Positions 1-64,000 of a stretch of DNA of 64,000 nt are shown here, one piece after another. The notes beneath the pieces were generated by a model. It was not told the DNA's origin, did not search any database, and saw only the letters and a program-made list of their open reading frames with translations. The first letter of the stretch is position 1. Every line of letters starts with the position of its first letter. This DNA comes from Bryobacter sp. CoA8 C33 (GTDB taxonomy: Bacteria > Acidobacteriota > Terriglobia > Bryobacterales > Bryobacteraceae): assembly GCA_019931185.1 (NCBI GenBank), contig JAINDK010000018.1, forward strand, positions 1 through 64,000, written 5' to 3'. The position numbers and the translations under genes are program-made.

Positions 1-921
1 CATGGCGCCCACCGTGATGACGAAGGGATCGTTGCCGGGGGAGCGAATCGTGCCGTAGCCGTTGGTTCCCTGCGAGTAGTCGCGGCCCTCGTTGCCGGCC
101 GCCACCACCACGACAATACCGGCGTTCCAAGCCGCTTCCACCGCCAGACAAAGGGGATCTGTTTTGTAGCTTTGGACCACGGGACGGCCGAGCGAGAGGT
201 TGATGACGCGAATGTTGTGGGCAGTCTTTAGCGCGATGGCGCGACTGATGGCGGCGATCACGACGGAATCGGAACTTTCGCCATTTTGGTTCATGACGCG
301 CAGGTTGACTAGATTGACGTTGGGCGCGATGCCCCGGAAACTCTCATTCATCCTGCCATTGCCGCCGACAATCCCGGCGACGTGAGTGCCATGTCCGAGC
401 AGGTCCGCGGTAGTTGTTTCCCCGGGAACGAAATTCTCCTGGTAGACGATGCGCTGGTTCTTTGGATTCCCTTTTTCCGGACCCAAGTCGAAGTGGGCGG
501 AAATTCCGGAGTCAATAATCGCAATCGCAATCCCCGAACCGGTCCAGTTCGCCGTCCAAGCTGCTGTCGCGTTCACCGCCGGGACAGCGTGCTCCATGGC
601 GGGCTTCACGTGAGAATCGAGGCTGATGCGGACAACGGAGGCATCCTTGGCCAACTGTTCGAGCCGATTGGCTTGGATGGAATAGGCCCCGGCCTTGATG
701 ACATCGAGGGCCAGACGGAGTTTGCCGCCGAGCCGCGCGACTTTTCCGTGGAGGGCGGCATCGGGGACACGGTCAAACTGAACGATGATATCGACTTGGC
801 TATTTGGCGTCAGATTCTGCAGGCCAGCCGCAATTTTAGGGTGCGCCATCACCGGCAATTTCAAAAGGAGGAGGCTCAATAAGAGCCATCGCGTCGTATT
901 GTTTATGTGTATCATAGTCAT
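1..921 (-). CDS. Secreted subtilisin-like serine protease (S8), C-terminus off window
   Basis: The minus-strand reading frame is open from an ATG at 921 (an in-frame ATG at 915 is equally possible) to base 1, giving 307 residues of an unfinished protein. A short hydrophobic N-terminus rich in Leu looks like a signal peptide and is followed by an inhibitor-like prodomain of about 100 residues. The catalytic domain then begins: the Asp lies in the IAIIDSG motif near residue 137, the His in GHGTHVAG near residue 180, and the oxyanion region in VVVAAGNEG. The catalytic Ser would lie left of the window, so activity cannot be confirmed. The family degrades or processes proteins outside the cytoplasm. 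No clear ribosome binding site precedes either ATG; the upstream DNA is AT-rich. Confidence 0.88.
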   Translation of the reverse strand, partial: MTMIHINNTTRWLLLSLLLLKLPVMAHPKIAAGLQNLTPNSQVDIIVQFDRVPDAALHGKVARLGGKLRLALDVIKAGAYSIQANRLEQLAKDASVVRISLDSHVKPAMEHAVPAVNATAAWTANWTGSGIAIAIIDSGISAHFDLGPEKGNPKNQRIVYQENFVPGETTTADLLGHGTHVAGIVGGNGRMNESFRGIAPNVNLVNLRVMNQNGESSDSVVIAAISRAIALKTAHNIRVINLSLGRPVVQSYKTDPLCLAVEAAWNAGIVVVVAAGNEGRDYSQGTNGYGTIRSPGNDPFVITVGAM

Positions 922-1319
922 GATTTTTTGATAAAATTAACATAAGATAGAATTAATTACAAACGTTTTCTTTGCAGCCTGAAGTTTAATTCGATCCTGA
1001 ACCTGGGCGCTACAGGGGAGAAAAAGCGAAGGAAAGGCTTTCTGATACTGCTTGCCTCTCGAAAAAAACCTGGAGCAGCTGCTATTGTGGAGTCAGAAAA
1101 TTGAATTGTAATGGGTCTGAGGCCAGCAATATTGCCAGTATCCCTTAAATGTTTGATCACTTTAGTGGAGAATAGCAATAGAACGGCAATGGCAAGACGT
1201 GGTGATAAAGGACAGTCAATCTGACTGAAGCTTGGGAAAAATGGGGACTGCGCGGGCCGTGAGGGAAGAGTTGAAATCTGTAAAACGGTAAATCGTATGG
1301 TGGGGGAGCGAGGCTGTGA
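922..1319. other. 398-bp intergenic region, AT-rich at its left end
   Basis: No convincing gene is seen. The left 50 bases are AT-rich and probably carry the promoter of the minus-strand subtilase. A 73-codon minus-strand frame at 957-1178 has no ribosome site or recognisable domain and was not accepted. No strong terminator hairpin was found downstream of the ABC permease that ends at 1320. Confidence 0.5.
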
Positions 1320-2237
1320 TCAAACGGCGGAGCGTTTGCGGAGTTCGTCGACGGAGACGGCGAGGATGATGATGGCGCCGATGATGGCTTGTTGCCAGTA
1401 GGGGGAGATGCCGAGCAGGTCGCTGCCGTTGGCGAGCAGACCCATGATGAAGGCGCCGACGAGGGTGCCGATGACGCTGCCTTCGCCACCGCGGAGGCTG
1501 CCGCCGCCGATCACGACGGCGGCGATGGCTTGGAGCTCGTAGCCTTGGCCGGCGGTGGGCTGGCCGGTCATGAGGCGGGAGGCTTCGATCATGCCGGCAA
1601 GGCCAGTGAGGGCGCCGCAGATGGCGTAAATGGAAGTGACATGGAAGGCGACGGGGATGCCGGCGTAGAAGGCGGCGTCGGGATTGCTGCCGATGGCGAA
1701 GCCGTAGCGGCCGAGTTTGGTGTGTTCGAGGAGGAAGTGAACGAGGAGGCCGCAGGCGAGCAGGAGCCAGAGGACGAAGGGGACGCCGATGAGGGTGCCT
1801 TCGCCGAGGTAGCTGAAGCCGGGGGGGATCTGATGAACGGGGAGGCCGTTGGAGATGACGAGGGTGAGGCCGCGGATGATGCCGAGGGTGCCGAGGGTGA
1901 CGATGAAGGAGTTGATTTTGAGCCGGGTGGTGAGGAAGCCGTTGAGGAAGCCGCAGAAGGCGCCGGTGGCGATGCCGGTGGCGATGCCGGCGGGGATGGG
2001 GAGGCCTTTTTCCATGGCCATGGCGCCGAGCAGGCCGCCCATGGCGAGGATGGCGCCGACGCTCAAATCGATGCCGGAGGTGATGATGACCATGGTCATG
2101 CCGAGGGCCATGGTGTTGATGACGGCGGTTTGACGGATGACGCTGGAGAGGTTGGTTTCGCTGAGAAAGTTGGGGACGAAGCAGAGGGCGGCGAAGAGGA
2201 TGATGAGGGTGGCGAAGGGGAGGAGTCGCTGGATCAT
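1320..2237 (-). CDS. ABC sugar-type importer, membrane permease (RbsC-like)
   Basis: This 305-residue protein is a BPD_transp_2 family permease, the membrane channel of ribose/galactose/autoinducer-2 type ABC importers. It is almost entirely hydrophobic, with about eight to ten membrane segments. The family signatures GIDLSVGAILAMGG (about residues 55-68) and VIGGGSLRGGEGSVIGT (about 240-256) are intact. Its ATG overlaps the stop of the upstream ATPase gene by 4 bases (ATGA at 2234-2237), so the two are translationally coupled. The substrate is not visible: no periplasmic binding protein gene lies next to it, and ribose, another pentose or a nucleoside are all possible. Confidence 0.9.
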   Translation of the reverse strand: MIQRLLPFATLIILFAALCFVPNFLSETNLSSVIRQTAVINTMALGMTMVIITSGIDLSVGAILAMGGLLGAMAMEKGLPIPAGIATGIATGAFCGFLNGFLTTRLKINSFIVTLGTLGIIRGLTLVISNGLPVHQIPPGFSYLGEGTLIGVPFVLWLLLACGLLVHFLLEHTKLGRYGFAIGSNPDAAFYAGIPVAFHVTSIYAICGALTGLAGMIEASRLMTGQPTAGQGYELQAIAAVVIGGGSLRGGEGSVIGTLVGAFIMGLLANGSDLLGISPYWQQAIIGAIIILAVSVDELRKRSAV

Positions 2238-3727
2238 AGGGACAATTCTTCCTGTTCAAAGGCGGCGAGGGCCATGATTTCTTCCTGGGTGGTGTGGCGG
2301 GGGAGTTCGCCGGCGATGCGGCCCTGGCGCATGACGAGGATGCGGTCGGCGATCTGGATGAGTTCGGGGAGTTCGCTGGAGACCATGAGGATGGCGGCGC
2401 CGTCGCGGGCGAGGGAATCCATGACTTCGAAGACTTCTGTTTTGGCGCCGACGTCGATGCCGCGGGTGGGCTCATCGAAGAGAAAGACGCGGGCGCCCTG
2501 GGCGACCCACTTGGCGATAACGATTTTCTGCTGGTTGCCGCCGCTGAGGCGGACGCTTTTTTGGGTGGGGCCGGCGGTTTTGATGCGGAGGCGGTCGATG
2601 AATCTGGATTCGGTGGCGGCCAGGAGGGAGGAGTTGAGGATACCGAAGCGGGAGTGGGCGCTGAGGCTGGAAAGGGTGAGATTCCAGCCGACGGGGAGTT
2701 GGGTGGCGAGGCCGGTGCGTTGGCGGTCTTCGGGGATGAGGGCGATGCCGGCGGAGACGGCGTCGCGGGGGCTGTGAAGGGGGAGGGGTTGGTTGTCGAC
2801 GAGGATTAGACCGGAGTCGAGGGGGTCGATGCCGAAGATGGCGCGGCAGAGCTCGGTGCGGCCGGCGCCCATGAGGCCGGCGAGGCCGACGATTTCACCG
2901 GCGCGGATGGTGAGGGAGAGATCGTGGAGGATCTTCGCGCGTTGGAGGTGGCGGAGCTCGAGCAGGGGCTTGCCGGGGGGGATGGGCTCGCGCTGGTAGA
3001 GGGCGCCGAGGTCGCGGCCGACCATGTGCTGGATGAGTTGGGAGCGGGAAAGATCGGCGAGGGGGCAGCTATGGACGGTGGCGCCGTCGCGGAGGATGGT
3101 GACGTGGTCGCCGACGGTGCGGAGTTCTTCGAGGCGGTGGGTGATGTAGATGACGCCAGCGCCTTGTTGTTTGAGGGTGCGGACGATTTGGAAGACTTCG
3201 CGGGTTTCGCTTTCGCTGAGGCTGGAGGTGGGTTCGTCGAAGATGAGGAGGGAGGCGTTGCTGGCGATGGCGCGGCAGATTTCGACGAGCTGGCGGCCGG
3301 CGGGGCTAAGTTTTTCGACGCGCCAATCGGCACGGAGGGGGAAGCCGTGGGATTCGATGAGGCGGGCGGCACGCTCCATGATGGCGGAGCGGCGGATGAC
3401 GCCGAAGGGGGCGAGGTCCTCGCGGCCGAGAAAGATGTTTTCACCGACCGTGAGGTGTGGGGCGAGGAGGCTCTCCTGGTGGACCATGGCGATGCCGGCC
3501 GCGGCGGCTTCCTTGGGGTTGGCGAAGCGTACGGGTTGGCCGCGGAGGAGCATCTCGCCGGAGTCGAGGCCTTGCATGCCGGCGACGATTTTCATGAGGG
3601 TGCTTTTGCCGGCGCCGTTTTCGCCCATGAGCAGATGAACTTCGCCAGCGCGGACCGAGAGGGAGCCGTCGCGGAGGGCGGTAACGCCGCCGAAGCGCTT
3701 CTGCACCGATTTGAGCTCAAGCAACAT
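2234..3727 (-). CDS. ABC sugar-type importer, duplicated ATPase (RbsA-like)
   Basis: The 497-residue product has two nucleotide-binding domains in one chain, as in RbsA/MglA, and would energise the permease encoded by the overlapping downstream gene. The first domain has a Walker A GENGAGKST at residues 35-43 and Walker B LLIFDEPTSSL; its signature is LSPAGRQLV. The second has the degenerate Walker A GLMGAGRTE usual for the family, signature LSGGNQQK and Walker B VFLFDEPTRGID. The start at 3727 was chosen because it gives the family N-terminus (MLLELKSVQKRFGG) behind an AAGG ribosome site. The open frame continues further upstream but there it lies antisense to the next gene and resembles nothing. 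Confidence 0.93.
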   Translation of the reverse strand: MLLELKSVQKRFGGVTALRDGSLSVRAGEVHLLMGENGAGKSTLMKIVAGMQGLDSGEMLLRGQPVRFANPKEAAAAGIAMVHQESLLAPHLTVGENIFLGREDLAPFGVIRRSAIMERAARLIESHGFPLRADWRVEKLSPAGRQLVEICRAIASNASLLIFDEPTSSLSESETREVFQIVRTLKQQGAGVIYITHRLEELRTVGDHVTILRDGATVHSCPLADLSRSQLIQHMVGRDLGALYQREPIPPGKPLLELRHLQRAKILHDLSLTIRAGEIVGLAGLMGAGRTELCRAIFGIDPLDSGLILVDNQPLPLHSPRDAVSAGIALIPEDRQRTGLATQLPVGWNLTLSSLSAHSRFGILNSSLLAATESRFIDRLRIKTAGPTQKSVRLSGGNQQKIVIAKWVAQGARVFLFDEPTRGIDVGAKTEVFEVMDSLARDGAAILMVSSELPELIQIADRILVMRQGRIAGELPRHTTQEEIMALAAFEQEELSL

Positions 3728-3763
3728 CGAAACCTTATAGTCTACAAAAGCCAGTGAGGGATC

Positions 3764-4210
3764 GTGCCAAAATTTGTCTTGTCGGCGTGGATCGATGCAC
3801 CGCTCGAGCGGGTATGGGCGTTTCATGAAGCGCCGGAAGCGCTTGAGCGGCTGATGCCGCCGGGGCAAAAGATGCGAGTGAATTTGCGGGAAGGGGGCAT
3901 TCGGGAGGGGGGCCGAGTGGTGATTGCGATGCCGCTGCTGGGGCTGATCCCGGTGGAGTGGCATGCGCGGCACACGGTGTATGAGCCGATGCGGCGCTTT
4001 GTGGATGAGCAGGAAAAAGGGCCATTTGCGTATTGGCGGCACGAGCACCGGATGGAAGCCGAAGGGACGGGGACGCGGCTGACGGATGAAATTGAGTATC
4101 GGCTGCCGGGTGGGAGCTTCGTGAACTGGGTGGGGGGGATCATTGTAAGGCAACAATTGAAGAGGTTATTTCAGTACCGCCACAAAGTGACAAAAAGATT
4201 TTGCGAATAA
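3764..4210 (+). CDS. SRPBCC-family lipid/ligand-binding protein
   Basis: The 148-residue protein starts at a GTG behind a GAGGG ribosome site. Its beginning (MPKFVLSAWIDAPLERVWAFHEAPEALERL) is the typical opening of START/SRPBCC helix-grip proteins of the polyketide-cyclase/dehydrase or YfcH-partner type. A central beta-rich stretch and a long C-terminal helix (VGGIIVRQQLKRLFQYRHKVTKRF) complete the fold. Such proteins bind a hydrophobic ligand in a cavity; no catalytic residue can be assigned. It is divergent from the ABC importer with only 36 bp between the starts, and a DinB-family gene follows 46 bp downstream. Confidence 0.8.
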   Translation: MPKFVLSAWIDAPLERVWAFHEAPEALERLMPPGQKMRVNLREGGIREGGRVVIAMPLLGLIPVEWHARHTVYEPMRRFVDEQEKGPFAYWRHEHRMEAEGTGTRLTDEIEYRLPGGSFVNWVGGIIVRQQLKRLFQYRHKVTKRFCE

Positions 4211-4256
4211 GCGGTCCTTGTGCTGATAGGATGCAGGAAGCGTAAGTACAGGGAGA

Positions 4257-4733
4257 ATGCGCACTTCGATCCGCATTGCCGGGCAGATCCGGCGTTCTGT
4301 TTTTCATGAGGGTTGGCATGGCCCGGCGGTGCTGGAGGTTCTGCAGGGGCTGGATGCGGCCAAGGCGGGAGCGCGGACACCGGTGGCGAAGCATAGCATT
4401 TGGGAGTTGGTGCAGCACATGCGGTGCTGGCAGGAAGCGGGTTTGCTGGCGATGGATGGCAAGGCGTTGCCGCCGGCCGAGGAGGTGGATGCGTTGGGAT
4501 GGGACAAGATTGAGGAGCTTTCTGAGGCGGCGTGGCAGGGGGAAGTGGCACGGTACCGGAACTCAGCCGAGAAGCTATCGCAGCGGGCTGCTACGCTGGA
4601 CGACAGACAACTGGCGCAGCAGGTGGGTGGGCGGGCGTATGATTTAGGGCATATGTTGTTGGGGATCGCGAGCCACAACACGTATCACTGCGGGCAAATT
4701 GTGCTGCTGCACCGGTATCTTCATCTGCACTGA
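4257..4733 (+). CDS. DinB-family four-helix-bundle protein
   Basis: The 158-residue protein fits the DinB/YfiT superfamily in length and pattern. The family's metal-binding His triad is visible: H46 (in VAKHSIWELV) and H140 and H144 (in GIASHNTYHCGQIVLL). Members include thiol-dependent transferases, such as bacillithiol transferases, and many proteins of unknown role, so the reaction cannot be named. The gene follows the SRPBCC gene closely on the same strand. Confidence 0.85.
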   Translation: MRTSIRIAGQIRRSVFHEGWHGPAVLEVLQGLDAAKAGARTPVAKHSIWELVQHMRCWQEAGLLAMDGKALPPAEEVDALGWDKIEELSEAAWQGEVARYRNSAEKLSQRAATLDDRQLAQQVGGRAYDLGHMLLGIASHNTYHCGQIVLLHRYLHLH

Positions 4734-4762
4734 AGCGATGAAAAGTAGCAATGTGAAAATGT

Positions 4763-4768
4763 TATAAT
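4763..4768 (+). promoter_or_regulatory. Consensus -10 box (TATAAT) directly before a GTG start
   Basis: A perfect TATAAT lies 7 bases before the GTG at 4776. Transcription would begin at about 4775-4776, which leaves no room for a ribosome binding site. The -35 region is poor (TGAAAA near 4739-4744). No Shine-Dalgarno sequence lies before the GTG. Confidence 0.6.
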
Positions 4769-4775
4769 CTTTGAA

Positions 4776-5468
4776 GTGAAGCGATCTACCTTGCTACTGG
4801 TCGTGGTGGCTACGGGGCACTGCCTTTATTCTCAACAAGCTATCGTTAACATGCCGTCAGCGGACATCACGCCGAGGCGGAAGCACTTTTACATGCACGA
4901 AACGCAGACTCGGCCGCAGAATCCGGGGCGGTACTGGTATGGGACGAATTTTTACGCGTATGGGGTGGGGAAAGCGACGGAATTGGCGGTGACGAGCTAC
5001 AACGTGGGGACGCCGGCGACGCCGAATTTTGCGACGGGGATTGGATTTAAGAGCGCGCCGCAGTTGTTTCGGAAGACACGGGAGGAGTTAGAGATCAAGT
5101 GGACGGTGGGGCAGATGGGGGTGATGAATCACCGGGGAAAGGGTTTTGGGAGCTTTACGTATTCGCACCTGAGCATGCGGACGCCGGGAACAAAGACGCG
5201 GCTGACGGCGGGGGGATTTTATGGGACCGAGGAGTTGTTCAAGCGGAATACGGGGAATTTTTTGGGTTCCGTGGAGCAGCCGTTATTTCATCACAAGATA
5301 CAGGTGGTGGCGGAATGGTTTCGCGGGCAACACGACTTTGGATTTTTCATACCGGGTGTGAGTTTTCACTTGCCGAAGGAGCAGGTGATCGTGGTGGCGT
5401 ACAAGTTTGCGAACAATCCGAAGAATGGGGCGAACGGGCTTGTGATTGAGTATGGGCTGACGTTCTAA
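4776..5468 (+). CDS. Hypothetical secreted protein, possible small outer-membrane beta-barrel
   Basis: The function is not recognised. The 230-residue product starts at GTG with a signal peptide (MKRSTLLLVVVATGHCLYSQQ). The rest alternates polar and aromatic residues in beta-strand style (GRYWYGTNFYAYGVG, GFGSFTYSHLSM, TRLTAGGFYGT, IQVVAEWFRG). It ends in GLVIEYGLTF; a terminal Phe is the usual sorting signal of outer-membrane barrels. A barrel of about eight to ten strands would fit the length. The GTG start is favoured because the signal peptide needs it. The transcript may be leaderless (see the -10 box at 4763-4768). A strong terminator follows at 5476-5500. Confidence 0.65.
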   Translation: MKRSTLLLVVVATGHCLYSQQAIVNMPSADITPRRKHFYMHETQTRPQNPGRYWYGTNFYAYGVGKATELAVTSYNVGTPATPNFATGIGFKSAPQLFRKTREELEIKWTVGQMGVMNHRGKGFGSFTYSHLSMRTPGTKTRLTAGGFYGTEELFKRNTGNFLGSVEQPLFHHKIQVVAEWFRGQHDFGFFIPGVSFHLPKEQVIVVAYKFANNPKNGANGLVIEYGLTF

Positions 5469-5475
5469 AGCAGAA

Positions 5476-5500
5476 GAGCCTCCCCGGGGTGGGGAGGCTC
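5476..5500. terminator. Bidirectional terminator hairpin between convergent genes
   Basis: A perfect 10-bp stem (GAGCCTCCCC with GGGGAGGCTC) encloses a 5-base loop, 8 bases after the stop of the plus-strand gene and 30 bases beyond the stop of the minus-strand receptor. The T-run after it is weak (CTGACTTT), so it may work with Rho or act mainly as a 3'-end protector. Confidence 0.75.
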
Positions 5501-5529
5501 CTGACTTTAAGGGTTGTGAAGCGCGGCGA

Positions 5530-8500
5530 TTAGAAATCGTAGCGGAGGCCGAACTGCATAACCCGGGGGCCGCCGAGGGTGCCGGCATAGCGGCCGAAGG
5601 CGGAGGGGTTGGACAGAGCGAGGTTGCTGTTGAGGGGGTCGAAACGCACGGAGTTAGTGACGTTGAAGACTTCCCAACGGAGCTGGAGGGTGTGACCTTC
5701 GCGGATGGTGAAGTTCTTATTCAAGTTCATGTCCATATTGAACAGACCGTCACCGCGAACGGAGTTACGGCTGCCGATTTCACCGGGGCTGGTGAAGTCG
5801 AAAGCGCGGAGGGCGGCGGCGGGGTCAACAAAGATGTTGGGACCGGAGCGGCCTCCGGGAGGGGCGGGGGCGTTCTTGTTGGTGCCGTCGGCGACATTGG
5901 CAATCTGAGTAGCAAAGCCGGTGACGTTGTAGTTGGTGGGCCAAGTGCGGTTGTGACCGACACCGACGGGGAGACCGGAGGTCTGACGCCAGATGCCGCC
6001 GAGCTGCCAGCCGCCGAGGATGGTGTTGGCCGCAGTGCTGGCGCCGCTGAGGAACTTCTTGCCCTTGCCGAAGGGCAGGCCGTAAACAAAGTTGGCGTTG
6101 AAGTTATGGCGCTGGTCGAAGTCAGAGGAAGCGCGGGACTGGTAGCGTCTGTACGGGTTGATGATGACCCCGCGCGTGGTGCTGCCAGTGCTGTTTTCAG
6201 AGGTGGAGCCAATATCGATGGAATGGGACCAAGTCCAGTTGAAGCCAACCTGATCGCCGTTGGAGAAGCGCTTTTGGGCGCCCAACTGGAAGGAGTTGTA
6301 GGTGGAGAAGCCGACGGAGCGGAGGGCACGCAGGTAGGAGAACTGCGGGCTGTAGAAGGCAAAGCGGCCGAGGGCGGAGGCGGAGGGGTCACCAAAGCGG
6401 TCCATATTTTCGAGGGCGCCGGTCGCATCGGGGAAGAAGTCGTTGTAGAGCTGGTAGGCGTTTTGGGTGGCGGTGCGGCCGCTACCGGCAAGGCCGGGGA
6501 AGAGGTTTTCCCAGAAGGGGATGGGGTTGACCTGGCTGACGGGCGTATTACGACGGATCAGACTGGTGAGGGCGTTCGCAGCGGTGAAGTAATCAATGTT
6601 GCTGCGGGGGTCACGAATGTTGAGGGGAGTGGCCATGTCTTCGCTGGTCATGGTGCGCTTGCCCTGGCTGGCTACGTAACCGGCGTTGATGGTCCAGCCG
6701 GAGGCGAGCTCGCGATTGATGGAAAGGTTGTAACGCAAGGTGTAAGGAGCGCGGAGGCGATCGTCGAGCGAGTTGGTGATGGCGAAGTTATTCGGCTGTG
6801 TAACCGGGAACTGGGCCGGAGGCGGGGGTGAGACGAGCCCCGGGGGAATGTTGAACAGACCCGTGAAGCGGGGAGCGCCGGCGATGGTTTCCCGGCCGGA
6901 GGCATTGTTGAGTGAGGTGGAGAGGCCGAGAGCACTGGCATCGAAGTCACGGATCAGGCCGGAACCGAAGACGTCATAATAAATGCCGAAGCCGGCGCGG
7001 ATGACGCTCTTGCCGGGGCCGCCGAACAGGAGCTTGGCGAGGCCGGACTTGGCGTCGGGTGCGTAGGCAATGCCGAGGCGGGGAGACCAGTTCTTGAGGT
7101 TGTCATAGAGAGGACGACCGCCCTTGTTGGCGAGCTGAAAAGCGATCGGGGGGAGGCCGGTGCCGCCCGCCAGACCATTGCCGGCGTTGGCGATACGGGT
7201 ATCGAACCACTGGCTTAGGGGGATGTTGGGGCTGGTCTGCACGCCGTTCTTCTCATAGATAGCGGGCCAGTGCATGTAGCGGAGGCCGCCAGTGATGGTG
7301 AGATTCCGTGTGGCCTTCCAGGTATCGGAGATGTACATTTCGGCCTCTTCGCCCTGAAAGTTACGCAGCACGGGGGTGCCGGGGGCCTGGGCGGTGACGG
7401 AGCCGTCGGCTTTGGGCATGTAGTTGTAGCGGCTGGTGACCTGGGTGACGATGCCGAGCAGAGCGACGGTGGCGTCGTTGAAGGAGGTGCGGGAGCCGGC
7501 ATTGATGCGGTTATTCCCGAGGGAGGCATCGGCCCAGGGGGCGGAGAGGACGCCGCCGGAGGCGGTCATCCAGGAGGAGTTTGTTACGCCGGTGAAGAAA
7601 GAGTTGGCGAAGTTCGAACGGTCGTTCTGGAAGACGCGGATGCTGCCGCCGAACTGGATGGTGTGCTTACCCTTGGTCCAGGTGAAGTCCTGGGTGAAGT
7701 TGTAGGTGGGTGAGAAGCGGCGGAAACTGCGGGTGGTGCCGACCAGAGGATCGATGCCACGGAAGGTAACGATCGGGTAGGTACCGATGCCGGAGGTTTC
7801 GACACCTTGGCGGGTGAGGCCCCAGCGGGTGGAGGAGATCAGTGAGTTGCTGACCGTGGAATCCCAGCCGAGGGCAAGGCCCTTGGAGTTATTGAGGTCG
7901 ACGGAGTTGGGGGCAGCACCGGGGAATTGCGGGGCGAAGCCTTCGTTGTCGTTCTGGAGCTGGCCGCGGGCAAAGAGGCGATTGCGGTCGTTGACCACGT
8001 AGTCGATCTTGGCGACATAGGTGTTGTAGCGGCGGCGCAGGGGGCTATTGAAGCGGAAGCCGGCGGTGTTGATGCCGTCGCCGGTGGTGAAGTCATTGGG
8101 CAGCGGGTAGGCGCGGAGGACCTGGAGGGCAGCCTGATTAACGGAGCCGGCGCCGTCGAGGCGGCTGAGCAATTCCGAGGAAGGGACCGAGACGCGGGCG
8201 CCGCCGACGCTCAGGTAATCGATGATGCCGTTACGGAGGTTTTCGCGCGGGACGGTGCGAACGACGGATTGTTCGAGACGGTCCTGCTGGCCTTCCCAAT
8301 TGGCGAAGTAGAAGAGCTTATTCTTCTTGATGGGGCCACCGAGCCGGCCGCCATAGATATTGCGATTGAGCTTGGGGGTGGGCAGGCCGCGGCCGTCGGC
8401 GCCGAGGGTAGAGTTATTGAAAAAGGTGTTCGAGTTGAACATTTTGTTGCGGACGAACCAGTAGGCAGCGCCGTGGAGCTCGTTCGAGCCGGAGCGGGTG

Positions 8501-9234
8501 ATGAGGGTGATCTGAGCACCGGAGCCGCGGGAGGAATCGGCATTGGCGTTCGAGGTGGTGACGCGGAATTCCTGAACGGAGTCGAGCGTGACGCGGAGGG
8601 CGCCATTGAAGGGCTCGCGGGTCTGCTGGTTGTTAATGTCGACGCCGTCGAGGGTAATGTTGGACTGGTCGGAGCGGCCGCCGTTGACGACGCCGCCGCG
8701 GTCGGTACCGACGTCCGAGCCGCCGTTTACGGTATCGTTGTCACCGATGTAGGAGATACCGGGCTGGAGGGAGAGGAGGCGGTCTGCCTTGCGGCCTTCG
8801 AGGGGCAACTGGGTGATGGGTTTGGCGCCGAAGGAGTTACCGACGGTGGCGTCAACGGTATTGAGCTGAACGCCTTCGGCGGAGATTTCGATGGTTTGGG
8901 CGACCGAGCCGACGGTTTCGAAGGTGAGGTTGAGGGTGGCGGGTGTATTGACAAGGAGCTGGATCTTGGTTACGGAAATGTCGGAGAAACCGGATTTCTT
9001 GGCAACGAGACGGTAGGTGCCCGGGTTGACGGCGAGGAGGGAGTACTTGCCGGAGGGGTCGGAGACGACCTCGCGTTTGGTGTTGTCGCCGGTATTGGTG
9101 ATGGTGATGTTCGCACCGGGAACGGCCGCGCCCGAGGGGTCGACGACAGAACCGGTGAGGGACGTAAGAGACTGACTGTAGGCCGGGAGGCCTAGACAGA
9201 CGACTAGCAAGAGAGAGACTAGTGTCCTGTTCAT
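5530..9234 (-). CDS. Oar-like TonB-dependent receptor with carboxypeptidase-regulatory N-domain
   Basis: The 1,234-residue outer-membrane protein has a signal peptide (MNRTLVSLLLVVCLGLPAYSQ). A carboxypeptidase-regulatory-like beta-sandwich follows at about residues 25-110 (GSVVDPSGAAVPGANITITNT). Next is a plug domain (LDGVDINNQQTREPFNG, QEFRVTTSNANADSSRG) and a large beta-barrel ending in RVMQFGLRYDF with the C-terminal Phe signal. This domain order is typical of the expanded receptor family of Acidobacteriota, thought to import large ligands such as glycans or peptides; the ligand is unknown. Start and ribosome site (AAAGGAA) are clear. A second protein of the same build lies at 53175-56858. 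Confidence 0.93.
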   Translation of the reverse strand: MNRTLVSLLLVVCLGLPAYSQSLTSLTGSVVDPSGAAVPGANITITNTGDNTKREVVSDPSGKYSLLAVNPGTYRLVAKKSGFSDISVTKIQLLVNTPATLNLTFETVGSVAQTIEISAEGVQLNTVDATVGNSFGAKPITQLPLEGRKADRLLSLQPGISYIGDNDTVNGGSDVGTDRGGVVNGGRSDQSNITLDGVDINNQQTREPFNGALRVTLDSVQEFRVTTSNANADSSRGSGAQITLITRSGSNELHGAAYWFVRNKMFNSNTFFNNSTLGADGRGLPTPKLNRNIYGGRLGGPIKKNKLFYFANWEGQQDRLEQSVVRTVPRENLRNGIIDYLSVGGARVSVPSSELLSRLDGAGSVNQAALQVLRAYPLPNDFTTGDGINTAGFRFNSPLRRRYNTYVAKIDYVVNDRNRLFARGQLQNDNEGFAPQFPGAAPNSVDLNNSKGLALGWDSTVSNSLISSTRWGLTRQGVETSGIGTYPIVTFRGIDPLVGTTRSFRRFSPTYNFTQDFTWTKGKHTIQFGGSIRVFQNDRSNFANSFFTGVTNSSWMTASGGVLSAPWADASLGNNRINAGSRTSFNDATVALLGIVTQVTSRYNYMPKADGSVTAQAPGTPVLRNFQGEEAEMYISDTWKATRNLTITGGLRYMHWPAIYEKNGVQTSPNIPLSQWFDTRIANAGNGLAGGTGLPPIAFQLANKGGRPLYDNLKNWSPRLGIAYAPDAKSGLAKLLFGGPGKSVIRAGFGIYYDVFGSGLIRDFDASALGLSTSLNNASGRETIAGAPRFTGLFNIPPGLVSPPPPAQFPVTQPNNFAITNSLDDRLRAPYTLRYNLSINRELASGWTINAGYVASQGKRTMTSEDMATPLNIRDPRSNIDYFTAANALTSLIRRNTPVSQVNPIPFWENLFPGLAGSGRTATQNAYQLYNDFFPDATGALENMDRFGDPSASALGRFAFYSPQFSYLRALRSVGFSTYNSFQLGAQKRFSNGDQVGFNWTWSHSIDIGSTSENSTGSTTRGVIINPYRRYQSRASSDFDQRHNFNANFVYGLPFGKGKKFLSGASTAANTILGGWQLGGIWRQTSGLPVGVGHNRTWPTNYNVTGFATQIANVADGTNKNAPAPPGGRSGPNIFVDPAAALRAFDFTSPGEIGSRNSVRGDGLFNMDMNLNKNFTIREGHTLQLRWEVFNVTNSVRFDPLNSNLALSNPSAFGRYAGTLGGPRVMQFGLRYDF

Positions 9235-9283
9235 TATTTTGGAAATTCCTTTACCCTGATCTTAGGAGCGCGGGTTCACGCCC

Positions 9284-9298
9284 AATCCTTTCAGGATT
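9284..9298 (-). promoter_or_regulatory. Small hairpin in the 5' leader of the TonB-dependent receptor gene
   Basis: AATCCT and AGGATT form a 6-bp stem around a 3-base loop, about 50 bases upstream of the receptor ATG. No T-run follows on the minus strand, so it is not a terminator. It could be a leader structure or chance. The rest of 9235-9371 holds the receptor promoter region and the 3' end of pyrF. Confidence 0.25.
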
Positions 9299-9371
9299 AG
9301 CAAAATCGGTTTGGGACCGCAAGGGCGAGGGCAGCCGGGAACCCATAGATAATTTGAATGGATTGTGAGAG

Positions 9372-10073
9372 TTAGGTTGTGGAAATCTCGGACAGGAGGG
9401 CGCGGGCCTCGGCTTGGGGGTCGAGGGCGCGGGTAATTTGGCGGCCGATGACGAGGTAGGAGGCACCATCGGCGAGGGCCTGGGCGGGTGTGGCGATGCG
9501 TTTTTGGTCGCCGGAGTCCTTACCGGGGGAACGAACGCCGGGGGTGACGAGGATTTTGTCGGGGCCGGTGAGGGAGCGGACGGCGCGGGCCTCAAGTGGG
9601 GAGCAAACAAAACCGTCGATACCGGCGGCGATACCTTGGCGGACGCGCTGGCGAACGAGGTCGCCGACGGTGGTTTCCTCGGAGTAGCCGAGATCGCGGA
9701 GGTCTTCTTCGCCGAGGCTGGTGAGAACGGTGACGCCGAGGATTTGGAGTGGGGAGCCGGCTTTACCGGCGACGGCGGCGGCCATGACCTGGGGGTAGGC
9801 ATGGACGGTGAGAAGGTGGACACCGAGAGAGGCGGCGCGGCTGACGGCGCGGCGGACGGTTTCGGGGATGTCGTGGAATTTCAGATCGAGGAAGACTTTT
9901 TTTCGCCGGGCGAGCACGGCGTGGACGATAGAGGTGCCTTCGGCGGCGAAGAGTTCGAGGCCGATTTTGTAGAAATCGACGGTATCGCCGAGTTGATCAA
10001 TGAGGTGGAGGGCTTGGCCGCTCGATTCGACGTCGAGAGCGACAATGATGGGGTTATGACTTAGAGTACCCAG
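9372..10073 (-). CDS. pyrF: Orotidine 5'-phosphate decarboxylase, probable CTG start
   Basis: The enzyme decarboxylates OMP to UMP in the last step of pyrimidine synthesis. The catalytic motif DLKFHDIP, the VALDV strand near the N-terminus, and the phosphate-binding VTPGVRS and VIGRQIT motifs are all present. The frame contains no ATG, GTG or TTG before the Val of HAVL at 9917, and starting there would lose the first strand and its substrate-contacting Asp. The best start is CTG at 10071-10073, preceded by AAAGGA with a 9-base spacing, giving 233 residues, the normal family length. An ATT eight codons later is a weaker choice. With the CTG start it overlaps the end of selD by 13 bases, so the two are probably translationally coupled. 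Confidence 0.88.
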   Translation of the reverse strand: MGTLSHNPIIVALDVESSGQALHLIDQLGDTVDFYKIGLELFAAEGTSIVHAVLARRKKVFLDLKFHDIPETVRRAVSRAASLGVHLLTVHAYPQVMAAAVAGKAGSPLQILGVTVLTSLGEEDLRDLGYSEETTVGDLVRQRVRQGIAAGIDGFVCSPLEARAVRSLTGPDKILVTPGVRSPGKDSGDQKRIATPAQALADGASYLVIGRQITRALDPQAEARALLSEISTT

Positions 10074-11077
10074 AGGGCATGGTCCTTTCTTGGAGAAACT
10101 TGGCCGATGAGGGCGGCGGGAATTGCTTCGATGAGGCGATGGGCGTCCTCGGGAGGGAGGGATACGAGGAGGCCGCCGCTGGTTTGGGGATCGTAAAGGA
10201 GAGTAAGGAGAGCGGGGTCGACGCCGGGGGCGGCGAAGACGGAAGGGGAGGCGAAGGAACGGTTATTGTTGAGGCCACCGGGGATGGCGCCGGCGGCGAT
10301 GGCGGGGAGAGCGCCGGGGAGGATGGGGAGGAGGCGGGAATCGATTTCGAGGGTGAGATGGGAGGCGAGGGCCATTTCGCGGGCATGGCCGAGGAGGCCG
10401 AAGCCGGATATATCGGTGCAGCCGTGAACGGCGAGGGAGGCCATGGCGCGGGCGGCGTCGCGGTTGAGCGTGAGCATGGAAGCGAGGGAGGCGGCGACGT
10501 GATCGGGGTTTGCGAGGCCGCGTTTGAGGGCGGTGGCGATGAGGCCGGTGCCGAGGGGTTTGGTGAGGACGAGGGCATCGCCGGGGCGGGCGTGGGAATT
10601 GGCGCGGATGCGGGCGGGGTGGACGGTGCCGGTGACGGAGTAGCCGAACTTGATCGTGTCGTCGGCGACGGAATGGCCGCCGAGGAGGGCGCAGCCAGCT
10701 TCGTTCAGTTTGTCGGCGCCGCCGGCGAGGATGGCCTGGAGGACCTGGAGGTCATCCTGGGGGGGGTAGCAGAGGATGGAGAGGGCGGTGAGGGGTTCGC
10801 CACCCATGGCATAGACGTCGGAGAGGGAGTTGGCGGCGGCGATGGCGCCGAACTGGAAGGGGTCATCGACGATGGGGGTGAAGAAGTCGACGGTTTGAAC
10901 GAGGGCGCAGTCGGGCGTCAGCTCGAAAATACCCGCATCATCGGAGGTATCAAAGCCGATAAGAACCCGAGGATGATCCGCACGCGGGAGCGCGGAGAGC
11001 GCCTGCGCCAGGACCCCTGGCGCGAGTTTGGACGCTCAACCGGCGGCTTTGGCGTGAGAAGTGAGTCGCTTAGCCAT
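10061..11077 (-). CDS. selD: Selenide, water dikinase, itself a selenoprotein (in-frame TGA = Sec14)
   Basis: SelD makes selenophosphate from selenide and ATP, the selenium donor for selenocysteine and selenouridine. Read from ATG 11077 (GGAG four bases upstream), codon 14 is TGA (11036-11038), in the context AKAAG-U-ASKLAPG. This is exactly where SelD enzymes carry the active-site Cys or Sec before the essential Lys (here K17). After the TGA the frame continues through the family core (DFFTPIVDDPFQFGAIAAANSLSDVYAMGGEP, GGHSVADDTIKFG, DPQTSGGLL), 338 residues in all. A perfect hairpin follows the TGA at SECIS spacing. Stopping at the TGA would leave only a 13-residue peptide. The genome must therefore also contain selA, selB and tRNA-Sec, which are not in this window. 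pyrF overlaps the 3' end. Confidence 0.95.
11005..11023 (-). promoter_or_regulatory. SECIS-type hairpin downstream of the selD Sec codon
   Basis: On the minus strand, 12 bases after the TGA, GCGCCAGG pairs perfectly with CCTGGCGC around a GGT loop. Bacterial SECIS elements lie directly behind the UGA, with the apical loop roughly 16-37 bases downstream and a G at the start of the loop. Here the loop starts 21 bases after the UGA and begins with G. It would bind SelB within the coding sequence. Confidence 0.85.
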
Positions 11078-11099
11078 GAAACTCCATGTTAGCTTCAAA

Positions 11100-13874
11100 A
11101 TGATGTTGAATCGCGCGATTTGCCTGATGCTGTGCAGCGGCTTTTTGTGGGGGGAGAGGATCCATCTGGTGGTGAAAGGGGGAGGGGGCGAGGCAGTGGC
11201 GGAGTGGCGGGCGCGGGGGCTCAAACCGGTGGAGGCCCTGGGCGGGGGAGAGTGGATTGTGGTGGGGGAAACGACGGGGGCTGGAGCGGGAGTGGGGGTT
11301 CCGTTGGGGCTCGAGCGGAAATTGAGCGAGGAGTTACGCGGGGGAGCGATGCCATCGTGGGCGGAAGTGAATTTGCGGGGGGAGGCGGGGTTGGAACTGC
11401 TGGTGTACTTTCACAAGGACGTGAATGCGGACGAGGCGCAATGGGAGCTGGACCGGATGGGGGCGGTGCTGGTGGACCGGAGCGACTATTTTGAGCGGTT
11501 GACGGTGAAGATCCGGCGGGAAGATCTGGGGCGGGTGGCGGAGATGGACTGGGTGCGGTACGTGGCGCCGGTATTTGTGCCGGTGCAACTGGAGAGCAAT
11601 GCGGCGAGTGGGCGGTTGTTGGGGGTGGATCGGCTGCAGGAGGAGTTTGGCTTGAAGGGACGGGGGGCGCGCGTGGGGGTGGTGGATGAGTTGGTGGCGG
11701 GCCATCCGGAGTTTGGCGACCGGCTGCGGTTGGTGCGGCCGGGAACAGCGGGCCAACATGGAACGCACGTGGCGGGTACGGTAGCGGCGGCGGGTGCAGG
11801 GAATGCGCAACTGCAGGGGATGGCGCCGGAGGCGAATCTGGTGAGTCTGCCTTTTGCGGGGGGAGTAGGGTTGACCTCGAACCTGGGGGCGAAAGTGGAT
11901 GAGCAAGCGGATGTGGGGCAGAATTCGTGGGGTGGGTTGGTGTCGGATCAATTGAACAATTGTGGCCAATTCAGCCTGTACACGACGCTGGACCGGGATT
12001 TTGACCAACTCGTGGAGCAGGAGAAGTTTCCCATTGTGTTCTCGGTGGGCAACAACCGGAGCAGCGCGGATTGTCTGGTGCAGGAGCGGGCCGGGTATTA
12101 TTCGGTGCCGCCGCCGAAGAGCGCGAAGAACTTGATCACGGTGGGGGCGGTGGATGGGGGGCGGGTGTTGAGTGCGTTTTCGAGTGCGGGGCCGACGCGG
12201 GACGGGCGGATCAAGCCGGATGTAGTGGCCCTGGGGGTCGCGGTGTTGTCGACTGGTTTGAACGGGGGGATGGCGACGCTGTCGGGTACGTCGATGGCGG
12301 CGCCGGCGGTCTCGGGGCTGAGCGCGCTGTTGATCAACCGGTTCCGGAGCAAGCAGGGGCGGGCGCCGCAGCCGGAACTGCTGAAGGCGATCGTGCTGAA
12401 CACGGCGAACGATCTGGGCAACCGGGGACCGGACTATCAGTATGGATTCGGGATTCCGGACGGGGGGAAGGCGTTGCGGGTGATTGATGAGGATCAATGG
12501 AATACGGGGAGCGTGAGGTCGGGGCAGACGGAGGAATTCGAGGTGGTATTGCCGAGCGGGCAACCGGCGTTGCGGGTGATGCTGGCGTGGACGGATCCGG
12601 CGGCGCCGCTGGGGCGGGTGAGGCAGTTAATGAATGATCTGGACTTGCGTCTGGTGGGGCCGGACGGGGCGGAGGTGAGGCCGTTCCGGCTGGATGGGCA
12701 GAAGCCGGAGGCGGATGCGGTGCGAGGGGAGAATGTGCTCGACAACGTGGAGCAGGCAGCGGTGGAGCAGCCGCTGGGAGGCAAGTGGAAGATTGTGGTG
12801 AGCGCCAAGGAACTGGCGGTGGGACCGCAGGCGTACGCGATTACGTGGACGACGGCGGAGAATCCGCCGGGGCCCTGCGCGACGGTGGTGCAGCCGCAGA
12901 CGGTGACAGTGCCGGAGCGCGGGGGTACGATTTCCGTGCAGGTGACGCGGGCGAGTACGTGTGAGCCGTGGGAGGCGGCGGGGGCGCCGGATTGGGTGCG
13001 GCTGACGGGGGCGGGATCGAACCGGGCAAGCGGAGTGGTGAAGCTGGGGATGGGACGCAATGACAGCGGGCAGGTGCGGGAGGGTATGCTGCAGGTGGCG
13101 GGCGTGGGGGTGACGGTGCGGCAGAATACGAGCTGCCAGAGCCGGGCGGTGAAGCCGAACGAGGTGGTGAACGATAGTTTGAGTAGCAACGATTGTCTAG
13201 ATCCGGGGGCGGCCAGTGGCGTGTACTACGCGAAGGTTTACACCTTCGAGGCGACGGCGGGCCAGCGGCTGGCGGTGCGGGCGGATTCGCGCGTGGTGGA
13301 TCCGTACCTTTATGTATTTGGTCCGGGCGATCAACTATTGGGAACGGATGACGACAGCGGGGGAGGATTGAACGCGCGGGTGCCGGCATGGGGGACGCTG
13401 GTACTACCGCAGACGGGGAGCTACCGGGTGGTGGTGACGACGGCGGTGGCGAGCCAGACGGGGGCCTTTAGTTTACAGGTGACGCTCGAGGCGGCCAGCG
13501 GGAGCACGGCGGCGCTACCGAAGGTGATTGAGGCCTGTCCGGTGGAGGTGGAAGGGGAACTGACGGAGAATTCGAGCCGGGTAGGGCGGCGTGGGGATCT
13601 GCATGCGACGGATGTGTATCTGTTTGAGGGCCGGATCGGGCAGACGGTCCGGATGGGTTTGACGGAGGCGGCCTTCGACGGCGTGGTGTATTTGATCTCG
13701 CCGGCGGGGGCGTTGCTGGGGATGGAAGACGACACGAACGGGAATCTGCCGGTCATTGAGCGGCTGCTGCCGGCCAATGGTGTATACCGGTTGGAGGTGA
13801 CGAGCTTTGGGCCGTTCGAAGGGGGGCGCTACAAGCTGGCTGGCACGGGGTGCAGCGGCTGGCAGGGGCGTTAG
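11100..13874 (+). CDS. Secreted subtilisin-like protease with BACON-like and two PPC-type domains
   Basis: The 924-residue protein has a signal peptide (MMLNRAICLMLCSGFLWG), a prodomain, and an S8 catalytic domain with D196 (VGVVDELV), H223 (GQHGTHVAG) and S398 (LSGTSMAAP); the oxyanion Asn is in GQNSWGG. A beta-sandwich follows, then a BACON-like domain at about 590-690 and two pre-peptidase C-terminal (PPC) like domains at about 700-920 with DPYLYVFGPGDQLLGTDDD and GVVYLISPAGALLGMEDD. It probably digests proteins outside the cell. The start at 11100 or 11103 gives a good signal peptide. An in-frame ATG at 11076 would overlap the divergent selD start. No clear ribosome site is seen. Its stop overlaps that of recX by 4 bases. 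Confidence 0.9.
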   Translation: MMLNRAICLMLCSGFLWGERIHLVVKGGGGEAVAEWRARGLKPVEALGGGEWIVVGETTGAGAGVGVPLGLERKLSEELRGGAMPSWAEVNLRGEAGLELLVYFHKDVNADEAQWELDRMGAVLVDRSDYFERLTVKIRREDLGRVAEMDWVRYVAPVFVPVQLESNAASGRLLGVDRLQEEFGLKGRGARVGVVDELVAGHPEFGDRLRLVRPGTAGQHGTHVAGTVAAAGAGNAQLQGMAPEANLVSLPFAGGVGLTSNLGAKVDEQADVGQNSWGGLVSDQLNNCGQFSLYTTLDRDFDQLVEQEKFPIVFSVGNNRSSADCLVQERAGYYSVPPPKSAKNLITVGAVDGGRVLSAFSSAGPTRDGRIKPDVVALGVAVLSTGLNGGMATLSGTSMAAPAVSGLSALLINRFRSKQGRAPQPELLKAIVLNTANDLGNRGPDYQYGFGIPDGGKALRVIDEDQWNTGSVRSGQTEEFEVVLPSGQPALRVMLAWTDPAAPLGRVRQLMNDLDLRLVGPDGAEVRPFRLDGQKPEADAVRGENVLDNVEQAAVEQPLGGKWKIVVSAKELAVGPQAYAITWTTAENPPGPCATVVQPQTVTVPERGGTISVQVTRASTCEPWEAAGAPDWVRLTGAGSNRASGVVKLGMGRNDSGQVREGMLQVAGVGVTVRQNTSCQSRAVKPNEVVNDSLSSNDCLDPGAASGVYYAKVYTFEATAGQRLAVRADSRVVDPYLYVFGPGDQLLGTDDDSGGGLNARVPAWGTLVLPQTGSYRVVVTTAVASQTGAFSLQVTLEAASGSTAALPKVIEACPVEVEGELTENSSRVGRRGDLHATDVYLFEGRIGQTVRMGLTEAAFDGVVYLISPAGALLGMEDDTNGNLPVIERLLPANGVYRLEVTSFGPFEGGRYKLAGTGCSGWQGR

Positions 13875-14395
13875 AGGTCTTCGGCGTCGAGATCGTGAGC
13901 ACGGCTCGAGTAGCGGCGGAGGACCTTGAGGGAAGCGCTGAGGGAGTGGCCGGCGGTGTGGAGGCGGCGGAGGGCGCTCTGCAGGTGCTTGGGGTCGGCG
14001 AGCCAGGCGGAGAGGTCTTTGCCGCGGAATTTGCGTTGAAGGAAGTCATTGATGAGATCTTCCTCGGAAGAGGCGGGGAAGATTCGGTTGACGGTATCGC
14101 GGGCCAGGGGCGCCGGGATGCGTTTGCGGCCGAGATCGCGCAGGATGCGTTGGCGGCCGTAGAGTTGGTTTTCGCGCCGGGCCATGGCGTAGGATTCAGC
14201 GAAGCGGGAATCATCGAGAGCGCCGTATTCGGTGAGGCGGGTGATGAGGGGTTCGACGGTGGTGGGGTCGAGGGCGCGGGCGCTGAGCTTTTGGCGGAGC
14301 TCGCCGGAGGAGATGGCGCGCTGGGCGAGCAGGGAGGCGGCATAGGCTTCGAGGCCAGCGGGATCGAGGAGTTTCGGAGCTTTGCCGAACGGCAC
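13871..14395 (-). CDS. recX: Regulatory protein RecX
   Basis: RecX blocks or reverses RecA filament growth. The 174-residue protein has the family's three-helix repeats: AYAASLLAQRAISSGELRQKLSARAL, VEPLITRLTEYGALDDSRFAESYAMARR (with the characteristic GALDDSRFA), and a C-terminal repeat LSAWLADPKHLQSALRRLHTAGHS. It starts at GTG 14395. recA is not in the window. The stop TAA shares bases 13871-13873 with the convergent protease's TAG (TTAG overlap). Confidence 0.9.
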   Translation of the reverse strand: MPFGKAPKLLDPAGLEAYAASLLAQRAISSGELRQKLSARALDPTTVEPLITRLTEYGALDDSRFAESYAMARRENQLYGRQRILRDLGRKRIPAPLARDTVNRIFPASSEEDLINDFLQRKFRGKDLSAWLADPKHLQSALRRLHTAGHSLSASLKVLRRYSSRAHDLDAEDL

Positions 14396-14452
14396 GATTG
14401 GAGCTTAGCATGTACACTGAAGGCAGAGAAACTTGCAAGGAGGATGACTGTC

Positions 14453-14758
14453 ATGGAAGAAAAGAACAGCTTGCCGTATTTTTTCCTGGGGCTGGGAGTT
14501 GGCTTGGCGGTGGGGCTGTTGTTTGCTCCGAAGTCGGGAGAAGAGACGCGGGCGCTGATCCGCGGGCGGGCGGAGGAAGGGCGGGATCTGCTGCGGCGCA
14601 AGACGGAAGAGTTGCGGGGCAGCGCGGGGGATTTTCTTGAGCGGGGCCGGGATGCGGTTTCGCGGCAGCGGGAGCAGGTGGTAGCGGCCGTGGAGGCGGG
14701 CCGGCAGGCGTACCGAGAGACGCGAGGCGGAGAAGCAGCCGAGGGTGAAGCGGTATAG
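14453..14758 (+). CDS. YtxH-like membrane-anchored protein
   Basis: The 101-residue protein has one N-terminal membrane helix ending in the YtxH signature (YFFLGLGVGLAVGLLFAPKSGEETR, about residues 9-33) and a charged helical tail. The family is linked to envelope and general stress functions but has no known reaction. ATG 14453 is 9 bases behind a full AAGGAGG site (14437-14443); the in-frame ATG at 14444 touches that site and is less likely. A DUF948-like gene follows 49 bp on, a common pairing. Confidence 0.85.
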   Translation: MEEKNSLPYFFLGLGVGLAVGLLFAPKSGEETRALIRGRAEEGRDLLRRKTEELRGSAGDFLERGRDAVSRQREQVVAAVEAGRQAYRETRGGEAAEGEAV

Positions 14759-14807
14759 AAAAAAGGGCCGGAGGGCGGCCGAGAGAGAGCACTAGGGGAG
14801 AGAGACC

Positions 14808-15314
14808 ATGGCGGATTCGAAGCTGCTGATCATCATGACGGTTTTCGTGGCCTTGTGCGCGCTGTCGCAGTTAGGGCAGATGGTTGCGTTTTTCGGGCTG
14901 TTGCGTAAGGTGAAGAGTTTGCAGGCCGAGGTCCGGCCGCTGATCAGCAAAGCGGAGGAGACGCTTGAAACCGCGCGGGTGACGCTTGAGCAAGGACGCC
15001 AGCAGATGCTCGAGATTTCCCAGCGGACGAACAAGATTCTCGATTCGGCGCAGGGCCAGTTGGAGAAGATCGATGTGGTGGTAACAGAGGCGAGCGACCG
15101 GGCGCTGGTGCAGTTGGAGCGGGTGGATCTGATGGTGGGCGAGACGGTGGAAAAGGTGCAAAGCCTAGTGGCGACGACGCAGGAGGGGCTGATGAGGCCG
15201 CTGCGGGAAGTATCGGCGGTGGTGGCAGCGGTGAGGGGTGCGTTTGGCTTTCTGTTCAAGAGCCGGACGCCGAGCGGGGCGCCGGCGCCGCAGGACGAGG
15301 AAATGTTTATCTAG
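14808..15314 (+). CDS. DUF948-like membrane-anchored coiled-coil protein
   Basis: The 168-residue product has one N-terminal membrane segment (LIIMTVFVALCALSQLGQMVAFFGL) followed by a long heptad-rich helix (about residues 35-135) and a short tail. This is the layout of DUF948/methyl-accepting-like stress proteins usually encoded beside YtxH. The role is unknown, probably in the envelope. A GGGGAGAGAGA stretch precedes the ATG. Confidence 0.75.
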   Translation: MADSKLLIIMTVFVALCALSQLGQMVAFFGLLRKVKSLQAEVRPLISKAEETLETARVTLEQGRQQMLEISQRTNKILDSAQGQLEKIDVVVTEASDRALVQLERVDLMVGETVEKVQSLVATTQEGLMRPLREVSAVVAAVRGAFGFLFKSRTPSGAPAPQDEEMFI

Positions 15315-15352
15315 GGTTGGGAGGGGGCGGCCATGGCCGGGATCGGTATAAA

Positions 15353-16114
15353 GTGATCGACATTCATAGTCATATCCTGTTCGGGCTCGACGACGGTTCA
15401 CCGGACGTGGGGACAAGTCTTGATATGCTGCGGATGGCTGGGCGGCATGGGACGACGGATGTGGTGCTGAGTCCGCATGCGAATCTAGAGTACCGGTGGG
15501 ATGAGGGCCGGGTGGAGGCGCACCGAGCGGAACTGGAGGGGGCCAACGACACGGGGGTGAGGGTGCATCGGGGCTGTGACTTTCATTTGCAGTTTGAAAA
15601 CATAGAGGATGCGGTGCGGAACCCGCGGAAGTACACGATCGCTGGGGGCCCGTATTTGCTGGTGGAGTTCTCGGATGTATTGATTCTGAGGAACACGACA
15701 CAGATATTCGAGGAGTTGCTGGGGGCGGGGATGATACCGGTGATCACGCACCCGGAGCGGAATGTGCTGTTGCAGCAGAGACTGGAATCGTTGCGGGGAT
15801 GGGTGGAATTGGGTTGTTATCTGCAGGTGACAGGGCAGAGCATACTGGGTGAGTTTGGGAGGAGGGCTTTGCAGTACAGCGAGAAGTTGATGGATGAAGG
15901 GCTGGTGCATTTTGTGGCGAGCGATGGGCATGATCTGGTGAGGCGGCCACCGGTACTGGACCGGGCCTACGAGGAAATCCGGAGGAGGTGGGACGAAGAT
16001 ACGGCCGAGTGGTTGTTACGGCGGAATCCTGGGGCGGCGATTGGGGGTAAAGGGATTGAAGGGGTATCGCGAGGGCGGAAGCGGGGGTTGTTTTCATTCT
16101 TTCGTTCAATGTGA
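15353..16114 (+). CDS. PHP-type tyrosine phosphatase (CpsB/YwqE family)
   Basis: The family removes phosphate from tyrosine kinases that control capsule or exopolysaccharide export. The metal-binding PHP motifs are complete: DIHSHILFGLDDG at the N-terminus, LSPHAN, VEF, THPERN and ASDGHDL. The length (253 residues) is typical. GTG 15353 places the first HxH as in relatives (start VIDIHSH); TTG at 15317 in the same frame is an alternative. No strong ribosome site is seen. No BY-kinase or wzx/wzy gene is nearby, but a glycosyltransferase lies 4 kb downstream in the same run. Confidence 0.85.
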   Translation: MIDIHSHILFGLDDGSPDVGTSLDMLRMAGRHGTTDVVLSPHANLEYRWDEGRVEAHRAELEGANDTGVRVHRGCDFHLQFENIEDAVRNPRKYTIAGGPYLLVEFSDVLILRNTTQIFEELLGAGMIPVITHPERNVLLQQRLESLRGWVELGCYLQVTGQSILGEFGRRALQYSEKLMDEGLVHFVASDGHDLVRRPPVLDRAYEEIRRRWDEDTAEWLLRRNPGAAIGGKGIEGVSRGRKRGLFSFFRSM

Positions 16115-16139
16115 AGATCCAGCATTCGATAAGAGGGGA

Positions 16140-17915
16140 GTGGGGGAAAGAACTGTATCGATTCGAAACCTGGAAAGGGTGTTTCTGGCCGATCCGAAAG
16201 AGGGCCATGAACGCCTGAAGCAGTTTTGTGAGGAGAACCGGGTAGAGTTTCTTCGTCAGGCGATCGCTTTTGTGGGGGAGGCGACGCCGTCGAGTTACTC
16301 GCAGGTAGTACAGCAGTTTTGCCAGAAAGAGGCGGGATCGCTGCAGCAGATCCTGTTTACGGCGGACCTGTTGAGCCTGGACGAAGTGGCACAACTGTTA
16401 CGAATCCAGAACCGGAATAATCCGGCGCATCAGGTGAGCCTGATGCAATCGGTGAAACGCGAGATTGACAGCGCTGGTTCGCGATTGGCGCGCCGGGAAT
16501 TAATGCGATTGATTGAGATTTTTGCCAAATCGATCGAGCAAGAGAAGCTGGGGGGGATGTTGGCGAGCTTGTGCGAGCATTCCGACGAGCGATTGCGCTC
16601 GAAGGTGGCGGTGTTGTCGGGTGTTGTGACCAAACAACTGCCACGGCAGATCAACTTGCTCAAGGACATTGACCCGCGGGTGAGAGCGAACGCGGTGCAG
16701 GCGCTTTGGGGCCTGACCGACCCCGAGTCGTTACAGTTGATGGTGGAGGCAAGCCGGGACGATCACCACAGGGTGGCGGCGAACGCACTTTTGGGCCGAT
16801 ACATGGCGGGCGACATCGGTGCGGTGCAAGGGCTATTCCGTCTGGTGCGGGAAGTGGAAATGCCACGGCAATTGGCGGGGGCTTGGGCGATAGGGGAGAC
16901 AGGGGATCCACGATTTCTGCATACGGTTGGTGACAGTCTGGGATTGCGGACGGGGCGACTGAAGCTGGCTTTGCGCAATGCGGGACGCAAGATCCGCAAG
17001 CGGATGGAGGATGCGCGGAGCGGGTACGCATTGAGTTTTGAGCATTTGCACAGCGAATTTGAGGAAACGGGGCGGGTGAGGATCCACTTTTGCGTGCAGC
17101 GTGAGCCGGGAGTGAGATTGAGTGGGATGGATCTGAAAGGGACTGGGGTGATTGTTCATGACGGGAGCATGCGGGTGGACCAGATCGGTTTGAAATGGGT
17201 GGGAAAGTCGGAGGCGCGGCGGATGGCGGTGATCATGCCATTGCGAACGGGAGTGGAGAATGTATTCGCACAGGAACTGGTGAACGTCGTGGGGGCGGCA
17301 TTGCGGAGCAAGCGGGCCGAGGAAGCATGGGCGATCTTGAAGTACGGGAAGGGGAATGCGGGTGGGTCTAGGGGGCGTGCGGAGGCATTTGTGGAATTTT
17401 TTCAGGATACGAATTTGCTGAGAAACAATGCCCTGCGAAGTGCGGCGACACTGGGTTCGCTTGAGGAAGCCGTGCCGAAGCTGGTGGAGTCGATAGTGGA
17501 GGGCCCGAAAGCGGAGCAGCATCTGTTGCTGATGCTCGACCCGGAATTAACACCACAGTGGCAACCGCCGGCAAATTGGCAGAGTCTGTTCGAGCGAAAC
17601 GGCATAGTGTTGAGTGTGTTGGACTTCACCCCGCTCGAAGGGGAGGGTATGACGTGCATGAAAAAGCTGGTGCATGCGCGTGGGGGGACATATCATCGAG
17701 TGAAGCGGCCGGAACTGCTGGCGCGGGAGATGGAAGCATTGGTGCGATGCATGCAAGCTCATTACTACCTCACGTATCAATTGGACAGGGTGTGGAAAAG
17801 TAGCGAGGAGAAACCGGTAGTGAGTGTCGAGGCCTATCAGCCGGATGCTTACGGGCGAATGATACTGAGCAAGGAAGGGCAAGTGCTGGAGGAATCGTCG
17901 CTGGTGGCCAGATAA
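16140..17915 (+). CDS. HEAT-repeat protein with degenerate VWA-like C-terminus
   Basis: The 591-residue protein (GTG start; the nearby AAGAGGGGAG lies very close to it) has no signal peptide, so it is probably cytoplasmic. Residues about 120-300 hold HEAT-like helical repeats (DIDPRVRANAVQALWGLTDPESLQLMVEA, HHRVAANALLGRYMAGD). Residues about 300-400 resemble a PilZ-like or beta-rich domain (GRVRIHFCVQREPG). From about 460 the pattern resembles the VWFA proteins common in Acidobacteriota, ending in HARGGTYHRVKRPELLAREMEAL and HYYLTYQL. The metal-site motif DxSxS is replaced (LLLMLDPELTP). It probably acts as a scaffold. The M1 peptidase gene follows after 10 bp. Confidence 0.65.
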   Translation: MGERTVSIRNLERVFLADPKEGHERLKQFCEENRVEFLRQAIAFVGEATPSSYSQVVQQFCQKEAGSLQQILFTADLLSLDEVAQLLRIQNRNNPAHQVSLMQSVKREIDSAGSRLARRELMRLIEIFAKSIEQEKLGGMLASLCEHSDERLRSKVAVLSGVVTKQLPRQINLLKDIDPRVRANAVQALWGLTDPESLQLMVEASRDDHHRVAANALLGRYMAGDIGAVQGLFRLVREVEMPRQLAGAWAIGETGDPRFLHTVGDSLGLRTGRLKLALRNAGRKIRKRMEDARSGYALSFEHLHSEFEETGRVRIHFCVQREPGVRLSGMDLKGTGVIVHDGSMRVDQIGLKWVGKSEARRMAVIMPLRTGVENVFAQELVNVVGAALRSKRAEEAWAILKYGKGNAGGSRGRAEAFVEFFQDTNLLRNNALRSAATLGSLEEAVPKLVESIVEGPKAEQHLLLMLDPELTPQWQPPANWQSLFERNGIVLSVLDFTPLEGEGMTCMKKLVHARGGTYHRVKRPELLAREMEALVRCMQAHYYLTYQLDRVWKSSEEKPVVSVEAYQPDAYGRMILSKEGQVLEESSLVAR

Positions 17916-17925
17916 ACTGGGTGGG

Positions 17926-20313
17926 GTGAAGTGGAGTATCGCGCTGTTGTTGGCATTGGGGCCGGAGGCCGGTTTTGGGCAGGTGGCGGATTTGAGCCGT
18001 CAGTTGCGGGAAGCGCCGCTCGAGGCGGAGACGTGCTATCGGGTGAGGGAGTTTTCCTATCGCCGAAATGAGGTGAGGCTATTTCTCACCGAGGGCGTGA
18101 TTGTGTTTCGCAAGGCGGTAAACGGGGTTCGGACGGGTGCGGTGTTTCTGGCCACCGAGGAGTTGGAGGATGGCGAGATTTTGATGATTCCGCCGAACCG
18201 GATGGAGAGACGGTCCCTGGCGAGCTTTACGGGGGCGCCGAATCTGAATGAGCACATCCGGGCGGCGGCGTTTGTATTCACGGATGGGACGGGGGAAAAG
18301 TGGCTGGAACAGATACGGGCGAGTGAGACGGCGCGGCACAGCCCGGAGCGTGGGGTGCTGGTAGCCGAGCAGTGGAACGAAGCGATGCGGAATCTGAGCG
18401 GCAGCCTGGAGACGCGGATTCTGGCGGACCTGAGCAATGGAGGCGGACCGGGGCGAGGTTTTTTCTTTGCAGCGATTTCGGGCAAGACGCTGGGGAACTT
18501 TGATGTGTATTTTGATCCACGCAACCGGGAGGAACTGCTGATTGGGCAATTGGGGAATGACAATGGGGCGAGCCGCTATAACTTTTGGGCGCATTTTGAG
18601 CCGAAGCGGGCTGAGGCGCGGAGCATGGCGGCGCCGGCGGCGCGGATTGAGCGGTTCGAGATCGAGGCGGCGGTCGAGGAACAGCTTCGTTTCCGGGCGA
18701 GGATTCGTATCCACATGCAGATCGGGGAGCGGGAAATGAGAGTGTTGCCGATGGATGTTTCACCGCGACTGCGGCTGAAGGCGGCGCGCTGGAACGGGGA
18801 GGAGGCAGTGGTATTTCAGCGGGAGGCGCTGCGGGCGAATCTGTTGCGGAGCGGGGATTCCGAGATGCTGCTGATAGAGCCGAAGGGGGTTTTGCGGGCC
18901 GGGGAGACGGGAGTGCTGGAGGTAGAGCAAGAGGGGGAGGTGTTCTTTCGGGCGGGCAACGGAGTATTGTATCTGGCGGCACGGACGAGCTGGTTTCCGC
19001 AGATACAGTTTCAGGCGGCGCGATTCGATGTAAGCTTCACGCATCCGAAGGAAACGACGCTGGTTTGTCCTGGGGAGCGCGAGGAGGAGGTAGAGGGGGA
19101 GAGGAAGCGGACGCGGTGCCGGGTGGAGCAGCCGTTGCGTCTATTTGGATTCAATTTGGGTCAATTTGAGGCGAGCGTGGTGAAGAGGGCGGGCCTCGAG
19201 GTGGAAGTGTATGGGAACAAGGAATTGGAGACGGCGCTTGAGCCGCGGCCGGTGGCGATGGTGGCGCCACCGGCGGGACCGGGGCCGAGGAGGCGAATCG
19301 ATGGGCCGGCGCTGACGGTGACGGCGGCGCCGGCGCCCGCCAATCCGTTGTCGCGGCTGCCGGAAATGGCGGCGGATCTGGCGGCGGGGCTGGAGTATTT
19401 TCAGGGTTTGTTTGGTCCGCCGCCCTTGAAGCGAGTGGTGGCGGCGCCGATTCCCGGGGCTTTCGGGCAGGGTTTTCCTGGATTCTTGTATCTATCGACG
19501 CTGGCCTACCTCGAGGACCGTCTTTTGCCAGCGGTGGAGCGGGCGGAGTGGCAGGGGCGCTATTTTCGCGAGATTTTGGAGGCGCACGAGTTGGCGCACC
19601 AGTGGTGGGGCAATTCGGTGACGTTTGAAAACTACCGGGATGAATGGTTGAGCGAGGCGCTGGCGAACTATTCGGCGCTGCTGTTTTTGGAGAAGCGGCG
19701 GGGTGTGAAGGCGCTGGAATTGGTGCTTGAGGATTACAAGCGACGCTTGCTGGTGGAGGACAAAGAGAAGGGAACGGTGGAATCGGCCGGGCCTGTGGTG
19801 TTTGGGATGAGGTTACGGATGGCGAATCCGGCGGCGTGGCAAGCGCTGACTTATGGCAAGAGCACGTGGGTGTTGCACATGTTGCGGATGCGGTTGGGGG
19901 AGGAGAGTTTTCTGAAGCTTTTGGGGCAACTGGCGCGGGATTACGCGGGCCGGGCCTTGGCGACGGAGGATCTGCGGCGAGCGGCGGCGGCTTATCTGCC
20001 GAAAGATGCGCCGGACCGGGAACTGGTGAACTTTTTTGAGACTTGGGTGTATGGAACGGGGGTGCCGGAGCTGACGCTGACATCGAGCCTGAAGGGGACG
20101 GGCGGGAACCGGAGCGTGGAACTGCGACTCAGGCAGGAAAAGGTGGCAGCGGATTTTGAGATCGACGTGCCTGTCGAGATTACGCTGCCGAGGGGGCGGA
20201 AGATCGTGCGTTGGATGCGGACGGGGAGCGAGGAGGAGGTGCTGGAGGTGAAGACGGGCGTGGCTCCGGTGAAGGTAGAGTTGGATCCGCGGCGGATGGT
20301 TCTGCGGCGCTAG
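17926..20313 (+). CDS. M1-family zinc metallopeptidase, secreted, lacking GAMEN
   Basis: The 795-residue product has a signal peptide (MKWSIALLLALGPEAGFGQ) and a gluzincin core: HELAHQWW with zinc ligands H554 and H558, general base E555, and third ligand E577 in DEWLSEALANYS. The N-terminal 430 residues are beta-rich. The GAMEN exopeptidase motif, normally about 30 residues before HExxH, is not seen; GQGFPGFLYLS sits there. Aminopeptidase activity is therefore uncertain and an endopeptidase or altered specificity is possible. Start is GTG 17926, 10 bp after the HEAT/VWA gene; a glycosyltransferase follows after 23 bp. Confidence 0.85.
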   Translation: MKWSIALLLALGPEAGFGQVADLSRQLREAPLEAETCYRVREFSYRRNEVRLFLTEGVIVFRKAVNGVRTGAVFLATEELEDGEILMIPPNRMERRSLASFTGAPNLNEHIRAAAFVFTDGTGEKWLEQIRASETARHSPERGVLVAEQWNEAMRNLSGSLETRILADLSNGGGPGRGFFFAAISGKTLGNFDVYFDPRNREELLIGQLGNDNGASRYNFWAHFEPKRAEARSMAAPAARIERFEIEAAVEEQLRFRARIRIHMQIGEREMRVLPMDVSPRLRLKAARWNGEEAVVFQREALRANLLRSGDSEMLLIEPKGVLRAGETGVLEVEQEGEVFFRAGNGVLYLAARTSWFPQIQFQAARFDVSFTHPKETTLVCPGEREEEVEGERKRTRCRVEQPLRLFGFNLGQFEASVVKRAGLEVEVYGNKELETALEPRPVAMVAPPAGPGPRRRIDGPALTVTAAPAPANPLSRLPEMAADLAAGLEYFQGLFGPPPLKRVVAAPIPGAFGQGFPGFLYLSTLAYLEDRLLPAVERAEWQGRYFREILEAHELAHQWWGNSVTFENYRDEWLSEALANYSALLFLEKRRGVKALELVLEDYKRRLLVEDKEKGTVESAGPVVFGMRLRMANPAAWQALTYGKSTWVLHMLRMRLGEESFLKLLGQLARDYAGRALATEDLRRAAAAYLPKDAPDRELVNFFETWVYGTGVPELTLTSSLKGTGGNRSVELRLRQEKVAADFEIDVPVEITLPRGRKIVRWMRTGSEEEVLEVKTGVAPVKVELDPRRMVLRR

Positions 20314-20336
20314 GCGCGCGCTATGCTTGAATCTGG

Positions 20337-21149
20337 ATGGAAAGCACTGCAGAAAGAACGGAACGGCGGCCGATCCGGGTGTCGGTGGTAGTGGTGTCGC
20401 AACAACAGGTGGAACTGTTGAGGGCGACGCTGACGGCTCTGGCCCGGCGGGAGAAGCCAGAGGAAAGCGAGATCATCGTCGTGGACTGCGGGAGCCAGGA
20501 CGGGAGTGCGCGGCTGGATGATGAGTTTGAAAGCATAACGCTTCTGAGGCTGCAGCGGAACTTTGGCTGGACGAAGGCGGTGAATATCGCGACGCGGACG
20601 TCCAAGGGGGAGTACTTGTTATTGCTGCCAAATGGGGTGGAAGTCGCACCGGACACGATTGGGCGGCTGCTGGCCGGGATTGAGTCGGATCCAGAGGTGG
20701 GGGCGGTCTGTCCGGCGGGGGATTGTTATGCGCTTCCGCAGGCAGGGGAAAGGGAACTGCGGGCAGTGGGGGCGGCTGAAGCGGAGTATCCTTTCGATCA
20801 ACCGGTGCTGCTGCCGCGGATCGCGATTGTGAGCATGAACTACTTGCCCGACGCGTACGGCCAGTTTTATGGAGATCTAGATTTGTTCTACAAAATGCGC
20901 GGCGCCGGGAAGCGGATCCTGGTGCTCGCGGATTTGGTTCTGAGCCGGAGCCGGGCGCCACAGACGCTGATTGATGAGGAGATGGCAGAGGCGGATCAGA
21001 TAAGCGGATTAGCTTCTTTTTATTCAAAGAATTACGGTTTTGGGGCATGGCTGAGGTTCTTGCTTGGACAGAGCCTGAGGGCGCTATTCGGATTTCGGCT
21101 GGGTCTCACGGGGAAACTACTCAGTGGCGCTAAGGTTGATGGACTATAA
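20337..21149 (+). CDS. Family 2 glycosyltransferase with atypical DXD region
   Basis: The 270-residue protein has the GT-A fold pattern: VSVVVVSQQQVELLRATLTAL, EIIVVDCGSQDGS and NFGWTKAVNIATRTSKGEYLLLLPNGVEV. Here the usual metal-binding Asp-containing motif reads PNG, so the donor-metal residue appears replaced. A later YGDLDLFYKMRGAGKRI matches the rhamnosyltransferase-type acceptor region. It likely adds a sugar to an envelope glycan; donor and acceptor are unknown. It lies in the same run as the PHP phosphatase and M1 peptidase. Confidence 0.82.
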   Translation: MESTAERTERRPIRVSVVVVSQQQVELLRATLTALARREKPEESEIIVVDCGSQDGSARLDDEFESITLLRLQRNFGWTKAVNIATRTSKGEYLLLLPNGVEVAPDTIGRLLAGIESDPEVGAVCPAGDCYALPQAGERELRAVGAAEAEYPFDQPVLLPRIAIVSMNYLPDAYGQFYGDLDLFYKMRGAGKRILVLADLVLSRSRAPQTLIDEEMAEADQISGLASFYSKNYGFGAWLRFLLGQSLRALFGFRLGLTGKLLSGAKVDGL

Positions 21150-21195
21150 AGATTTCGTACCCTAGGCCGATTAGACTATGGAGGGAGTAGACCCA

Positions 21196-21756
21196 ATGGA
21201 TGCTTTACTTTGGTTGTTCATGCCGCTCATTATCGCCGTAGGCTCCGGATTGATGGCCTATTTGATCATGCAGTCCAAACTTGAGGTTGTGGTGGCGCGG
21301 GAGCGGGAGACTACAGCCGAAGCACGAGCGGTTGCGGTTACGAACGAAAAGACGCTGGAAGAGACGGTGAAAGCAACGGAGGAGCGGGTGCGAAGGCAGG
21401 CGTTCGACGAGTTTCTGGCTGATTTTCGAGTGGAAGAGCGTCAATACACACGTGAAAGCAAGAGCTTATTCCTGAACCGGAAGTCCGTTGTAGTGCAGGA
21501 GCGTCTATTTTTTCGAAACATTCCACTCAGCAATTGGGTGGAGCATGAGATGGTGATTGAGGATGGCGGGGATATTCAGAAACTGGCGCGGGCGTGCAGC
21601 GTGTTCAGTGCGGGTGGAATTGGGGGGAATGCGGCGGAGGCGCCGCAGATTGGTGGAGCCGCCAAGCCGGTGAAAGTGGGTAAAGTGGGGGGAGCGCCAA
21701 CAAAGCTCATTGCGATGGAAGCGTTGCAGCCGCGCACGCAGAACCGCGCCGGTTAA
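21196..21756 (+). CDS. Hypothetical single-pass membrane protein with coiled coil
   Basis: The function is not recognised. The 186-residue protein has one N-terminal membrane helix (ALLWLFMPLIIAVGSGLMAYLIM) followed by a coiled coil (about residues 28-70, rich in Glu, Ala and Arg). A compact conserved-looking domain follows (FDEFLADFRVEERQYTRESKSLFLNRKSVVVQERLFFRNIPLSNWVEHEMVIED). The tail is Gly/Ala-rich and disordered. ATG 21196 is preferred to the in-frame ATG at 21178 because GGAGGGAG lies 8 bases before it. Confidence 0.7.
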   Translation: MDALLWLFMPLIIAVGSGLMAYLIMQSKLEVVVARERETTAEARAVAVTNEKTLEETVKATEERVRRQAFDEFLADFRVEERQYTRESKSLFLNRKSVVVQERLFFRNIPLSNWVEHEMVIEDGGDIQKLARACSVFSAGGIGGNAAEAPQIGGAAKPVKVGKVGGAPTKLIAMEALQPRTQNRAG

Positions 21757-21818
21757 GAAATCCTTAATGCGCTAAACTGGGGAGGGTAAACCGCGCTGGC
21801 GCGCACGCCAAACAACAC

Positions 21819-22754
21819 ATGTCTGCCGTATTCCTCCACGCTTCCGTACAAGAAGAAATCCTGGCCCTCAAGCGAGAACGCAAGGCCATAATTTTGGCGC
21901 ACCACTATCAGGAATCCGAGATTCAGGAACTGGCTGATGTGATTGGCGATAGTCTGGAATTGGCGCGGAAGGCGAAGCAGTTTGATGGGGAAGTGATTGT
22001 GTTTTGCGGCGTGTGGTTCATGGCGGAGACGGCAAAGCTATTGAATCCGGAGCGGATCGTGGTGGTGCCGGAGGCAAAAGCGGGCTGCAGTCTGGTGGAC
22101 AGCTGTCCGGTGGAGCAATTGCGGGCGTTCAAGCAACGGCACCCGGACCATGTGGTGGTGAGCTACATCAACACGTCGGCGGCGGTGAAGGCGGAAAGCG
22201 ACATTATTTGTACGTCGCGCAACGCGGTGCAGGTGGTGAATTCGATTCCGGCGGAGAAGCCGGTGCTGTTCTGTCCCGACATCAATCTGGGGAACTACGT
22301 CAAGCAGCAGACGGGGCGGGGGAACATGAGGATCTGGCAGGGGGCCTGTATCGTGCATGCGACGTTTGCGGCGCGGCGGCTGACGGCAACGAAGATGGAG
22401 CATCCGGGGGCCTTGGTTGCGGCGCATCCGGAGTGTCCGGCCGAGGTGTTGGCGATGGCGGACTACATTGGTTCGACGTCGGCGATCATCGAGCATTGCG
22501 TTAAGAGCGAGGCGGGTGAGTGGATCATCATGACGGAAAGCGGGGTGCGGCATTCGCTTGAGAAAGGGGCGCCGGGCAAGAAGTTTTACTTCGTGGCCAA
22601 CGAGAACTGCAATTGCAGCGAATGTCCGTTTATGCGAATGAACACGCTTGAGAAGTTGCGGGATTGCCTGGAGGGGCTTGCACCGCGGGTAACGCTGCCG
22701 GTGGGGATGATGGAGCGGGCGCGGCTGCCGATCGAACGCATGCTGGCTTTGTAG
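21819..22754 (+). CDS. nadA: Quinolinate synthase A
   Basis: NadA condenses iminoaspartate with dihydroxyacetone phosphate to quinolinate in NAD synthesis, using a [4Fe-4S] cluster. The 311-residue protein shows AHHYQESEIQELADVIGDSLELARKA and cluster cysteines C90 (EAKAGCSL), C177 (WQGACIVH) and one of C264/C266/C269 (NENCNCSECPFMRMN). nadB and nadC are not adjacent. The 62-bp gap upstream contains a short GGCG/CGCC hairpin but does not match the acidobacterial nadA-motif (NAD+-I) riboswitch core as I know it. moaA follows after 6 bp. Confidence 0.95.
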   Translation: MSAVFLHASVQEEILALKRERKAIILAHHYQESEIQELADVIGDSLELARKAKQFDGEVIVFCGVWFMAETAKLLNPERIVVVPEAKAGCSLVDSCPVEQLRAFKQRHPDHVVVSYINTSAAVKAESDIICTSRNAVQVVNSIPAEKPVLFCPDINLGNYVKQQTGRGNMRIWQGACIVHATFAARRLTATKMEHPGALVAAHPECPAEVLAMADYIGSTSAIIEHCVKSEAGEWIIMTESGVRHSLEKGAPGKKFYFVANENCNCSECPFMRMNTLEKLRDCLEGLAPRVTLPVGMMERARLPIERMLAL

Positions 22755-22760
22755 TGGTTT

Positions 22761-23753
22761 ATGCAAGCGCCGCTGATGGATCGCTTCGGCCGACTTCACG
22801 ATAATCTGCGGATTAGCGTTACGGACCGCTGCAACATACGCTGCTTTTACTGCATGCCGGAGGAGGGCGGGCAGTATGCGCCGAGGCAAGAGATTTTGAG
22901 TTTTGAGGAAATCGCGCGGTTTACGCGCGTGGCTGCGGGTTTGGGGATCCGCAAGCTGCGTCTGACGGGGGGGGAGCCTTTGGGGCGCAAGGATCTGCAC
23001 AAGCTGGTGGGGCAGCTTATGGGAATCGAGGGAATTGAGGACATTGCCCTGACGACAAACGCCGTGTTGTTAGGCGCGCAGGCAAAGGCTTTGTACGAGG
23101 CGGGGTTGCGGCGGTTGAATATACACCTGGATACGCTGGACCGGGAAAAGTTCCGGCAGATCACGCGGCGGGATGAGTTGCCGCGGGTGCTCGAGAGCAT
23201 TGAGATCGCGCAGCGGCTGGGTTTTGGGCCGATCAAGCTGAATGCGGTGGCGATCGAGGGGTTGACCGAGGAAGATGTGGTGCCACTGGCGCGCTTCGGG
23301 CGGGAGCGGGGCATTGAAGTTCGCTATATCGAGTACATGCCGCTAGACAGTCAGGGTTTGTGGGACAGGCGGCGGGTATTGACGATGGATGAGATGCTGG
23401 AGCGGCTGCGGGGGGAGTTTGGGGAACTGGAGGCGGTGCTGGAGCAGGATCCGCGGGCGCCGGCGACGGAGTTCCGCTATGGAGATGGGGGTGGGCGGGT
23501 CGGATTCATTGCCAGCGTGAGCAAGCCATTCTGCCTGAACTGCAACCGGATCCGGCTGACGGGGGATGGCAAGCTGCGTTATTGTTTGTTCGCGATCGAG
23601 GAAATGGACGTGAAGGGATTGCTGCGGGAGGGGGATGACGCTGCCATCGAGGCGGCGATCCGGGAGAATCTGTTGCGGAAGTGGATCGGCCACGAGATTG
23701 GGGCAGCGCGGTTTGTGCCGCCACCGCGGCCGATGTATGCGATTGGCGGCTGA
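22761..23753 (+). CDS. moaA: GTP 3',8-cyclase MoaA (molybdenum cofactor)
   Basis: This radical SAM enzyme starts molybdopterin synthesis from GTP. The N-terminal cluster motif is CNIRCFYC (C24, C28, C31), the SAM motif is TGGEP, and the C-terminal GTP-side cluster is FCLNCNRIRLTGDGKLRYC (C258, C261, C275). The protein ends in the conserved Gly-Gly that enters the active site. At 330 residues it is full length. Its pairing with nadA, without moaC or moaE nearby, is not obviously functional. The convergent hydrolase pseudogene ends 4 bp away. Confidence 0.95.
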   Translation: MQAPLMDRFGRLHDNLRISVTDRCNIRCFYCMPEEGGQYAPRQEILSFEEIARFTRVAAGLGIRKLRLTGGEPLGRKDLHKLVGQLMGIEGIEDIALTTNAVLLGAQAKALYEAGLRRLNIHLDTLDREKFRQITRRDELPRVLESIEIAQRLGFGPIKLNAVAIEGLTEEDVVPLARFGRERGIEVRYIEYMPLDSQGLWDRRRVLTMDEMLERLRGEFGELEAVLEQDPRAPATEFRYGDGGGRVGFIASVSKPFCLNCNRIRLTGDGKLRYCLFAIEEMDVKGLLREGDDAAIEAAIRENLLRKWIGHEIGAARFVPPPRPMYAIGG

Positions 23754-23757
23754 GACC

Positions 23758-24527
23758 TCAGGGCAACTCGTTGTAGCGGGGTAGAGAGGCACCGGACAGG
23801 AGCTGATTCCAATGCTGGAAGTATTGCCTGGTGTCCTTTGTAGCCGCCGTGATGGTTGACGCGTTGGCCGCAGTCGACGACGAAGACCTTTGCGGTTTTG
23901 GCGACTGTCGCCGGTTTGTAGCGCGGATCGCGAAGACCGAGAGCACGGCCGAGGCCGTCCTGAAGATCGCCGAGGGGATAAGCCGCGCGCAGGACGCCAT
24001 GCTTGCTTGGAGTGGCAGAGGAAGAGGCGGCTGCAATCTTGGGTGGAGGAGTAGAAGGGTTTGCCGGGTTCGAGCAAATCGGAATCGACGGCGGCGGAAA
24101 GCATGAGGTTATCGGCGAGGACGTTGTTGGGTGAGCGTAAGGCAGTGAGGGCGACGTGGGCGCCGAGCGAATGGGTTTGGATGTCGACGGTGTGCGCGAC
24201 ACGGCGCAGATCATGGATGGATTCGAGGAAGAAGGGTGCGGCTTTTTTGGCGTTGATGATGGCGGTGGGGAAACCGGGCCAGGTGAAGCCGATGACCAGA
24301 CCGTGGCCGGAGGGGCCGCTGAGGCGGGTCTGCCCCATTTGGGTGGTGATTTTCCAGTAGGCTGCCATGACTTCGGGCAGTTCGTTGATGAAGCCGTGAA
24401 CGCGGATGCAGAGGTGCTCGCCGGTGGCCTGGCGGAGGAGTTCGGTTTTTGTGATGGGCTGCAAGGTATTGGGCGCGGCTGGGTTGGTGAAGTTACAGTA
24501 GGGGGATTGCGCGGCGGGCCGGCGCAA
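23758..24527 (-). pseudogene. Alpha/beta hydrolase (DUF900-like), broken by two frameshifts
   Basis: Three minus-strand frames together make one hydrolase. The first part (about 24527-24010) reads HLCIRVHGF...VIGFTWPGFP...VDIQTHSLGAHVALTAL, with the nucleophile elbow THSLGAH, and ...DSDLLEPGKPFY. The frame then changes at a tandem GCTT-GCTT duplication (24001-24008, plus strand) to continue as HGVLRAAYPLGDLQDGLGRALG...VVDCGQRVNHHGGYKGH. It changes again at an extra G near 23830-23831 to finish RQYFQHWNQLLSGASLPRYNELP. Both sites are simple one- or four-base insertions, so decay or sequencing error is possible. The 5' end is uncertain: a TTG at 24527 is the last reasonable start, and the open frame runs further up. 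It is divergent from the GntR gene. Confidence 0.75.
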
Positions 24528-24554
24528 GGCTTGATGGGTGGAGTGATGGGGCTT

Positions 24555-24564
24555 TTGTATACAA
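24555..24564. promoter_or_regulatory. Palindrome TTGTATACAA, probable GntR/FCD operator
   Basis: A perfect 10-bp palindrome lies 26 bases before the ATG of the GntR-family regulator and between it and the divergent hydrolase pseudogene. TTGTATACAA-type sites are usual for FCD-subfamily regulators, so autoregulation and control of the divergent gene is the natural reading. It is flanked by further AT-rich bases on both sides. Confidence 0.55.
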
Positions 24565-24590
24565 TCTACTGGGGCGCATATACTGAAGGA

Positions 24591-25265
24591 ATGCCAAAGG
24601 AAATTGCCACGACGCAATTTCGGTACCGGACGGCGCCGGAAGTGGTTGCCGATGCGCTGCGAGACGCCATACACCGGAACGAATACGCCCCGGGGGAGCA
24701 ATTGCATCAGGAGGAGATTGCGCGGAAATTCGGGATCAGCCGGATTCCGGTGCGGGACGCCTTGCGGCAATTGCAGGGGGAAGGTTTGGTGGATTTATAT
24801 CCGAACCGGGGGGCCTTTGTTTCCAATCCCTCCCCGGAGGAGTTGCGGGAAGTTTTTCAGTTGCGGACGATTCTGGAAACGCATGCGCTGCGACTGGCGG
24901 TGGCGCAATATACGGCGGAGGATCTGGCGCGTTGTGGGGAGTTGCTGGAGCAATTGGAGCGGACGAAGGAGCGGGCTGAGTGGTCGCGTGGGGATCATGC
25001 GTTTCATACGGCGCTGTATGCTCCTTGCGGGCAGACGCGGACGCTGGGATTGATTGAACATTTGCGGGGGAGTGTGAACCGGTTTTACTTTCTGCATTTT
25101 TCGCCGGACAAAAACGGAGCGGCCAATGACCGGGAGCACCGGCAGTTGCTGGCAGCGTGTGAGAGGCGGGATGCGGACGAGGCGGTGGGGTTGCTCGAGG
25201 CGCACCTGATGCGGGCCTTGCGGGAGGTGGAAGAGGTGCAGGCGGGGCGGGAGCCGCGGCGGTAA
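24591..25265 (+). CDS. GntR-family transcriptional regulator, FCD type
   Basis: The 224-residue protein has an N-terminal winged helix (about residues 14-75: VVADALRDAIHRNEYAPGEQLHQEEIARKFGISRIPVRDALRQLQGEGLV, then the wing DLYPNRGAFVSNPS). An FCD effector domain follows (LREVFQLRTILETHALRLAV, with metal-site His residues in GDHAFHTALYA and EHRQLLAACERRD). FCD regulators respond to small carboxylates or sugar acids; the effector is unknown. GAAGGA precedes the ATG. A terminator shared with groL follows. Confidence 0.9.
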   Translation: MPKEIATTQFRYRTAPEVVADALRDAIHRNEYAPGEQLHQEEIARKFGISRIPVRDALRQLQGEGLVDLYPNRGAFVSNPSPEELREVFQLRTILETHALRLAVAQYTAEDLARCGELLEQLERTKERAEWSRGDHAFHTALYAPCGQTRTLGLIEHLRGSVNRFYFLHFSPDKNGAANDREHRQLLAACERRDADEAVGLLEAHLMRALREVEEVQAGREPRR

Positions 25266-25270
25266 ACGGA

Positions 25271-25302
25271 AAACAGCCCACGGTGGGTACCGTGGGCTGT
25301 TT
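25271..25302. terminator. Strong bidirectional Rho-independent terminator
   Basis: A perfect 14-bp stem (AAACAGCCCACGGT with ACCGTGGGCTGTTT) encloses a GGGT loop between the convergent GntR and groL genes. The A-run at one end and T-run at the other let it work in both directions. Confidence 0.9.
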
Positions 25303-25327
25303 GTTGCCTGAGTGAGGGGGCTACGGT

Positions 25328-27281
<1,954 letters not shown>

Positions 27282-27341
27282 CCTCCATCGAATTGGATTG
27301 AATTATTGGAAGGCGCGGAATGCGTCTTCACACCCATAGAA

Positions 27342-27368
27342 TTAGCACAATCCAGAGGCGAGTGCTAA
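27342..27368 (-). promoter_or_regulatory. CIRCE operator (HrcA site) of groES-groL
   Basis: On the minus strand TTAGCACTC, nine bases, then TTGTGCTAA. The first arm matches the CIRCE consensus exactly and the second differs at two positions from GAGTGCTAA. Place and spacing upstream of groES are as expected. The flanking DNA is very AT-rich and should hold the promoter. Confidence 0.88.
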
Positions 27369-27485
27369 AAAAATAATGTAAGTTATTAAAAAAAAAGGAA
27401 ATAAAAATCTTTGTCGCTTGCGTTGGATGCAACTTCTCACTGGGTATGGGAAGAAAACCTTAGTGGGTTATGCTAAGATTTAACC

Positions 27486-28361
27486 ATGCGTAGGATTGTA
27501 CTTCTGTTGTGTGCCTGGACAGTCTGGGCCGATGATGTTACGGGACTTTGGAAGAGCCGGCTGATTGAGCGCATTGAGGGGTATGCACGGCAGATGGATG
27601 GGGTATTGGGGGTGGCGTTTGCGGACTTGAAGACGGGGGAGGAGTGGAGCCTGAATGGGGATGTATTGTTTCCGCAGGCGAGCGCGATCAAGGTGCCGAT
27701 TTTGGTGGAAGTGTTCCGGCAGCGGGAGGCGGGGCAGTTGGGGTTTGGGGAGGAAGGGGTGATCGAGGCAGGAGAAGTGGTGGGAGGCAGCGGGGTGTTA
27801 CAGAAGCGGGCCAATGGGGGGCGGTTGCGGGTGAAGGTGGAGGAAGCAGTGCGGGAGATGATCGCCTCGAGCGACAATACGGCGACGAACTGGTGTATCC
27901 GGCGGGTGGGGATGGAGCGGGTGAACCGGACGATGGCGGAGATGGGATTTCCGCGAACGCGGCTGCAGCGGGTGATGATCGATCAGGCAGCGGCGACGCG
28001 GGATGAGGAGAACATTTCGACGCCGGAGGAGATGCTGCGGCTGGTGAAGCGAATCGGGGAGGGTAAGGTGGTGAGTGAAAAGGCGAGTGCGGAGATGATT
28101 GGGATGATGAAGCTCGTGGATGCGGATTTTCGCGCGGTGATCCCGAAGCAGGTGGCGGTGGCCTCGAAGGTGGGGGAATTGACAGGGGTGCGCACGGAGG
28201 TGGGGATTGTGTATTTGCGGAACCGTCCGTTTGCGCTGGCGGTGATGGGAACGTTTCTGAAGGAGCCGTTCAATCCGGTGCCGGAGGTGACGCGGATGGT
28301 GTATGAGTACTTCGACCGTCTGGACCGGGGGAACCGCTACGGCAATCTTGGCGTACGCTAG
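27486..28361 (+). CDS. Class A beta-lactamase-like serine hydrolase, secreted
   Basis: The 291-residue protein has a signal peptide (MRRIVLLLCAWTVWA) and the class A motifs S66-x-x-K69 (SAIK) and S129-D130-N131. The third motif is K228-V-G in place of KTG. The omega-loop motif ExxLN with the deacylating Glu is not evident: the region reads RDEENISTPEEM, as in many class A-like hydrolases of unknown substrate. Efficient beta-lactam breakdown is therefore doubtful; a peptidase or esterase role, or slow hydrolysis, is possible. It is the first gene of a five-gene cassette; the next gene starts 4 bp after its stop. Confidence 0.85.
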   Translation: MRRIVLLLCAWTVWADDVTGLWKSRLIERIEGYARQMDGVLGVAFADLKTGEEWSLNGDVLFPQASAIKVPILVEVFRQREAGQLGFGEEGVIEAGEVVGGSGVLQKRANGGRLRVKVEEAVREMIASSDNTATNWCIRRVGMERVNRTMAEMGFPRTRLQRVMIDQAAATRDEENISTPEEMLRLVKRIGEGKVVSEKASAEMIGMMKLVDADFRAVIPKQVAVASKVGELTGVRTEVGIVYLRNRPFALAVMGTFLKEPFNPVPEVTRMVYEYFDRLDRGNRYGNLGVR

Positions 28362-28365
28362 GGAG

Positions 28366-28890
28366 ATGCCGATCAAAGGAAAGCGCGTGGCGATACTGGT
28401 GGATCAGCTCTACCAGGAACTTGAGGTTTGGTATCCGTACTACCGGTTGAAGGAAGCGGGGGCGGAAGTGCATCTGGTGGGGGCCGAGGCGGGCAAGACG
28501 TATCCGAGCAAGACGGGCTACCCGGCGGTGGCCGAGCGCGGCTATGATGTGCTGAGCGTAGAGGACTACGACGGGGTAGTGGCGCCCGGGGGATTTGCGC
28601 CCGATTACATCCGGCGGCATCCGGCGGCGACGACCTTTGTGCACGAGATGGACAAGGCGGGCAAGCTGGTGGCGGCGATCTGTCACGGGCCGTGGGTGTT
28701 GTGCTCCTCGCGGATGTTGAAGGGCCGCAAGGTCACCAGCTTTTACGCGATCAAGGACGACCTATTGAACGCGGGGGCCGACTGGGTAGACGCCGAGGTG
28801 GTGGTGGATGGCAACCTGGTGACGGCGCGCAAGCCGGACGATCTGCCGGCGTTCTGCATCGCGATGCTTGAAGTTCTGAGTCGGAGCTAG
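28366..28890 (+). CDS. DJ-1/PfpI-family protein
   Basis: The 174-residue cytoplasmic protein has the DJ-1/PfpI fold, with the nucleophile elbow AAICHGPW carrying C106-H107 and an acidic residue in the early YQELE segment. Relatives include PfpI-type peptidases, YhbO-like stress proteins and glyoxalase III or deglycase-like enzymes; the reaction cannot be chosen from sequence. GGGAG lies directly before the ATG, 4 bp behind the previous stop. Confidence 0.9.
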   Translation: MPIKGKRVAILVDQLYQELEVWYPYYRLKEAGAEVHLVGAEAGKTYPSKTGYPAVAERGYDVLSVEDYDGVVAPGGFAPDYIRRHPAATTFVHEMDKAGKLVAAICHGPWVLCSSRMLKGRKVTSFYAIKDDLLNAGADWVDAEVVVDGNLVTARKPDDLPAFCIAMLEVLSRS

Positions 28891-28896
28891 TCCGCG

Positions 28897-29808
28897 ATGC
28901 CGGAGACCGTGATTGCTGTTGCGGGCTTGACCAAGAGCTATGGCGCCGTTGAGGCAGTGCGCGGCATTGATCTCGAAGTGACCGAGGGGCAGGTGTTGGG
29001 CCTGCTGGGACCGAACGGGGCGGGCAAGACGACGACGGTGGAGATCCTCGAGGGTCTGCGCTCGCGCACGAGCGGGCGAGTGTCGGTGCTGGGCTTCGAC
29101 CCGGAGCGGGAGACGCGGGCGCTGAAGGAGTGTATCGGTGTCTGTTTGCAGGCCAGCAATCTGCCGGAGAAGATGAAAGTGAGCGAGGCGCTCGAGTTGT
29201 TTGCCTCCTTCTACGGGCGGCAAATGGACCGGGGGCGGTTGCTGGAGCGGCTGCAACTCGAGGATAAGCGGGATGCTTATTACGGGACTTTGTCGGGGGG
29301 GCAGAAGCAGAGGGTGGCGATTGCGCTGGCGCTGGTGAATGATCCGCGGATTGTGTTTTTCGATGAGCCGACGACGGGGCTTGATCCGCAGGTGCGGCAG
29401 GAGATACACCGCTTGATCGAGGAATTGCGCGAGGACCGGCGGACCATCATTCTGACGACGCACTATATTGAGGAAGCCGAGAGGTTATGCGACCAGGTGG
29501 CGATCGTCGATGCGGGGCGCATAATCGCGACGGGGGCGCCGCGCGAGATCCAGGCCCGGACGGGCGAGCAGACGCGGATCGAAGTGCAACTGGAGCAGCC
29601 GCTGGGGGCGCTGATGCCGCCGGCGGGAGTCACGGTGAGTGAGGATGGGGGGAGGTTGAGCGCCTCGAGCGGCGAGCCGGCGCGGACGATTGTGGAATTG
29701 GTGAAATGGGTGGACCAGCACGGGTTGAGCCTGACCGATATCAGTGTGAAGAAGCCGACGCTCGAGGACGTGTTTATTGAACTGACGGGCAAGAAGCTGC
29801 GGGACTGA
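28897..29808 (+). CDS. ABC exporter ATP-binding protein (DrrA/CcmA type)
   Basis: The 303-residue ATPase has Walker A GPNGAGKT (residues 38-45), signature LSGGQKQR, Walker B IVFFDEPTTGLD and the switch His in TTHYIEEAE. The C-terminal extension is the one usual in drug or lipid exporters paired with ABC-2 permeases. The partner permease gene starts 5 bp downstream. The exported compound is unknown. Confidence 0.93.
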   Translation: MPETVIAVAGLTKSYGAVEAVRGIDLEVTEGQVLGLLGPNGAGKTTTVEILEGLRSRTSGRVSVLGFDPERETRALKECIGVCLQASNLPEKMKVSEALELFASFYGRQMDRGRLLERLQLEDKRDAYYGTLSGGQKQRVAIALALVNDPRIVFFDEPTTGLDPQVRQEIHRLIEELREDRRTIILTTHYIEEAERLCDQVAIVDAGRIIATGAPREIQARTGEQTRIEVQLEQPLGALMPPAGVTVSEDGGRLSASSGEPARTIVELVKWVDQHGLSLTDISVKKPTLEDVFIELTGKKLRD

Positions 29809-29813
29809 AGAGC

Positions 29814-32003
29814 ATGAAACCATATCTGGCGCATATCGTGGCGAATCTGCGGTTGACGGGGCGGGACCGGACGGTGTTGATTTTTAACTACGGTTTTCCG
29901 CTGGGTTTTTTTTTCCTGTTCGCCTGGCTGGGCAAGGCACGGGAGACGAATTCGATCGCCGGGGTGTTGGCGAGCGTGTTGACGATCGGATTGCTGGGGA
30001 ACGGTTTTTTCGGCGGGGGCATGCGGGCCGTCAGTGAGCGGGAGAGCGGAATCCTGCGGCGCTACAAGGTGGCGCCGCCAGGGGCGCTGCCGATTCTGGT
30101 GAGTGGGATGGTGGTGGGGGTGCTGCAGTATCTGCCGGTGGTGTTGTTGATGTTTGGGGTGAGCCTGGTGCACTACGGAATGGAGTGGCCGGAGCAATGG
30201 TTGAGCTTTTTCGTATTCGTGGTGATCGCCAATCTGGCGATGCGGAGCCTGGGGGGGATCATCGCGGCGGTAGCGAATTCGATGGCTGAAAGCCAAGTGA
30301 TCATACAGTGTTTTTACTTTCCGATGCTGCTGTTGAGCGGGGCGACGTTGCCGTTGTCGGTGCTGCCGGGCTGGGGGCGGGACCTGGTGCAATTTATCCC
30401 GACGACGCATCTGGTGACGGGGCTGCAGGGGATACTGCTGCGGAATGAATCACTGCTCGATGTATGGAAGGCTGCGGCGGCGCTGCTGGCGACGACGGTG
30501 GTGTGCACGTTTATCTCGTTGAAGATTTTCCGCTGGGAGAAAAACGAGAGGCTGCCGGGGCGGGCCAAGGCCTGGATCGCGGTGGTGTTGATTCCGTTTG
30601 TGCTGGTGGGGGTTTGGAACTTGAGGAGCCGGGAGAATCTGACGAAGGCGCGGATTCTCGACCGGGCGATGGCGCGCAAGGAGAGCACGCTGATCCGGAA
30701 TGCGCGGGTGTTTACGGGTACGGGTGAGGTGATCGAGAGCGGGGGGGTGCTGATCCGCGAGGGCCGGATTGAGCGGATCTACCGCGGGGCGACACCGGAA
30801 GGAAAAGACGTGGCGGCGATCGAGTTGGAGGGTGCGGGCAAGACGCTGCTGCCGGGCTTGATCGATGCGCATGTGCACATTGGGGCGCCGGGCGGGTTTT
30901 ATGAGGATGAGCGGCGGTATCAGGACGGCAAGCTGGATGAGCGGCGGCTGAAGGCGTATTTATATTCGGGGATCACAACGGTGAAGAGCACGGGGGACTG
31001 GCTTGATGCGGCGCTCGAGTTGCGGCGGCGGCAGAGGACGGGCGAGTTGCTGGCGAGCGAGTTCTATACCGTGGGGCCCTTGTTTACGGCGCCGGGGGGG
31101 CATCCGCAGCAATTGCTGGCGGGGATGCCGGAGAGTGCGCGGCGTGTGGGGGAAAGCCAATTTTTGCGGCTGCCGCGGACCGAGGCGGAAGCGCGGGAGA
31201 TGGTGCGGGAGTTGAAAGCACGCGGGGTGGATGGTATCAAGGCCGTGCTCGAAAGGGGTTGGCCGGGGCGGCCGATGGCACGGCTGGACGGCAAATTGCT
31301 GCGGGCGATCTGCGCGGAGGCGCGGGCAGTGGGCTTGACGGTGGTGGTGCATACGAATCTGGCCGGGGATGTGAGTGAGGCGGTGGAGGCGGGGGCGCAT
31401 GGGGTGGAGCATGGCAGCCCGGGGGAGACGCTGCCGGCGGAATTGCTGGCGCGGATGGCGGAGCGGGGAGTTTTCTACGATCCGACCTTGAGTGTGTTCG
31501 AGGCGCTGCGCATGATACGGGAGAAGGATTACTCGCGGCTCGAGGATAGTTTGTTGCAGCAGGCAGTACCGATTGAGCTGATGGCGGGCACGCGCAAGAA
31601 ACTGGCGGGTGGTGGGGGACAATTGGTTATGGAAATGGATACGCGGCAGGCCGGGATGAACCTGAAGCGTGCCTACGAGGCGGGGGTGCGGGTGGTGACG
31701 GGGACGGACGCGGGCAATCCGCTGGTCTTTCATGGGCCGACGATACAGCAGGAATTGGCGTTGTGGGTGGCGGCGGGGATTCCGGCGGAGCGGGCGTTGC
31801 TGGCGGCGACGCGGGATGCGGCGTTGTTGTTGGGGGAAAGGGCGCGGATTGGCACGATTGAAGTGGGCAAGGATGCGAATCTATTGCTGGTGGATGGTGA
31901 TCCGGTGCGGGACATCACGAGCCTTGGGCGGATTTCGAGCGTATTTCTGCGCGGGGAGCGGGTGGCACGGACGAGATTGTTGAAGGTGGAAGATGACGAG
32001 TAA
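29814..32003 (+). CDS. Fusion: ABC-2 type permease plus metal-dependent amidohydrolase
   Basis: This single 729-codon frame joins two domains with no stop or frame change. Residues 1-240 are an ABC-2 permease with about six membrane helices (YGFPLGFFFLFAWLG, GVLQYLPVVLLMFG, WLSFFVFVVIANLAM, FYFPMLLLSGATLPLSVL and others) and the GILRRYKVAP loop. An added seventh helix (about 251-270, AWIAVVLIPFVLVGVW) leads into an amidohydrolase at about 290-729. This carries metal ligands H353 and H355 (DAHVHIG), candidate carbamylated K476, H513 (VVVHTN), H533 (HGVEHGS) and D632 (TGTDAGNP). With the N-terminus inside, seven helices would place the hydrolase outside the cytoplasm. The ATPase is the preceding gene. 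The methyltransferase overlaps the end by 11 bases. Confidence 0.9.
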   Translation: MKPYLAHIVANLRLTGRDRTVLIFNYGFPLGFFFLFAWLGKARETNSIAGVLASVLTIGLLGNGFFGGGMRAVSERESGILRRYKVAPPGALPILVSGMVVGVLQYLPVVLLMFGVSLVHYGMEWPEQWLSFFVFVVIANLAMRSLGGIIAAVANSMAESQVIIQCFYFPMLLLSGATLPLSVLPGWGRDLVQFIPTTHLVTGLQGILLRNESLLDVWKAAAALLATTVVCTFISLKIFRWEKNERLPGRAKAWIAVVLIPFVLVGVWNLRSRENLTKARILDRAMARKESTLIRNARVFTGTGEVIESGGVLIREGRIERIYRGATPEGKDVAAIELEGAGKTLLPGLIDAHVHIGAPGGFYEDERRYQDGKLDERRLKAYLYSGITTVKSTGDWLDAALELRRRQRTGELLASEFYTVGPLFTAPGGHPQQLLAGMPESARRVGESQFLRLPRTEAEAREMVRELKARGVDGIKAVLERGWPGRPMARLDGKLLRAICAEARAVGLTVVVHTNLAGDVSEAVEAGAHGVEHGSPGETLPAELLARMAERGVFYDPTLSVFEALRMIREKDYSRLEDSLLQQAVPIELMAGTRKKLAGGGGQLVMEMDTRQAGMNLKRAYEAGVRVVTGTDAGNPLVFHGPTIQQELALWVAAGIPAERALLAATRDAALLLGERARIGTIEVGKDANLLLVDGDPVRDITSLGRISSVFLRGERVARTRLLKVEDDE

Positions 32004-32769
32004 CTTATGGGCAGCGGGGGACTTCAGCCGGATTGCGCCGGCGGCGCAGGTGGTGGGAGAACTGTTGTGTGATGAGGTGCCGGTGCTCGCCGGGGACCGC
32101 GTGCTTGATGTGGGTTGCGGATCGGGAAACACGGCGCTGGCGGCGGCGCGGCGGCGCTGCGAGGCGGCGGGAGTAGATCCCGTTGAGGGGTTGCTCGAGC
32201 GGGCGCGGCAGCGGGCGGCCTTCGAGGGGCTGGCCGTGGAGTTTGAAGTCGGGGCGGCCGAGGAGTTGCCTTTTGTGGCGGGCCGATTTGACGTGGTGTT
32301 GAGCACGTTTGGGCTGATCTTCAGCGCGGAGCCGGAGGCGGCGGTAGCCGAGGCGGCGCGGGTGTTGCGGGCCGGGGGAGCGCTCGGGCTGACGAGTTGG
32401 CGGCGGGGGTCGTTGAATGACGAATTGTTCGCTGAGTGCCTGGCAGTGCGTGGGGATCTTGCGGGATTGAGGGAGGCGCGGGATTGGGGCCGGGAAGAGC
32501 ATGCGGTGCGGGTGTTGTCGGGGGCGTTTGCGCCGATTCATTTCGTGGCGAGGCAATTTCTGGCGCGGGCGCAATCGGCGAGGCAGTGGCTGGAGGGGAT
32601 GAAGCAGTTTCTGGCGCCGGTGCATTTGGCCTATCAGGGGTTGGGTGAGGAAGCGGCTGGGGAGCTGGACCGGAGGTTGCTGGAGTTGGGCCAGACGCAC
32701 AATGAACTGGAGGATGGACGGTTTCTGACGCGGACGCCGTACCTGGAAATTCACGCGCGGCGGCGTTAG
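31993..32769 (+). CDS. Class I SAM-dependent methyltransferase
   Basis: The 258-residue protein has the SAM-binding motif I VLDVGCGSGNTAL (about residues 38-50), motif II acidic residue in EAAGVDP, and the Methyltransf_11 pattern AAEELPFVAGRFDVVLSTFGLIF. The acceptor is unknown; UbiE-like small molecules are typical for this group. The gene overlaps the fusion permease by 11 bases, so it is translated with the exporter cassette. Its stop overlaps the convergent rhomboid gene's stop by 4 bases. Confidence 0.88.
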   Translation: MTSNLWAAGDFSRIAPAAQVVGELLCDEVPVLAGDRVLDVGCGSGNTALAAARRRCEAAGVDPVEGLLERARQRAAFEGLAVEFEVGAAEELPFVAGRFDVVLSTFGLIFSAEPEAAVAEAARVLRAGGALGLTSWRRGSLNDELFAECLAVRGDLAGLREARDWGREEHAVRVLSGAFAPIHFVARQFLARAQSARQWLEGMKQFLAPVHLAYQGLGEEAAGELDRRLLELGQTHNELEDGRFLTRTPYLEIHARRR

Positions 32770-33599
32770 CCTTGCAGGAGGCGGAGAGCGCCGAATAACT
32801 GAACGACGAAGCTGAGTACGACGAGAGCGGCCATGGCGAGGCCGGCAATGTTCCAATAGCGCTCATGGCGGGCGCGGGACAGGCGGGGGTGGCCGGCAAC
32901 GTAGGCGGTGGCGAAGCCGCCGGCGAGGCCGCCGAGGTGGGCCCAATTGTCGGTGAAGGGGATGAGAAAGCTGATGAGCAGGGCCCAAAGGGCGGTGCGG
33001 GTGTAGGCTGCCTTGACGTAGCTGCCGAAGCTGGAGCGCTGGTTGACGCCGTAGGCGATCATGGCGCCGATGAGGCCGAAGATGGCGGCGGAGGCGCCGA
33101 CGCTGAGCGAGGGGGCAAAGAGGCTGGAGAAGAGGAAGCCGGTAATGGAGCTGATGACATAGATGACGAGGAGGCGGCCGGCGCCGAAGGCCTCTTCGGC
33201 CTGGGAGCCGAGGTCGTAGAGGCCCCAGGAATTCATGCCGATGTGCATGATGCCGGCATGGAGAAAGCCAGCGGTGACGAGCCGCCAGTACTCGCCGTGG
33301 AAGATGTAGTTGGGTTCCTTGGCGCCGAAGAGAAAGAGGGTGCTGCCGCTGAGGTCAAGGAAGCCGCCGCCGCGGATGTTCTGGGTGTTGAACAGGGCCA
33401 TGGCGAGGTAGAGAAAGCCATTGACGATGAGAATGTAGGTGGTGATCTGGCCGTTTTGGGGCAGAAGGTTGCCGAGCGCGCGGGCAGCATCGACGCCGCC
33501 TTTTGGGGCGGGGGCGATTTCAAACTCGCAGTAGGGGCAAACGCGATCTGCCCGGCTGATGAAGGCGCGGCAGTTCGGGCAGATAGGTCTCGATTCCAC
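32766..33599 (-). CDS. Rhomboid-family intramembrane serine protease with N-terminal zinc ribbon
   Basis: The 277-residue protein starts with a zinc ribbon (C7, C10, C21, C24 in CPNC and CPYC) and then six or seven membrane helices. The catalytic dyad is S170 in SVGASAAIFG and H221 in DNWAHLGG, with H119 and N123 (HIGMN) in the usual oxyanion region. Rhomboids cleave membrane proteins within the bilayer; the target is unknown. GTG 33599 is chosen because it gives a clean zinc-ribbon start; the frame stays open further upstream but without family resemblance. The stop overlaps the methyltransferase stop (TTAG). Confidence 0.9.
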   Translation of the reverse strand: MESRPICPNCRAFISRADRVCPYCEFEIAPAPKGGVDAARALGNLLPQNGQITTYILIVNGFLYLAMALFNTQNIRGGGFLDLSGSTLFLFGAKEPNYIFHGEYWRLVTAGFLHAGIMHIGMNSWGLYDLGSQAEEAFGAGRLLVIYVISSITGFLFSSLFAPSLSVGASAAIFGLIGAMIAYGVNQRSSFGSYVKAAYTRTALWALLISFLIPFTDNWAHLGGLAGGFATAYVAGHPRLSRARHERYWNIAGLAMAALVVLSFVVQLFGALRLLQG

Positions 33600-33714
33600 C
33601 CTTTGATTGTAAAGTGAGGGGGAGGGCAAGGGTGGATGGTTGAGTGGAATGGGAGGCAGAATTTTCGATTGTGAGCAGCAAAGTGGCACGCAATTGTGTA
33701 AATTGAGAGTTTCG

Positions 33715-34503
33715 ATGCCTGTACCACGCGACATTGCCGCTTCCATTGTTGAAGTTGGAAAACTGATGTACCAGAAGGGTTGGGTTGCCGCCAACGACGG
33801 CAACATCAGTGTCCGGCTGGACGCGGAGCGGATTGTGTGCACGCCGACGGGAGTCAGCAAGGGGATGATGAAACCCGAAGACATGCTGATTGTGGATCTC
33901 GAAGGGCGGAAGCAGGAGGGGGAGCGGGCTTGCACCACCGAGATACAGATGCACTGTACGGTGTACCAACTGCGACCGGACGTAAACGCAGTGGTGCATG
34001 CGCATCCGCCGGTATCGACCGGGTTCGCCGTGGCCGGGCGGGCGCTGAATCTGGCAATTCTGCCGGAGGCGGTGGTGACGTTGGGGACGGTGCCGCTGGC
34101 TGATTATGGATTGCCGGGGACGCCGGAATTGAGCGGCCAACTGAGGCCTTACATACCGAATCATGATGCGCTGCTGATGGCGAACCACGGAGCGGTTTGT
34201 TATGGGGAGACGTTGGAGAAAGCGTTCTTCCGGCTGGAGACGGTGGAGCACATCTCAAGGATTTCGTTGGTGGCGGAGATGCTGGGTGGGCCACGGTTGT
34301 TGCCGCGGCGGGAAGTGGACCGGTTGATGGCGGCGCGGTCGCGCTACGGGATACAGTTTCCGGAAGGCAATGAGCCGGAGGCGCCGATCGCGGCCGAAGA
34401 CATGATCGCGATGAAGAACGAAGAGCGGTTTGAATTAACTCGCCAGGAGTTGGTGGCGCTACTCGACGAAGTGCTGCGGGTGCGCGGCGTGCTCAGCGAT
34501 TAG
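33715..34503 (+). CDS. Class II aldolase/adducin family protein (FucA-like)
   Basis: The 262-residue enzyme keeps the zinc site of L-fuculose-phosphate aldolase with a constant offset of three: E76 (catalytic), H95, H97 (HAHP) and H158 (NHGAV). It should cleave a sugar phosphate to dihydroxyacetone phosphate and an aldehyde; the exact sugar is not shown. Compared with FucA it carries a C-terminal extension of about 40 residues. ATG 33715 gives the family start (VPRDIAASIVEVGKLMYQKGWVAANDGN). The stop overlaps that of the convergent membrane-protein gene. Confidence 0.9.
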   Translation: MPVPRDIAASIVEVGKLMYQKGWVAANDGNISVRLDAERIVCTPTGVSKGMMKPEDMLIVDLEGRKQEGERACTTEIQMHCTVYQLRPDVNAVVHAHPPVSTGFAVAGRALNLAILPEAVVTLGTVPLADYGLPGTPELSGQLRPYIPNHDALLMANHGAVCYGETLEKAFFRLETVEHISRISLVAEMLGGPRLLPRREVDRLMAARSRYGIQFPEGNEPEAPIAAEDMIAMKNEERFELTRQELVALLDEVLRVRGVLSD

Positions 34504-35066
34504 GCGGCTTCGGCTGCATCGCTGGAGGGGGTCCAGCCAGGTTTGCGGGGAACCTCGCGGAAGAAAATGAAGAGCAGGAGCGTGCCGCAGAGCAGTTTAA
34601 CGCCTTCGAGGGTGGAGTAAGTGGAGTGGTAAGTTTGCACGCGGCGGCGTAAATCGAGTTCCTTGTCGGGCGGAACGAAATCGAGGGTACGGCCATAGCC
34701 GACGATGGCGGGGGTGACGAGCAGGTGCATGCCGGCGGTGAGCAAGAGCATGAACAAGGACAGGGCGAGGATGCCTTTGCCCTCCTTGGTGCCGAACAGG
34801 AGCATGCCGAACAGTAAGAGGGCAATTAGAATTTGCACGAGTCCCCAGCCTTCAAAGAGCATGCGATTGAATTCACCGGCCTGGTGGCGGGCGAGGAGAC
34901 GGAGTTTTTCGGCGCCGATGGTTTTCAAGTAAGGGGCCATTTCTGCGGCGGGATTGAGCATCATTTCGTTGACATTGCGAAAGCTGGAGGCAGCTACGGC
35001 AGCCATGAAAAGACTCGCTCCGATCCAGAGACCGAGTAAGGCGCAGATGATACGGCGGGTGTTCAT
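34500..35066 (-). CDS. Hypothetical four-helix membrane protein (DUF4149-like)
   Basis: The 188-residue protein has four membrane helices: ALLGLWIGASLFMAAVAA near the N-terminus, LVQILIALLLFGMLLFG, LALSLFMLLLTAGMHLLV, and KLLCGTLLLFIFF near the C-terminus. The layout and the GxWxGxSLFMxxVA start resemble DUF4149-type proteins of unknown role. ATG 35066 has GTGAG four bases upstream; a GTG at 35075 is possible. It is divergent from the Gfo/Idh gene with 32 bp between starts. Confidence 0.7.
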   Translation of the reverse strand: MNTRRIICALLGLWIGASLFMAAVAASSFRNVNEMMLNPAAEMAPYLKTIGAEKLRLLARHQAGEFNRMLFEGWGLVQILIALLLFGMLLFGTKEGKGILALSLFMLLLTAGMHLLVTPAIVGYGRTLDFVPPDKELDLRRRVQTYHSTYSTLEGVKLLCGTLLLFIFFREVPRKPGWTPSSDAAEAA

Positions 35067-35098
35067 GAAACTCACAGTCTAACGCGTGATAATAAGGC

Positions 35099-36181
35099 AT
35101 GCAGGACACCGCCACCGGCTTGAACCGCCGACAATGGTTCGCCTCGACGTTGGCTGCCAGCGCGGCGGCGGCCGCACCGCTGCGTTTGCCGGGGAAGGTG
35201 AGGGTTGCCGTGATTGGCCAGGACGGTCATTTGGGCGAGATCCTGAACCCGCTGCCGCAACTGCCGGATGTGGAGGTAGTGGCGTGTTGCGAATACACGG
35301 AGGCGGGGCTGGCGTCGCTGGCGGCCAAGAAGGGGATGGCGGGGGCGAAGGGGTATCTGAACCAGGAGAAGATGCTTGACGAGGTAAAGCCGGATGTGGT
35401 GGCGGTGGTGAACGATGACGGAGCGCGAGCGAAGGCAGTGCTGGCGGCGCTGCAGCGGGGCATGCACTGCATCGCTGAGAAGCCGCTGGCGATCACGCGG
35501 ATGGACCTCAAGAAGATCAAGCGGGTGGCGCGCGATTCCAAGGGGCGGCTGGGGATGCTGGTGCCTCTGCGCTATGCCGCGCCGTTCCGGGGGCTGAAGC
35601 AGGTGGTGGATTCCGGCGAGATTGGCGAGGTGTTGTTGATGGGCGGGCAGAAGTCGTATAAGCGGGGTATCTCGAGCACTTGGAAGAACCAGCGTGCGAG
35701 CTATGGCAGCACGATGTTGTGGATCGGGCCGCACCTGGTGGATCTGTTTCACTTCACGAGCGGGCTGCGGATGACGGAGGCGTTTTGCTGGCAGGGGAAC
35801 GTGAAGGAGCCGGCGCTAGGGGACCGGGAAAACGTGGTGGGGGCATTGTTCCGGCTGGCGAATGGGGGAATGGCGGAGATGAGAATGGATTACTTGCGGC
35901 CGGATACGGCGCCGACGCATGAGGACGACCGGCTGCGGATTGCGGGGACGAAAGGGATTGTGGAGTACACGGCGGCGACGGGAGTGACGATTTTGTCGGA
36001 TGGGGGCAAGCCGCGCCGGCTGGAAACTCTGCCGGAGGGTGGGCAAATTTTCATGGACTACCTGGATGCGGTGTACAACCGGAAGCCGGGGCAGTTGACG
36101 GTGGAGGAGATTTTCCACGTCAGTGATGCGATTCAGGCGGCCGAGGACAGCTCGCGGACGGGGCATCCGGCGAAAGTTTGA
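35099..36181 (+). CDS. Gfo/Idh/MocA-family oxidoreductase with Tat-like signal
   Basis: The 360-residue protein begins with a twin-arginine-type leader (NRRQWFASTLAASAAAAAPL), so it may be exported already folded with its cofactor. A Rossmann NAD(P)-binding domain follows (VRVAVIGQDGHLGEIL) with the family motif EKPLA at about residues 125-130. The C-terminal Gfo/Idh domain holds substrate-site His residues (GPHLVDLFHF). It probably oxidises a sugar or sugar derivative. A GATAAT -10-like box at 35088-35093 lies 5 bases before the ATG, so the mRNA may have almost no leader. Confidence 0.9.
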   Translation: MQDTATGLNRRQWFASTLAASAAAAAPLRLPGKVRVAVIGQDGHLGEILNPLPQLPDVEVVACCEYTEAGLASLAAKKGMAGAKGYLNQEKMLDEVKPDVVAVVNDDGARAKAVLAALQRGMHCIAEKPLAITRMDLKKIKRVARDSKGRLGMLVPLRYAAPFRGLKQVVDSGEIGEVLLMGGQKSYKRGISSTWKNQRASYGSTMLWIGPHLVDLFHFTSGLRMTEAFCWQGNVKEPALGDRENVVGALFRLANGGMAEMRMDYLRPDTAPTHEDDRLRIAGTKGIVEYTAATGVTILSDGGKPRRLETLPEGGQIFMDYLDAVYNRKPGQLTVEEIFHVSDAIQAAEDSSRTGHPAKV

Positions 36182-36194
36182 TAGCTTGGTAAAC

Positions 36195-36284
36195 GGAGGG
36201 ATGGCCGAGCGGTTTAAGGCACCGGTCTTGAAAACCGTCGTAGGGGAAACTCTACCGTGAGTTCGAATCTCACTCCCTCCGCCA
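36195..36284 (+). tRNA. tRNA-Ser (anticodon UGA)
   Basis: A class II tRNA of 90 bases with encoded CCA. Acceptor GGAGGGA pairs with TCCCTCC, discriminator G. The D-arm is GGCCGAGCGGTTTAAGGC. The anticodon loop CTTGAAA carries TGA at 36229-36231. The long variable arm GTAGGG-GAAA-CTCTAC is diagnostic of Ser, and the T-arm has GTTCGAATC. The outermost anticodon-stem pair is C-T. The convergent beta-propeller gene ends 3 bp downstream. Confidence 0.97.
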
Positions 36285-36287
36285 TCC

Positions 36288-37301
36288 TCAATCCCAATCA
36301 AAACAAATCCAGTGATTGCTGTCGCCGCCGAGGAAGAAGCGGGCGGTCGAGCCGGCCTGTTTGTCGGTGCCTTCGGGATCGAGGCCCATGGTGAGGGGGT
36401 ACCAGCCGCCGCCATTGAGAAGGAGGCTGGGAGAGGTCCAGAGTTCGGGCTGGCTGAGGTCGGGGGTGGAGGTGTAGTAAATGGCGGCGGCAGGCCAGTC
36501 GGGAGTGCAGCAGCTGTAGTTCATCAAGATGAAGTAGCGGTTGAGAGCGGTGTTCCAGTGGATGCTGGGGCCCCAGAAGGATTGAGGGTTGGGGGAGTGC
36601 CAACTTTCGATGGCGGGGAAGAGGGGTGATTGGCGGCCGCCGAGGCCGGGCTCGGACCACTGACCGGCGAAGTATTTGAAGACTTGGCCGGCGGGAGAAT
36701 CGAGATCAGCGAGGGCGATGCGGGCGGCGGAAACACCTTGTTCGGTGGTGTCGCCGCCATAGTGGGTATAGAGGATGTAAAGGTAGAGGCCTTCGCGGTC
36801 GGCGATGGCGCTGAAGTCGCCGGCGCCACCGGCGAAGTAGCGATTGTGTGTCGCGCAGTCAGGCTCGGCGCCGGAGGTGAGAATGGGGCCGAGGTCCTCG
36901 AAGGTCTTACCATCATCATCCGAGCGCAGGGCGCCGATGAGGGGCGCCGAGACGGGATTGCCAAGGCAGTGGAGAAAAACCCCATGGTGATACCAGGCGT
37001 AGAGGGTTCCATCGGGGGCCTTATAGGTAGCCTCGATCCAGAGGGGGGCGCTCTTGTAGCTGTAAAAGCGAACGGCGCGGGTGCTCGAGAGAGAGCCGAG
37101 GTTGGGGCCCTCGCTGCGGACTGGCATGCCATCGGAGTTAAACACGAAGAGCTTGCCGGCGGACCAGTGCGAGGGGCTGTTGGAGTCGGCAATGCCGGGC
37201 CAGCGGAAGAGAGGAGCAGGAATGAGGCGGGCGACCTGACCGGAGGCCACAAAAGAAAATAAGATAGGAACAAGAGTTCGTGCGACGCAAGAAGAGAGCA
37301 C
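36288..37301 (-). CDS. Secreted beta-propeller protein, glycoside-hydrolase-like
   Basis: No firm family is recognised. The 337-residue product has a signal peptide (SSCVARTLVPILFSFVASGQ). The repeated pattern is that of five-bladed propellers such as GH43/GH32-like or DUF4185 proteins: RSDDDGKTFEDLGPIL (an Asp-box-like turn), WIEATYKAPDGTLYAWYHH, GLYLYILYTHYGG, SFWGPSIHWNTALNRYFILMNYSC and AIYYTSTPDLSQPELW. A role in glycan breakdown is plausible but catalytic residues cannot be named. GTG 37301 is chosen to give the signal peptide; the frame is open to 37364. It is divergent from the alcohol dehydrogenase gene. Confidence 0.7.
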   Translation of the reverse strand: MLSSCVARTLVPILFSFVASGQVARLIPAPLFRWPGIADSNSPSHWSAGKLFVFNSDGMPVRSEGPNLGSLSSTRAVRFYSYKSAPLWIEATYKAPDGTLYAWYHHGVFLHCLGNPVSAPLIGALRSDDDGKTFEDLGPILTSGAEPDCATHNRYFAGGAGDFSAIADREGLYLYILYTHYGGDTTEQGVSAARIALADLDSPAGQVFKYFAGQWSEPGLGGRQSPLFPAIESWHSPNPQSFWGPSIHWNTALNRYFILMNYSCCTPDWPAAAIYYTSTPDLSQPELWTSPSLLLNGGGWYPLTMGLDPEGTDKQAGSTARFFLGGDSNHWICFDWD

Positions 37302-37354
37302 TCCTAGCTGTCGCCGCGAGCCCAGTGAAAGGTTACGCAAGTTTAAAAAGCCCA

Positions 37355-38392
37355 ATGAAAGCACTACTGCTGTCCGAATACAAACAACTCTCTCTCACCG
37401 AAATGCCCGTGCCCGTGATTGGGGCCGAGGATGTACTGGTCCAGGTGAAGGCCTGTGGGATCTGCGGGAGCGACATACATGGCTATGACGGCAGCACGGG
37501 GCGGCGGATACCGCCGCTGGTGATGGGGCATGAGGCGGCGGGCGAGATTGTTGAAGTGGGGGCGGCGGTCCGGGGCTGGCAAGTGGGCGATCGGGTGACG
37601 TTCGACTCGACGGTGAGTTGTGGGCGTTGCTATTTCTGCCAGCGCGGGGAGATCAACCTGTGCGAGAACCGGCAGGTGCTGGGTGTGAGTTGTGGAGAGT
37701 ACCGGCGGCATGGCGCGTTCGCCGAGTATGTGACGGTGCCGCAGAACATCCTGTACCGGCTGCCGGAGAATTTTCCCTTTCACTACGCGGCAATGATCGA
37801 GGCGGTATCGATTGCGGTGCACGCGGTGAATTTGACTCCGATGCAGTTGGGGGCTTCGGCGCTGGTGGTGGGCTCGGGGATGATCGGGCTGTTGGTGGTG
37901 CAGACGCTGCGGCTGGCGGGTTGCGGGCAGATCATCGCGGTGGATCTGGAGGACTCCAAGCTGGAGCTGGCCAAACAATTGGGGGCGGATGTGGGTTTGA
38001 ACCCGAAGAGTACCGATGTGGTGAGAGCGGTGCGGGAGTTGACGGGAGGGCGCGGAACCGACGTGGCGCTTGAGGTAGTGGGAGCGGGCAAGCCGATCGA
38101 GACGGCGATCCACGGGGTGAAGAAGGGCGGGACGGTGACGCTGGTGGGTAACATCACGCCGAAGGTGGAGATTCCGCTGCAGGTGGTGGTGAGCCGTCAG
38201 TTGCGGTTGCAGGGTTCGGCGGCGAGTTCGGGAGAGTTTCCGCAGTGCATCGATTTACTGGCGCGGGGGGCGATCCGAGTGGATCCGATCATCACGGCGC
38301 TGGCGCCGCTTGAGGACGGCCCGGGCTGGTTTGAACGGTTGTATGCGAATGAACCGGGATTGATGAAAGTTGTCTTGCAGCCCGGTAGCTGA
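37355..38392 (+). CDS. Zinc-dependent alcohol dehydrogenase (sorbitol/galactitol-phosphate type)
   Basis: The 345-residue medium-chain dehydrogenase has the catalytic zinc site C37, H59, E60 and the structural zinc cysteines C89, C92, C95, C103. The NAD-binding turn is VVGSGMIGLLVV and the coenzyme Asp is in AVDLEDSK, which favours NAD over NADP. The closest groups by pattern are threonine, sorbitol and galactitol-1-phosphate dehydrogenases; the substrate is unknown. It lies upstream of the guanidine operon, separated by 175 bp, so co-regulation is uncertain. Confidence 0.9.
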   Translation: MKALLLSEYKQLSLTEMPVPVIGAEDVLVQVKACGICGSDIHGYDGSTGRRIPPLVMGHEAAGEIVEVGAAVRGWQVGDRVTFDSTVSCGRCYFCQRGEINLCENRQVLGVSCGEYRRHGAFAEYVTVPQNILYRLPENFPFHYAAMIEAVSIAVHAVNLTPMQLGASALVVGSGMIGLLVVQTLRLAGCGQIIAVDLEDSKLELAKQLGADVGLNPKSTDVVRAVRELTGGRGTDVALEVVGAGKPIETAIHGVKKGGTVTLVGNITPKVEIPLQVVVSRQLRLQGSAASSGEFPQCIDLLARGAIRVDPIITALAPLEDGPGWFERLYANEPGLMKVVLQPGS

Positions 38393-38567
38393 TTGTGCGA
38401 CTCTAGACACTAAACTCCATGCCCATGGCCCGGACAAATGAGCGCAAGGTCAGCCTCAGCGTGATGCTGCGGATGACGGCCATGGATGTCTGCTGCGGTC
38501 CGCCCGCCCTGTTTCCGGCAGAAACACACCTCTAAAATTCCGTTCCTCAATTTGGAAAGGAGCGCCC
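38393..38567 (+). promoter_or_regulatory. 175-bp leader before the guanidine operon, possible RNA structure
   Basis: The gap ends in a strong AAAGGAG site. CCATGGCC (38423-38430) can pair with GGCCATGG (38478-38485), enclosing an imperfect hairpin built from GGTCA/TGAC and CAGC/GCTG. A further stem TCTGC/GCAGA lies downstream. Operons of this kind often carry guanidine riboswitches, but I do not see the guanidine-I core (CUAGGGUUCCG, ACACGG), paired ACGR loops of guanidine-II, or a clear guanidine-III match. Confidence 0.35.
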
Positions 38568-39284
38568 ATGGCCTCTGAAACTCTCCTGTTTGAAGAAGAG
38601 TTGCGTGGCGGCGCCAGCTTCGCGCATGTGCTGAAGCGGGGTACCGCAATACGGATCACGGACGTGGAGGGCGGAGCGAATGTGCCCGCCACGTTCTTCA
38701 ATTTCGAGCTCCTGGTCGAGCGCTACAACATGCCGGATACGTTGAAGGCGCAGCACACCGCGCACCTGACGCGGGGCCATTGCTTGTATTCGGACATGGG
38801 GCGCATCCTGTGTTCGATCACCGCGGACACGGTGGGCTGGCATGACCCGATCGGAGCGCATTCGACGGCGGAATCGGTGCGGGCGCGCTTTGGCGAGCAT
38901 AGCTATCAGCAGTACCGCAATGACTGGTATACGTCCACGCGGGAGAATTTCTTGCGGGAACTGGGCAAGTTTGGGATGGACCGCAGAGACCTGCAGGGCC
39001 ATGTGAATTTCTTCTCCAAGGTGCAGGTGGACGAAGCGGGGCGGATACACTTTGTCGCGGGGAATTCGAAGCCGGGAGATTGGGTGGAATTGCGCTCGGA
39101 GATGAACACGCTGGTGATTCTCGACACGAATCCGCATCCGCTCGATCCGAACCCGCGCCATGAACCGAAGCGCGTGCATCTGCGCGTGAGCCGCGTGGAG
39201 GGGCCGGGGCCTGATGATTACTGCCGTAACTTCCGGCCCGAGAACGGGCGCGGATTCGCGAACACGGAAAGGTATTTTCTCTAA
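38568..39284 (+). CDS. cgdA: Carboxyguanidine deiminase subunit (UAAP1, DUF1989)
   Basis: This 238-residue protein was formerly called urea carboxylase-associated protein 1. DUF1989 pairs of this kind have been shown to form carboxyguanidine deiminase (CgdAB), which converts carboxyguanidine to allophanate, releasing ammonia. Family features seen are RGTAIRITDVEGGANVPATFFN, DMGRILCSITADTVGWHDPIG and GHVNFFSKVQVDEAGRI. The second subunit follows after 12 bp, then the carboxylase and allophanate hydrolase. A strong AAAGGAG site precedes the ATG. The symbol follows the published cgdAB naming; the guanidine role is by family and context. Confidence 0.88.
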   Translation: MASETLLFEEELRGGASFAHVLKRGTAIRITDVEGGANVPATFFNFELLVERYNMPDTLKAQHTAHLTRGHCLYSDMGRILCSITADTVGWHDPIGAHSTAESVRARFGEHSYQQYRNDWYTSTRENFLRELGKFGMDRRDLQGHVNFFSKVQVDEAGRIHFVAGNSKPGDWVELRSEMNTLVILDTNPHPLDPNPRHEPKRVHLRVSRVEGPGPDDYCRNFRPENGRGFANTERYFL

Positions 39285-39296
39285 ACGAGGTGCGTC

Positions 39297-39950
39297 ATGA
39301 GTGATCGAATTCTAGTGGAGAGCAAGCTGCGGCTGGAGACGGCGGTATATGACGAGGTGGTGCCGGCCGGGGAGGGCTGGATTCACGAGGTGAAGAAGGG
39401 GCAAAGCTTCCGTATCGTGGATCTCGAAGGGAATCAGGCCGCCGATACGCTGTTCTATAACGCGCGTGATTTCAGCGAGCGGTATTCGGCGTTTGACACG
39501 ATCCAGGGGCAGGGCAGCATCTATTTGACGGCGGGGACGCGGCTGCTCTCGAATCTGGGCAACGAATTGATGACGATCACGGCGGACACTTGCGGGCGGC
39601 ACGATACGCTCGGGGGGGCCTGTGCGGCGGAGTCCAATCAAGTTCGCTATTCCCTCGATAAGCGCCACATGCACAACTGCCGCAACACGTTTCTGATGGC
39701 GCTGGCGAGTTGGGGGATACCGAAGCGGGACATTACCTCGAACGTGAACTTCTTCATGAACGTGCCGGTGACGCCGGCGGGCCAGTTGACGTTTGAAGAC
39801 GGCATCAGCGAGGCGGGCAAGTATGTGGAGATGAAGGCGGCGATGGACGTGGTGGTGGTGATCAGCAATTGTCCGCAATTGAATAATCCTTGCAATGCCT
39901 ACAATCCGACGCCGGTGCGCGTGTTGATCTGGAGCGGCGATGTTCTCTAA
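39297..39950 (+). CDS. cgdB: Carboxyguanidine deiminase subunit (UAAP2, DUF1989)
   Basis: The 217-residue partner of the preceding protein has DUF1989 motifs matching it: [52 protein letters not shown], and [21 protein letters not shown]. Cys and His residues in [12 protein letters not shown] are likely metal or active-site ligands. Its stop lies inside the start of the carboxylase gene (11-base overlap), so the two are translated together. Confidence 0.88.
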
Positions 39951-42900
39951 AGTACTGGTTGCGAACCGGGGGGCGATTGCGTGCCGCATTCTGCGGACGC
40001 TCAAGAAGATGGGGATTGCCGGGGTGGCCGTGTACTCGGAGGCCGACCGTCACGCTGCCCATGTGGAGCAGGCCGAGGAAGCGTTTCTGCTGGGGCCGGC
40101 GCCGGCGGCGCAAAGCTATCTGCAAGCCGAACGAATACTTGCCATTGCGCGGGAATGCGGGGCGGAGGCGATTCATCCGGGTTATGGCTTCTTGAGCGAG
40201 AACGCCGGGTTTGCCGATGCCTGCACGGCGGCGGGCATTCAGTTTATCGGCCCGACGGGCGAGCAGATGAGGGCCTTTGGTCTGAAGCACCGGGCGCGCG
40301 AGCTGGCCGTGGGGGCGGGGGTGCCGCTGTTGCCGGGCACAGGATTGCTGGAAGGAGTGAGTGAGGCGCGGCGCGAGGCCGAGCGCATCGGTTATCCGGT
40401 GATGCTGAAGAGCACGGCGGGAGGCGGAGGAATCGGGATGCGGCTGTGCCGCACGGAGGAGGAACTGACTGGGCATTATGCGAGCGTGGAGCGGCTGAGC
40501 CTGGCTAACTTCAAGGATGGGGGGCTTTATCTCGAGAAATACGTTGAGAAGGCGCGGCATATCGAGGTGCAGATTTTTGGGGATGGGCGCGGGAATGTGA
40601 TCGCGCTGGGGGAGCGGGATTGTTCGGTGCAGCGGCGCCATCAGAAGATCATCGAGGAGACGCCGGCGCCGGGGTTGAGCGAGAGCCAGCGGAGCGAGTT
40701 GCTGGCGGTGGCTGAGCGGCTGGGCCGTTCGATCGGCTATGCCTCGGCGGGGACGGTGGAGTTTGTTTTCGATACGGCGAGCGGGCAGTTTTACTTTCTC
40801 GAAGTGAATACGCGGCTGCAGGTGGAGCATGGAGTGACCGAGGAGGTAACGGGCGTCGACTTGGTGGAGTGGATGCTGCTGGCGGCGGCCGGGGAGATGG
40901 GCGATCTTGCGGCGCGGCGTCCGCGGGCCCGGGGTGCGGCGATTCAAGCGCGTTTGTATGCCGAGGATCCGAACCGGCATTTTCAGCCGAGCTCGGGGCT
41001 TCTGACGAACGTGGTGTGGCCGGGAGAGGGTGTGAGGGTGGATGGCTGGGTGAGGCCGGGCGTCGAGGTGACGGCGTTTTATGATCCGCTGCTGGCCAAG
41101 CTGATTGTTTGCGGAGGCACGCGTGAGGAGGCGATCGGAAAGCTGCGGCGAGCACTGCGGGACACGCGGCTTGACGGGATTGAGACGAATCTGCATTATT
41201 TGCGGGAAGTGGTGGCGGGGGAAGAGTTTCGGCGAGGGGATGTCTATACGAAGCTGACGGAGAGATTCGAGTACCGGCCGCGGACCTTCGAAGTGCTGGA
41301 TGGGGGCACGATGACGACGGTGCAGGATCTGCCGGGGAGGCTCGGGTTTTGGGATGTGGGCGTGCCGCCGAGCGGGCCGATGGATGGGTTGAGTTTCCGG
41401 TTGGGGAATGAGCTGCTGGGCAACGAGGCGGGAGCGGCGGGGCTGGAGTGTACGCTGGCGGGGCCGGCGTTGCAGTTTCATTGCGCGGCGCGGATCGCGC
41501 TGTGCGGGGCGCGGATGGAGGCGACGCTTGATGGGCAGAGTGTGCCGTGGTGGACGGTTGTGCCAGTGGCCGCGGGGGCGGTATTGGAGTTGGGTGCGGT
41601 GGAGGGAGCGGGGGCGCGCAGCTACATCCTGTTCGCGGGCGGGCTGGATGTGCCGGAGTATCTGGGGAGCCGCGCGACGTTCACGCTAGGGAATTTTGGT
41701 GGCCATGGGGGGAGGGCCTTGCGCACGGGCGATGTGTTGCATCTGGGCGAGGCGCCGGCGGGGGAGGGGCGAGCGGTGAAGCCGCCGGAGATTGGCACGC
41801 ACTGGGACATCGAAGTGCTCTATGGTCCTCATGGAGCGCCTGACTTCTTCACGCCCGAGGATATCGAGACTTTCTTTGAAACGAACTGGAAGGTGCACTA
41901 CAACTCTTCGCGGACCGGGGTGAGGCTGATCGGGCCGAAGCCGCAATGGGCGCGCAAGGATGGCGGTGAAGCGGGGCTGCATCCATCGAATATCCACGAC
42001 AACGCCTATGCGATTGGGGCGATCGACTTTACCGGCGACATGCCGGTGATTCTGGGGCCGGATGGGCCGAGCCTAGGTGGCTTCGTTTGTCCCGCCACGA
42101 TCACCAGCGCGGAGCTGTGGAAGATTGGGCAGTTGAAGGCAGGGGACACGGTGCGGTTCCACGCCCGTGCCGAGGGCAGCGAGCGGCTGCCAGCCGTGGT
42201 GCATCGCAACGGGGATGTGGTTTACCGGCAGGCGGGAGACCGATATCTGTTGATCGAGTACGGGGAATTGATCCTGGATTTGCCGCTGCGCTTTCGTGTG
42301 CAGGCGGTGTACAACTGGTTTCTCGAGCGCAAGCCCGCCGGGGTGATCGACGTGACACCGGGCATCCGTTCCTTTCAGGTGCATTATGATCCGGAGCGGG
42401 TGTGCCGGGCGGAGTTGATTGCGCTGATTGACCGGGCCGAGGAAGAGGCCGGTCATGACCGCCATGCGGAAGTGGCCTCGCGCGAGGTGTGGTTGCCACT
42501 GAGCTGGGATGATCCGGCGACGCGGTTGGCGATTGAGAAGTACATGCGTTCGGTGCGGCCGGATGCGCCGTGGTGCCCGTCGAATATCGAGTTCATTCGC
42601 CGGATTAATGGTCTGGAATCGATCGAGGATGTTTACCGGATCGTGTTCGAGGCCAGCTATCTGGTGTTGGGGCTGGGCGATGTGTATCTGGGGGCGCCGG
42701 TGGCGACGCCGCTCGATCCGCGGCACCGGCTGGTAACGACGAAATATAATCCGGCCCGGACGTGGACGGCGGAGAACAGCGTGGGCATTGGCGGGGCGTA
42801 TCTTTGCGTGTATGGCATGGAAGGGCCGGGCGGATATCAATTCGTGGGGCGCACGGTGCAGATGTGGAACACGTACCGGACGACGAAGGAATTCGAGCCG

Positions 42901-43434
42901 GGGCATCCCTGGCTTCTGCGGTTCTTTGACCGGATCCGGTTCTTCCCGGTGACGGCGGAGGAACTGGTGCGGCTGCGTGAGGATTTTCCGAATGGCCGCT
43001 ATTCGCTGCGGATTGAGCCGGGGCAATTCCGGTTGAGCGAATATGAGCAGTTTCTGACGTCGATCACGGATTCGACGCGGGAATTTCAGGCGCGGCAGCG
43101 CAGTGCGTTTGCTGCGGAGCGGGCGCGCTGGGCCGAGATGGGAGCCGACCGCGTAGCCGACGATGCCGAGCCGATTGTCGAGGCGGCGCCGGAGATCGTG
43201 GTGCCACCTGGATTCAAGGCCTTGAAGGCATCGAGCGCAGGCAGCGTGTGGAGTATTGAGGCGCGGGAGGGAGACCGGCTGCGGCCGGGGCAGAAGGTGA
43301 TTTTGATTGAAGCGATGAAGATGGAAGTGGCCGTGTCGACGGCCCGGGGCGGGCGGTTGCACTCGTTGCACTGCAAGACCGGGCAGGCGGTGCTGCCAGG
43401 CCAGATTCTGGCAATCTTGCAACCGGAGACATAG
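39940..43434 (+). CDS. Biotin-dependent urea/guanidine carboxylase
   Basis: The 1,164-residue enzyme has, in order, a biotin carboxylase domain (about 1-450, ATP-grasp motif [14 protein letters not shown] and [16 protein letters not shown]), two carboxyltransferase parts related to KipA and KipI ([20 protein letters not shown] from about 450; [20 protein letters not shown] from about 765), and a C-terminal biotin carrier domain with the biotinylated K1127 in EAMKM. It carboxylates urea or guanidine with bicarbonate and ATP. The cgdAB pair next door argues for guanidine as the true substrate; I could not assign the residue said to separate the two activities. Confidence 0.93.
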
Positions 43435-43436
43435 GG

Positions 43437-45143
43437 ATGAAGCCAACGGAGGCCGTACGCCGCGCCTATGAGCGCATGAATACCGAGACGAAGCAGCCGG
43501 TATGGATCAGCCGGGTGCCGGAGGAGCAGGCGATGGCGCGGGCCTTCGCGCTGGAAGAGCATCCGGAGGCGGCGGGCGGGCCACTCTATGGGAAGGTCTT
43601 CGCCGTCAAGGACAACATCGATGTGGCGGGACTGCCGACGACAGCGGGTTGTCCCGCGTTTGCCTATACGCCGGAGCAAAGCGCGCCGGTGGTGGGGCTG
43701 CTTGAGGCGGCGGGAGCGATTCTTGTGGGCAAGACGAACATGGATCAGTTCGCGACCGGGCTGGTGGGGACAAGGTCGCCGTATGGAGCCTGCTCCAGTG
43801 TGTTGAATGCCGAGTACATTTCGGGGGGGTCGAGTTCGGGCTCGGCGGTGGCTGTGGCATTGGGGCAGGTGGATTTCGCGCTGGGCACGGATACGGCGGG
43901 CAGTGGGAGAGTGCCGGCGGCGTTCAACGAATTGATTGGGTTGAAGCCGACGCGTGGATTGATCAGCGCCACGGGGGTGGTGCCGGCATGCAGGACGCTG
44001 GACTGTGTGTCGATCTTCACGCGGGAAACCGGCCTGGCGGGCGATGTGTTGTTGGCGGCGGCGAAGCCGGATCCGTCGGATTTTCTCTCGCGCGCGGCGC
44101 AGGGGGCGAAGGGTACAGCTTGGTCGGCGGCGTCGTTCCGGCTGGGTGTGCCGGCGGCCAGCCAGTTGGAGTTTTTTGGTGATGGGGAGGCAGCGAAACT
44201 GTTTGAGGCGAGTGTTGCCCGTTTCAAGCAGCTTGGCGCGAGCGTGGTGGAAATCGATCTAAGTGCGTTCCGGGCGGCGGCGGAGCTGCTTTATAGCGGC
44301 CCGTGGGTGGCGGAGCGGCTTGCGGCGATTGAAGCGTTCGCCGAGCGGCATGAGGCGGATATGAACCCGGTGGTGGCGAAGATTATTCTGGGGGCGCGCC
44401 AATATTCGGCGGTGGATGGGTTCCGGTCGCAGTACCGATTGGCGGAATTGCAGCGCGCGTGTTTGCGGGAATGGGAGGATATGGATTGTTTGCTCTTGCC
44501 GACGACGCCGACGATCTTTACGCATGCGGAGATCGCGGCGGACCCGATCGGACGCAATACGCAACTGGGCTACTACACAAATTTCGTCAACCTGCTCGAT
44601 TTGAGCGCGATCGCGATACCGGCGGGGCGGAGGCCGAACGGGCTGCCGTTCGGAGTGACGCTGACGGCGCCGGCGATGGCGGAGCCGGCGCTTTTGGCGA
44701 CGGCGGAGCGTTTTCTTGGTGGCGTGGGCCGGAGCGTGGTTCCGAGCGGTTTCGTTGAGGTGGCGGTGGTGGGGGCGCATTTGAGCGGAATGCCGTTGAA
44801 CGGGCAACTGACCTCGCGCGGGGCTTATCTGCTTGAGGCTACGCGAACGGCCGCCAGCTACCGGCTTTATGCGTTGGCGAACACGACCCCGCCCAAGCCA
44901 GGGCTAGAGTACGTGCCGGGGTTTGATGGCCCGGGAATCGCCGTGGAGGTTTGGGCGATTCCGGCGGCTGAATTTGGGAGCTTTGTCGCGGCGATCCCCG
45001 CGCCGCTCGGCATGGGCAGTGCGGTGCTGGCTGATGGGCGCGGCGTGAAGTGTTTTATCGCGGAACCGTATGCGCTGCGGAACGCCGAAGACATTACGCG
45101 CTTTGGTGGCTGGCGGGCATTTTTGCAGACGCGCCCGGCTTAG
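43437..45143 (+). CDS. atzF: Allophanate hydrolase
   Basis: The 568-residue enzyme splits allophanate to ammonia and carbon dioxide, the last step of the route. The amidase-signature domain carries K58 (VFAVKDNID), the Ser-rich GGSSSGS (S132-S134) and nucleophile S156 (TDTAGSG). The C-terminal domain (about 440-568, VEVAVVGAHLSGMPLNGQL, LYALANTTPPKPGLEYV) is the AtzF/DUR1-type domain that handles the carboxylated intermediate. The start lies 2 bp after the carboxylase stop. The stop overlaps that of the convergent DUF4126 gene (TTAG). Confidence 0.93.
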   Translation: MKPTEAVRRAYERMNTETKQPVWISRVPEEQAMARAFALEEHPEAAGGPLYGKVFAVKDNIDVAGLPTTAGCPAFAYTPEQSAPVVGLLEAAGAILVGKTNMDQFATGLVGTRSPYGACSSVLNAEYISGGSSSGSAVAVALGQVDFALGTDTAGSGRVPAAFNELIGLKPTRGLISATGVVPACRTLDCVSIFTRETGLAGDVLLAAAKPDPSDFLSRAAQGAKGTAWSAASFRLGVPAASQLEFFGDGEAAKLFEASVARFKQLGASVVEIDLSAFRAAAELLYSGPWVAERLAAIEAFAERHEADMNPVVAKIILGARQYSAVDGFRSQYRLAELQRACLREWEDMDCLLLPTTPTIFTHAEIAADPIGRNTQLGYYTNFVNLLDLSAIAIPAGRRPNGLPFGVTLTAPAMAEPALLATAERFLGGVGRSVVPSGFVEVAVVGAHLSGMPLNGQLTSRGAYLLEATRTAASYRLYALANTTPPKPGLEYVPGFDGPGIAVEVWAIPAAEFGSFVAAIPAPLGMGSAVLADGRGVKCFIAEPYALRNAEDITRFGGWRAFLQTRPA

Positions 45144-45760
45144 GCGCTGGTGTTGGGATTGAACAGAAGAGACAAGCGGGTCCGGGCCGATTGCCACAGC
45201 AAGCGCAGGGTGCGGTAGAGCAAGGGGATAGCGATGAGTATGGCAAGGCAAAGCAGGCCGAGAAGGGGCAGGGCGATCCAAGGGTAGTTGTAGGCCAGGA
45301 GGATGAGGCCAACGACGCTGAAGTCCTCGGCGAGACTGATGGCGGAGTGGGTCAGTGGCTCCGGGGCGGCGTGAGCGACGAGCCGCGTGCCCATTTTTGT
45401 GGCGTGCGAACCGAGGGCGAGACCACCGGCGGCGAGCATGGCGAGGGTGCGCGGGAGGGGGTCGAGTTGGCCAAGGGCGCCGAGGGCGAGCAGAGCGGCG
45501 CCGACTGGCCTGATGAAGGTATGCAGGCTGTCCCAGAGTGGTGTGATGACGGGAATCTTGTCGGCGACGAACTCAAGGGCATAGAGTACGGCGGCGGTGA
45601 TCAACACGGCCGGGTGAGCGAGGACCGTCAGGCCTTCAGGCAGGCCGGTGAGCCAGCCGATGCGTTGGGCGAGGCCTACGGTCAAGACGACGGCATAGAT
45701 ATTGAGGCCGGAGGCCAGCCCGATGCCCATCAGGCTGGACAAGCCCTGCATTAAATCCAT
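45140..45760 (-). CDS. DUF4126 membrane protein
   Basis: The 206-residue protein has five or six hydrophobic helices and matches DUF4126 in its start (GIGLASGLNIYAVVLTVGLAQRIGWL) and middle (LYALEFVADKIPVITPLWDSLHTFIRPVGAALLA, LAAGGLALGSHATKMGTRL). The function of the family is unknown; some relatives act in membrane homeostasis or small-solute handling. An AGGAGG site lies upstream of the ATG. It shares its stop region with the allophanate hydrolase gene. Confidence 0.85.
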   Translation of the reverse strand: MDLMQGLSSLMGIGLASGLNIYAVVLTVGLAQRIGWLTGLPEGLTVLAHPAVLITAAVLYALEFVADKIPVITPLWDSLHTFIRPVGAALLALGALGQLDPLPRTLAMLAAGGLALGSHATKMGTRLVAHAAPEPLTHSAISLAEDFSVVGLILLAYNYPWIALPLLGLLCLAILIAIPLLYRTLRLLWQSARTRLSLLFNPNTSA

Positions 45761-45818
45761 AGCGAAGACCTCCTGCTAGTAGATGGTATCCGAGGACAGT
45801 CCGTTTCGCGGGGCGGGC

Positions 45819-46073
45819 TCAGGGCCGTGTGAGGCGCTCGAGCGATTCGAGGCGCAGGAAAGCTTCTTCATTGCTTTCGCCGCACCACTGTTGCTGGGGC
45901 GCGAAGCTGAGGCAGACAGAGGGGCGCTCGGGCTGGCCGAAGAGCAAGCAGCGGTTGTCCGGGCTCAATTGCACGCAGCGGGTGTAGGCCGGCTTGCCGG
46001 CGGGCATGCCGGGAATGGGCGTGGAGATCGAGGGGATGATGCAACAAGCGGCGCAGCCAGGACGGCAATCCAT
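45819..46073 (-). CDS. YkgJ-family cysteine cluster protein
   Basis: The 84-residue protein has the YkgJ signature: CRPGCAACC near the N-terminus, PGMPAGKPAYTRCVQL, a Cys before LLFG, and RPSVCLSFAPQQQWCG. The cysteines probably hold a zinc ion or Fe-S cluster; the role is unknown. The ATG lies 8 bases from a TATATT box on the minus strand, so little or no leader is expected. It is divergent from the acyltransferase gene with 24 bp between the starts. Confidence 0.85.
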   Translation of the reverse strand: MDCRPGCAACCIIPSISTPIPGMPAGKPAYTRCVQLSPDNRCLLFGQPERPSVCLSFAPQQQWCGESNEEAFLRLESLERLTRP

Positions 46074-46080
46074 CTTTCCG

Positions 46081-46088
46081 AATATACT
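46081..46088. promoter_or_regulatory. Symmetric double -10 element between divergent genes
   Basis: AATATACT reads TATACT on the plus strand (46083-46088) and TATATT on the minus strand (46086-46081). Each lies 8-9 bases before a start codon (GTG 46098 plus; ATG 46073 minus). The two -10 boxes overlap almost fully, so the two genes would compete for RNA polymerase and give nearly leaderless mRNAs. -35 elements are weak. Confidence 0.45.
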
Positions 46089-46097
46089 GTCTGTCGC

Positions 46098-47165
46098 GTG
46101 TCCCGTAATCTCACAATCGATGCTTATCGCGGCTTTGTGATGCTGCTGATGATGGCGGAGGTGCTGCGCTTGCCCGCGCTGGCGCGGCAGTATCCGGGTA
46201 ATCCTCTGCTGGATTTCTTGGCCTTTCACCAATCGCATGTCGCCTGGGAGGGTTGTTCGCTGCATGACATGATCCAGCCTTCGTTCTCGTTTCTGGTGGG
46301 GGTGGCGCTGCCCTATTCGCTGGCCAGCCGGGTGGCGAGCGGGGCGAGTTTCGGGAAGCTTTTTTCGCATACGCTTTGGCGTTCTCTTGTGCTTGTTGCG
46401 ATGGGCATTTTCCTGCGCTCCACGCATTCCAAGCAAACGAACTTCACGTTTGAGGACACGCTGACGCAGATCGGGTTGGGCTACCCATTTCTGTTCCTTC
46501 TGGGGCGCGCCAAAGCGCGTACGCAGTGGATCGTACTGGCCATCATCCTGGCTGGTTATGGGGCGGCCTGGGCGCTTTATCCCTTGCCGGGCCAGCCTTG
46601 GCTGGCGCACTGGGCCAAGGGGGACAACCTGCTGGTAGCCTTTGATGCGTGGTTTCTCAATTTGTTTCCGCGACCGGAGCCGTGGGTGATCCACAAGGGA
46701 GGCTACGGAACCCTGAGCTTTATCCCGACGCTGGGTACGATGATTCTGGGCCTGATCGCGGGGCAACTCTTGCGGGAGCAGACACCGCAACGGCGTTATC
46801 TGGAGCTAGCGGGGATGCTGCTGGCGGGAGGGCTGTTCTTGCATTTCGCGGGAATCATGCCGATCGTGAAACGCATTTGGACGCCGGCCTGGACTCTTGC
46901 CGCAGGGGGGGGCTGCTTTCTGTTTCTTGCCGGCTTCCGCTATTTGCTTGAGGTGAGGGGCTGGACCCGATGGGCTTTTCCACTGGTGGTTGTCGGGATG
47001 AACTCGATTGCCGCTTACTGGATCGCGCATGTGCTGGAGGATCCGATTGCCGACTCATTGCGCATTCATCTGGGGGCGGCGTTCGCGAGCGGGCCGGTGG
47101 TGCTGGCCCTTGAGTGGGTGCTGCTTTATTGGATGTACCGCCGTCGGTTGTTTCTGAAGGTGTAG
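46098..47165 (+). CDS. Heparan-alpha-glucosaminide N-acetyltransferase-like membrane acyltransferase
   Basis: The 355-residue integral membrane protein has about ten helices. It opens with SRNLTIDAYRGFVMLLMM and contains HVAWEGCSLHDMIQPSFSFLVGVALPYS, the pattern of the DUF1624/DUF5009/HGSNAT group that moves acetyl groups across the membrane to sugars. Acceptor unknown. GTG 46098 is the only start compatible with the family N-terminus; no ribosome site precedes it. A short 17-bp gap separates its stop from the convergent propeller gene. Confidence 0.82.
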   Translation: MSRNLTIDAYRGFVMLLMMAEVLRLPALARQYPGNPLLDFLAFHQSHVAWEGCSLHDMIQPSFSFLVGVALPYSLASRVASGASFGKLFSHTLWRSLVLVAMGIFLRSTHSKQTNFTFEDTLTQIGLGYPFLFLLGRAKARTQWIVLAIILAGYGAAWALYPLPGQPWLAHWAKGDNLLVAFDAWFLNLFPRPEPWVIHKGGYGTLSFIPTLGTMILGLIAGQLLREQTPQRRYLELAGMLLAGGLFLHFAGIMPIVKRIWTPAWTLAAGGGCFLFLAGFRYLLEVRGWTRWAFPLVVVGMNSIAAYWIAHVLEDPIADSLRIHLGAAFASGPVVLALEWVLLYWMYRRRLFLKV

Positions 47166-47182
47166 GGGGGAGACGGTGGGGG

Positions 47183-48199
47183 TTAGTCGGGCAAAGTGAG
47201 AGCAACGCGACGGGGATCGAATCGTTGCAACAGCAACTTATTGCTATCAAGCAGCCACAGCGAGCCGGCGGCAAAGCGGACCATTGCGCCCCCTTCGCCG
47301 GCGAATTGTCGCAGGAGCTTGTTGGTCCGGGCGTCAATGCGGGTGAGGGGATAGCCGGGCTGACTGACCCAAAGCGCGCCGTCACCAAAAGCGAGGCTGC
47401 CGGTGGCGCCGGGCACGCCGGTTTCGATTGAGGCGATCTCTTTGGCGGTCTTGGGGTCGATTTTCGAAATCTTTCCTTCCTTGCCGCCGAGCACCCAGAG
47501 GTGACCTTCGCCGAAGGTCAGAGCGTGAGGGGAAGCTGCGGTTTCGATGCGCTTTTCCACAAGGTTCGTGCGGGGGTTGACCTGCACGAGGCGGTTCTCG
47601 GACGGGCAGGTGATCCAGAGCATCTCCTGCTCAAAGTGAATCGAGTTGCAGCCGGCGCTAACGCGAATTTCGTGGAGGATGCGGTTGTTGGCCGGATCCA
47701 AGCGGCTGAGCGTTCCGGCCTCATCGCTCAGGGTCCAAATGCTGTCGGCGTTGGCGGCGAGCGCGGGTTTGGCGCCGGGGGCAAATCTGAGTGGGATGCT
47801 GGCGATAATTTTGCCGTCGCGCGGGTTGAGCTTATGCAGTTGCTGCGCGCCACAGTCGGGCAGCCAGAGGTGGGAGAAGGCTTCGATGAGGCCGCCGCAA
47901 AGGGCTTGACCCACTTTCCAGGATTCGCTGATCTTGTTATCCTGGCCGGCGATGCGCGATAGCTCGCCGCGTTTGGCCAGAGGGACGAGCATTACGGGGC
48001 CTTGGGCGTAGAGCCAGTCCGGCGGGCCTTCGAGTTTCCAGTCGGCCTCCGTCTTGAGTTTTGAAAATGGGATCTGCACACCGGGCGTCTTGATGCCTTC
48101 CCTGGGAGGCCAAGCAGGATTGCTGTTGGCCTTGTTCTTCTCTTTGGCAAATCCGCCGAGGATGGCCAAAAACAGCAATGGGATCAGAATTTTTTTCAA
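47183..48199 (-). CDS. Secreted YVTN/Vgb-like beta-propeller protein
   Basis: The 338-residue protein has a signal peptide (MKKILIPLLFLAILGGFA) and seven or so repeats of the type LWLPDCGAQQLHKLNPRDGKIIASIPL, SIWTLSDEAGTLSRLDPANNRILHEI, LWVLGGKEGKISKIDPKTAKEIASI, as in virginiamycin-B-lyase-like and YncE-like propellers. Without clear catalytic residues a binding or scaffold role is as likely as an enzyme. A good promoter (TTGTCA, 18 bases, TATACT) lies upstream on the minus strand. Confidence 0.8.
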   Translation of the reverse strand: MKKILIPLLFLAILGGFAKEKNKANSNPAWPPREGIKTPGVQIPFSKLKTEADWKLEGPPDWLYAQGPVMLVPLAKRGELSRIAGQDNKISESWKVGQALCGGLIEAFSHLWLPDCGAQQLHKLNPRDGKIIASIPLRFAPGAKPALAANADSIWTLSDEAGTLSRLDPANNRILHEIRVSAGCNSIHFEQEMLWITCPSENRLVQVNPRTNLVEKRIETAASPHALTFGEGHLWVLGGKEGKISKIDPKTAKEIASIETGVPGATGSLAFGDGALWVSQPGYPLTRIDARTNKLLRQFAGEGGAMVRFAAGSLWLLDSNKLLLQRFDPRRVALTLPD

Positions 48200-48265
48200 G
48201 GATTACCTCGCGGCAGCAAATGATTCAAGCGACAGGGAAGGGAAGGCAAGCAGGGCCGAAGTGTG

Positions 48266-48318
48266 AGTATAGCGCCATCGAATTCTGATTGACAAACGCA
48301 ATCCGGAACCGCTATAAA
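48266..48318. promoter_or_regulatory. Back-to-back promoters sharing one -35 region
   Basis: Plus strand: TTGACA (48289-48294), 18 bases, TATAAA (48313-48318), reading to the cytochrome gene at 48465. Minus strand: TTGTCA (48295-48290), 18 bases, TATACT (48271-48266), reading to the propeller gene at 48199. The -35 boxes overlap by five bases, so polymerase can occupy only one direction at a time. The plus-strand leader would be about 140 bases long; I see no known riboswitch in it. Confidence 0.6.
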
Positions 48319-48464
48319 AATGAATACACCGCGTTATTCCGCGTGCCCTCCGAGCCCTGTCGGCTCACTAGAAGTAGCTCCCGTCCGTTCTCGCAAATAG
48401 CCTTGTCTCGCTAAAACTAAGCCTCGGTACAATAACAGAAAGTCTGATAACGAAACCGTTCGCA

Positions 48465-51400
48465 ATGAGTCTTGGCAAGCAGTATTTCTATCTTTTTTGG
48501 GCCAGCGGGGTGCTGCTGGCGCAAAGTCCAAACACGCCGGAGTTTTTCGAAAACAAGATTCGACCCATCCTGGTCAAAAATTGCTACAGCTGTCACACGA
48601 ATACGGAGATGGGCAATCTTCGTCTGGATAGTGCGGAGGCGATGGTAAAAGGCGGTGCGCGGCGAGGGCCGGCGGTGGTGCCGGGAGATCCCGAAAAGAG
48701 CGCGCTGATTGTGGCGGTGCGGCACGCGGACGCCGATCCGAAGTTCCGCATGCCAATGGGAGTGAAGTTGAGGGATGCGGACATCGATGCTTTAACAGCT
48801 TGGGTGAAGGCGGGCGCGGTTTGGCCGAAGAGCATTCCGACTGTAAGCAAGGTGGGTGGTAAGTTCGTGATTTTCCCGGAACAGAAAAAGTTCTGGTCGA
48901 TGCTGCCATTGCGCAAGCCCGACTTGCCGGCGGTGAAGGACTTAAAGTGGCCACGCACGGATTTGGATCGCTTCGTGATGGCGCGGCTCGAGAAAGAGAA
49001 CATGAAGCCGGTTCGTTTTGCGACTCGTACGGAGCTGATTCGGCGGGCCTCGCTGGATCTGACTGGATTGCCGCCGACTTACGAGGAGATACAAGCTTTC
49101 CTGAAAGATACGGCGCCCGATGCTTACTCCAAGCTGATCGACCGGTTGTTGGCCTCGCCGCATTATGGTGAGCGATGGGGACGGATTTGGCTGGATGTGG
49201 CCCGCTATGGGGAGGATGACTACCGCAGTCTGGACCCGATGCGCCGGGGCTTTAATCCTTACCCGAATGCTTTTTTGTACCGGGATTGGGTGATTCGTGC
49301 GTTCAACGATGACATGCCTTACGACCTGTTCGTCAAGAGTCAACTGGCTGGAGATCTGATGGATGAGAAGATCCGTCACAAGACCCTGCCCGGCACGGGC
49401 TTTATTGGGCTTGGGCCCTGGTATTACGACAATGGCTCGACCGAGGTGACGCGGGCCGATGAGCGGCATGACCGGGTGGACGTGATCACGCGCGGCTTTC
49501 TGGGGCTGACCGTGGCATGTGCCCGCTGTCACGACCATAAGTATGATCCGATTCCGCAGACGGATTACTATGCGCTTGCGGGTATTTTTGCGAATGTCAC
49601 TTACGAGGAGTATCCGCTGGCGCCGCAGTCCGTGGTGGAACAGTTCCGCAAGATCGAGGAGCAGATCGATATCAAGCAAAAGATGTTGATGGAAATGCAG
49701 ACGGCGATGGGCAAGAACCTGGGGCATTCGCTGGCGCTTGAGATTTCGAATTATTTGCAGGGTGTATTTGAAGTAGCGGGGCCGCGCAAGATGGAGGCGG
49801 GCAATGTGGTGGAGGCGCGCAAGCTCGACTACGAGATTCTGGATCGCTGGATCAAATACATGGCCAAGCCGGCTAAGAAGTATCCGCATAAGGATGCCTG
49901 GCAGGCGATGATGGCGCGCAAGCCGGCGGCAACAGCGCAGGAGGCCAAGAAGGTGGCCGACAAGTTTCAGGAAGATGTTGTTGCGGTGATGCTGGCTCGG
50001 CACGAGCTTGATGACGAAAACAAGGTGATAGCGAACAAGGCACTGGAGGGAACGAAGCCGAAAAAGCGCACGAATAAGCCCTCTAACTTTGTGACTAACG
50101 ATGACTTCTGTCCCGGATGCGGCTTGCAGTTGAAGCAGATGCCGGAGGATCAGAACAACCTGTACACGGATATCTTCGTCCGCGAGCTTTCCGATAACGA
50201 TGATCCGAACGCGATGATGGAGGGCGGCTTCCGCAATGCGAAGCCCGGGGTGCTGACGTTTCGCGGATGGGCGCTCGAGCGGCGGGTGGGCTCAGAGTCT
50301 CAAGCGCAACTGGCGGGTGTGCGCAAGGATATAGAAGATGCGCGCAAGAAGATCGACCCGCATTTTCCTTTCCTGCATGGAATCAAGGATAAGCCGAAGC
50401 AGGAAATCTCCGAGTTGCCGCTGGCGCTGCGAGGCGACCCAATGAACCTGGGTGAACCGGTGCCGAGGCACTTTCTGAGCGTGCTATCGGAGGACCAGCC
50501 CGCGATATTTCGCGCGGGCAGCGGACGCCTTGAGCTGGCTGAAGCGATTTTGCGTCAACCGCTGCACACGCGGGTGATTGTGAACCGTATTTGGAAAGGG
50601 CATTTTGGTTCGGGTATCGTCGATACGCCGAGTAACTTTGGCGTAACCGGGGAAAGGCCAACGAATTCAGAACTGCTCGAGTATCTCGCGGCAAACTTCG
50701 CGGCCAAGGGACAATCGATCAAGAAGCTGCACAAGGAAATCATGCTGAGCTCGGTGTATCAGCTCTCGAGCGACAACGACGCGGCTAACTTCGCTAAGGA
50801 TTCCGCGAACCGCTTGTACTGGCGTCATGAAAAGCAACGCCTCGATGCCGAACAGTTGCGGGACTCCGTGCTGTTTGTATCGGGCAAGCTGGACCGCAGT
50901 ATCGGTGGGCCGTCCTCGGATCTGAAGCCGGGCTTCTTGCGGCGGACCGTTTATGGCAAAGTCAGCCGCTACAAGCTGGACGAGTATCTGCAGTTATTCG
51001 ATTTTCCCAGCCCCTCGATCAGCGCCGAGAAGCGTTTCACGACCACGGTTCCGCAGCAGAGGCTCTTTCTGCTGAACAGCGATTTCATGCAATTGCAGGC
51101 GGAGGAACTGGCAAGCCGGGCGATGCCAGAACCGGATAACCGGGCGCGAGTGCGCAAGCTCTTCCAGTTGATTTACGGGCGCGATGCGAGTGAAAACGAG
51201 ATCAAGCTTGGACTCGAGTACATCAAGAGCGAACCGATGTTGAGTTATGAGGAGCGCAAGAAGAAGGCGAAGGAAGCTGGTCCGGCCGAGGGGATGAGAC
51301 GCCGTGGCGCGACGGGGATGGAGGCGGCGCCTGCTTCCGAGCCTCCGTCGGAAGCCGCGGCGGCTGCGGAGGCGCCGCCGGCGTTTCCTGCGGATTTCGG

Positions 51401-51530
51401 GATGGGCATGATGGGTGGTATGCGGCGGGGTCCTGGGGCGGAAGACAAGCCGGCCGTTTATGAACCGACGATCTGGGGCCGCTATGCCAAGGTATTGTTG
51501 AGCTCGAGCGAGTTTCTGTTTGTCAATTAG
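48465..51530 (+). CDS. Planctomycete-type cytochrome c with DUF1549 and DUF1553
   Basis: The 1,021-residue protein has a signal peptide (SLGKQYFYLFWASGVLLAQ), a PSCyt1 haem domain with C40-x-x-C43-H44 (KNCYSCH), then DUF1549 (LDRFVMARLEKENMKPV...RRASLDLTGLPPTYEEI, ARYGEDD) and DUF1553 (RVIVNRIWKGHFGSGIVDTPSNFG, RRTVYGKVSRYKLDEYLQLFDFPSPS). Such proteins are encoded with DUF1501 partners and are thought to act outside the cytoplasm on polysaccharides or sulfated compounds; no activity is proven. DUF1553 is interrupted near its end by about 70 residues rich in Ala, Pro, Gly and Met (about 910-985). The DUF1501 gene follows after 13 bp. Confidence 0.92.
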   Translation: MSLGKQYFYLFWASGVLLAQSPNTPEFFENKIRPILVKNCYSCHTNTEMGNLRLDSAEAMVKGGARRGPAVVPGDPEKSALIVAVRHADADPKFRMPMGVKLRDADIDALTAWVKAGAVWPKSIPTVSKVGGKFVIFPEQKKFWSMLPLRKPDLPAVKDLKWPRTDLDRFVMARLEKENMKPVRFATRTELIRRASLDLTGLPPTYEEIQAFLKDTAPDAYSKLIDRLLASPHYGERWGRIWLDVARYGEDDYRSLDPMRRGFNPYPNAFLYRDWVIRAFNDDMPYDLFVKSQLAGDLMDEKIRHKTLPGTGFIGLGPWYYDNGSTEVTRADERHDRVDVITRGFLGLTVACARCHDHKYDPIPQTDYYALAGIFANVTYEEYPLAPQSVVEQFRKIEEQIDIKQKMLMEMQTAMGKNLGHSLALEISNYLQGVFEVAGPRKMEAGNVVEARKLDYEILDRWIKYMAKPAKKYPHKDAWQAMMARKPAATAQEAKKVADKFQEDVVAVMLARHELDDENKVIANKALEGTKPKKRTNKPSNFVTNDDFCPGCGLQLKQMPEDQNNLYTDIFVRELSDNDDPNAMMEGGFRNAKPGVLTFRGWALERRVGSESQAQLAGVRKDIEDARKKIDPHFPFLHGIKDKPKQEISELPLALRGDPMNLGEPVPRHFLSVLSEDQPAIFRAGSGRLELAEAILRQPLHTRVIVNRIWKGHFGSGIVDTPSNFGVTGERPTNSELLEYLAANFAAKGQSIKKLHKEIMLSSVYQLSSDNDAANFAKDSANRLYWRHEKQRLDAEQLRDSVLFVSGKLDRSIGGPSSDLKPGFLRRTVYGKVSRYKLDEYLQLFDFPSPSISAEKRFTTTVPQQRLFLLNSDFMQLQAEELASRAMPEPDNRARVRKLFQLIYGRDASENEIKLGLEYIKSEPMLSYEERKKKAKEAGPAEGMRRRGATGMEAAPASEPPSEAAAAAEAPPAFPADFGMGMMGGMRRGPGAEDKPAVYEPTIWGRYAKVLLSSSEFLFVN

Positions 51531-51543
51531 AGAGAAGCCACTG

Positions 51544-53058
51544 ATGTCGCACCACAAGTCAAGCAATCCGCAGACCCGCCGCGAGGCCCTTCGCCGTATT
51601 GGCAATGGCTTCGGCATGATGGCGTTCGCCGGCATGGTCAACCAGTCACTGGCGGCGGCTGGCGCCTTGGCCACGCCTGATGGCGGCGTGGGCTACAAGT
51701 TGGATCATCCGCAACGCGTCAAGCGAGTGATCTTTCTGTTCATGAATGGCGGTTTGTCCACAATTGACAGTTTCGATCCGAAGCCGATGCTGGACAAGTA
51801 TGACGGTCAGCCGATCCCGGGCGGTGAGATCAAGACTGAGCGCAAGACAGGCGCACTGATGAAGTCTCCTTACAGCTTCAAGAAGTATGGCCAGTGCGGC
51901 ATGGATATCAGCGATCTGTGGCCAAATCTGGCCAAAGTGGCCGATGATATCTGCTGGGTGCGCAGCGTGCATACCGAGATCCCGAACCATGAGCCCGCGT
52001 GTCTGATGATGAATACCGGAGCCAATCAGGCGGGGCGGCCTTCGCTTGGCGCGTGGATGACTTATGGGCTCGGCACGGACAATCAAAATCTTCCGGGTTA
52101 TGTCGTGCTCTGCCCGGATGTGCCCACGACAGTTGGCCCGCCGCTGTGGTCGAACGGCTTTCTGCCGGCCATCCATCAGGGCACTTATATTTCCGACAAG
52201 ATCCAGACAAATCCCAACGCGCCGCCCGAAGAAGACATGGGCATGCCGGGCGGAGAAAAGAAGGACGAGAAGGTCAGCGTTGAAAAAGGCTTTGATCCGA
52301 AGAAGCTGATTTCGTTTGTCCATAATCCGAAGTTTGAGCTGGCCGAACAGCGCCGTGAGATCGATCTGCTCAATCAGATGGAAGCCTTGCGCCGGGACCG
52401 CGACGGTTCGGATGCGCAGGTGGAAGCCGTGCTGAAGTCGATGGAAGTCGCCTACCGGATGCAGACCGAAGCTCCGGAAGTGTTTGATATTCGCCAGGAA
52501 TCGCAAGCAACGCAAAAGCTGTATGGGCCGGGTTCGACTGCCCGCGGATGCCTGACGGCTGTGCGCTTGGCGGAAAAGGGCGTGCGCATGACGCAGGTCT
52601 ACTACGCCAAGGGCGACCCCTGGGATGCGCATGGCGACATTCTCGGCCATCGCGTGAATGCCAAGAATTCAGACCAGGCGTTCGCCGCCGTGATTCAGGA
52701 TCTCAAGGGGCGTGGCCTTTGGAAGGACACGCTCGTGGTGTGCGGCTCAGAGTTTGGGCGCACGCCGGTGAGAGAAGTGGGGGGCGGTGGGGGAAACGTG
52801 AAACGGGGCCGCGACCACAATCCATTTGGCTTCACAATGTGGCTTTCCGGCGGGGCCGTCAAGGGCGGCACGATTTATGGCGCGACCGACGATTTTGGAT
52901 TCAAAGCGGTGGAAAAGCCGGTTCATGTTCATGACATACACGCCACGATTCTCTATCTGATGGGAATCGATCACACCAAGCTCACCTATCGCTACAGCGG
53001 CCGGGACTTCCGTCTCACCGATGTCAGTGGCAATGTTTTGCATCAATTGATCGCCTAA
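51544..53058 (+). CDS. DUF1501 protein with twin-arginine signal
   Basis: The 504-residue protein has a Tat leader (TRREALRRIGNGFGMMAFAG) and the DUF1501 sulfatase-like fold: RVKRVIFLFMNGGLSTIDSFDPK near the start and LVVCGSEFGRTPVREVG with GRDHNPFGFTMWLSGGAVKGG near the end, where metal-binding His and Asp residues are found. A lysine- and glutamate-rich insertion lies at about 230-255. Its substrate is unknown. It is co-transcribed with the DUF1549/1553 cytochrome and probably acts with it in the periplasm. Confidence 0.92.
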   Translation: MSHHKSSNPQTRREALRRIGNGFGMMAFAGMVNQSLAAAGALATPDGGVGYKLDHPQRVKRVIFLFMNGGLSTIDSFDPKPMLDKYDGQPIPGGEIKTERKTGALMKSPYSFKKYGQCGMDISDLWPNLAKVADDICWVRSVHTEIPNHEPACLMMNTGANQAGRPSLGAWMTYGLGTDNQNLPGYVVLCPDVPTTVGPPLWSNGFLPAIHQGTYISDKIQTNPNAPPEEDMGMPGGEKKDEKVSVEKGFDPKKLISFVHNPKFELAEQRREIDLLNQMEALRRDRDGSDAQVEAVLKSMEVAYRMQTEAPEVFDIRQESQATQKLYGPGSTARGCLTAVRLAEKGVRMTQVYYAKGDPWDAHGDILGHRVNAKNSDQAFAAVIQDLKGRGLWKDTLVVCGSEFGRTPVREVGGGGGNVKRGRDHNPFGFTMWLSGGAVKGGTIYGATDDFGFKAVEKPVHVHDIHATILYLMGIDHTKLTYRYSGRDFRLTDVSGNVLHQLIA

Positions 53059-53174
53059 AGGCGATCCTCACACGCATCGAGAACACCCCTCCGTCCGGGG
53101 TACCCGAACCAAGCGCTTCCCGGGATTCCGTCATCCTCGAACAAAAACAACAATCCATTCAGGGGTAGTGTCGA

Positions 53175-56100
53175 ATGACCAGACTTGTATTTTCGATTCT
53201 GGCGGCGGGTAGCCTTTCTCTATTCGCGCAGGCCAGTTCACTTCAGGGAACCGTAGCGGACCAACTGGGCGCCACAGTACCGGATGCCATCATCTCCCTC
53301 GCCAATCAGGAGACCGCTACATCCCGCCGGACGCTTTCGAGCCCAACGGGCTCCTACAGCTTTCCTCAGCTGCCACCTGGGACTTATCGCGTTGAAGTCC
53401 AGAAGCCTGGCTTCAAATCGCTGGTGCGGGAGGTTCGCCTGCAGATCAACACACCGGCGACGGTCGATTTCAAGATGGAAGTGGGACAGGTAGCCGATTC
53501 GATCAATGTGGTTGCCGAGACGCCGGCGGTGAATACGACGAATGCGAGCGTCGGCAATCCGTTCACGGAATTGCAGATTCGTCAATTGCCGCTGCTGACG
53601 CGCAATGTGGTGGATTTGCTCAGTCTCCAGCCTGGCGTGACGCCAACGGGTGAAGTTGCCGGGGCCAAGCGGGATCAGAATAATGTCACCCTGGACGGGG
53701 TGGATGTCAACGATCCGCAGGGGGCGCCCACCGGTGCAACGACCGGATTCAATGCCGTGTTGCCGGTGCCGCTTGATTCAGTGCAGGAATTTCGCACGAC
53801 GGTGGCCGGCATGGGAGCCGACCAGGGCCGGTCTTCGGGGGGGCAGGTATCGCTTGTTACGAAATCGGGTTCGAATCAGTTTCACGGTTCGCTCTATGAG
53901 TTCCATCGCAATGTGAAAACGGCGGCGAACAACTGGTTTTCAAACCGCGCCGGCATTGCCCGCGAAAACCTTATCCGCAATCAGTACGGCGCCTCGCTGG
54001 GCGGCCGGATCATCAAGGACCGGATTTTCTTTTTCGGTAACTGGGAGGAGCGCAAGGATGCTACCGCCGTGGGTGTGAATCGTACGGTTCCATCGGAGAC
54101 GTACAAGCAGGGTATTGTCCAGTTCCGCATGAGCAACGGTCAGATCGGCCAGTTGAATCCGGCTGAGATCCGTCAGGCGGATCCACTTGGCCAAGGCATC
54201 AATCAGACGATGCTCAATCTGTTCCGGCAGTATCCGGTGGGCAATGATCCGGCTTCTTCTCCGGACCGCGGGCTGAACTTCTCAATCCTCCGCTTCAACG
54301 CTCCGAAGAAGCTGAACTACCGCACTTATGTGCTGAAGAACGATTTCAATATCGACAAGCAGGGCAAGCATACGCTCAGCCTGCGCGGGACTCTCGCCGA
54401 TAACGCCGAGGATGATGTGTTGGCGCAGTTTCCCGGCATGGAGTCGCAGGCGCGGCGCCTCGATCAGTCGCGCGGCATCTCGGCCCGTTACACCACCGTG
54501 CTGACGCCGTCGCTAATAAACACTTTCAATTACGGCTACACGCGGCTGAAGAACATCACGACCGGCGCTGACGGGCCGGCGATCGCGTTCTTCTTTACCA
54601 ATCCGGTTACCAGCTTTCCGCGGGCATTGAACCGTATCGCGCCGGTGCATAACTTCGTGAACGATACGACCTGGACGAAGGGGCGGCACACGGTGCAGTT
54701 TGGCATCAATTTTCGTTTGAATACCAATGATCGCGCCTCCTTCGCCACGTCTTATCCTTCCTACAGCTTCAGCCGCAATACGCTGGCTGGTCTTGGGGCG
54801 GACATCACGGATTCGATCACCGCGCTGGCGCGGGCCAAATATGGAGACGCGAATCTCCGGTTGACGGAAGCCGTGCCCGTGCAGAACGCGATGGGGCCAC
54901 TGTTTGGCATCCTGAACCAGTACAGCGCCACTTACAACTTTGGCCGCGACGGCAAGGCGATTCCCTTTGGCCAGCCCATCCCCCGCGTGTTCGGGTCGAA
55001 CGAGTACGAGTTCTATGCGCAGGACACCTTCAAGCTATCGCGTAGCCTGACGCTCAACTATGGTCTCCGTTATGGCTTCTACGCGAATCCGTTTGAGAAG
55101 AACGGGATTCAAGTCAATCCGACGGCGCCGCTCGATCAGTACTTTGCGAACCGCGCGGGCGGGCAGGCGCAGGGCATACCGAGTTTCGCCAATCCCCTGG
55201 CGTCGCTCACCTACGAGCTTTCCGGACCGCTGAACGGCAAGCCCGGTTACTACCGCCGCGACACCAATAACTGGGCGCCGCGCGTTGGCCTAGCCTGGGC
55301 CCCGGAAGGCGACAATCTTCTCACCACGATCCTTGGCAAGGGCAGCGTGATCCGCGCCGGGGCGGGCCTGGTTTACGACCGCTACGGCAATCAGATGGCG
55401 GTGACGTTCGCTCAATCGGGCTCGCCCGGGCTGGCCACCCAGGTGACGCAGTTGCAGAACACGAACTTCACAAATTCGGTACGCTACAACGGGAATAATC
55501 TGCCGGCACTGCCGCCGGCGCCAACGGGTGGGATGCCGTTCACGCCCCCGACGATTGTGGGCGGTTTTGCGAGTTTTTCAGGAGTGAATCCTTCGCTGGT
55601 GACGCCTTACTCGATTCCGCTGAACTTCTCCTACACTCGGCCACTGCCGAAGAATCTCGTGGTTGAAGTCGGTTACATCGGCCGGCTGTCCCGCAAAGGG
55701 CTTCTCCGTCAGGACTACTCACAGCCCCTGACCAACTTCCGCGACCCACGGTCCGGTCAGAGTTGGACTCAGGCGAGCGGCGTTCTCTACGACCTTTGGC
55801 TCAATGGTGTGACGCCCGCGCAGGTCCGCGCCAATCCCGGTCTGGTTGGCCGTGTTCCGTTCTTTGAGAACATGTTCCCCGGCGCGGCGAATTTGAGCTT
55901 TGCCGGTAGCGCCACGGCGAACTACTTCAACATCGTGTACGGCACCTACGGCGGGTCTGATCTCGACGCGCTGAATGACATGGACCGCCTGCGCCGCGCG
56001 AACGGTCAATGCATTTCCATCTTCGGCTGCAACACGTTTTTCGCCAACCAGGCTGCCGGGATGCAGGTCTGGACCAACGCCTCCAATGCCAGCTATCACG

Positions 56101-56858
56101 GCGGCAATCTCGTCATTCGCCGTCCGCTTGAGAAGGGCTGGGGCTTTGATTTCAACTACACTCTCTCCCGCGCGATGGACATCGCCTCCGGTAACGAGTC
56201 GGCCATCGGCACAACCACCGATGGCGCCGGCGCCAGCCTGTTACAAGATGCCTTCAATCCCAAGGGCGCCTATGGTGTGGCGAGCTTCGATATTCGCCAC
56301 AATGCCACCTTCAATACGGTCATCGAACTGCCTTTTGGTAAGGGAAAGAAGTTTCTCAGCGGCGCAAATCCCTTCCTCAATCAGGCATTCGGCGGCTGGC
56401 AGATTTCGATGCTCGGCCGATTCCGCTCCGGTCTGCCGCAAGACATCACGAACGGCGGCATTTATCCGACTAACTACCTCACCTCCGCGCTCGCGATCCG
56501 GCGGCCGGGCGCGACGCAGCCCACCCAGAGCGTAACGTTCAACCAGAACGGCAACCCCTCTATCTTCCAAAACACGAACGCCATCAACTCCTTTATCGGC
56601 CAGTACCCGGGCACGACAGGGGAACGGGGCATTGTTCGTTCTGCCGGCTCCACCACGTTTGACCTCTCTCTCAGCAAGCGCTTCTTTATGCCGTGGGAAG
56701 GTCACACACTGCAGTTCCGCGCGGAAGCCTTTAACGCGTTTAACAACGTGAACTTCACCGCGATCTCTCTCAGCCTCACGCAACCGGCCAACTTCGGCCA
56801 GTTCACTGCTGCCGCGGATTCGCGCGTGATGCAGTTTGCGCTGCGCTACGAATTCTAG
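53175..56858 (+). CDS. Oar-like TonB-dependent receptor with carboxypeptidase-regulatory N-domain
   Basis: The 1,227-residue protein has a signal peptide (MTRLVFSILAAGSLSLFAQA), a carboxypeptidase-regulatory-like domain (LQGTVADQLGATVPDAIISLANQ), a plug (LDGVDVNDPQGAPTG, QEFRTTVAGMGADQGRSSGG) and a barrel ending in RVMQFALRYEF. It has the same build as the receptor at 5530-9234 but clearly diverged sequence. Lying 116 bp behind the cytochrome/DUF1501 pair on the same strand, it may import the product they make. The stop overlaps that of the convergent GH42-like gene (CTAG, 56855-56858). Confidence 0.93.
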   Translation: MTRLVFSILAAGSLSLFAQASSLQGTVADQLGATVPDAIISLANQETATSRRTLSSPTGSYSFPQLPPGTYRVEVQKPGFKSLVREVRLQINTPATVDFKMEVGQVADSINVVAETPAVNTTNASVGNPFTELQIRQLPLLTRNVVDLLSLQPGVTPTGEVAGAKRDQNNVTLDGVDVNDPQGAPTGATTGFNAVLPVPLDSVQEFRTTVAGMGADQGRSSGGQVSLVTKSGSNQFHGSLYEFHRNVKTAANNWFSNRAGIARENLIRNQYGASLGGRIIKDRIFFFGNWEERKDATAVGVNRTVPSETYKQGIVQFRMSNGQIGQLNPAEIRQADPLGQGINQTMLNLFRQYPVGNDPASSPDRGLNFSILRFNAPKKLNYRTYVLKNDFNIDKQGKHTLSLRGTLADNAEDDVLAQFPGMESQARRLDQSRGISARYTTVLTPSLINTFNYGYTRLKNITTGADGPAIAFFFTNPVTSFPRALNRIAPVHNFVNDTTWTKGRHTVQFGINFRLNTNDRASFATSYPSYSFSRNTLAGLGADITDSITALARAKYGDANLRLTEAVPVQNAMGPLFGILNQYSATYNFGRDGKAIPFGQPIPRVFGSNEYEFYAQDTFKLSRSLTLNYGLRYGFYANPFEKNGIQVNPTAPLDQYFANRAGGQAQGIPSFANPLASLTYELSGPLNGKPGYYRRDTNNWAPRVGLAWAPEGDNLLTTILGKGSVIRAGAGLVYDRYGNQMAVTFAQSGSPGLATQVTQLQNTNFTNSVRYNGNNLPALPPAPTGGMPFTPPTIVGGFASFSGVNPSLVTPYSIPLNFSYTRPLPKNLVVEVGYIGRLSRKGLLRQDYSQPLTNFRDPRSGQSWTQASGVLYDLWLNGVTPAQVRANPGLVGRVPFFENMFPGAANLSFAGSATANYFNIVYGTYGGSDLDALNDMDRLRRANGQCISIFGCNTFFANQAAGMQVWTNASNASYHGGNLVIRRPLEKGWGFDFNYTLSRAMDIASGNESAIGTTTDGAGASLLQDAFNPKGAYGVASFDIRHNATFNTVIELPFGKGKKFLSGANPFLNQAFGGWQISMLGRFRSGLPQDITNGGIYPTNYLTSALAIRRPGATQPTQSVTFNQNGNPSIFQNTNAINSFIGQYPGTTGERGIVRSAGSTTFDLSLSKRFFMPWEGHTLQFRAEAFNAFNNVNFTAISLSLTQPANFGQFTAAADSRVMQFALRYEF

Positions 56859-58858
56859 AGTAGCCGCTCTCCCGTTCGGGCATCAAACAGGACCGATTCC
56901 GCCGCTCTCACGGTGCAATCGGTCCTGTTTCCATTGCGAAAGCGAACGCTTCGATCTCCAGCCTGGCCGGCATGCAGGAGCACCAGGCCACCCCCGGCAT
57001 GGATCACATCCGTGCGATCTGTGTAGAGATGGGCACCGGCCGTGCGCAGGATTTCTTTCCAGTCCTCCGGCGGCGTTGTGTAAAAGCGTACACCTGCTGG
57101 AGCCTCTCGAGCCAACTCGAGAGCCGGTGCAAAGCGGGCACTCTGAGCGGGGCGTAAATCGAGACCAGTGACTTCACGTGAAAAATCAATCGAGAGCTTC
57201 TGGCCATCGCAGTAGCCAGGCAGCCCCTGAAAGATCACGACGCGCCCGGGGGCGATCACATGCTCCCGGATCCATTTGCGCTGCTCTGGCTTCAAGACCC
57301 ACGTATTGCAGAAAAGGATCACGCGGAAGCGGCTCAAATCGAGCTTTGGCAGATCCATCAAGTGCACCGTCTCGATGGCGGCCGCGCTTTGGTAGAGGCC
57401 GGCCACGGTCCGGTTCACAGCCAGTGGATCGGTCAACGGATCCGTGCCCTGAATGGAGCCCGTATAGTAGAACACCTCCGTATCAAAAACGGCGAGCACA
57501 TCGCCAGCCGGCTCATAGGGCCTTTCATGATAACGCCGCAGAATGCGATGCAAGCGGTCGATTTCGGCGATCAGCCGCTTGTCGGCCCACCAGCCGCTAT
57601 TGTTGGCCGGGCCAAAATCGTAATACCAGTGCCCGGCGCCGCGGGAGTAGCCCTCGAGCGTGTTGCGCCGGATGATGGCGACATCTTCGTCCACTCGGGT
57701 CAGCTCAAAGGCCTGATCCACGTCATTGCGCCACTTCCAACTGGGCGTCTGGTCCATTTCGTCGAGAAACAGTTTGCCGTTCAAACGAATCGTCTCGATC
57801 AGCGCGCGTGTGATTCCCGATCCGCCCGGATCTCGAAAGAGTGTTCCATAAGCTTGCGGCGCGCTGAGATAGTCGACATGCGGCGAGGAGACGATCCGGT
57901 CGAGGCATAAGTGTCCGCCTGTCGCCTGCCGGTCAAACAAGCTGAAGAAGTATCCGTAGAACACCCCCGTGACGATGGGTCGCGGCCATGACCTCTTGAC
58001 CAGTTCGCAGAAGTGAAGGATCCGATCGGCAACAAGTTCCTGCTGGCAGCGGTAGTAATCGATCACCGTCTCGCGCCGCGGAGGATCGCGGAAGATTCCT
58101 TCGTCCAGCGCGCGCCGGTCCACGGTAGTTGGAACCGCAACGATCACTTTGCCGCGCTCTTGCCGCCACTGGCCATAGTGCCGCCGCATGGGAGCGCTCG
58201 TATCGGGTTCATTGCGCAGGAAGCCCCAGTAGTGCCATTCGCCATACACTCCATTGGCGACATGCACTCCAATCAGCGCGTTGCCCTCCGGCGATGCCGC
58301 CAATTCGCGCAGCAGACGCGCCGTATGGTCGCTGGCAAAGCGCAGCCATTTCTCTGATGCCATCGACGCCCGTGGTGTTCGCCTTAGATCATCCTGCAGG
58401 TAGCGCACCGGCAGCTTGCGGTCTGGCGTCTCCATGCCCCCGTTGTCGTATTGCGTCAGTTCTTCCGGGTTCTGCTCCCGCCACCACGCCGGCGCATTCA
58501 AGTGCCACCGCAGCACAATCCCCGCCTGGGGGCATGCCTCAAGGACGCCGGCCAGTTGACGCCGCGCGATACCAATGTCCCACTTTCCCTCGCGTGGCAG
58601 GCAATCCTCGAGCCAGAGGTCCACCTGATAGAGCTGGAAGCCGATTGCGGCAAACTGCCGCATGCTCTGTTGCGGCTGCTCGTCAAAGCTGAATCGTCCC
58701 CCGGTACAATCCGTCAGCGCGTAAAAACTGGCCATCACGGGCTTGCCGTTCACGAACAGCGTGGGTTTGCCCTGGTGTAGCTTCACGTTCGCGCTCAACG
58801 GTGCGGCGGCCGCTGCCAGCATCCCCACCGGCGCCGCCAGAAATGAGCGTCTCTCCAT
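56855..58858 (-). CDS. GH42-like beta-galactosidase family protein, secreted
   Basis: The 667-residue protein has a signal-like N-terminus (RRSFLAAPVGMLAAAAAPLSA, with twin Arg). A TIM-barrel part follows that resembles GH42/GH14 clan A glycosidases (GFQLYQVDLWLEDCLPREGKWD, GIVLRWHLNAPAWWREQNPEELTQYDNGG, LIGVHVANGVYGEWHYWGF). An acid/base Glu may be in YGEWHYW and the nucleophile in LFLDEMDQTPSW; this is a guess from position. The C-terminal part resembles the GH42 trimerisation domain (RVILFCNTWVLKPEQRKWIREHV). It is last in the operon running from the right edge, 9 bp behind the small membrane protein. Confidence 0.72.
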   Translation of the reverse strand: MERRSFLAAPVGMLAAAAAPLSANVKLHQGKPTLFVNGKPVMASFYALTDCTGGRFSFDEQPQQSMRQFAAIGFQLYQVDLWLEDCLPREGKWDIGIARRQLAGVLEACPQAGIVLRWHLNAPAWWREQNPEELTQYDNGGMETPDRKLPVRYLQDDLRRTPRASMASEKWLRFASDHTARLLRELAASPEGNALIGVHVANGVYGEWHYWGFLRNEPDTSAPMRRHYGQWRQERGKVIVAVPTTVDRRALDEGIFRDPPRRETVIDYYRCQQELVADRILHFCELVKRSWPRPIVTGVFYGYFFSLFDRQATGGHLCLDRIVSSPHVDYLSAPQAYGTLFRDPGGSGITRALIETIRLNGKLFLDEMDQTPSWKWRNDVDQAFELTRVDEDVAIIRRNTLEGYSRGAGHWYYDFGPANNSGWWADKRLIAEIDRLHRILRRYHERPYEPAGDVLAVFDTEVFYYTGSIQGTDPLTDPLAVNRTVAGLYQSAAAIETVHLMDLPKLDLSRFRVILFCNTWVLKPEQRKWIREHVIAPGRVVIFQGLPGYCDGQKLSIDFSREVTGLDLRPAQSARFAPALELAREAPAGVRFYTTPPEDWKEILRTAGAHLYTDRTDVIHAGGGLVLLHAGQAGDRSVRFRNGNRTDCTVRAAESVLFDARTGERLL

Positions 58859-58867
58859 CGCTTTATT

Positions 58868-59176
58868 CTATTTGGCCGAAGGCGAATTCAACCACCGCAG
58901 TATGATCCACAACCCGCCCCAGATCACGATGTTGCTGATCATATAGAGCAGCACCCAGATCCATTCCCGAGCGACGACGGCACTCGAAAACGCCGTGGTG
59001 GAAAGCAGTGTCACGGCCGGATTTGTAACGGCGAGAATAAACATCGGGTCGGCGAAAAACGGCGTCTCCGGCGCCTTACCGCTAGCTTTGATCAGCAAGA
59101 CTTGCCAGGAACAGAGAATGAGATCAAAGATCAGCCGGCCGAAAAACAGATGTTTGCCGCTCCACTTCCACTTCAT
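58868..59176 (-). CDS. Small hypothetical membrane protein
   Basis: The 102-residue protein has three predicted membrane segments (LIFDLILCSWQVLLIKA, MFILAVTNPAVTLLSTTAFSSAVV, WIWVLLYMISNIVIWGGLWIIL). No family is recognised. The ATG sits behind AAGGGG and overlaps the stop of the isomerase gene by 4 bases (ATGA), so it is translated with the sugar genes and may serve uptake or the envelope. Confidence 0.75.
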   Translation of the reverse strand: MKWKWSGKHLFFGRLIFDLILCSWQVLLIKASGKAPETPFFADPMFILAVTNPAVTLLSTTAFSSAVVAREWIWVLLYMISNIVIWGGLWIILRWLNSPSAK

Positions 59177-60060
59177 CCCCTTGCCGCCATGTACTCGAGA
59201 AAACGGCGCGCGTAGCGGTCGAGCGTTGCCATGTCGCTGCCGTGCAGCAGCGGCGAACACATCTCATAGGCGATCGTGCCGTTGAATCCTCCAGCCGCCA
59301 GCGAGTCGAAAAAAGCTCCGTAGTCGATAAAACCCTCACCCATCGGCACAGCCTGCACAAATGATTGCTGTGCCACATAATTCACCAGACCCGGATCATA
59401 GCGGTAGCGGGGCCGCTTTACATAATCAGCCACGATTGTGTGCACGGTCCACGGGGCCATCTGGATTGCCGCCCGCGTCAGGTCGACACCGTGCAGCGCC
59501 GGCGCCCAGGCATCGAAGCCCGCTCGGCAGTTCGGCTCACCCACCATCTGAATCAGATCATGCAGGCTCTCATAGCCAACGGCCAGATCGTGATGGTTTT
59601 GTACGGCGAAGCCCACATCCAGCTTCGCTGCCTCCTGAGAGGCCTGTTTCAGCCCCGCCGCCACTATTCTCATCTGGCGCGAGTAATCCACTCCCGGGTT
59701 CTCATAGCCCGTGAAAACGCGTACCAGCTTCCCGCCCAGATCCCGCGCCAGCCGGGCGAGTTCGATCAGGTACGATGTCTGAATCTCAAGCGTAGGCACA
59801 TCGGGGTGTTCGAGGTCGGCCGTCAGATTCGAATAGCCCGCCAGCACAAGATCCTGCATCTTATGCTTGTCAAGCAGCCGCCGCAGTTTCCGCCGCCGCG
59901 CTCCGTCCCAGTCGAGGACGGATACATGGGGCCGCTTGGCGGCCATCATCACTCCGCCGAAGCCCAATTCCGCTGCCTTCTCCACTACCTGCTCGGCACT
60001 GAGGGCCGGCTGGCCCCATAATCCCGCATAACTGATTGAATGCAGCAACAGTGTGCTCAT
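59173..60060 (-). CDS. Sugar phosphate isomerase/epimerase (AP-endonuclease-2 TIM barrel)
   Basis: The 295-residue protein is a xylose-isomerase-like TIM barrel: LLLHSISYAGLWGQPALSAEQVVEKAAELGFGGVMMA, KLVRVFTGYENPG, FAVQNHHDLAVGYESLHDLIQMVG, NCRAGFDAWAP and GTIAYEM. The Glu, Asp and His residues that bind a divalent metal in the family are in these strands. It could isomerise or epimerise a keto-sugar, such as an inositol derivative. ATG 60060 overlaps the pgm stop by 4 bases; the open frame upstream lies within pgm and is not used. Confidence 0.85.
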   Translation of the reverse strand: MSTLLLHSISYAGLWGQPALSAEQVVEKAAELGFGGVMMAAKRPHVSVLDWDGARRRKLRRLLDKHKMQDLVLAGYSNLTADLEHPDVPTLEIQTSYLIELARLARDLGGKLVRVFTGYENPGVDYSRQMRIVAAGLKQASQEAAKLDVGFAVQNHHDLAVGYESLHDLIQMVGEPNCRAGFDAWAPALHGVDLTRAAIQMAPWTVHTIVADYVKRPRYRYDPGLVNYVAQQSFVQAVPMGEGFIDYGAFFDSLAAGGFNGTIAYEMCSPLLHGSDMATLDRYARRFLEYMAARG

Positions 60061-61694
60061 TGGGCGAACACCTCCGCGAGAATCGCCTGCGCTTCCTGCT
60101 GGATCCGTTTCAGATGCTCCGGCCCGTGATAGCTCTCGGCGTAAATCTTGTACACGTCTTCGGTGCCCGAAGGACGCGCTGCGCACCAGCCCCCAGCCGT
60201 TTCCAGTTTCAATCCTCCGATCGCCTTACCGTTACCGGGCGCCGTGGTCAAAATTCGTTCAATCGGCTCTCCACCCAATTCCCGCGCCTTCACATCGGCG
60301 GGTTGCATCGCCGCCAGGATCTTCTTCTGCCGGGCGTTGGCCGGCGCGTCAATCCGCGCATAGCTCGGGCTTCCCAACTGCGTCGTCAATCCCGCATACA
60401 ATTCCGCCGGGTCCTTTCCGAGGCGTGCTGTCATCTCGCCGGCAAGCAGCCCGGCAATCAGGCCGTCCTTGTCTGTCGTCCATACCTTGCCGTTGCGGCG
60501 CAGGAAGCTTGAGCCCGCGCTCTCTTCTCCCACAAAGCCGAGTGAGCCGTCCACCAGCCCGTCCACAAACCACTTGAATCCGACCGGAACTTCGTAAACC
60601 TGGCGGCCGATCAGGCGGGCCACCCGATCGATCATCGACGAACTCACAATCGTCTTGCCCACCATCACCCCCGCGCCCCACTCGGGCCGGTGCGGGTACA
60701 AGTAGTAAATGCAGGCCGCCAGATAGTGATTGGCTGCCAGCAGCCCCCCAGACCGCGTCACGATCCCGTGCCGGTCATGGTCCGTATCGCAGGCAAAGGC
60801 TACATCGAAGCGGTCCCGCAGGCCGATCAGGCCCTGCATCGTGTAGGGCGACGATGGGTCCATCCTCACCTTGCCGTCCCAGTCGAGCGTCATGAACCTG
60901 AAGGTCTGATCCACCTTTCCGTTCACCACCGTCAGGTCGATCCCATAGCGCTCGGCAATCGGCTGCCAGTAATGCACCCCCGCCCCACCCAGCGGATCCA
61001 CACCCATCCTCACGCCGGCACTGCGAATCAGGTCAAAATCAATGACTGCTCCCAAATCCGCCACATAGCGTCCCACGTAATCATGCTGCCGCGTAGACGG
61101 CGCCCGCAGCGCTTGTTCAAACAGCATCCGCGGTAAATTTCGCAGCCCTTGCTCGAGCAGTTGATTGGCGCGATCTTCAATCCATTTGGTCGCTTCACTG
61201 CCCGCCGGCCCGCCGCTTGGCGGATTGTATTTGAAGCCACCATCCTCGGGCGGATTATGAGAGGGCGTCACGACAATGCCGTCAGCCAGGCCGCTGGTAC
61301 GGCCTTCGTTCCAAGTGAGAATCGCGTGCGATACCGCCGGGGTTGGTGTGTACTCCGTACCGCTGGCGATTCTGGTTTCTACCCCGTGTGCCGCCAGCAC
61401 CTCGAGCGCGCTGCGGTAGGCTGGCGCCGAAAGCGGATGCGTATCAATGCCGAGAAACAGCGGCCCCCGCACGCCCCGCCCCTCCCGGTACTCCACAATC
61501 GCCTGTGTTGTTGCCAGAATGTGATCTTCGTTAAAGCTCAAGGCCAGCGAAGAACCCCGGTGTCCGCTCGTGCCGAAGCTGACCCGCTGCCCGGAGACAC
61601 TGGGGTCGGGCCTTCCTTGGTAGTAGGCGCGCTCGAGCGCCTCGAGATCCGTGAGTTGAGTGGGGCGGGTCCCCGCCGCGGGATGGATGCTGAT
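60057..61694 (-). CDS. pgm: Phosphoglucomutase, probable ATC start
   Basis: The enzyme interconverts glucose 1- and 6-phosphate. The 545-residue reading, almost equal to the 546 of E. coli Pgm, has FGTSGHRGSS near the N-terminus, the phosphoserine S145 in TPSHNP, the metal loop DTDHDRHG, the sugar loop GEESAG and the phosphate site RPSGTED. The needed N-terminus (ISIHPAAGTRPTQLTDLEALERAYYQG) has no ATG, GTG or TTG between an in-frame TGA and the motif. The first such codon (TTG, 61541) lies after FGTSGHRG. ATC 61692-61694 sits 5 bases behind GAGAGAGG and is the best start; ATA at 61710-61712 is the alternative. Upstream gene ends 27 bp before. Confidence 0.93.
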   Translation of the reverse strand: MSIHPAAGTRPTQLTDLEALERAYYQGRPDPSVSGQRVSFGTSGHRGSSLALSFNEDHILATTQAIVEYREGRGVRGPLFLGIDTHPLSAPAYRSALEVLAAHGVETRIASGTEYTPTPAVSHAILTWNEGRTSGLADGIVVTPSHNPPEDGGFKYNPPSGGPAGSEATKWIEDRANQLLEQGLRNLPRMLFEQALRAPSTRQHDYVGRYVADLGAVIDFDLIRSAGVRMGVDPLGGAGVHYWQPIAERYGIDLTVVNGKVDQTFRFMTLDWDGKVRMDPSSPYTMQGLIGLRDRFDVAFACDTDHDRHGIVTRSGGLLAANHYLAACIYYLYPHRPEWGAGVMVGKTIVSSSMIDRVARLIGRQVYEVPVGFKWFVDGLVDGSLGFVGEESAGSSFLRRNGKVWTTDKDGLIAGLLAGEMTARLGKDPAELYAGLTTQLGSPSYARIDAPANARQKKILAAMQPADVKARELGGEPIERILTTAPGNGKAIGGLKLETAGGWCAARPSGTEDVYKIYAESYHGPEHLKRIQQEAQAILAEVFAQ

Positions 61695-61721
61695 GGTCGC
61701 CTCTCTCTTTATCTTGGCAGA

Positions 61722-63299
61722 TCAGTCCCGCTCCTTCACCTCGATTGCCTGATTCGCTTTCACCCCGCGCACCAACTGTTTCTTTCCCCCCGGCCAATGG
61801 ACCTCCACATCCACCTCAGCCTTCTGGCCCAAGCCGAAATGCAGCGGTCCCATTACGCTCGAGGCATAACTCGCCGTACTCGTCATCGTCTGCAATTGTC
61901 CGGCCACGCGCACCTCCGCGCCGATGGCGTCGCGATTGGCCCCCGCCCCTCGCAACCTGATGTCCAGCCAATGGCCTGACCCCTCGCTCACATTCCGCCA
62001 GATCTCCACCGCCTCGCCCAGGGCCGTCACCACCGCGTCCACGCGCCCATCCCCGTCGAGGTCGGCAAACGCCGCACCCCGATGTGCCTTCACCGCCTTG
62101 TCGAGCCCTGCCGCCGCCATCGCGAACTTTCCATCGCCCTGATTGCGAAACACCGCATTTGCCTGCTTGTAGCGCACGGCCTCAAACTGCTCCACCAGAT
62201 CATTCACATGCGAGTTTGCGGTAAACAGATCTTTCCAGCCGTCGTTATCGAGGTCTACCAGACCAACTCCCCACCCGGCATAGGCATTGGTCAGCCGCCC
62301 CAGTTGCGACCGGCCCGTATGGTCGGCAAACGCCCCCTGCCCCTGATTGCGAAATAGCGGAAAGGTCTCACCGTTCAACGCCGTCAGAACAATATCGGGC
62401 CGTCCGTCATTGTCATAATCGCGGAACTCCGTTCCCATGCTCGCAATCGGCTTGCCGCTATCCACCAGCGCCACGCCCGCCAGCAGCGCGGTCTCCTCGA
62501 ACTTTCCGTTGCCGAGGTTACGGAATAGAAAATTCGGCATCCCGTCATTTGTCACGAACACATCCATTCGCCCGTCGGCATCGTAGTCGGCAAAGCCGAT
62601 CGACATACCGCGACCGCGGTGGCGGCCGACGCCAGAACTCTCCGTTACCTCTTCAAAGCGTCCTGCCCCCAGGTTGCGGTACAACTGATTGGGCCGCGGT
62701 TCAAAGTAACGGGGATGGCAGTACACCCGCAGCTTTCGCCCCGCATCTCCGCAAAAGCGCGGCTGCGCAAGATCGATTTTCCCGTAGTTCGTAATCCATA
62801 AATCGAGCCGGCCGTCCTGGTCGTAATCAAACCAGCCCGCCGCCACCGCCCATTCGTCCATACGGATTCCGCTGTCCGCTGTCACGTCGGTAAACTTTCC
62901 ATTCCCCAGATTGCGGTAGAGCGTAATCCGCTTGAGCCCCGCCACTACAAGATCCATCTGCCCGTCCCCATCAAAATCTCCTGCCGCTGCTCCCATCGCG
63001 TAGCCCTCACCCGCAAGACCCGCCTCGGCCGTCACATCATGGAAACGCCAGCCACCATCGTTGCGGTACAAACGATTGGCGTGTTTCGTCTCCTTGCGCA
63101 AGGAGGGCAGGGAAGCGCCGTTGGCAAAGAACAGATCGGGCCGGCCGTCGTTGTTGTAGTCGAAAATCGCCAAGCCACCCGGCATCGTCTCCACCATGTG
63201 CTTATCCGGAGTGGGGGAATTCTCAAGTACAAAGTCAATCCCCGTCCCGGCGGGCTCAAAGCGAATCTGGGCTAGTAGCAAAAGCGTGAACAACATCAT
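61722..63299 (-). CDS. CRTAC1-like secreted FG-GAP/VCBS repeat protein with ASPIC/UnbV domain
   Basis: The 525-residue protein has a short signal peptide (MMLFTLLLLAQ) and a beta-propeller of calcium-binding FG-GAP repeats (DYNNDGRPDLFF, DFDGDGQMDLVV, DYDQDGRLDLWI, DYDADGRMDVFV, DLDNDGWKDLFT, DLDGDGRVDAVV). An ASPIC/UnbV domain lies at the C-terminus (about 445-525, IGAEVRVAGQLQTM, VHWPGGKKQLVRGV). It is probably an adhesion or carbohydrate-binding protein outside the cell. Its ATG overlaps the TPR gene's stop by 4 bases. Confidence 0.92.
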   Translation of the reverse strand: MMLFTLLLLAQIRFEPAGTGIDFVLENSPTPDKHMVETMPGGLAIFDYNNDGRPDLFFANGASLPSLRKETKHANRLYRNDGGWRFHDVTAEAGLAGEGYAMGAAAGDFDGDGQMDLVVAGLKRITLYRNLGNGKFTDVTADSGIRMDEWAVAAGWFDYDQDGRLDLWITNYGKIDLAQPRFCGDAGRKLRVYCHPRYFEPRPNQLYRNLGAGRFEEVTESSGVGRHRGRGMSIGFADYDADGRMDVFVTNDGMPNFLFRNLGNGKFEETALLAGVALVDSGKPIASMGTEFRDYDNDGRPDIVLTALNGETFPLFRNQGQGAFADHTGRSQLGRLTNAYAGWGVGLVDLDNDGWKDLFTANSHVNDLVEQFEAVRYKQANAVFRNQGDGKFAMAAAGLDKAVKAHRGAAFADLDGDGRVDAVVTALGEAVEIWRNVSEGSGHWLDIRLRGAGANRDAIGAEVRVAGQLQTMTSTASYASSVMGPLHFGLGQKAEVDVEVHWPGGKKQLVRGVKANQAIEVKERD

Positions 63300-64000
63300 T
63301 TCGGGGCCGTGATTTGCAGTTCTTCTTCGACGACACGGTCCTGCTGCCGGATGCGGGCCTGGATCCGCTGGTATTGATCGAGGGCGGCCCGTGCCTGGTC
63401 CGGCTTACCGGCCGCCTGCCAGGCGCGCGCCAACTGGAAGTGCAAGCTGCCATCGGTATCGAGCGGCAAGGCAGCGGTGACATGCGGCAAAGCCAGATCT
63501 GCCTTGCCTTCGAGCAGATAAGCCCGGGCGAGCGAGGCACGGGCCGGCAGATTGCCGCCGTCGGCCTTGACGGATTTTTCGAGATAAGGGCGGGCCTGTT
63601 CCGGCAGTTGCTGTCCCAGGTAAATTTCTCCGACCAGATGCAAAAGGTCGGAAGCACCCGGGGCGGCCTGGAGCAAACGCAGCGCCAACTCGAGCGACCG
63701 CGCATAGTCCTTTTGCGCCACCAGCGCCCCGGCCAGTTCGCGTTCCAGATCGCCATCGCGCGGGGCCAGCCGCAGGGCTTGCTCCCAGGCCTTTGCTGCT
63801 TCGGCATGCCGGCCGCGTTCGCGATGCTCCTCGGCCACGTAGCGATAGAGTTCGACCGACTCCGGCAGCAGCCGCAAGCGACCAAAGGCCTCCGCGGCCA
63901 GAGCGCGGTAGCTCATCGTCCGCCAGTAGAGTGTGTTTGCGGTCTGCCCGGTGCGGCTCAACTGCAGGGCTGCCCGATAGCGTTTGGCGATGAATTCACA
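63296..64000 (-). CDS. TPR-repeat protein, N-terminus off window
   Basis: The minus-strand frame is open to the right edge of the window, giving 234 residues of the C-terminal part. At least five tetratricopeptide repeats are seen (AAKAWEQALRLAPRDGDLERELAGALVAQ, ARSLELALRLLQAAPGASDLLHLVGEIYLGQ, ARPYLEKSVKADGGNLPARASLARAYLLEG, and others). Genes of this kind often precede CRTAC1-like genes in Acidobacteriota; a scaffold role in the same process is inferred. A Met at 63961 is not taken as the start, because the frame with repeat-like sequence runs further up. Confidence 0.85.
   Translation of the reverse strand, partial: CEFIAKRYRAALQLSRTGQTANTLYWRTMSYRALAAEAFGRLRLLPESVELYRYVAEEHRERGRHAEAAKAWEQALRLAPRDGDLERELAGALVAQKDYARSLELALRLLQAAPGASDLLHLVGEIYLGQQLPEQARPYLEKSVKADGGNLPARASLARAYLLEGKADLALPHVTAALPLDTDGSLHFQLARAWQAAGKPDQARAALDQYQRIQARIRQQDRVVEEELQITAPK

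Follow-up and report, generated by a model that had tools for sequence, protein, structure and literature searches.

Introduction

The Cys-rich leader peptides of Actinobacteria (LpcA type) are leaderless small ORFs with Cys codons, which are located in front of sulfur genes and take Cys as their signal. A precedent for ribosome arrest has been provided by the RAPP motif (PMC10951233, accessible in part), and the copper-sensing uORF CruR has been described, in the available part of PMC9426467, as combining a Cys motif with Pro-Pro and acting through Rho. As far as the accessible portions of PMC12186494 and PMC12508155 go, the guanidine riboswitches I-III have the guanidine carboxylase, cgdAB and allophanate hydrolase as targets. 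The same targets are found in the stretch of DNA analysed here (64 kb, the window), for which an earlier note had proposed a guanidine-degradation operon headed by a possible unrecognised sensor, overlooking a short ORF in the leader. In this soil bacterium, the leader appears to be a tiny, strongly conserved gene and not a riboswitch. Dozens of other Acidobacteriota have it before the same genes, and its peptide probably controls the pathway by stalling its own ribosome.

The Guanidine-Degradation Operon

The operon is complete and tightly packed, as had been claimed, and all four proteins exceed curated cut-offs (Table 1), which identifies an operon of the guanidine carboxylase pathway. Guanidine and urea carboxylases have been told apart by Asp at the positions corresponding to 1330 and 1584 of the K. 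lactis enzyme (PMC11410670, available in part). In an alignment with that enzyme, on which positions have been counted by hand and the residues then checked, D696 of the carboxylase is aligned to Asn1330 and D914 is found at position 1584. By the Asp rule the enzyme is of the guanidine rather than the urea type, and guanidine is its predicted substrate, as the earlier note had expected. The reported lack of a nearby importer has been borne out as well: no transporter is present among the eight ORFs (35.1-45.8 kb) put through the family search, from an ORF list spanning 34-50 kb, and a genome-wide search with TIGR03427, which models the binding protein of ABC importers linked to urea carboxylase, has returned nothing.

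Table 1. Features of the operon and its leader, in window coordinates.
Feature	Position	Strand	Basis or remark
Putative extended -10, TGCGACTCT	38396..38404	+	14 nt upstream of the small ORF; called from the motif only
Leader-peptide ORF, MPMARTNERKVSLSVMLRMTAMDVCCGPPALFPAETHL	38419..38535	+	38 codons + stop; conserved across 69 non-redundant leaders
Inner hairpin inside the small ORF	38449..38477	+	compensation confined to the window's genus
Invariant core MDVCCGPP	38482..38505	+	proposed ribosome-arrest site
ORF tail (variable) plus spacer	38506..38553	+	C-rich, G-poor: 16 C, 6 G of 48
Shine-Dalgarno of cgdA, GGAAAGGAG	38554..38562	+	read from sequence, position checked
cgdA (UAAP1, DUF1989), carboxyguanidine deiminase subunit	38568..39284	+	TIGR03425, 319.6 bits (cut-off 205.95); Pfam
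cgdB (UAAP2, DUF1989), carboxyguanidine deiminase subunit	39297..39950	+	TIGR03424, 339.1 (cut-off 284.7); Pfam
Guanidine carboxylase	39940..43434	+	TIGR02712, 1791.9 (cut-off 1303.85); Pfam
Allophanate hydrolase	43437..45143	+	TIGR02713, 763.2 (cut-off 511.05); Pfam

Occurrence of the Leader

A capped exact search of 84,980 species genomes for MDVCCGPP codons has yielded 72 stretches, 65 of which are followed by a pathway gene, i.e., cgdA (58), cgdB (4) or allophanate hydrolase (3). Among the remaining seven, four are cut off by the end of the available sequence (L050, L068, L088, L105), two lack the Leu-Arg motif described below and have been rejected as chance matches, and one (L077) precedes an outer-membrane receptor, which makes it the only real leader away from pathway genes among hits with a readable downstream gene. 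Two of the truncated cases could be followed further: cgdA is present in the genome copy of L050, and L088 is followed by the carboxylase after what looks, by eye, like a remnant of cgdA. Leader and operon are both present in, e.g., the cultivable and harmless Silvibacterium bohemicum (L045) and Terracidiphilus gabretensis (L039). The short motif MDVCCGPP would offer a handle for finding the regulon. In a protein-first count within the family, where only Cys-Cys-Gly-Pro was required upstream of cgdA, the leader has been found at 45 of 69 cgdA loci, and 19 of the 24 loci without the peptide have a co-oriented open frame of at least 200 codons that ends no more than 64 nt from cgdA, so that cgdA comes after another gene there, in keeping with a leader that marks operon heads. 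The leader is not phylum-wide: in a sample of 396 genomes, CgdA exceeds its cut-off in seven, of which only the window's own genome carries the leader.

Where the operon is split, the leader has been found once per transcription unit, with three copies in one genome (G672) and two in each of two others (G673, G668). It also heads a unit containing the carboxylase (L088/L234) and, in three cases (L052, L082, L090), allophanate hydrolase with an opposite-strand ORF after it. The link to guanidine is weakened because five of the eight genomes examined closely (G667, G669, G670, G671, G674) have the leader without a full-length guanidine carboxylase match; four of these five are also without a CgdA or CgdB match, though these four are metagenome assemblies.

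The Leader Peptide

Comparison of the leaders has given the consensus R..R.IS[LI].V.LR[LIM]T.MDVCCGPP, followed by 1 to 12 residues that vary in sequence as well as number. Leu(-5) and Arg(-4), which unlike the MDVCCGPP core were not part of the search pattern, are present in all 69 leaders through five and six different codons, respectively, and Val(-7) has been kept in 66. The CGPP motif occurs in 69/69. A stop codon never directly follows Pro-Pro (0/69), and one codon further on it is found in 7/69. Selection on the residues outside the core appears moderate, with a pN/pS of 0.57 for codons -12 to 0 and 0.65 for -16 to 0, both at saturated synonymous sites. Three leader peptides have been searched against Pfam (E up to 1) and NCBIfam (E up to 10) without a match. 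By sequence criteria, namely a conserved short-ORF peptide right before its target gene with residues under selection, the ORF is a candidate regulatory leader peptide, and a cis-regulatory role for it is very probable.

The strong conservation of the residues would also suit a free small protein that acts in trans as a metallochaperone or enzyme partner. We consider this very unlikely, since every unit of a genome with two or three of them has its own copy in cis, the C-terminal tail is variable, and L077 is, among hits with a readable downstream gene, the only real leader that stands off the pathway genes. With its pair of Cys and pair of Pro codons, so short a leader recalls classical codon attenuation, in which a shortage of charged Cys- or Pro-tRNA would stall the ribosome, and a Rhodobacterales cysS-linked uORF candidate has been proposed to act via its Cys codons (PMC8632094, accessible text). 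Yet the pathway makes neither Cys nor Pro, the conserved Leu-Arg would be needless for such attenuation, there are just two codons per amino acid, and the window leader has shown nothing resembling a terminator, which leaves attenuation with very little probability.

A metal-based reading has also been weighed, in which the vicinal Cys of the nascent chain serve as a metal-binding site or as a sensor of the thiol redox state, so that the leader would report metal supply, e.g., for the DUF1989 enzymes, and not guanidine. In its favor, Cys-Cys is invariant, both in the 69 leaders, where the search pattern fixes it, and in the 45 of the protein-first set, where Cys-Cys-Gly-Pro was required. CgdA and CgdB furthermore resemble, in a profile search and far under that family's cut-off, trimethylamine N-oxide demethylase, which is a metalloenzyme. 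The leader also heads allophanate hydrolase and the carboxylase unit, however, and no such metal site is known in either enzyme. Although a uORF with a Cys motif and Pro-Pro has been reported as a metal sensor (PMC9426467, accessible part), with the CXXC-copper site of CruR as the model, the Cys residues here are adjacent instead of CXXC and the leader peptides are without a Pfam match, and overall we regard metal sensing as unlikely.

RNA Structure and Riboswitch Scans

None of the 4227 Rfam families reaches its cut-off in the leader, and the sole match in the whole window is a tRNA; a permissive scan of the leader has added one match, a snoRNA with an E of 3.1. The guanidine-I, -II and -III riboswitches are accordingly without a match in the leader, as had been proposed, and a search of the whole genome has not found guanidine-I either. 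Among 38 related loci (20 + 18, some overlapping, e.g., L007 = L110), no guanidine riboswitch class has been detected, and fluoride riboswitches have been matched in two (L079, L097). The 396-genome phylum sample contains no guanidine-I above cut-off and three weaker matches, whose neighbours have been seen as raw ORFs. In 237 family genomes, two guanidine-II matches (G540, G011) pass under stricter filters, neither with a cgd gene within 1.5 kb as judged from raw ORFs.

The fold proposed in the earlier note has been retained in part. Its outer hairpin, CCATGGCC/GGCCATGG, exists (38423-38430 pairs with 38478-38485), but none of the eight pairs shows a compensatory change, the two strands of the helix encode Met-Ala and Ala-Met, and the stability of the leader fold is reached by 39 of 200 shuffled sequences (z -0.90). 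The inner hairpin has some genus-level support, with three of ten pairs changed on both sides among six sequences of the window's genus. This compensation would be in line with an RNA device that overlaps the small ORF, the peptide being incidental. Against such a riboswitch, the coding part of the 69 leaders has no folding advantage over synonymous recodings (mean z -0.28, p 0.15; -0.14, p 0.63 when the core is counted in), residues are kept while third positions vary freely, the outer helix is uncompensated, and guanidine riboswitches are missing from the window leader and the 38 related loci scanned; it is to be rated as highly unlikely. The idea of an unrecognised sensor thus stands insofar as the leader is conserved and probably regulatory, and has to be revised insofar as the encoded peptide, not an RNA aptamer, appears to be what has been conserved across genera. 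Because the leader has no Rfam match and is strongly conserved, the earlier finding survives with a different mechanism.

Expression Signals and Read-Out

An extended -10 element (consensus TGCCATACT) precedes the start codon by 6-8 nt in 54 of 67 leaders and by 14-15 nt in the window's genus, and a generic promoter scan has returned no full sigma-70 site in the window leader. The 6-8 nt spacing suggests leaderless translation of the ORF. A second ATG at 38425 is a possible alternative start.

The distance from the leader stop to the next start ranges from 26 to 290 nt (64 leaders). A role in reinitiation has been proposed for leader genes, with a distance peak at ~10-11 bp in many phyla and a peak reported for Acidobacteria as well (PMC4833913, accessible part). 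The small ORF, which sits upstream on the same transcript, might in this manner merely boost cgdA translation; the observed spread of distances does not fit, and conservation of the peptide is not expected from reinitiation, so that the probability of such a role is close to negligible.

Downstream of Pro-Pro, C exceeds G in 58 of 64 leaders as compared to 14 of 43 control upstream regions (p 6e-10). The classical rut site is longer than this C-rich stretch, which counts against a Rho read-out. No intrinsic terminator has been found by a scan of the window leader. Sequestration of the ribosome-binding site by the small ORF has been considered as a general read-out, using the 48 of 64 leaders with gaps up to 120 nt: a stalled ribosome would relieve it by a mean of 0.84 kcal, vs 0.07 with a control mask, and by >2 kcal in 7/48. 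Statistically the effect is present, but because it is small it has not been adopted as the main read-out. The leaders use CCT more often among Pro codons (share 0.30 vs 0.11 in first genes) and TGC more often among Cys codons (0.90 vs 0.70), which might favor pairing with the Shine-Dalgarno sequence.

Proposed Mechanism

Taken together, the sequence evidence makes it probable that the leader represents a new family of leader peptides that act in cis through ribosome arrest and control guanidine catabolism. The ribosome making the peptide would stall at CCGPP, which we consider likely, and the signal sensed has a slightly better than even chance of being guanidine or a pathway intermediate. 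The held ribosome would shield the C-rich, G-poor segment immediately downstream and so protect the operon from being silenced by Rho (or by RNA structure); a read-out of the Rho type is put forward more tentatively, as less likely than not. Pathway genes would be switched on in the presence of substrate, and the leader peptide would take the role that guanidine riboswitches have in other bacteria. TnaC, in which arrest depends on a ligand and a Rho site lies just downstream, would match this logic. With somewhat less than even probability, the ...LR.T.MDVCCGPP chain and its ribosome jointly form a receptor that would be the first nascent-peptide sensor of guanidine, used by a large group of Acidobacteriota, in contrast to the riboswitches elsewhere, with one copy per unit of the regulon. 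If true, the guanidine pathway would have a second, independent, peptide-based solution for its regulation, and metabolite-sensing arrest peptides would be extended to the Acidobacteriota, which are abundant soil bacteria.

Comparison with Known Systems

Among the matches listed from the open-licence PMC literature, no description of this leader peptide has been met, which is not proof of its absence in print, and no system joining guanidine with a leader peptide, uORF or arrest peptide; the string CCGPP has yielded nothing relevant there. The accessible text on the uORF candidates (PMC8632094, PMC11109978) contains neither "acidobacteri" nor "urea carboxylase", and that of PMC10987492 does not contain the string CGPP.

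The RAPP-type arrest peptides (ApdA, ApdP, ApcA) and SecM resemble the leader in being upstream ORFs with a conserved end, the last motif being x-Ala/Gly-Pro-Pro. The RAPP type has a critical Arg before the motif, where the leader has Cys (before GPP), and it heads sec/yidC genes, whereas the leader is shorter and heads guanidine genes. CruR (DUF2946) shares the Cys motif with a Pro-Pro end, the position at the operon head and possibly the Rho read-out, but according to the available part of its description it comprises 145 residues, is predicted to be exported and carries CXXC 45 residues before RAPP, whereas Cys-Cys adjoins GPP in the leader; with this arrangement and no Pfam match for three leader peptides, membership in DUF2946 has not been found. 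Leaders of the LpcA type are similar as leaderless small ORFs with Cys codons and differ in their targets. With TnaC and other metabolite-sensing leader peptides (PMC8429421, accessible part) the leader shares a catabolic operon under a short peptide; the sequence differs, the mRNA here is apparently leaderless, and the ligand is a proposed one. The guanidine riboswitches I-III, finally, are RNA, whereas the conserved element of this leader, which holds no such RNA, is a peptide.

Guanidine Operon and Leader Peptide

The four genes that an earlier note had named as a guanidine-degradation operon have all been recovered in place, each above its curated family cut-off, with a Pfam search also run (see table). 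The window carboxylase carries, by alignment, Asp both at the guanidine/urea-discriminating position and at the second position that calls for it, which makes guanidine the expected substrate, in agreement with that note; the Asp rule separating guanidine from urea carboxylases is taken from PMC11410670. Upstream of cgdA, the relatives compared share a short ORF across genera whose leader DNA is otherwise dissimilar, and the whole case for a leader peptide is comparative. In a set of 101 genomes, made up of the window's own and 100 relatives, the codons for its core, MDVCCGPP, have been found in 10, with a single occurrence in the window's genome, and a reversed control pattern in none; by coordinates, cgdA follows closely and in the same orientation in all ten. 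The same sample holds CgdA-like matches in 14 genomes, that of G037 being a fragment only. Three leader peptides have given no match to Pfam and NCBIfam models.

Coordinates of features in the window and in compared loci (L, stretches drawn from compared genomes, G)
Feature	Position	Strand	Remark
tRNA gene	window 36195-36281		between upstream genes; Rfam RF00005, 57.3 bits
Leader compared with Rfam	window 38393-38567
Leader-peptide ORF	window 38419-38535	+	encodes MPMARTNERKVSLSVMLRMTAMDVCCGPPALFPAETHL
Candidate inner hairpin	window 38449-38460 with 38466-38477
Core MDVCCGPP	window 38482-38505
cgdA	window 38568-39284	+	carboxyguanidine deiminase subunit
cgdB	window 39297-39950	+	carboxyguanidine deiminase subunit
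Guanidine carboxylase	window 39940-43434	+
Allophanate hydrolase	window 43437-45143	+
TonB-type receptor	L077 4006-7953		PF25183, PF13620
Fluoride riboswitch	L097 2889-2959		near leader-cgdB unit
Fluoride riboswitch	L079 7281-7351		near leader-cgdB unit
Guanidine-II riboswitch	L241 (G540:C12:64422-64464)		above cut-off

Distribution

An exact scan of 84,980 species (one genome each, contigs of at least 3 kb), which is sensitive to exact MDVCCGPP alone, has yielded 72 stretches with these codons. The first downstream gene, named outside the window by BLAST to the window's proteins or by eye where so marked, is cgdA in 58, cgdB in 4 and allophanate hydrolase in 3, with none found in 7. Four of these seven (L050, L068, L088, L105) have only 32-145 bases of downstream sequence; cgdA follows the leader in the genome copy of L050 (G560), and a cgdA-like remnant (by eye) and then the carboxylase follow it in the genome of L088. 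L078 (Chloroflexi) and L085 (Thermoplasmatota), without the Leu-Arg motif and without any guanidine gene, have been rejected as chance matches, and the other 70 of 72 bear acidobacterial record names. At L077, in a genome without CgdA/CgdB match, the leader precedes a 1253-residue outer-membrane receptor, possibly an importer within the same regulon.

Counted from the protein side, CgdA lies above cut-off in 69 of 237 family genomes, and 69 cgdA loci from 68 genomes have been examined (G628 counted twice; G500, whose match begins at a contig end, excluded; the frame-disrupted G615 retained). Cys-Cys-Gly-Pro codons at most 500 nt upstream, a criterion that other cores would escape, precede 46 of the 69: 45 belong to the canonical peptide, always within 200 nt of the cgdA start codon, and one to the shortened leader MSLAHWERVILCCGPPLFPPL (L133, G664), in which CCGPP is retained and the Leu-Arg...MDV segment lost. 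The genus mate G060 (L129) retains a promoter-like element and has no leader. At 19 of the 24 loci without canonical leader, a co-oriented stop-to-stop frame of at least 200 codons ends at most 64 nt from cgdA, 15 of the 19 encoding related proteins that end in a VWLSNL-type repeat and are beta-propeller-like by eye; another gene thus comes before cgdA at these loci. Such a frame has been seen at one of the 45 leader loci (L128), ending at the leader's own stop. The looser motif VCCGPP, sought in 30 genomes picked for absent leader or odd matches, occurs in five, of which two are real leaders (L192, adjoining a cgdA fragment, and L194, the known G628 locus) and three apparently chance.

In 396 genomes drawn evenly from the phylum, CgdA lies above cut-off in seven, the window's own and G082, G299, G330, G346, G426 and G456, and the MDVCCGPP peptide is absent from all six others within 1.5 kb on each side of cgdA. 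Since it is absent there, the leader is, on the sequences compared, confined to a portion of the phylum; the record names place its genera in at least two families. In the wider region of two of the six (L189, L190), cgdA again lies behind another co-oriented gene. This second, leaderless architecture, with cgdA after a beta-propeller-like gene of about 290 or more residues, recurs at family loci such as L169-L175; L189 also has transporter-like ORFs on the opposite strand.

Selection, Copy Number and Putative Promoter

A non-redundant set of 69 leaders was compared, made up of L001, L006 and the 67 scan stretches left once 2 chance matches and 3 duplicates had been removed. Leu(-5) and Arg(-4), both outside the search pattern, are invariant while written with 5 and 6 codons, Val(-7) is kept in 66 and Thr(-2) in 63, and the core codons for Val, Gly and Pro are free at the third position (entropy 1.5-1.8 bits). 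The pN/pS of codons -16 to +8 is 0.41, with 8 residues of that span fixed by the search pattern; outside the pattern it is 0.57 (codons -12 to 0) or 0.65 (-16 to 0), and the N-terminal part is thus only moderately constrained. The tail past Pro-Pro varies from 1 to 12 residues, with a stop immediately after Pro-Pro in none of the 69 and one codon later in 7.

Eight genomes, reached via odd loci, have been compared for their numbers of leaders and of CgdA, CgdB and carboxylase units. G672 has three CgdB units and three leaders, G673 two units with CgdB and two leaders, G668 two units (cgdA-cgdB; carboxylase) and two leaders, and the remaining five one leader apiece. Leader number fits the transcription units seen, as expected of a cis element; a peptide acting in trans would not need one leader per unit.

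In 54 of 67 leaders the start codon of the small ORF is preceded, at a distance of 6-8 nt, by the end of a putative extended -10 element (consensus TGCCATACT, a motif inference seeded with TGNTATAAT); in the window's genus the distance is 14-15 nt. Where several starts are possible, one lying 19-25 codons before the core was chosen. Because the element is mostly only 6-8 nt away, transcription is predicted to start, likely, at or beside this codon.

RNA Structure and Riboswitches

That the leader holds no known guanidine riboswitch, as first read, has been borne out: no Rfam family reaches its cut-off, and opened filters have returned a snoRNA match only (E 3.1). The fold of the leader is no more stable than those of its dinucleotide shuffles (z -0.90; 39 of 200 as good), and the 69 leaders show no gain in structural stability over synonymous recodings. 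Of the fold proposed in the earlier note, the outer helix CCATGGCC/GGCCATGG has no compensatory changes; the inner hairpin has them in 3 of 10 pairs across six genus members, a level reached by 6 of 500 shuffles, and since this exceeds most shuffles it may be real in the window's genus.

An ORF that is SMR/Gdx exporter-like by eye follows the guanidine-II riboswitch of L241 at about 30 nt; the family thus has a guanidine riboswitch of its own, here at a likely exporter gene rather than at a cgd operon. Guanidine-I matches below cut-off (L239 in G159, L240 in G449; 43.0 and 41.9 bits vs 63), perhaps a variant of that riboswitch, lie at, or some 50-100 nt upstream of, ORFs that are EamA-type transporter-like by eye. 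L042 has a CrcB-like ORF (by eye) behind cgdB, and in some Acidobacteriaceae the genes for fluoride and for guanidine may lie close together.

Read-Out, Signal and Known Systems

No intrinsic terminator has been found in the window leader. Masking by a stalled ribosome, computed on the 48 of 64 leaders whose gaps do not exceed 120 nt, makes the ribosome-binding site of the first gene easier to open by a mean of 0.84 kcal vs 0.07 for an upstream control mask, with gains above 2 kcal in 7 leaders vs 3; as the mean gain is small, sequestration of this site would be at most part of the read-out. Up to 60 nt past Pro-Pro the sequence is C-rich and G-poor, C exceeding G in 58 of 64 leaders vs 14 of 43 control upstream regions (46 of 61 vs 7 of 18 when counted from the stop codon against the first control set), which is compatible with a stalled ribosome exerting control through Rho, or with no more than an open landing site.

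The cysteines of the peptide keep a metal sensor as the main rival reading; guanidine or a pathway intermediate is favoured as the putative signal, since units for the deiminase, for allophanate hydrolase and for the carboxylase all have the same leader in front. Guanidine as a simple answer is at odds with five leader-bearing genomes (G667, G669, G670, G671, G674) that have no full-length guanidine carboxylase match, CgdB being found among them in G674 only; the genes may have been lost, the assemblies may be incomplete, or the signal may be another.

Rho control by a stalled ribosome has been reported for the copper-sensing uORF CruR (PMC9426467). The CGPP of the leader resembles RGPP but lacks the Arg that is critical in the RAPP arrest peptides (ApdA, ApdP, ApcA), and the leader is therefore not classed with them; by analogy, it may work in a RAPP-like manner.
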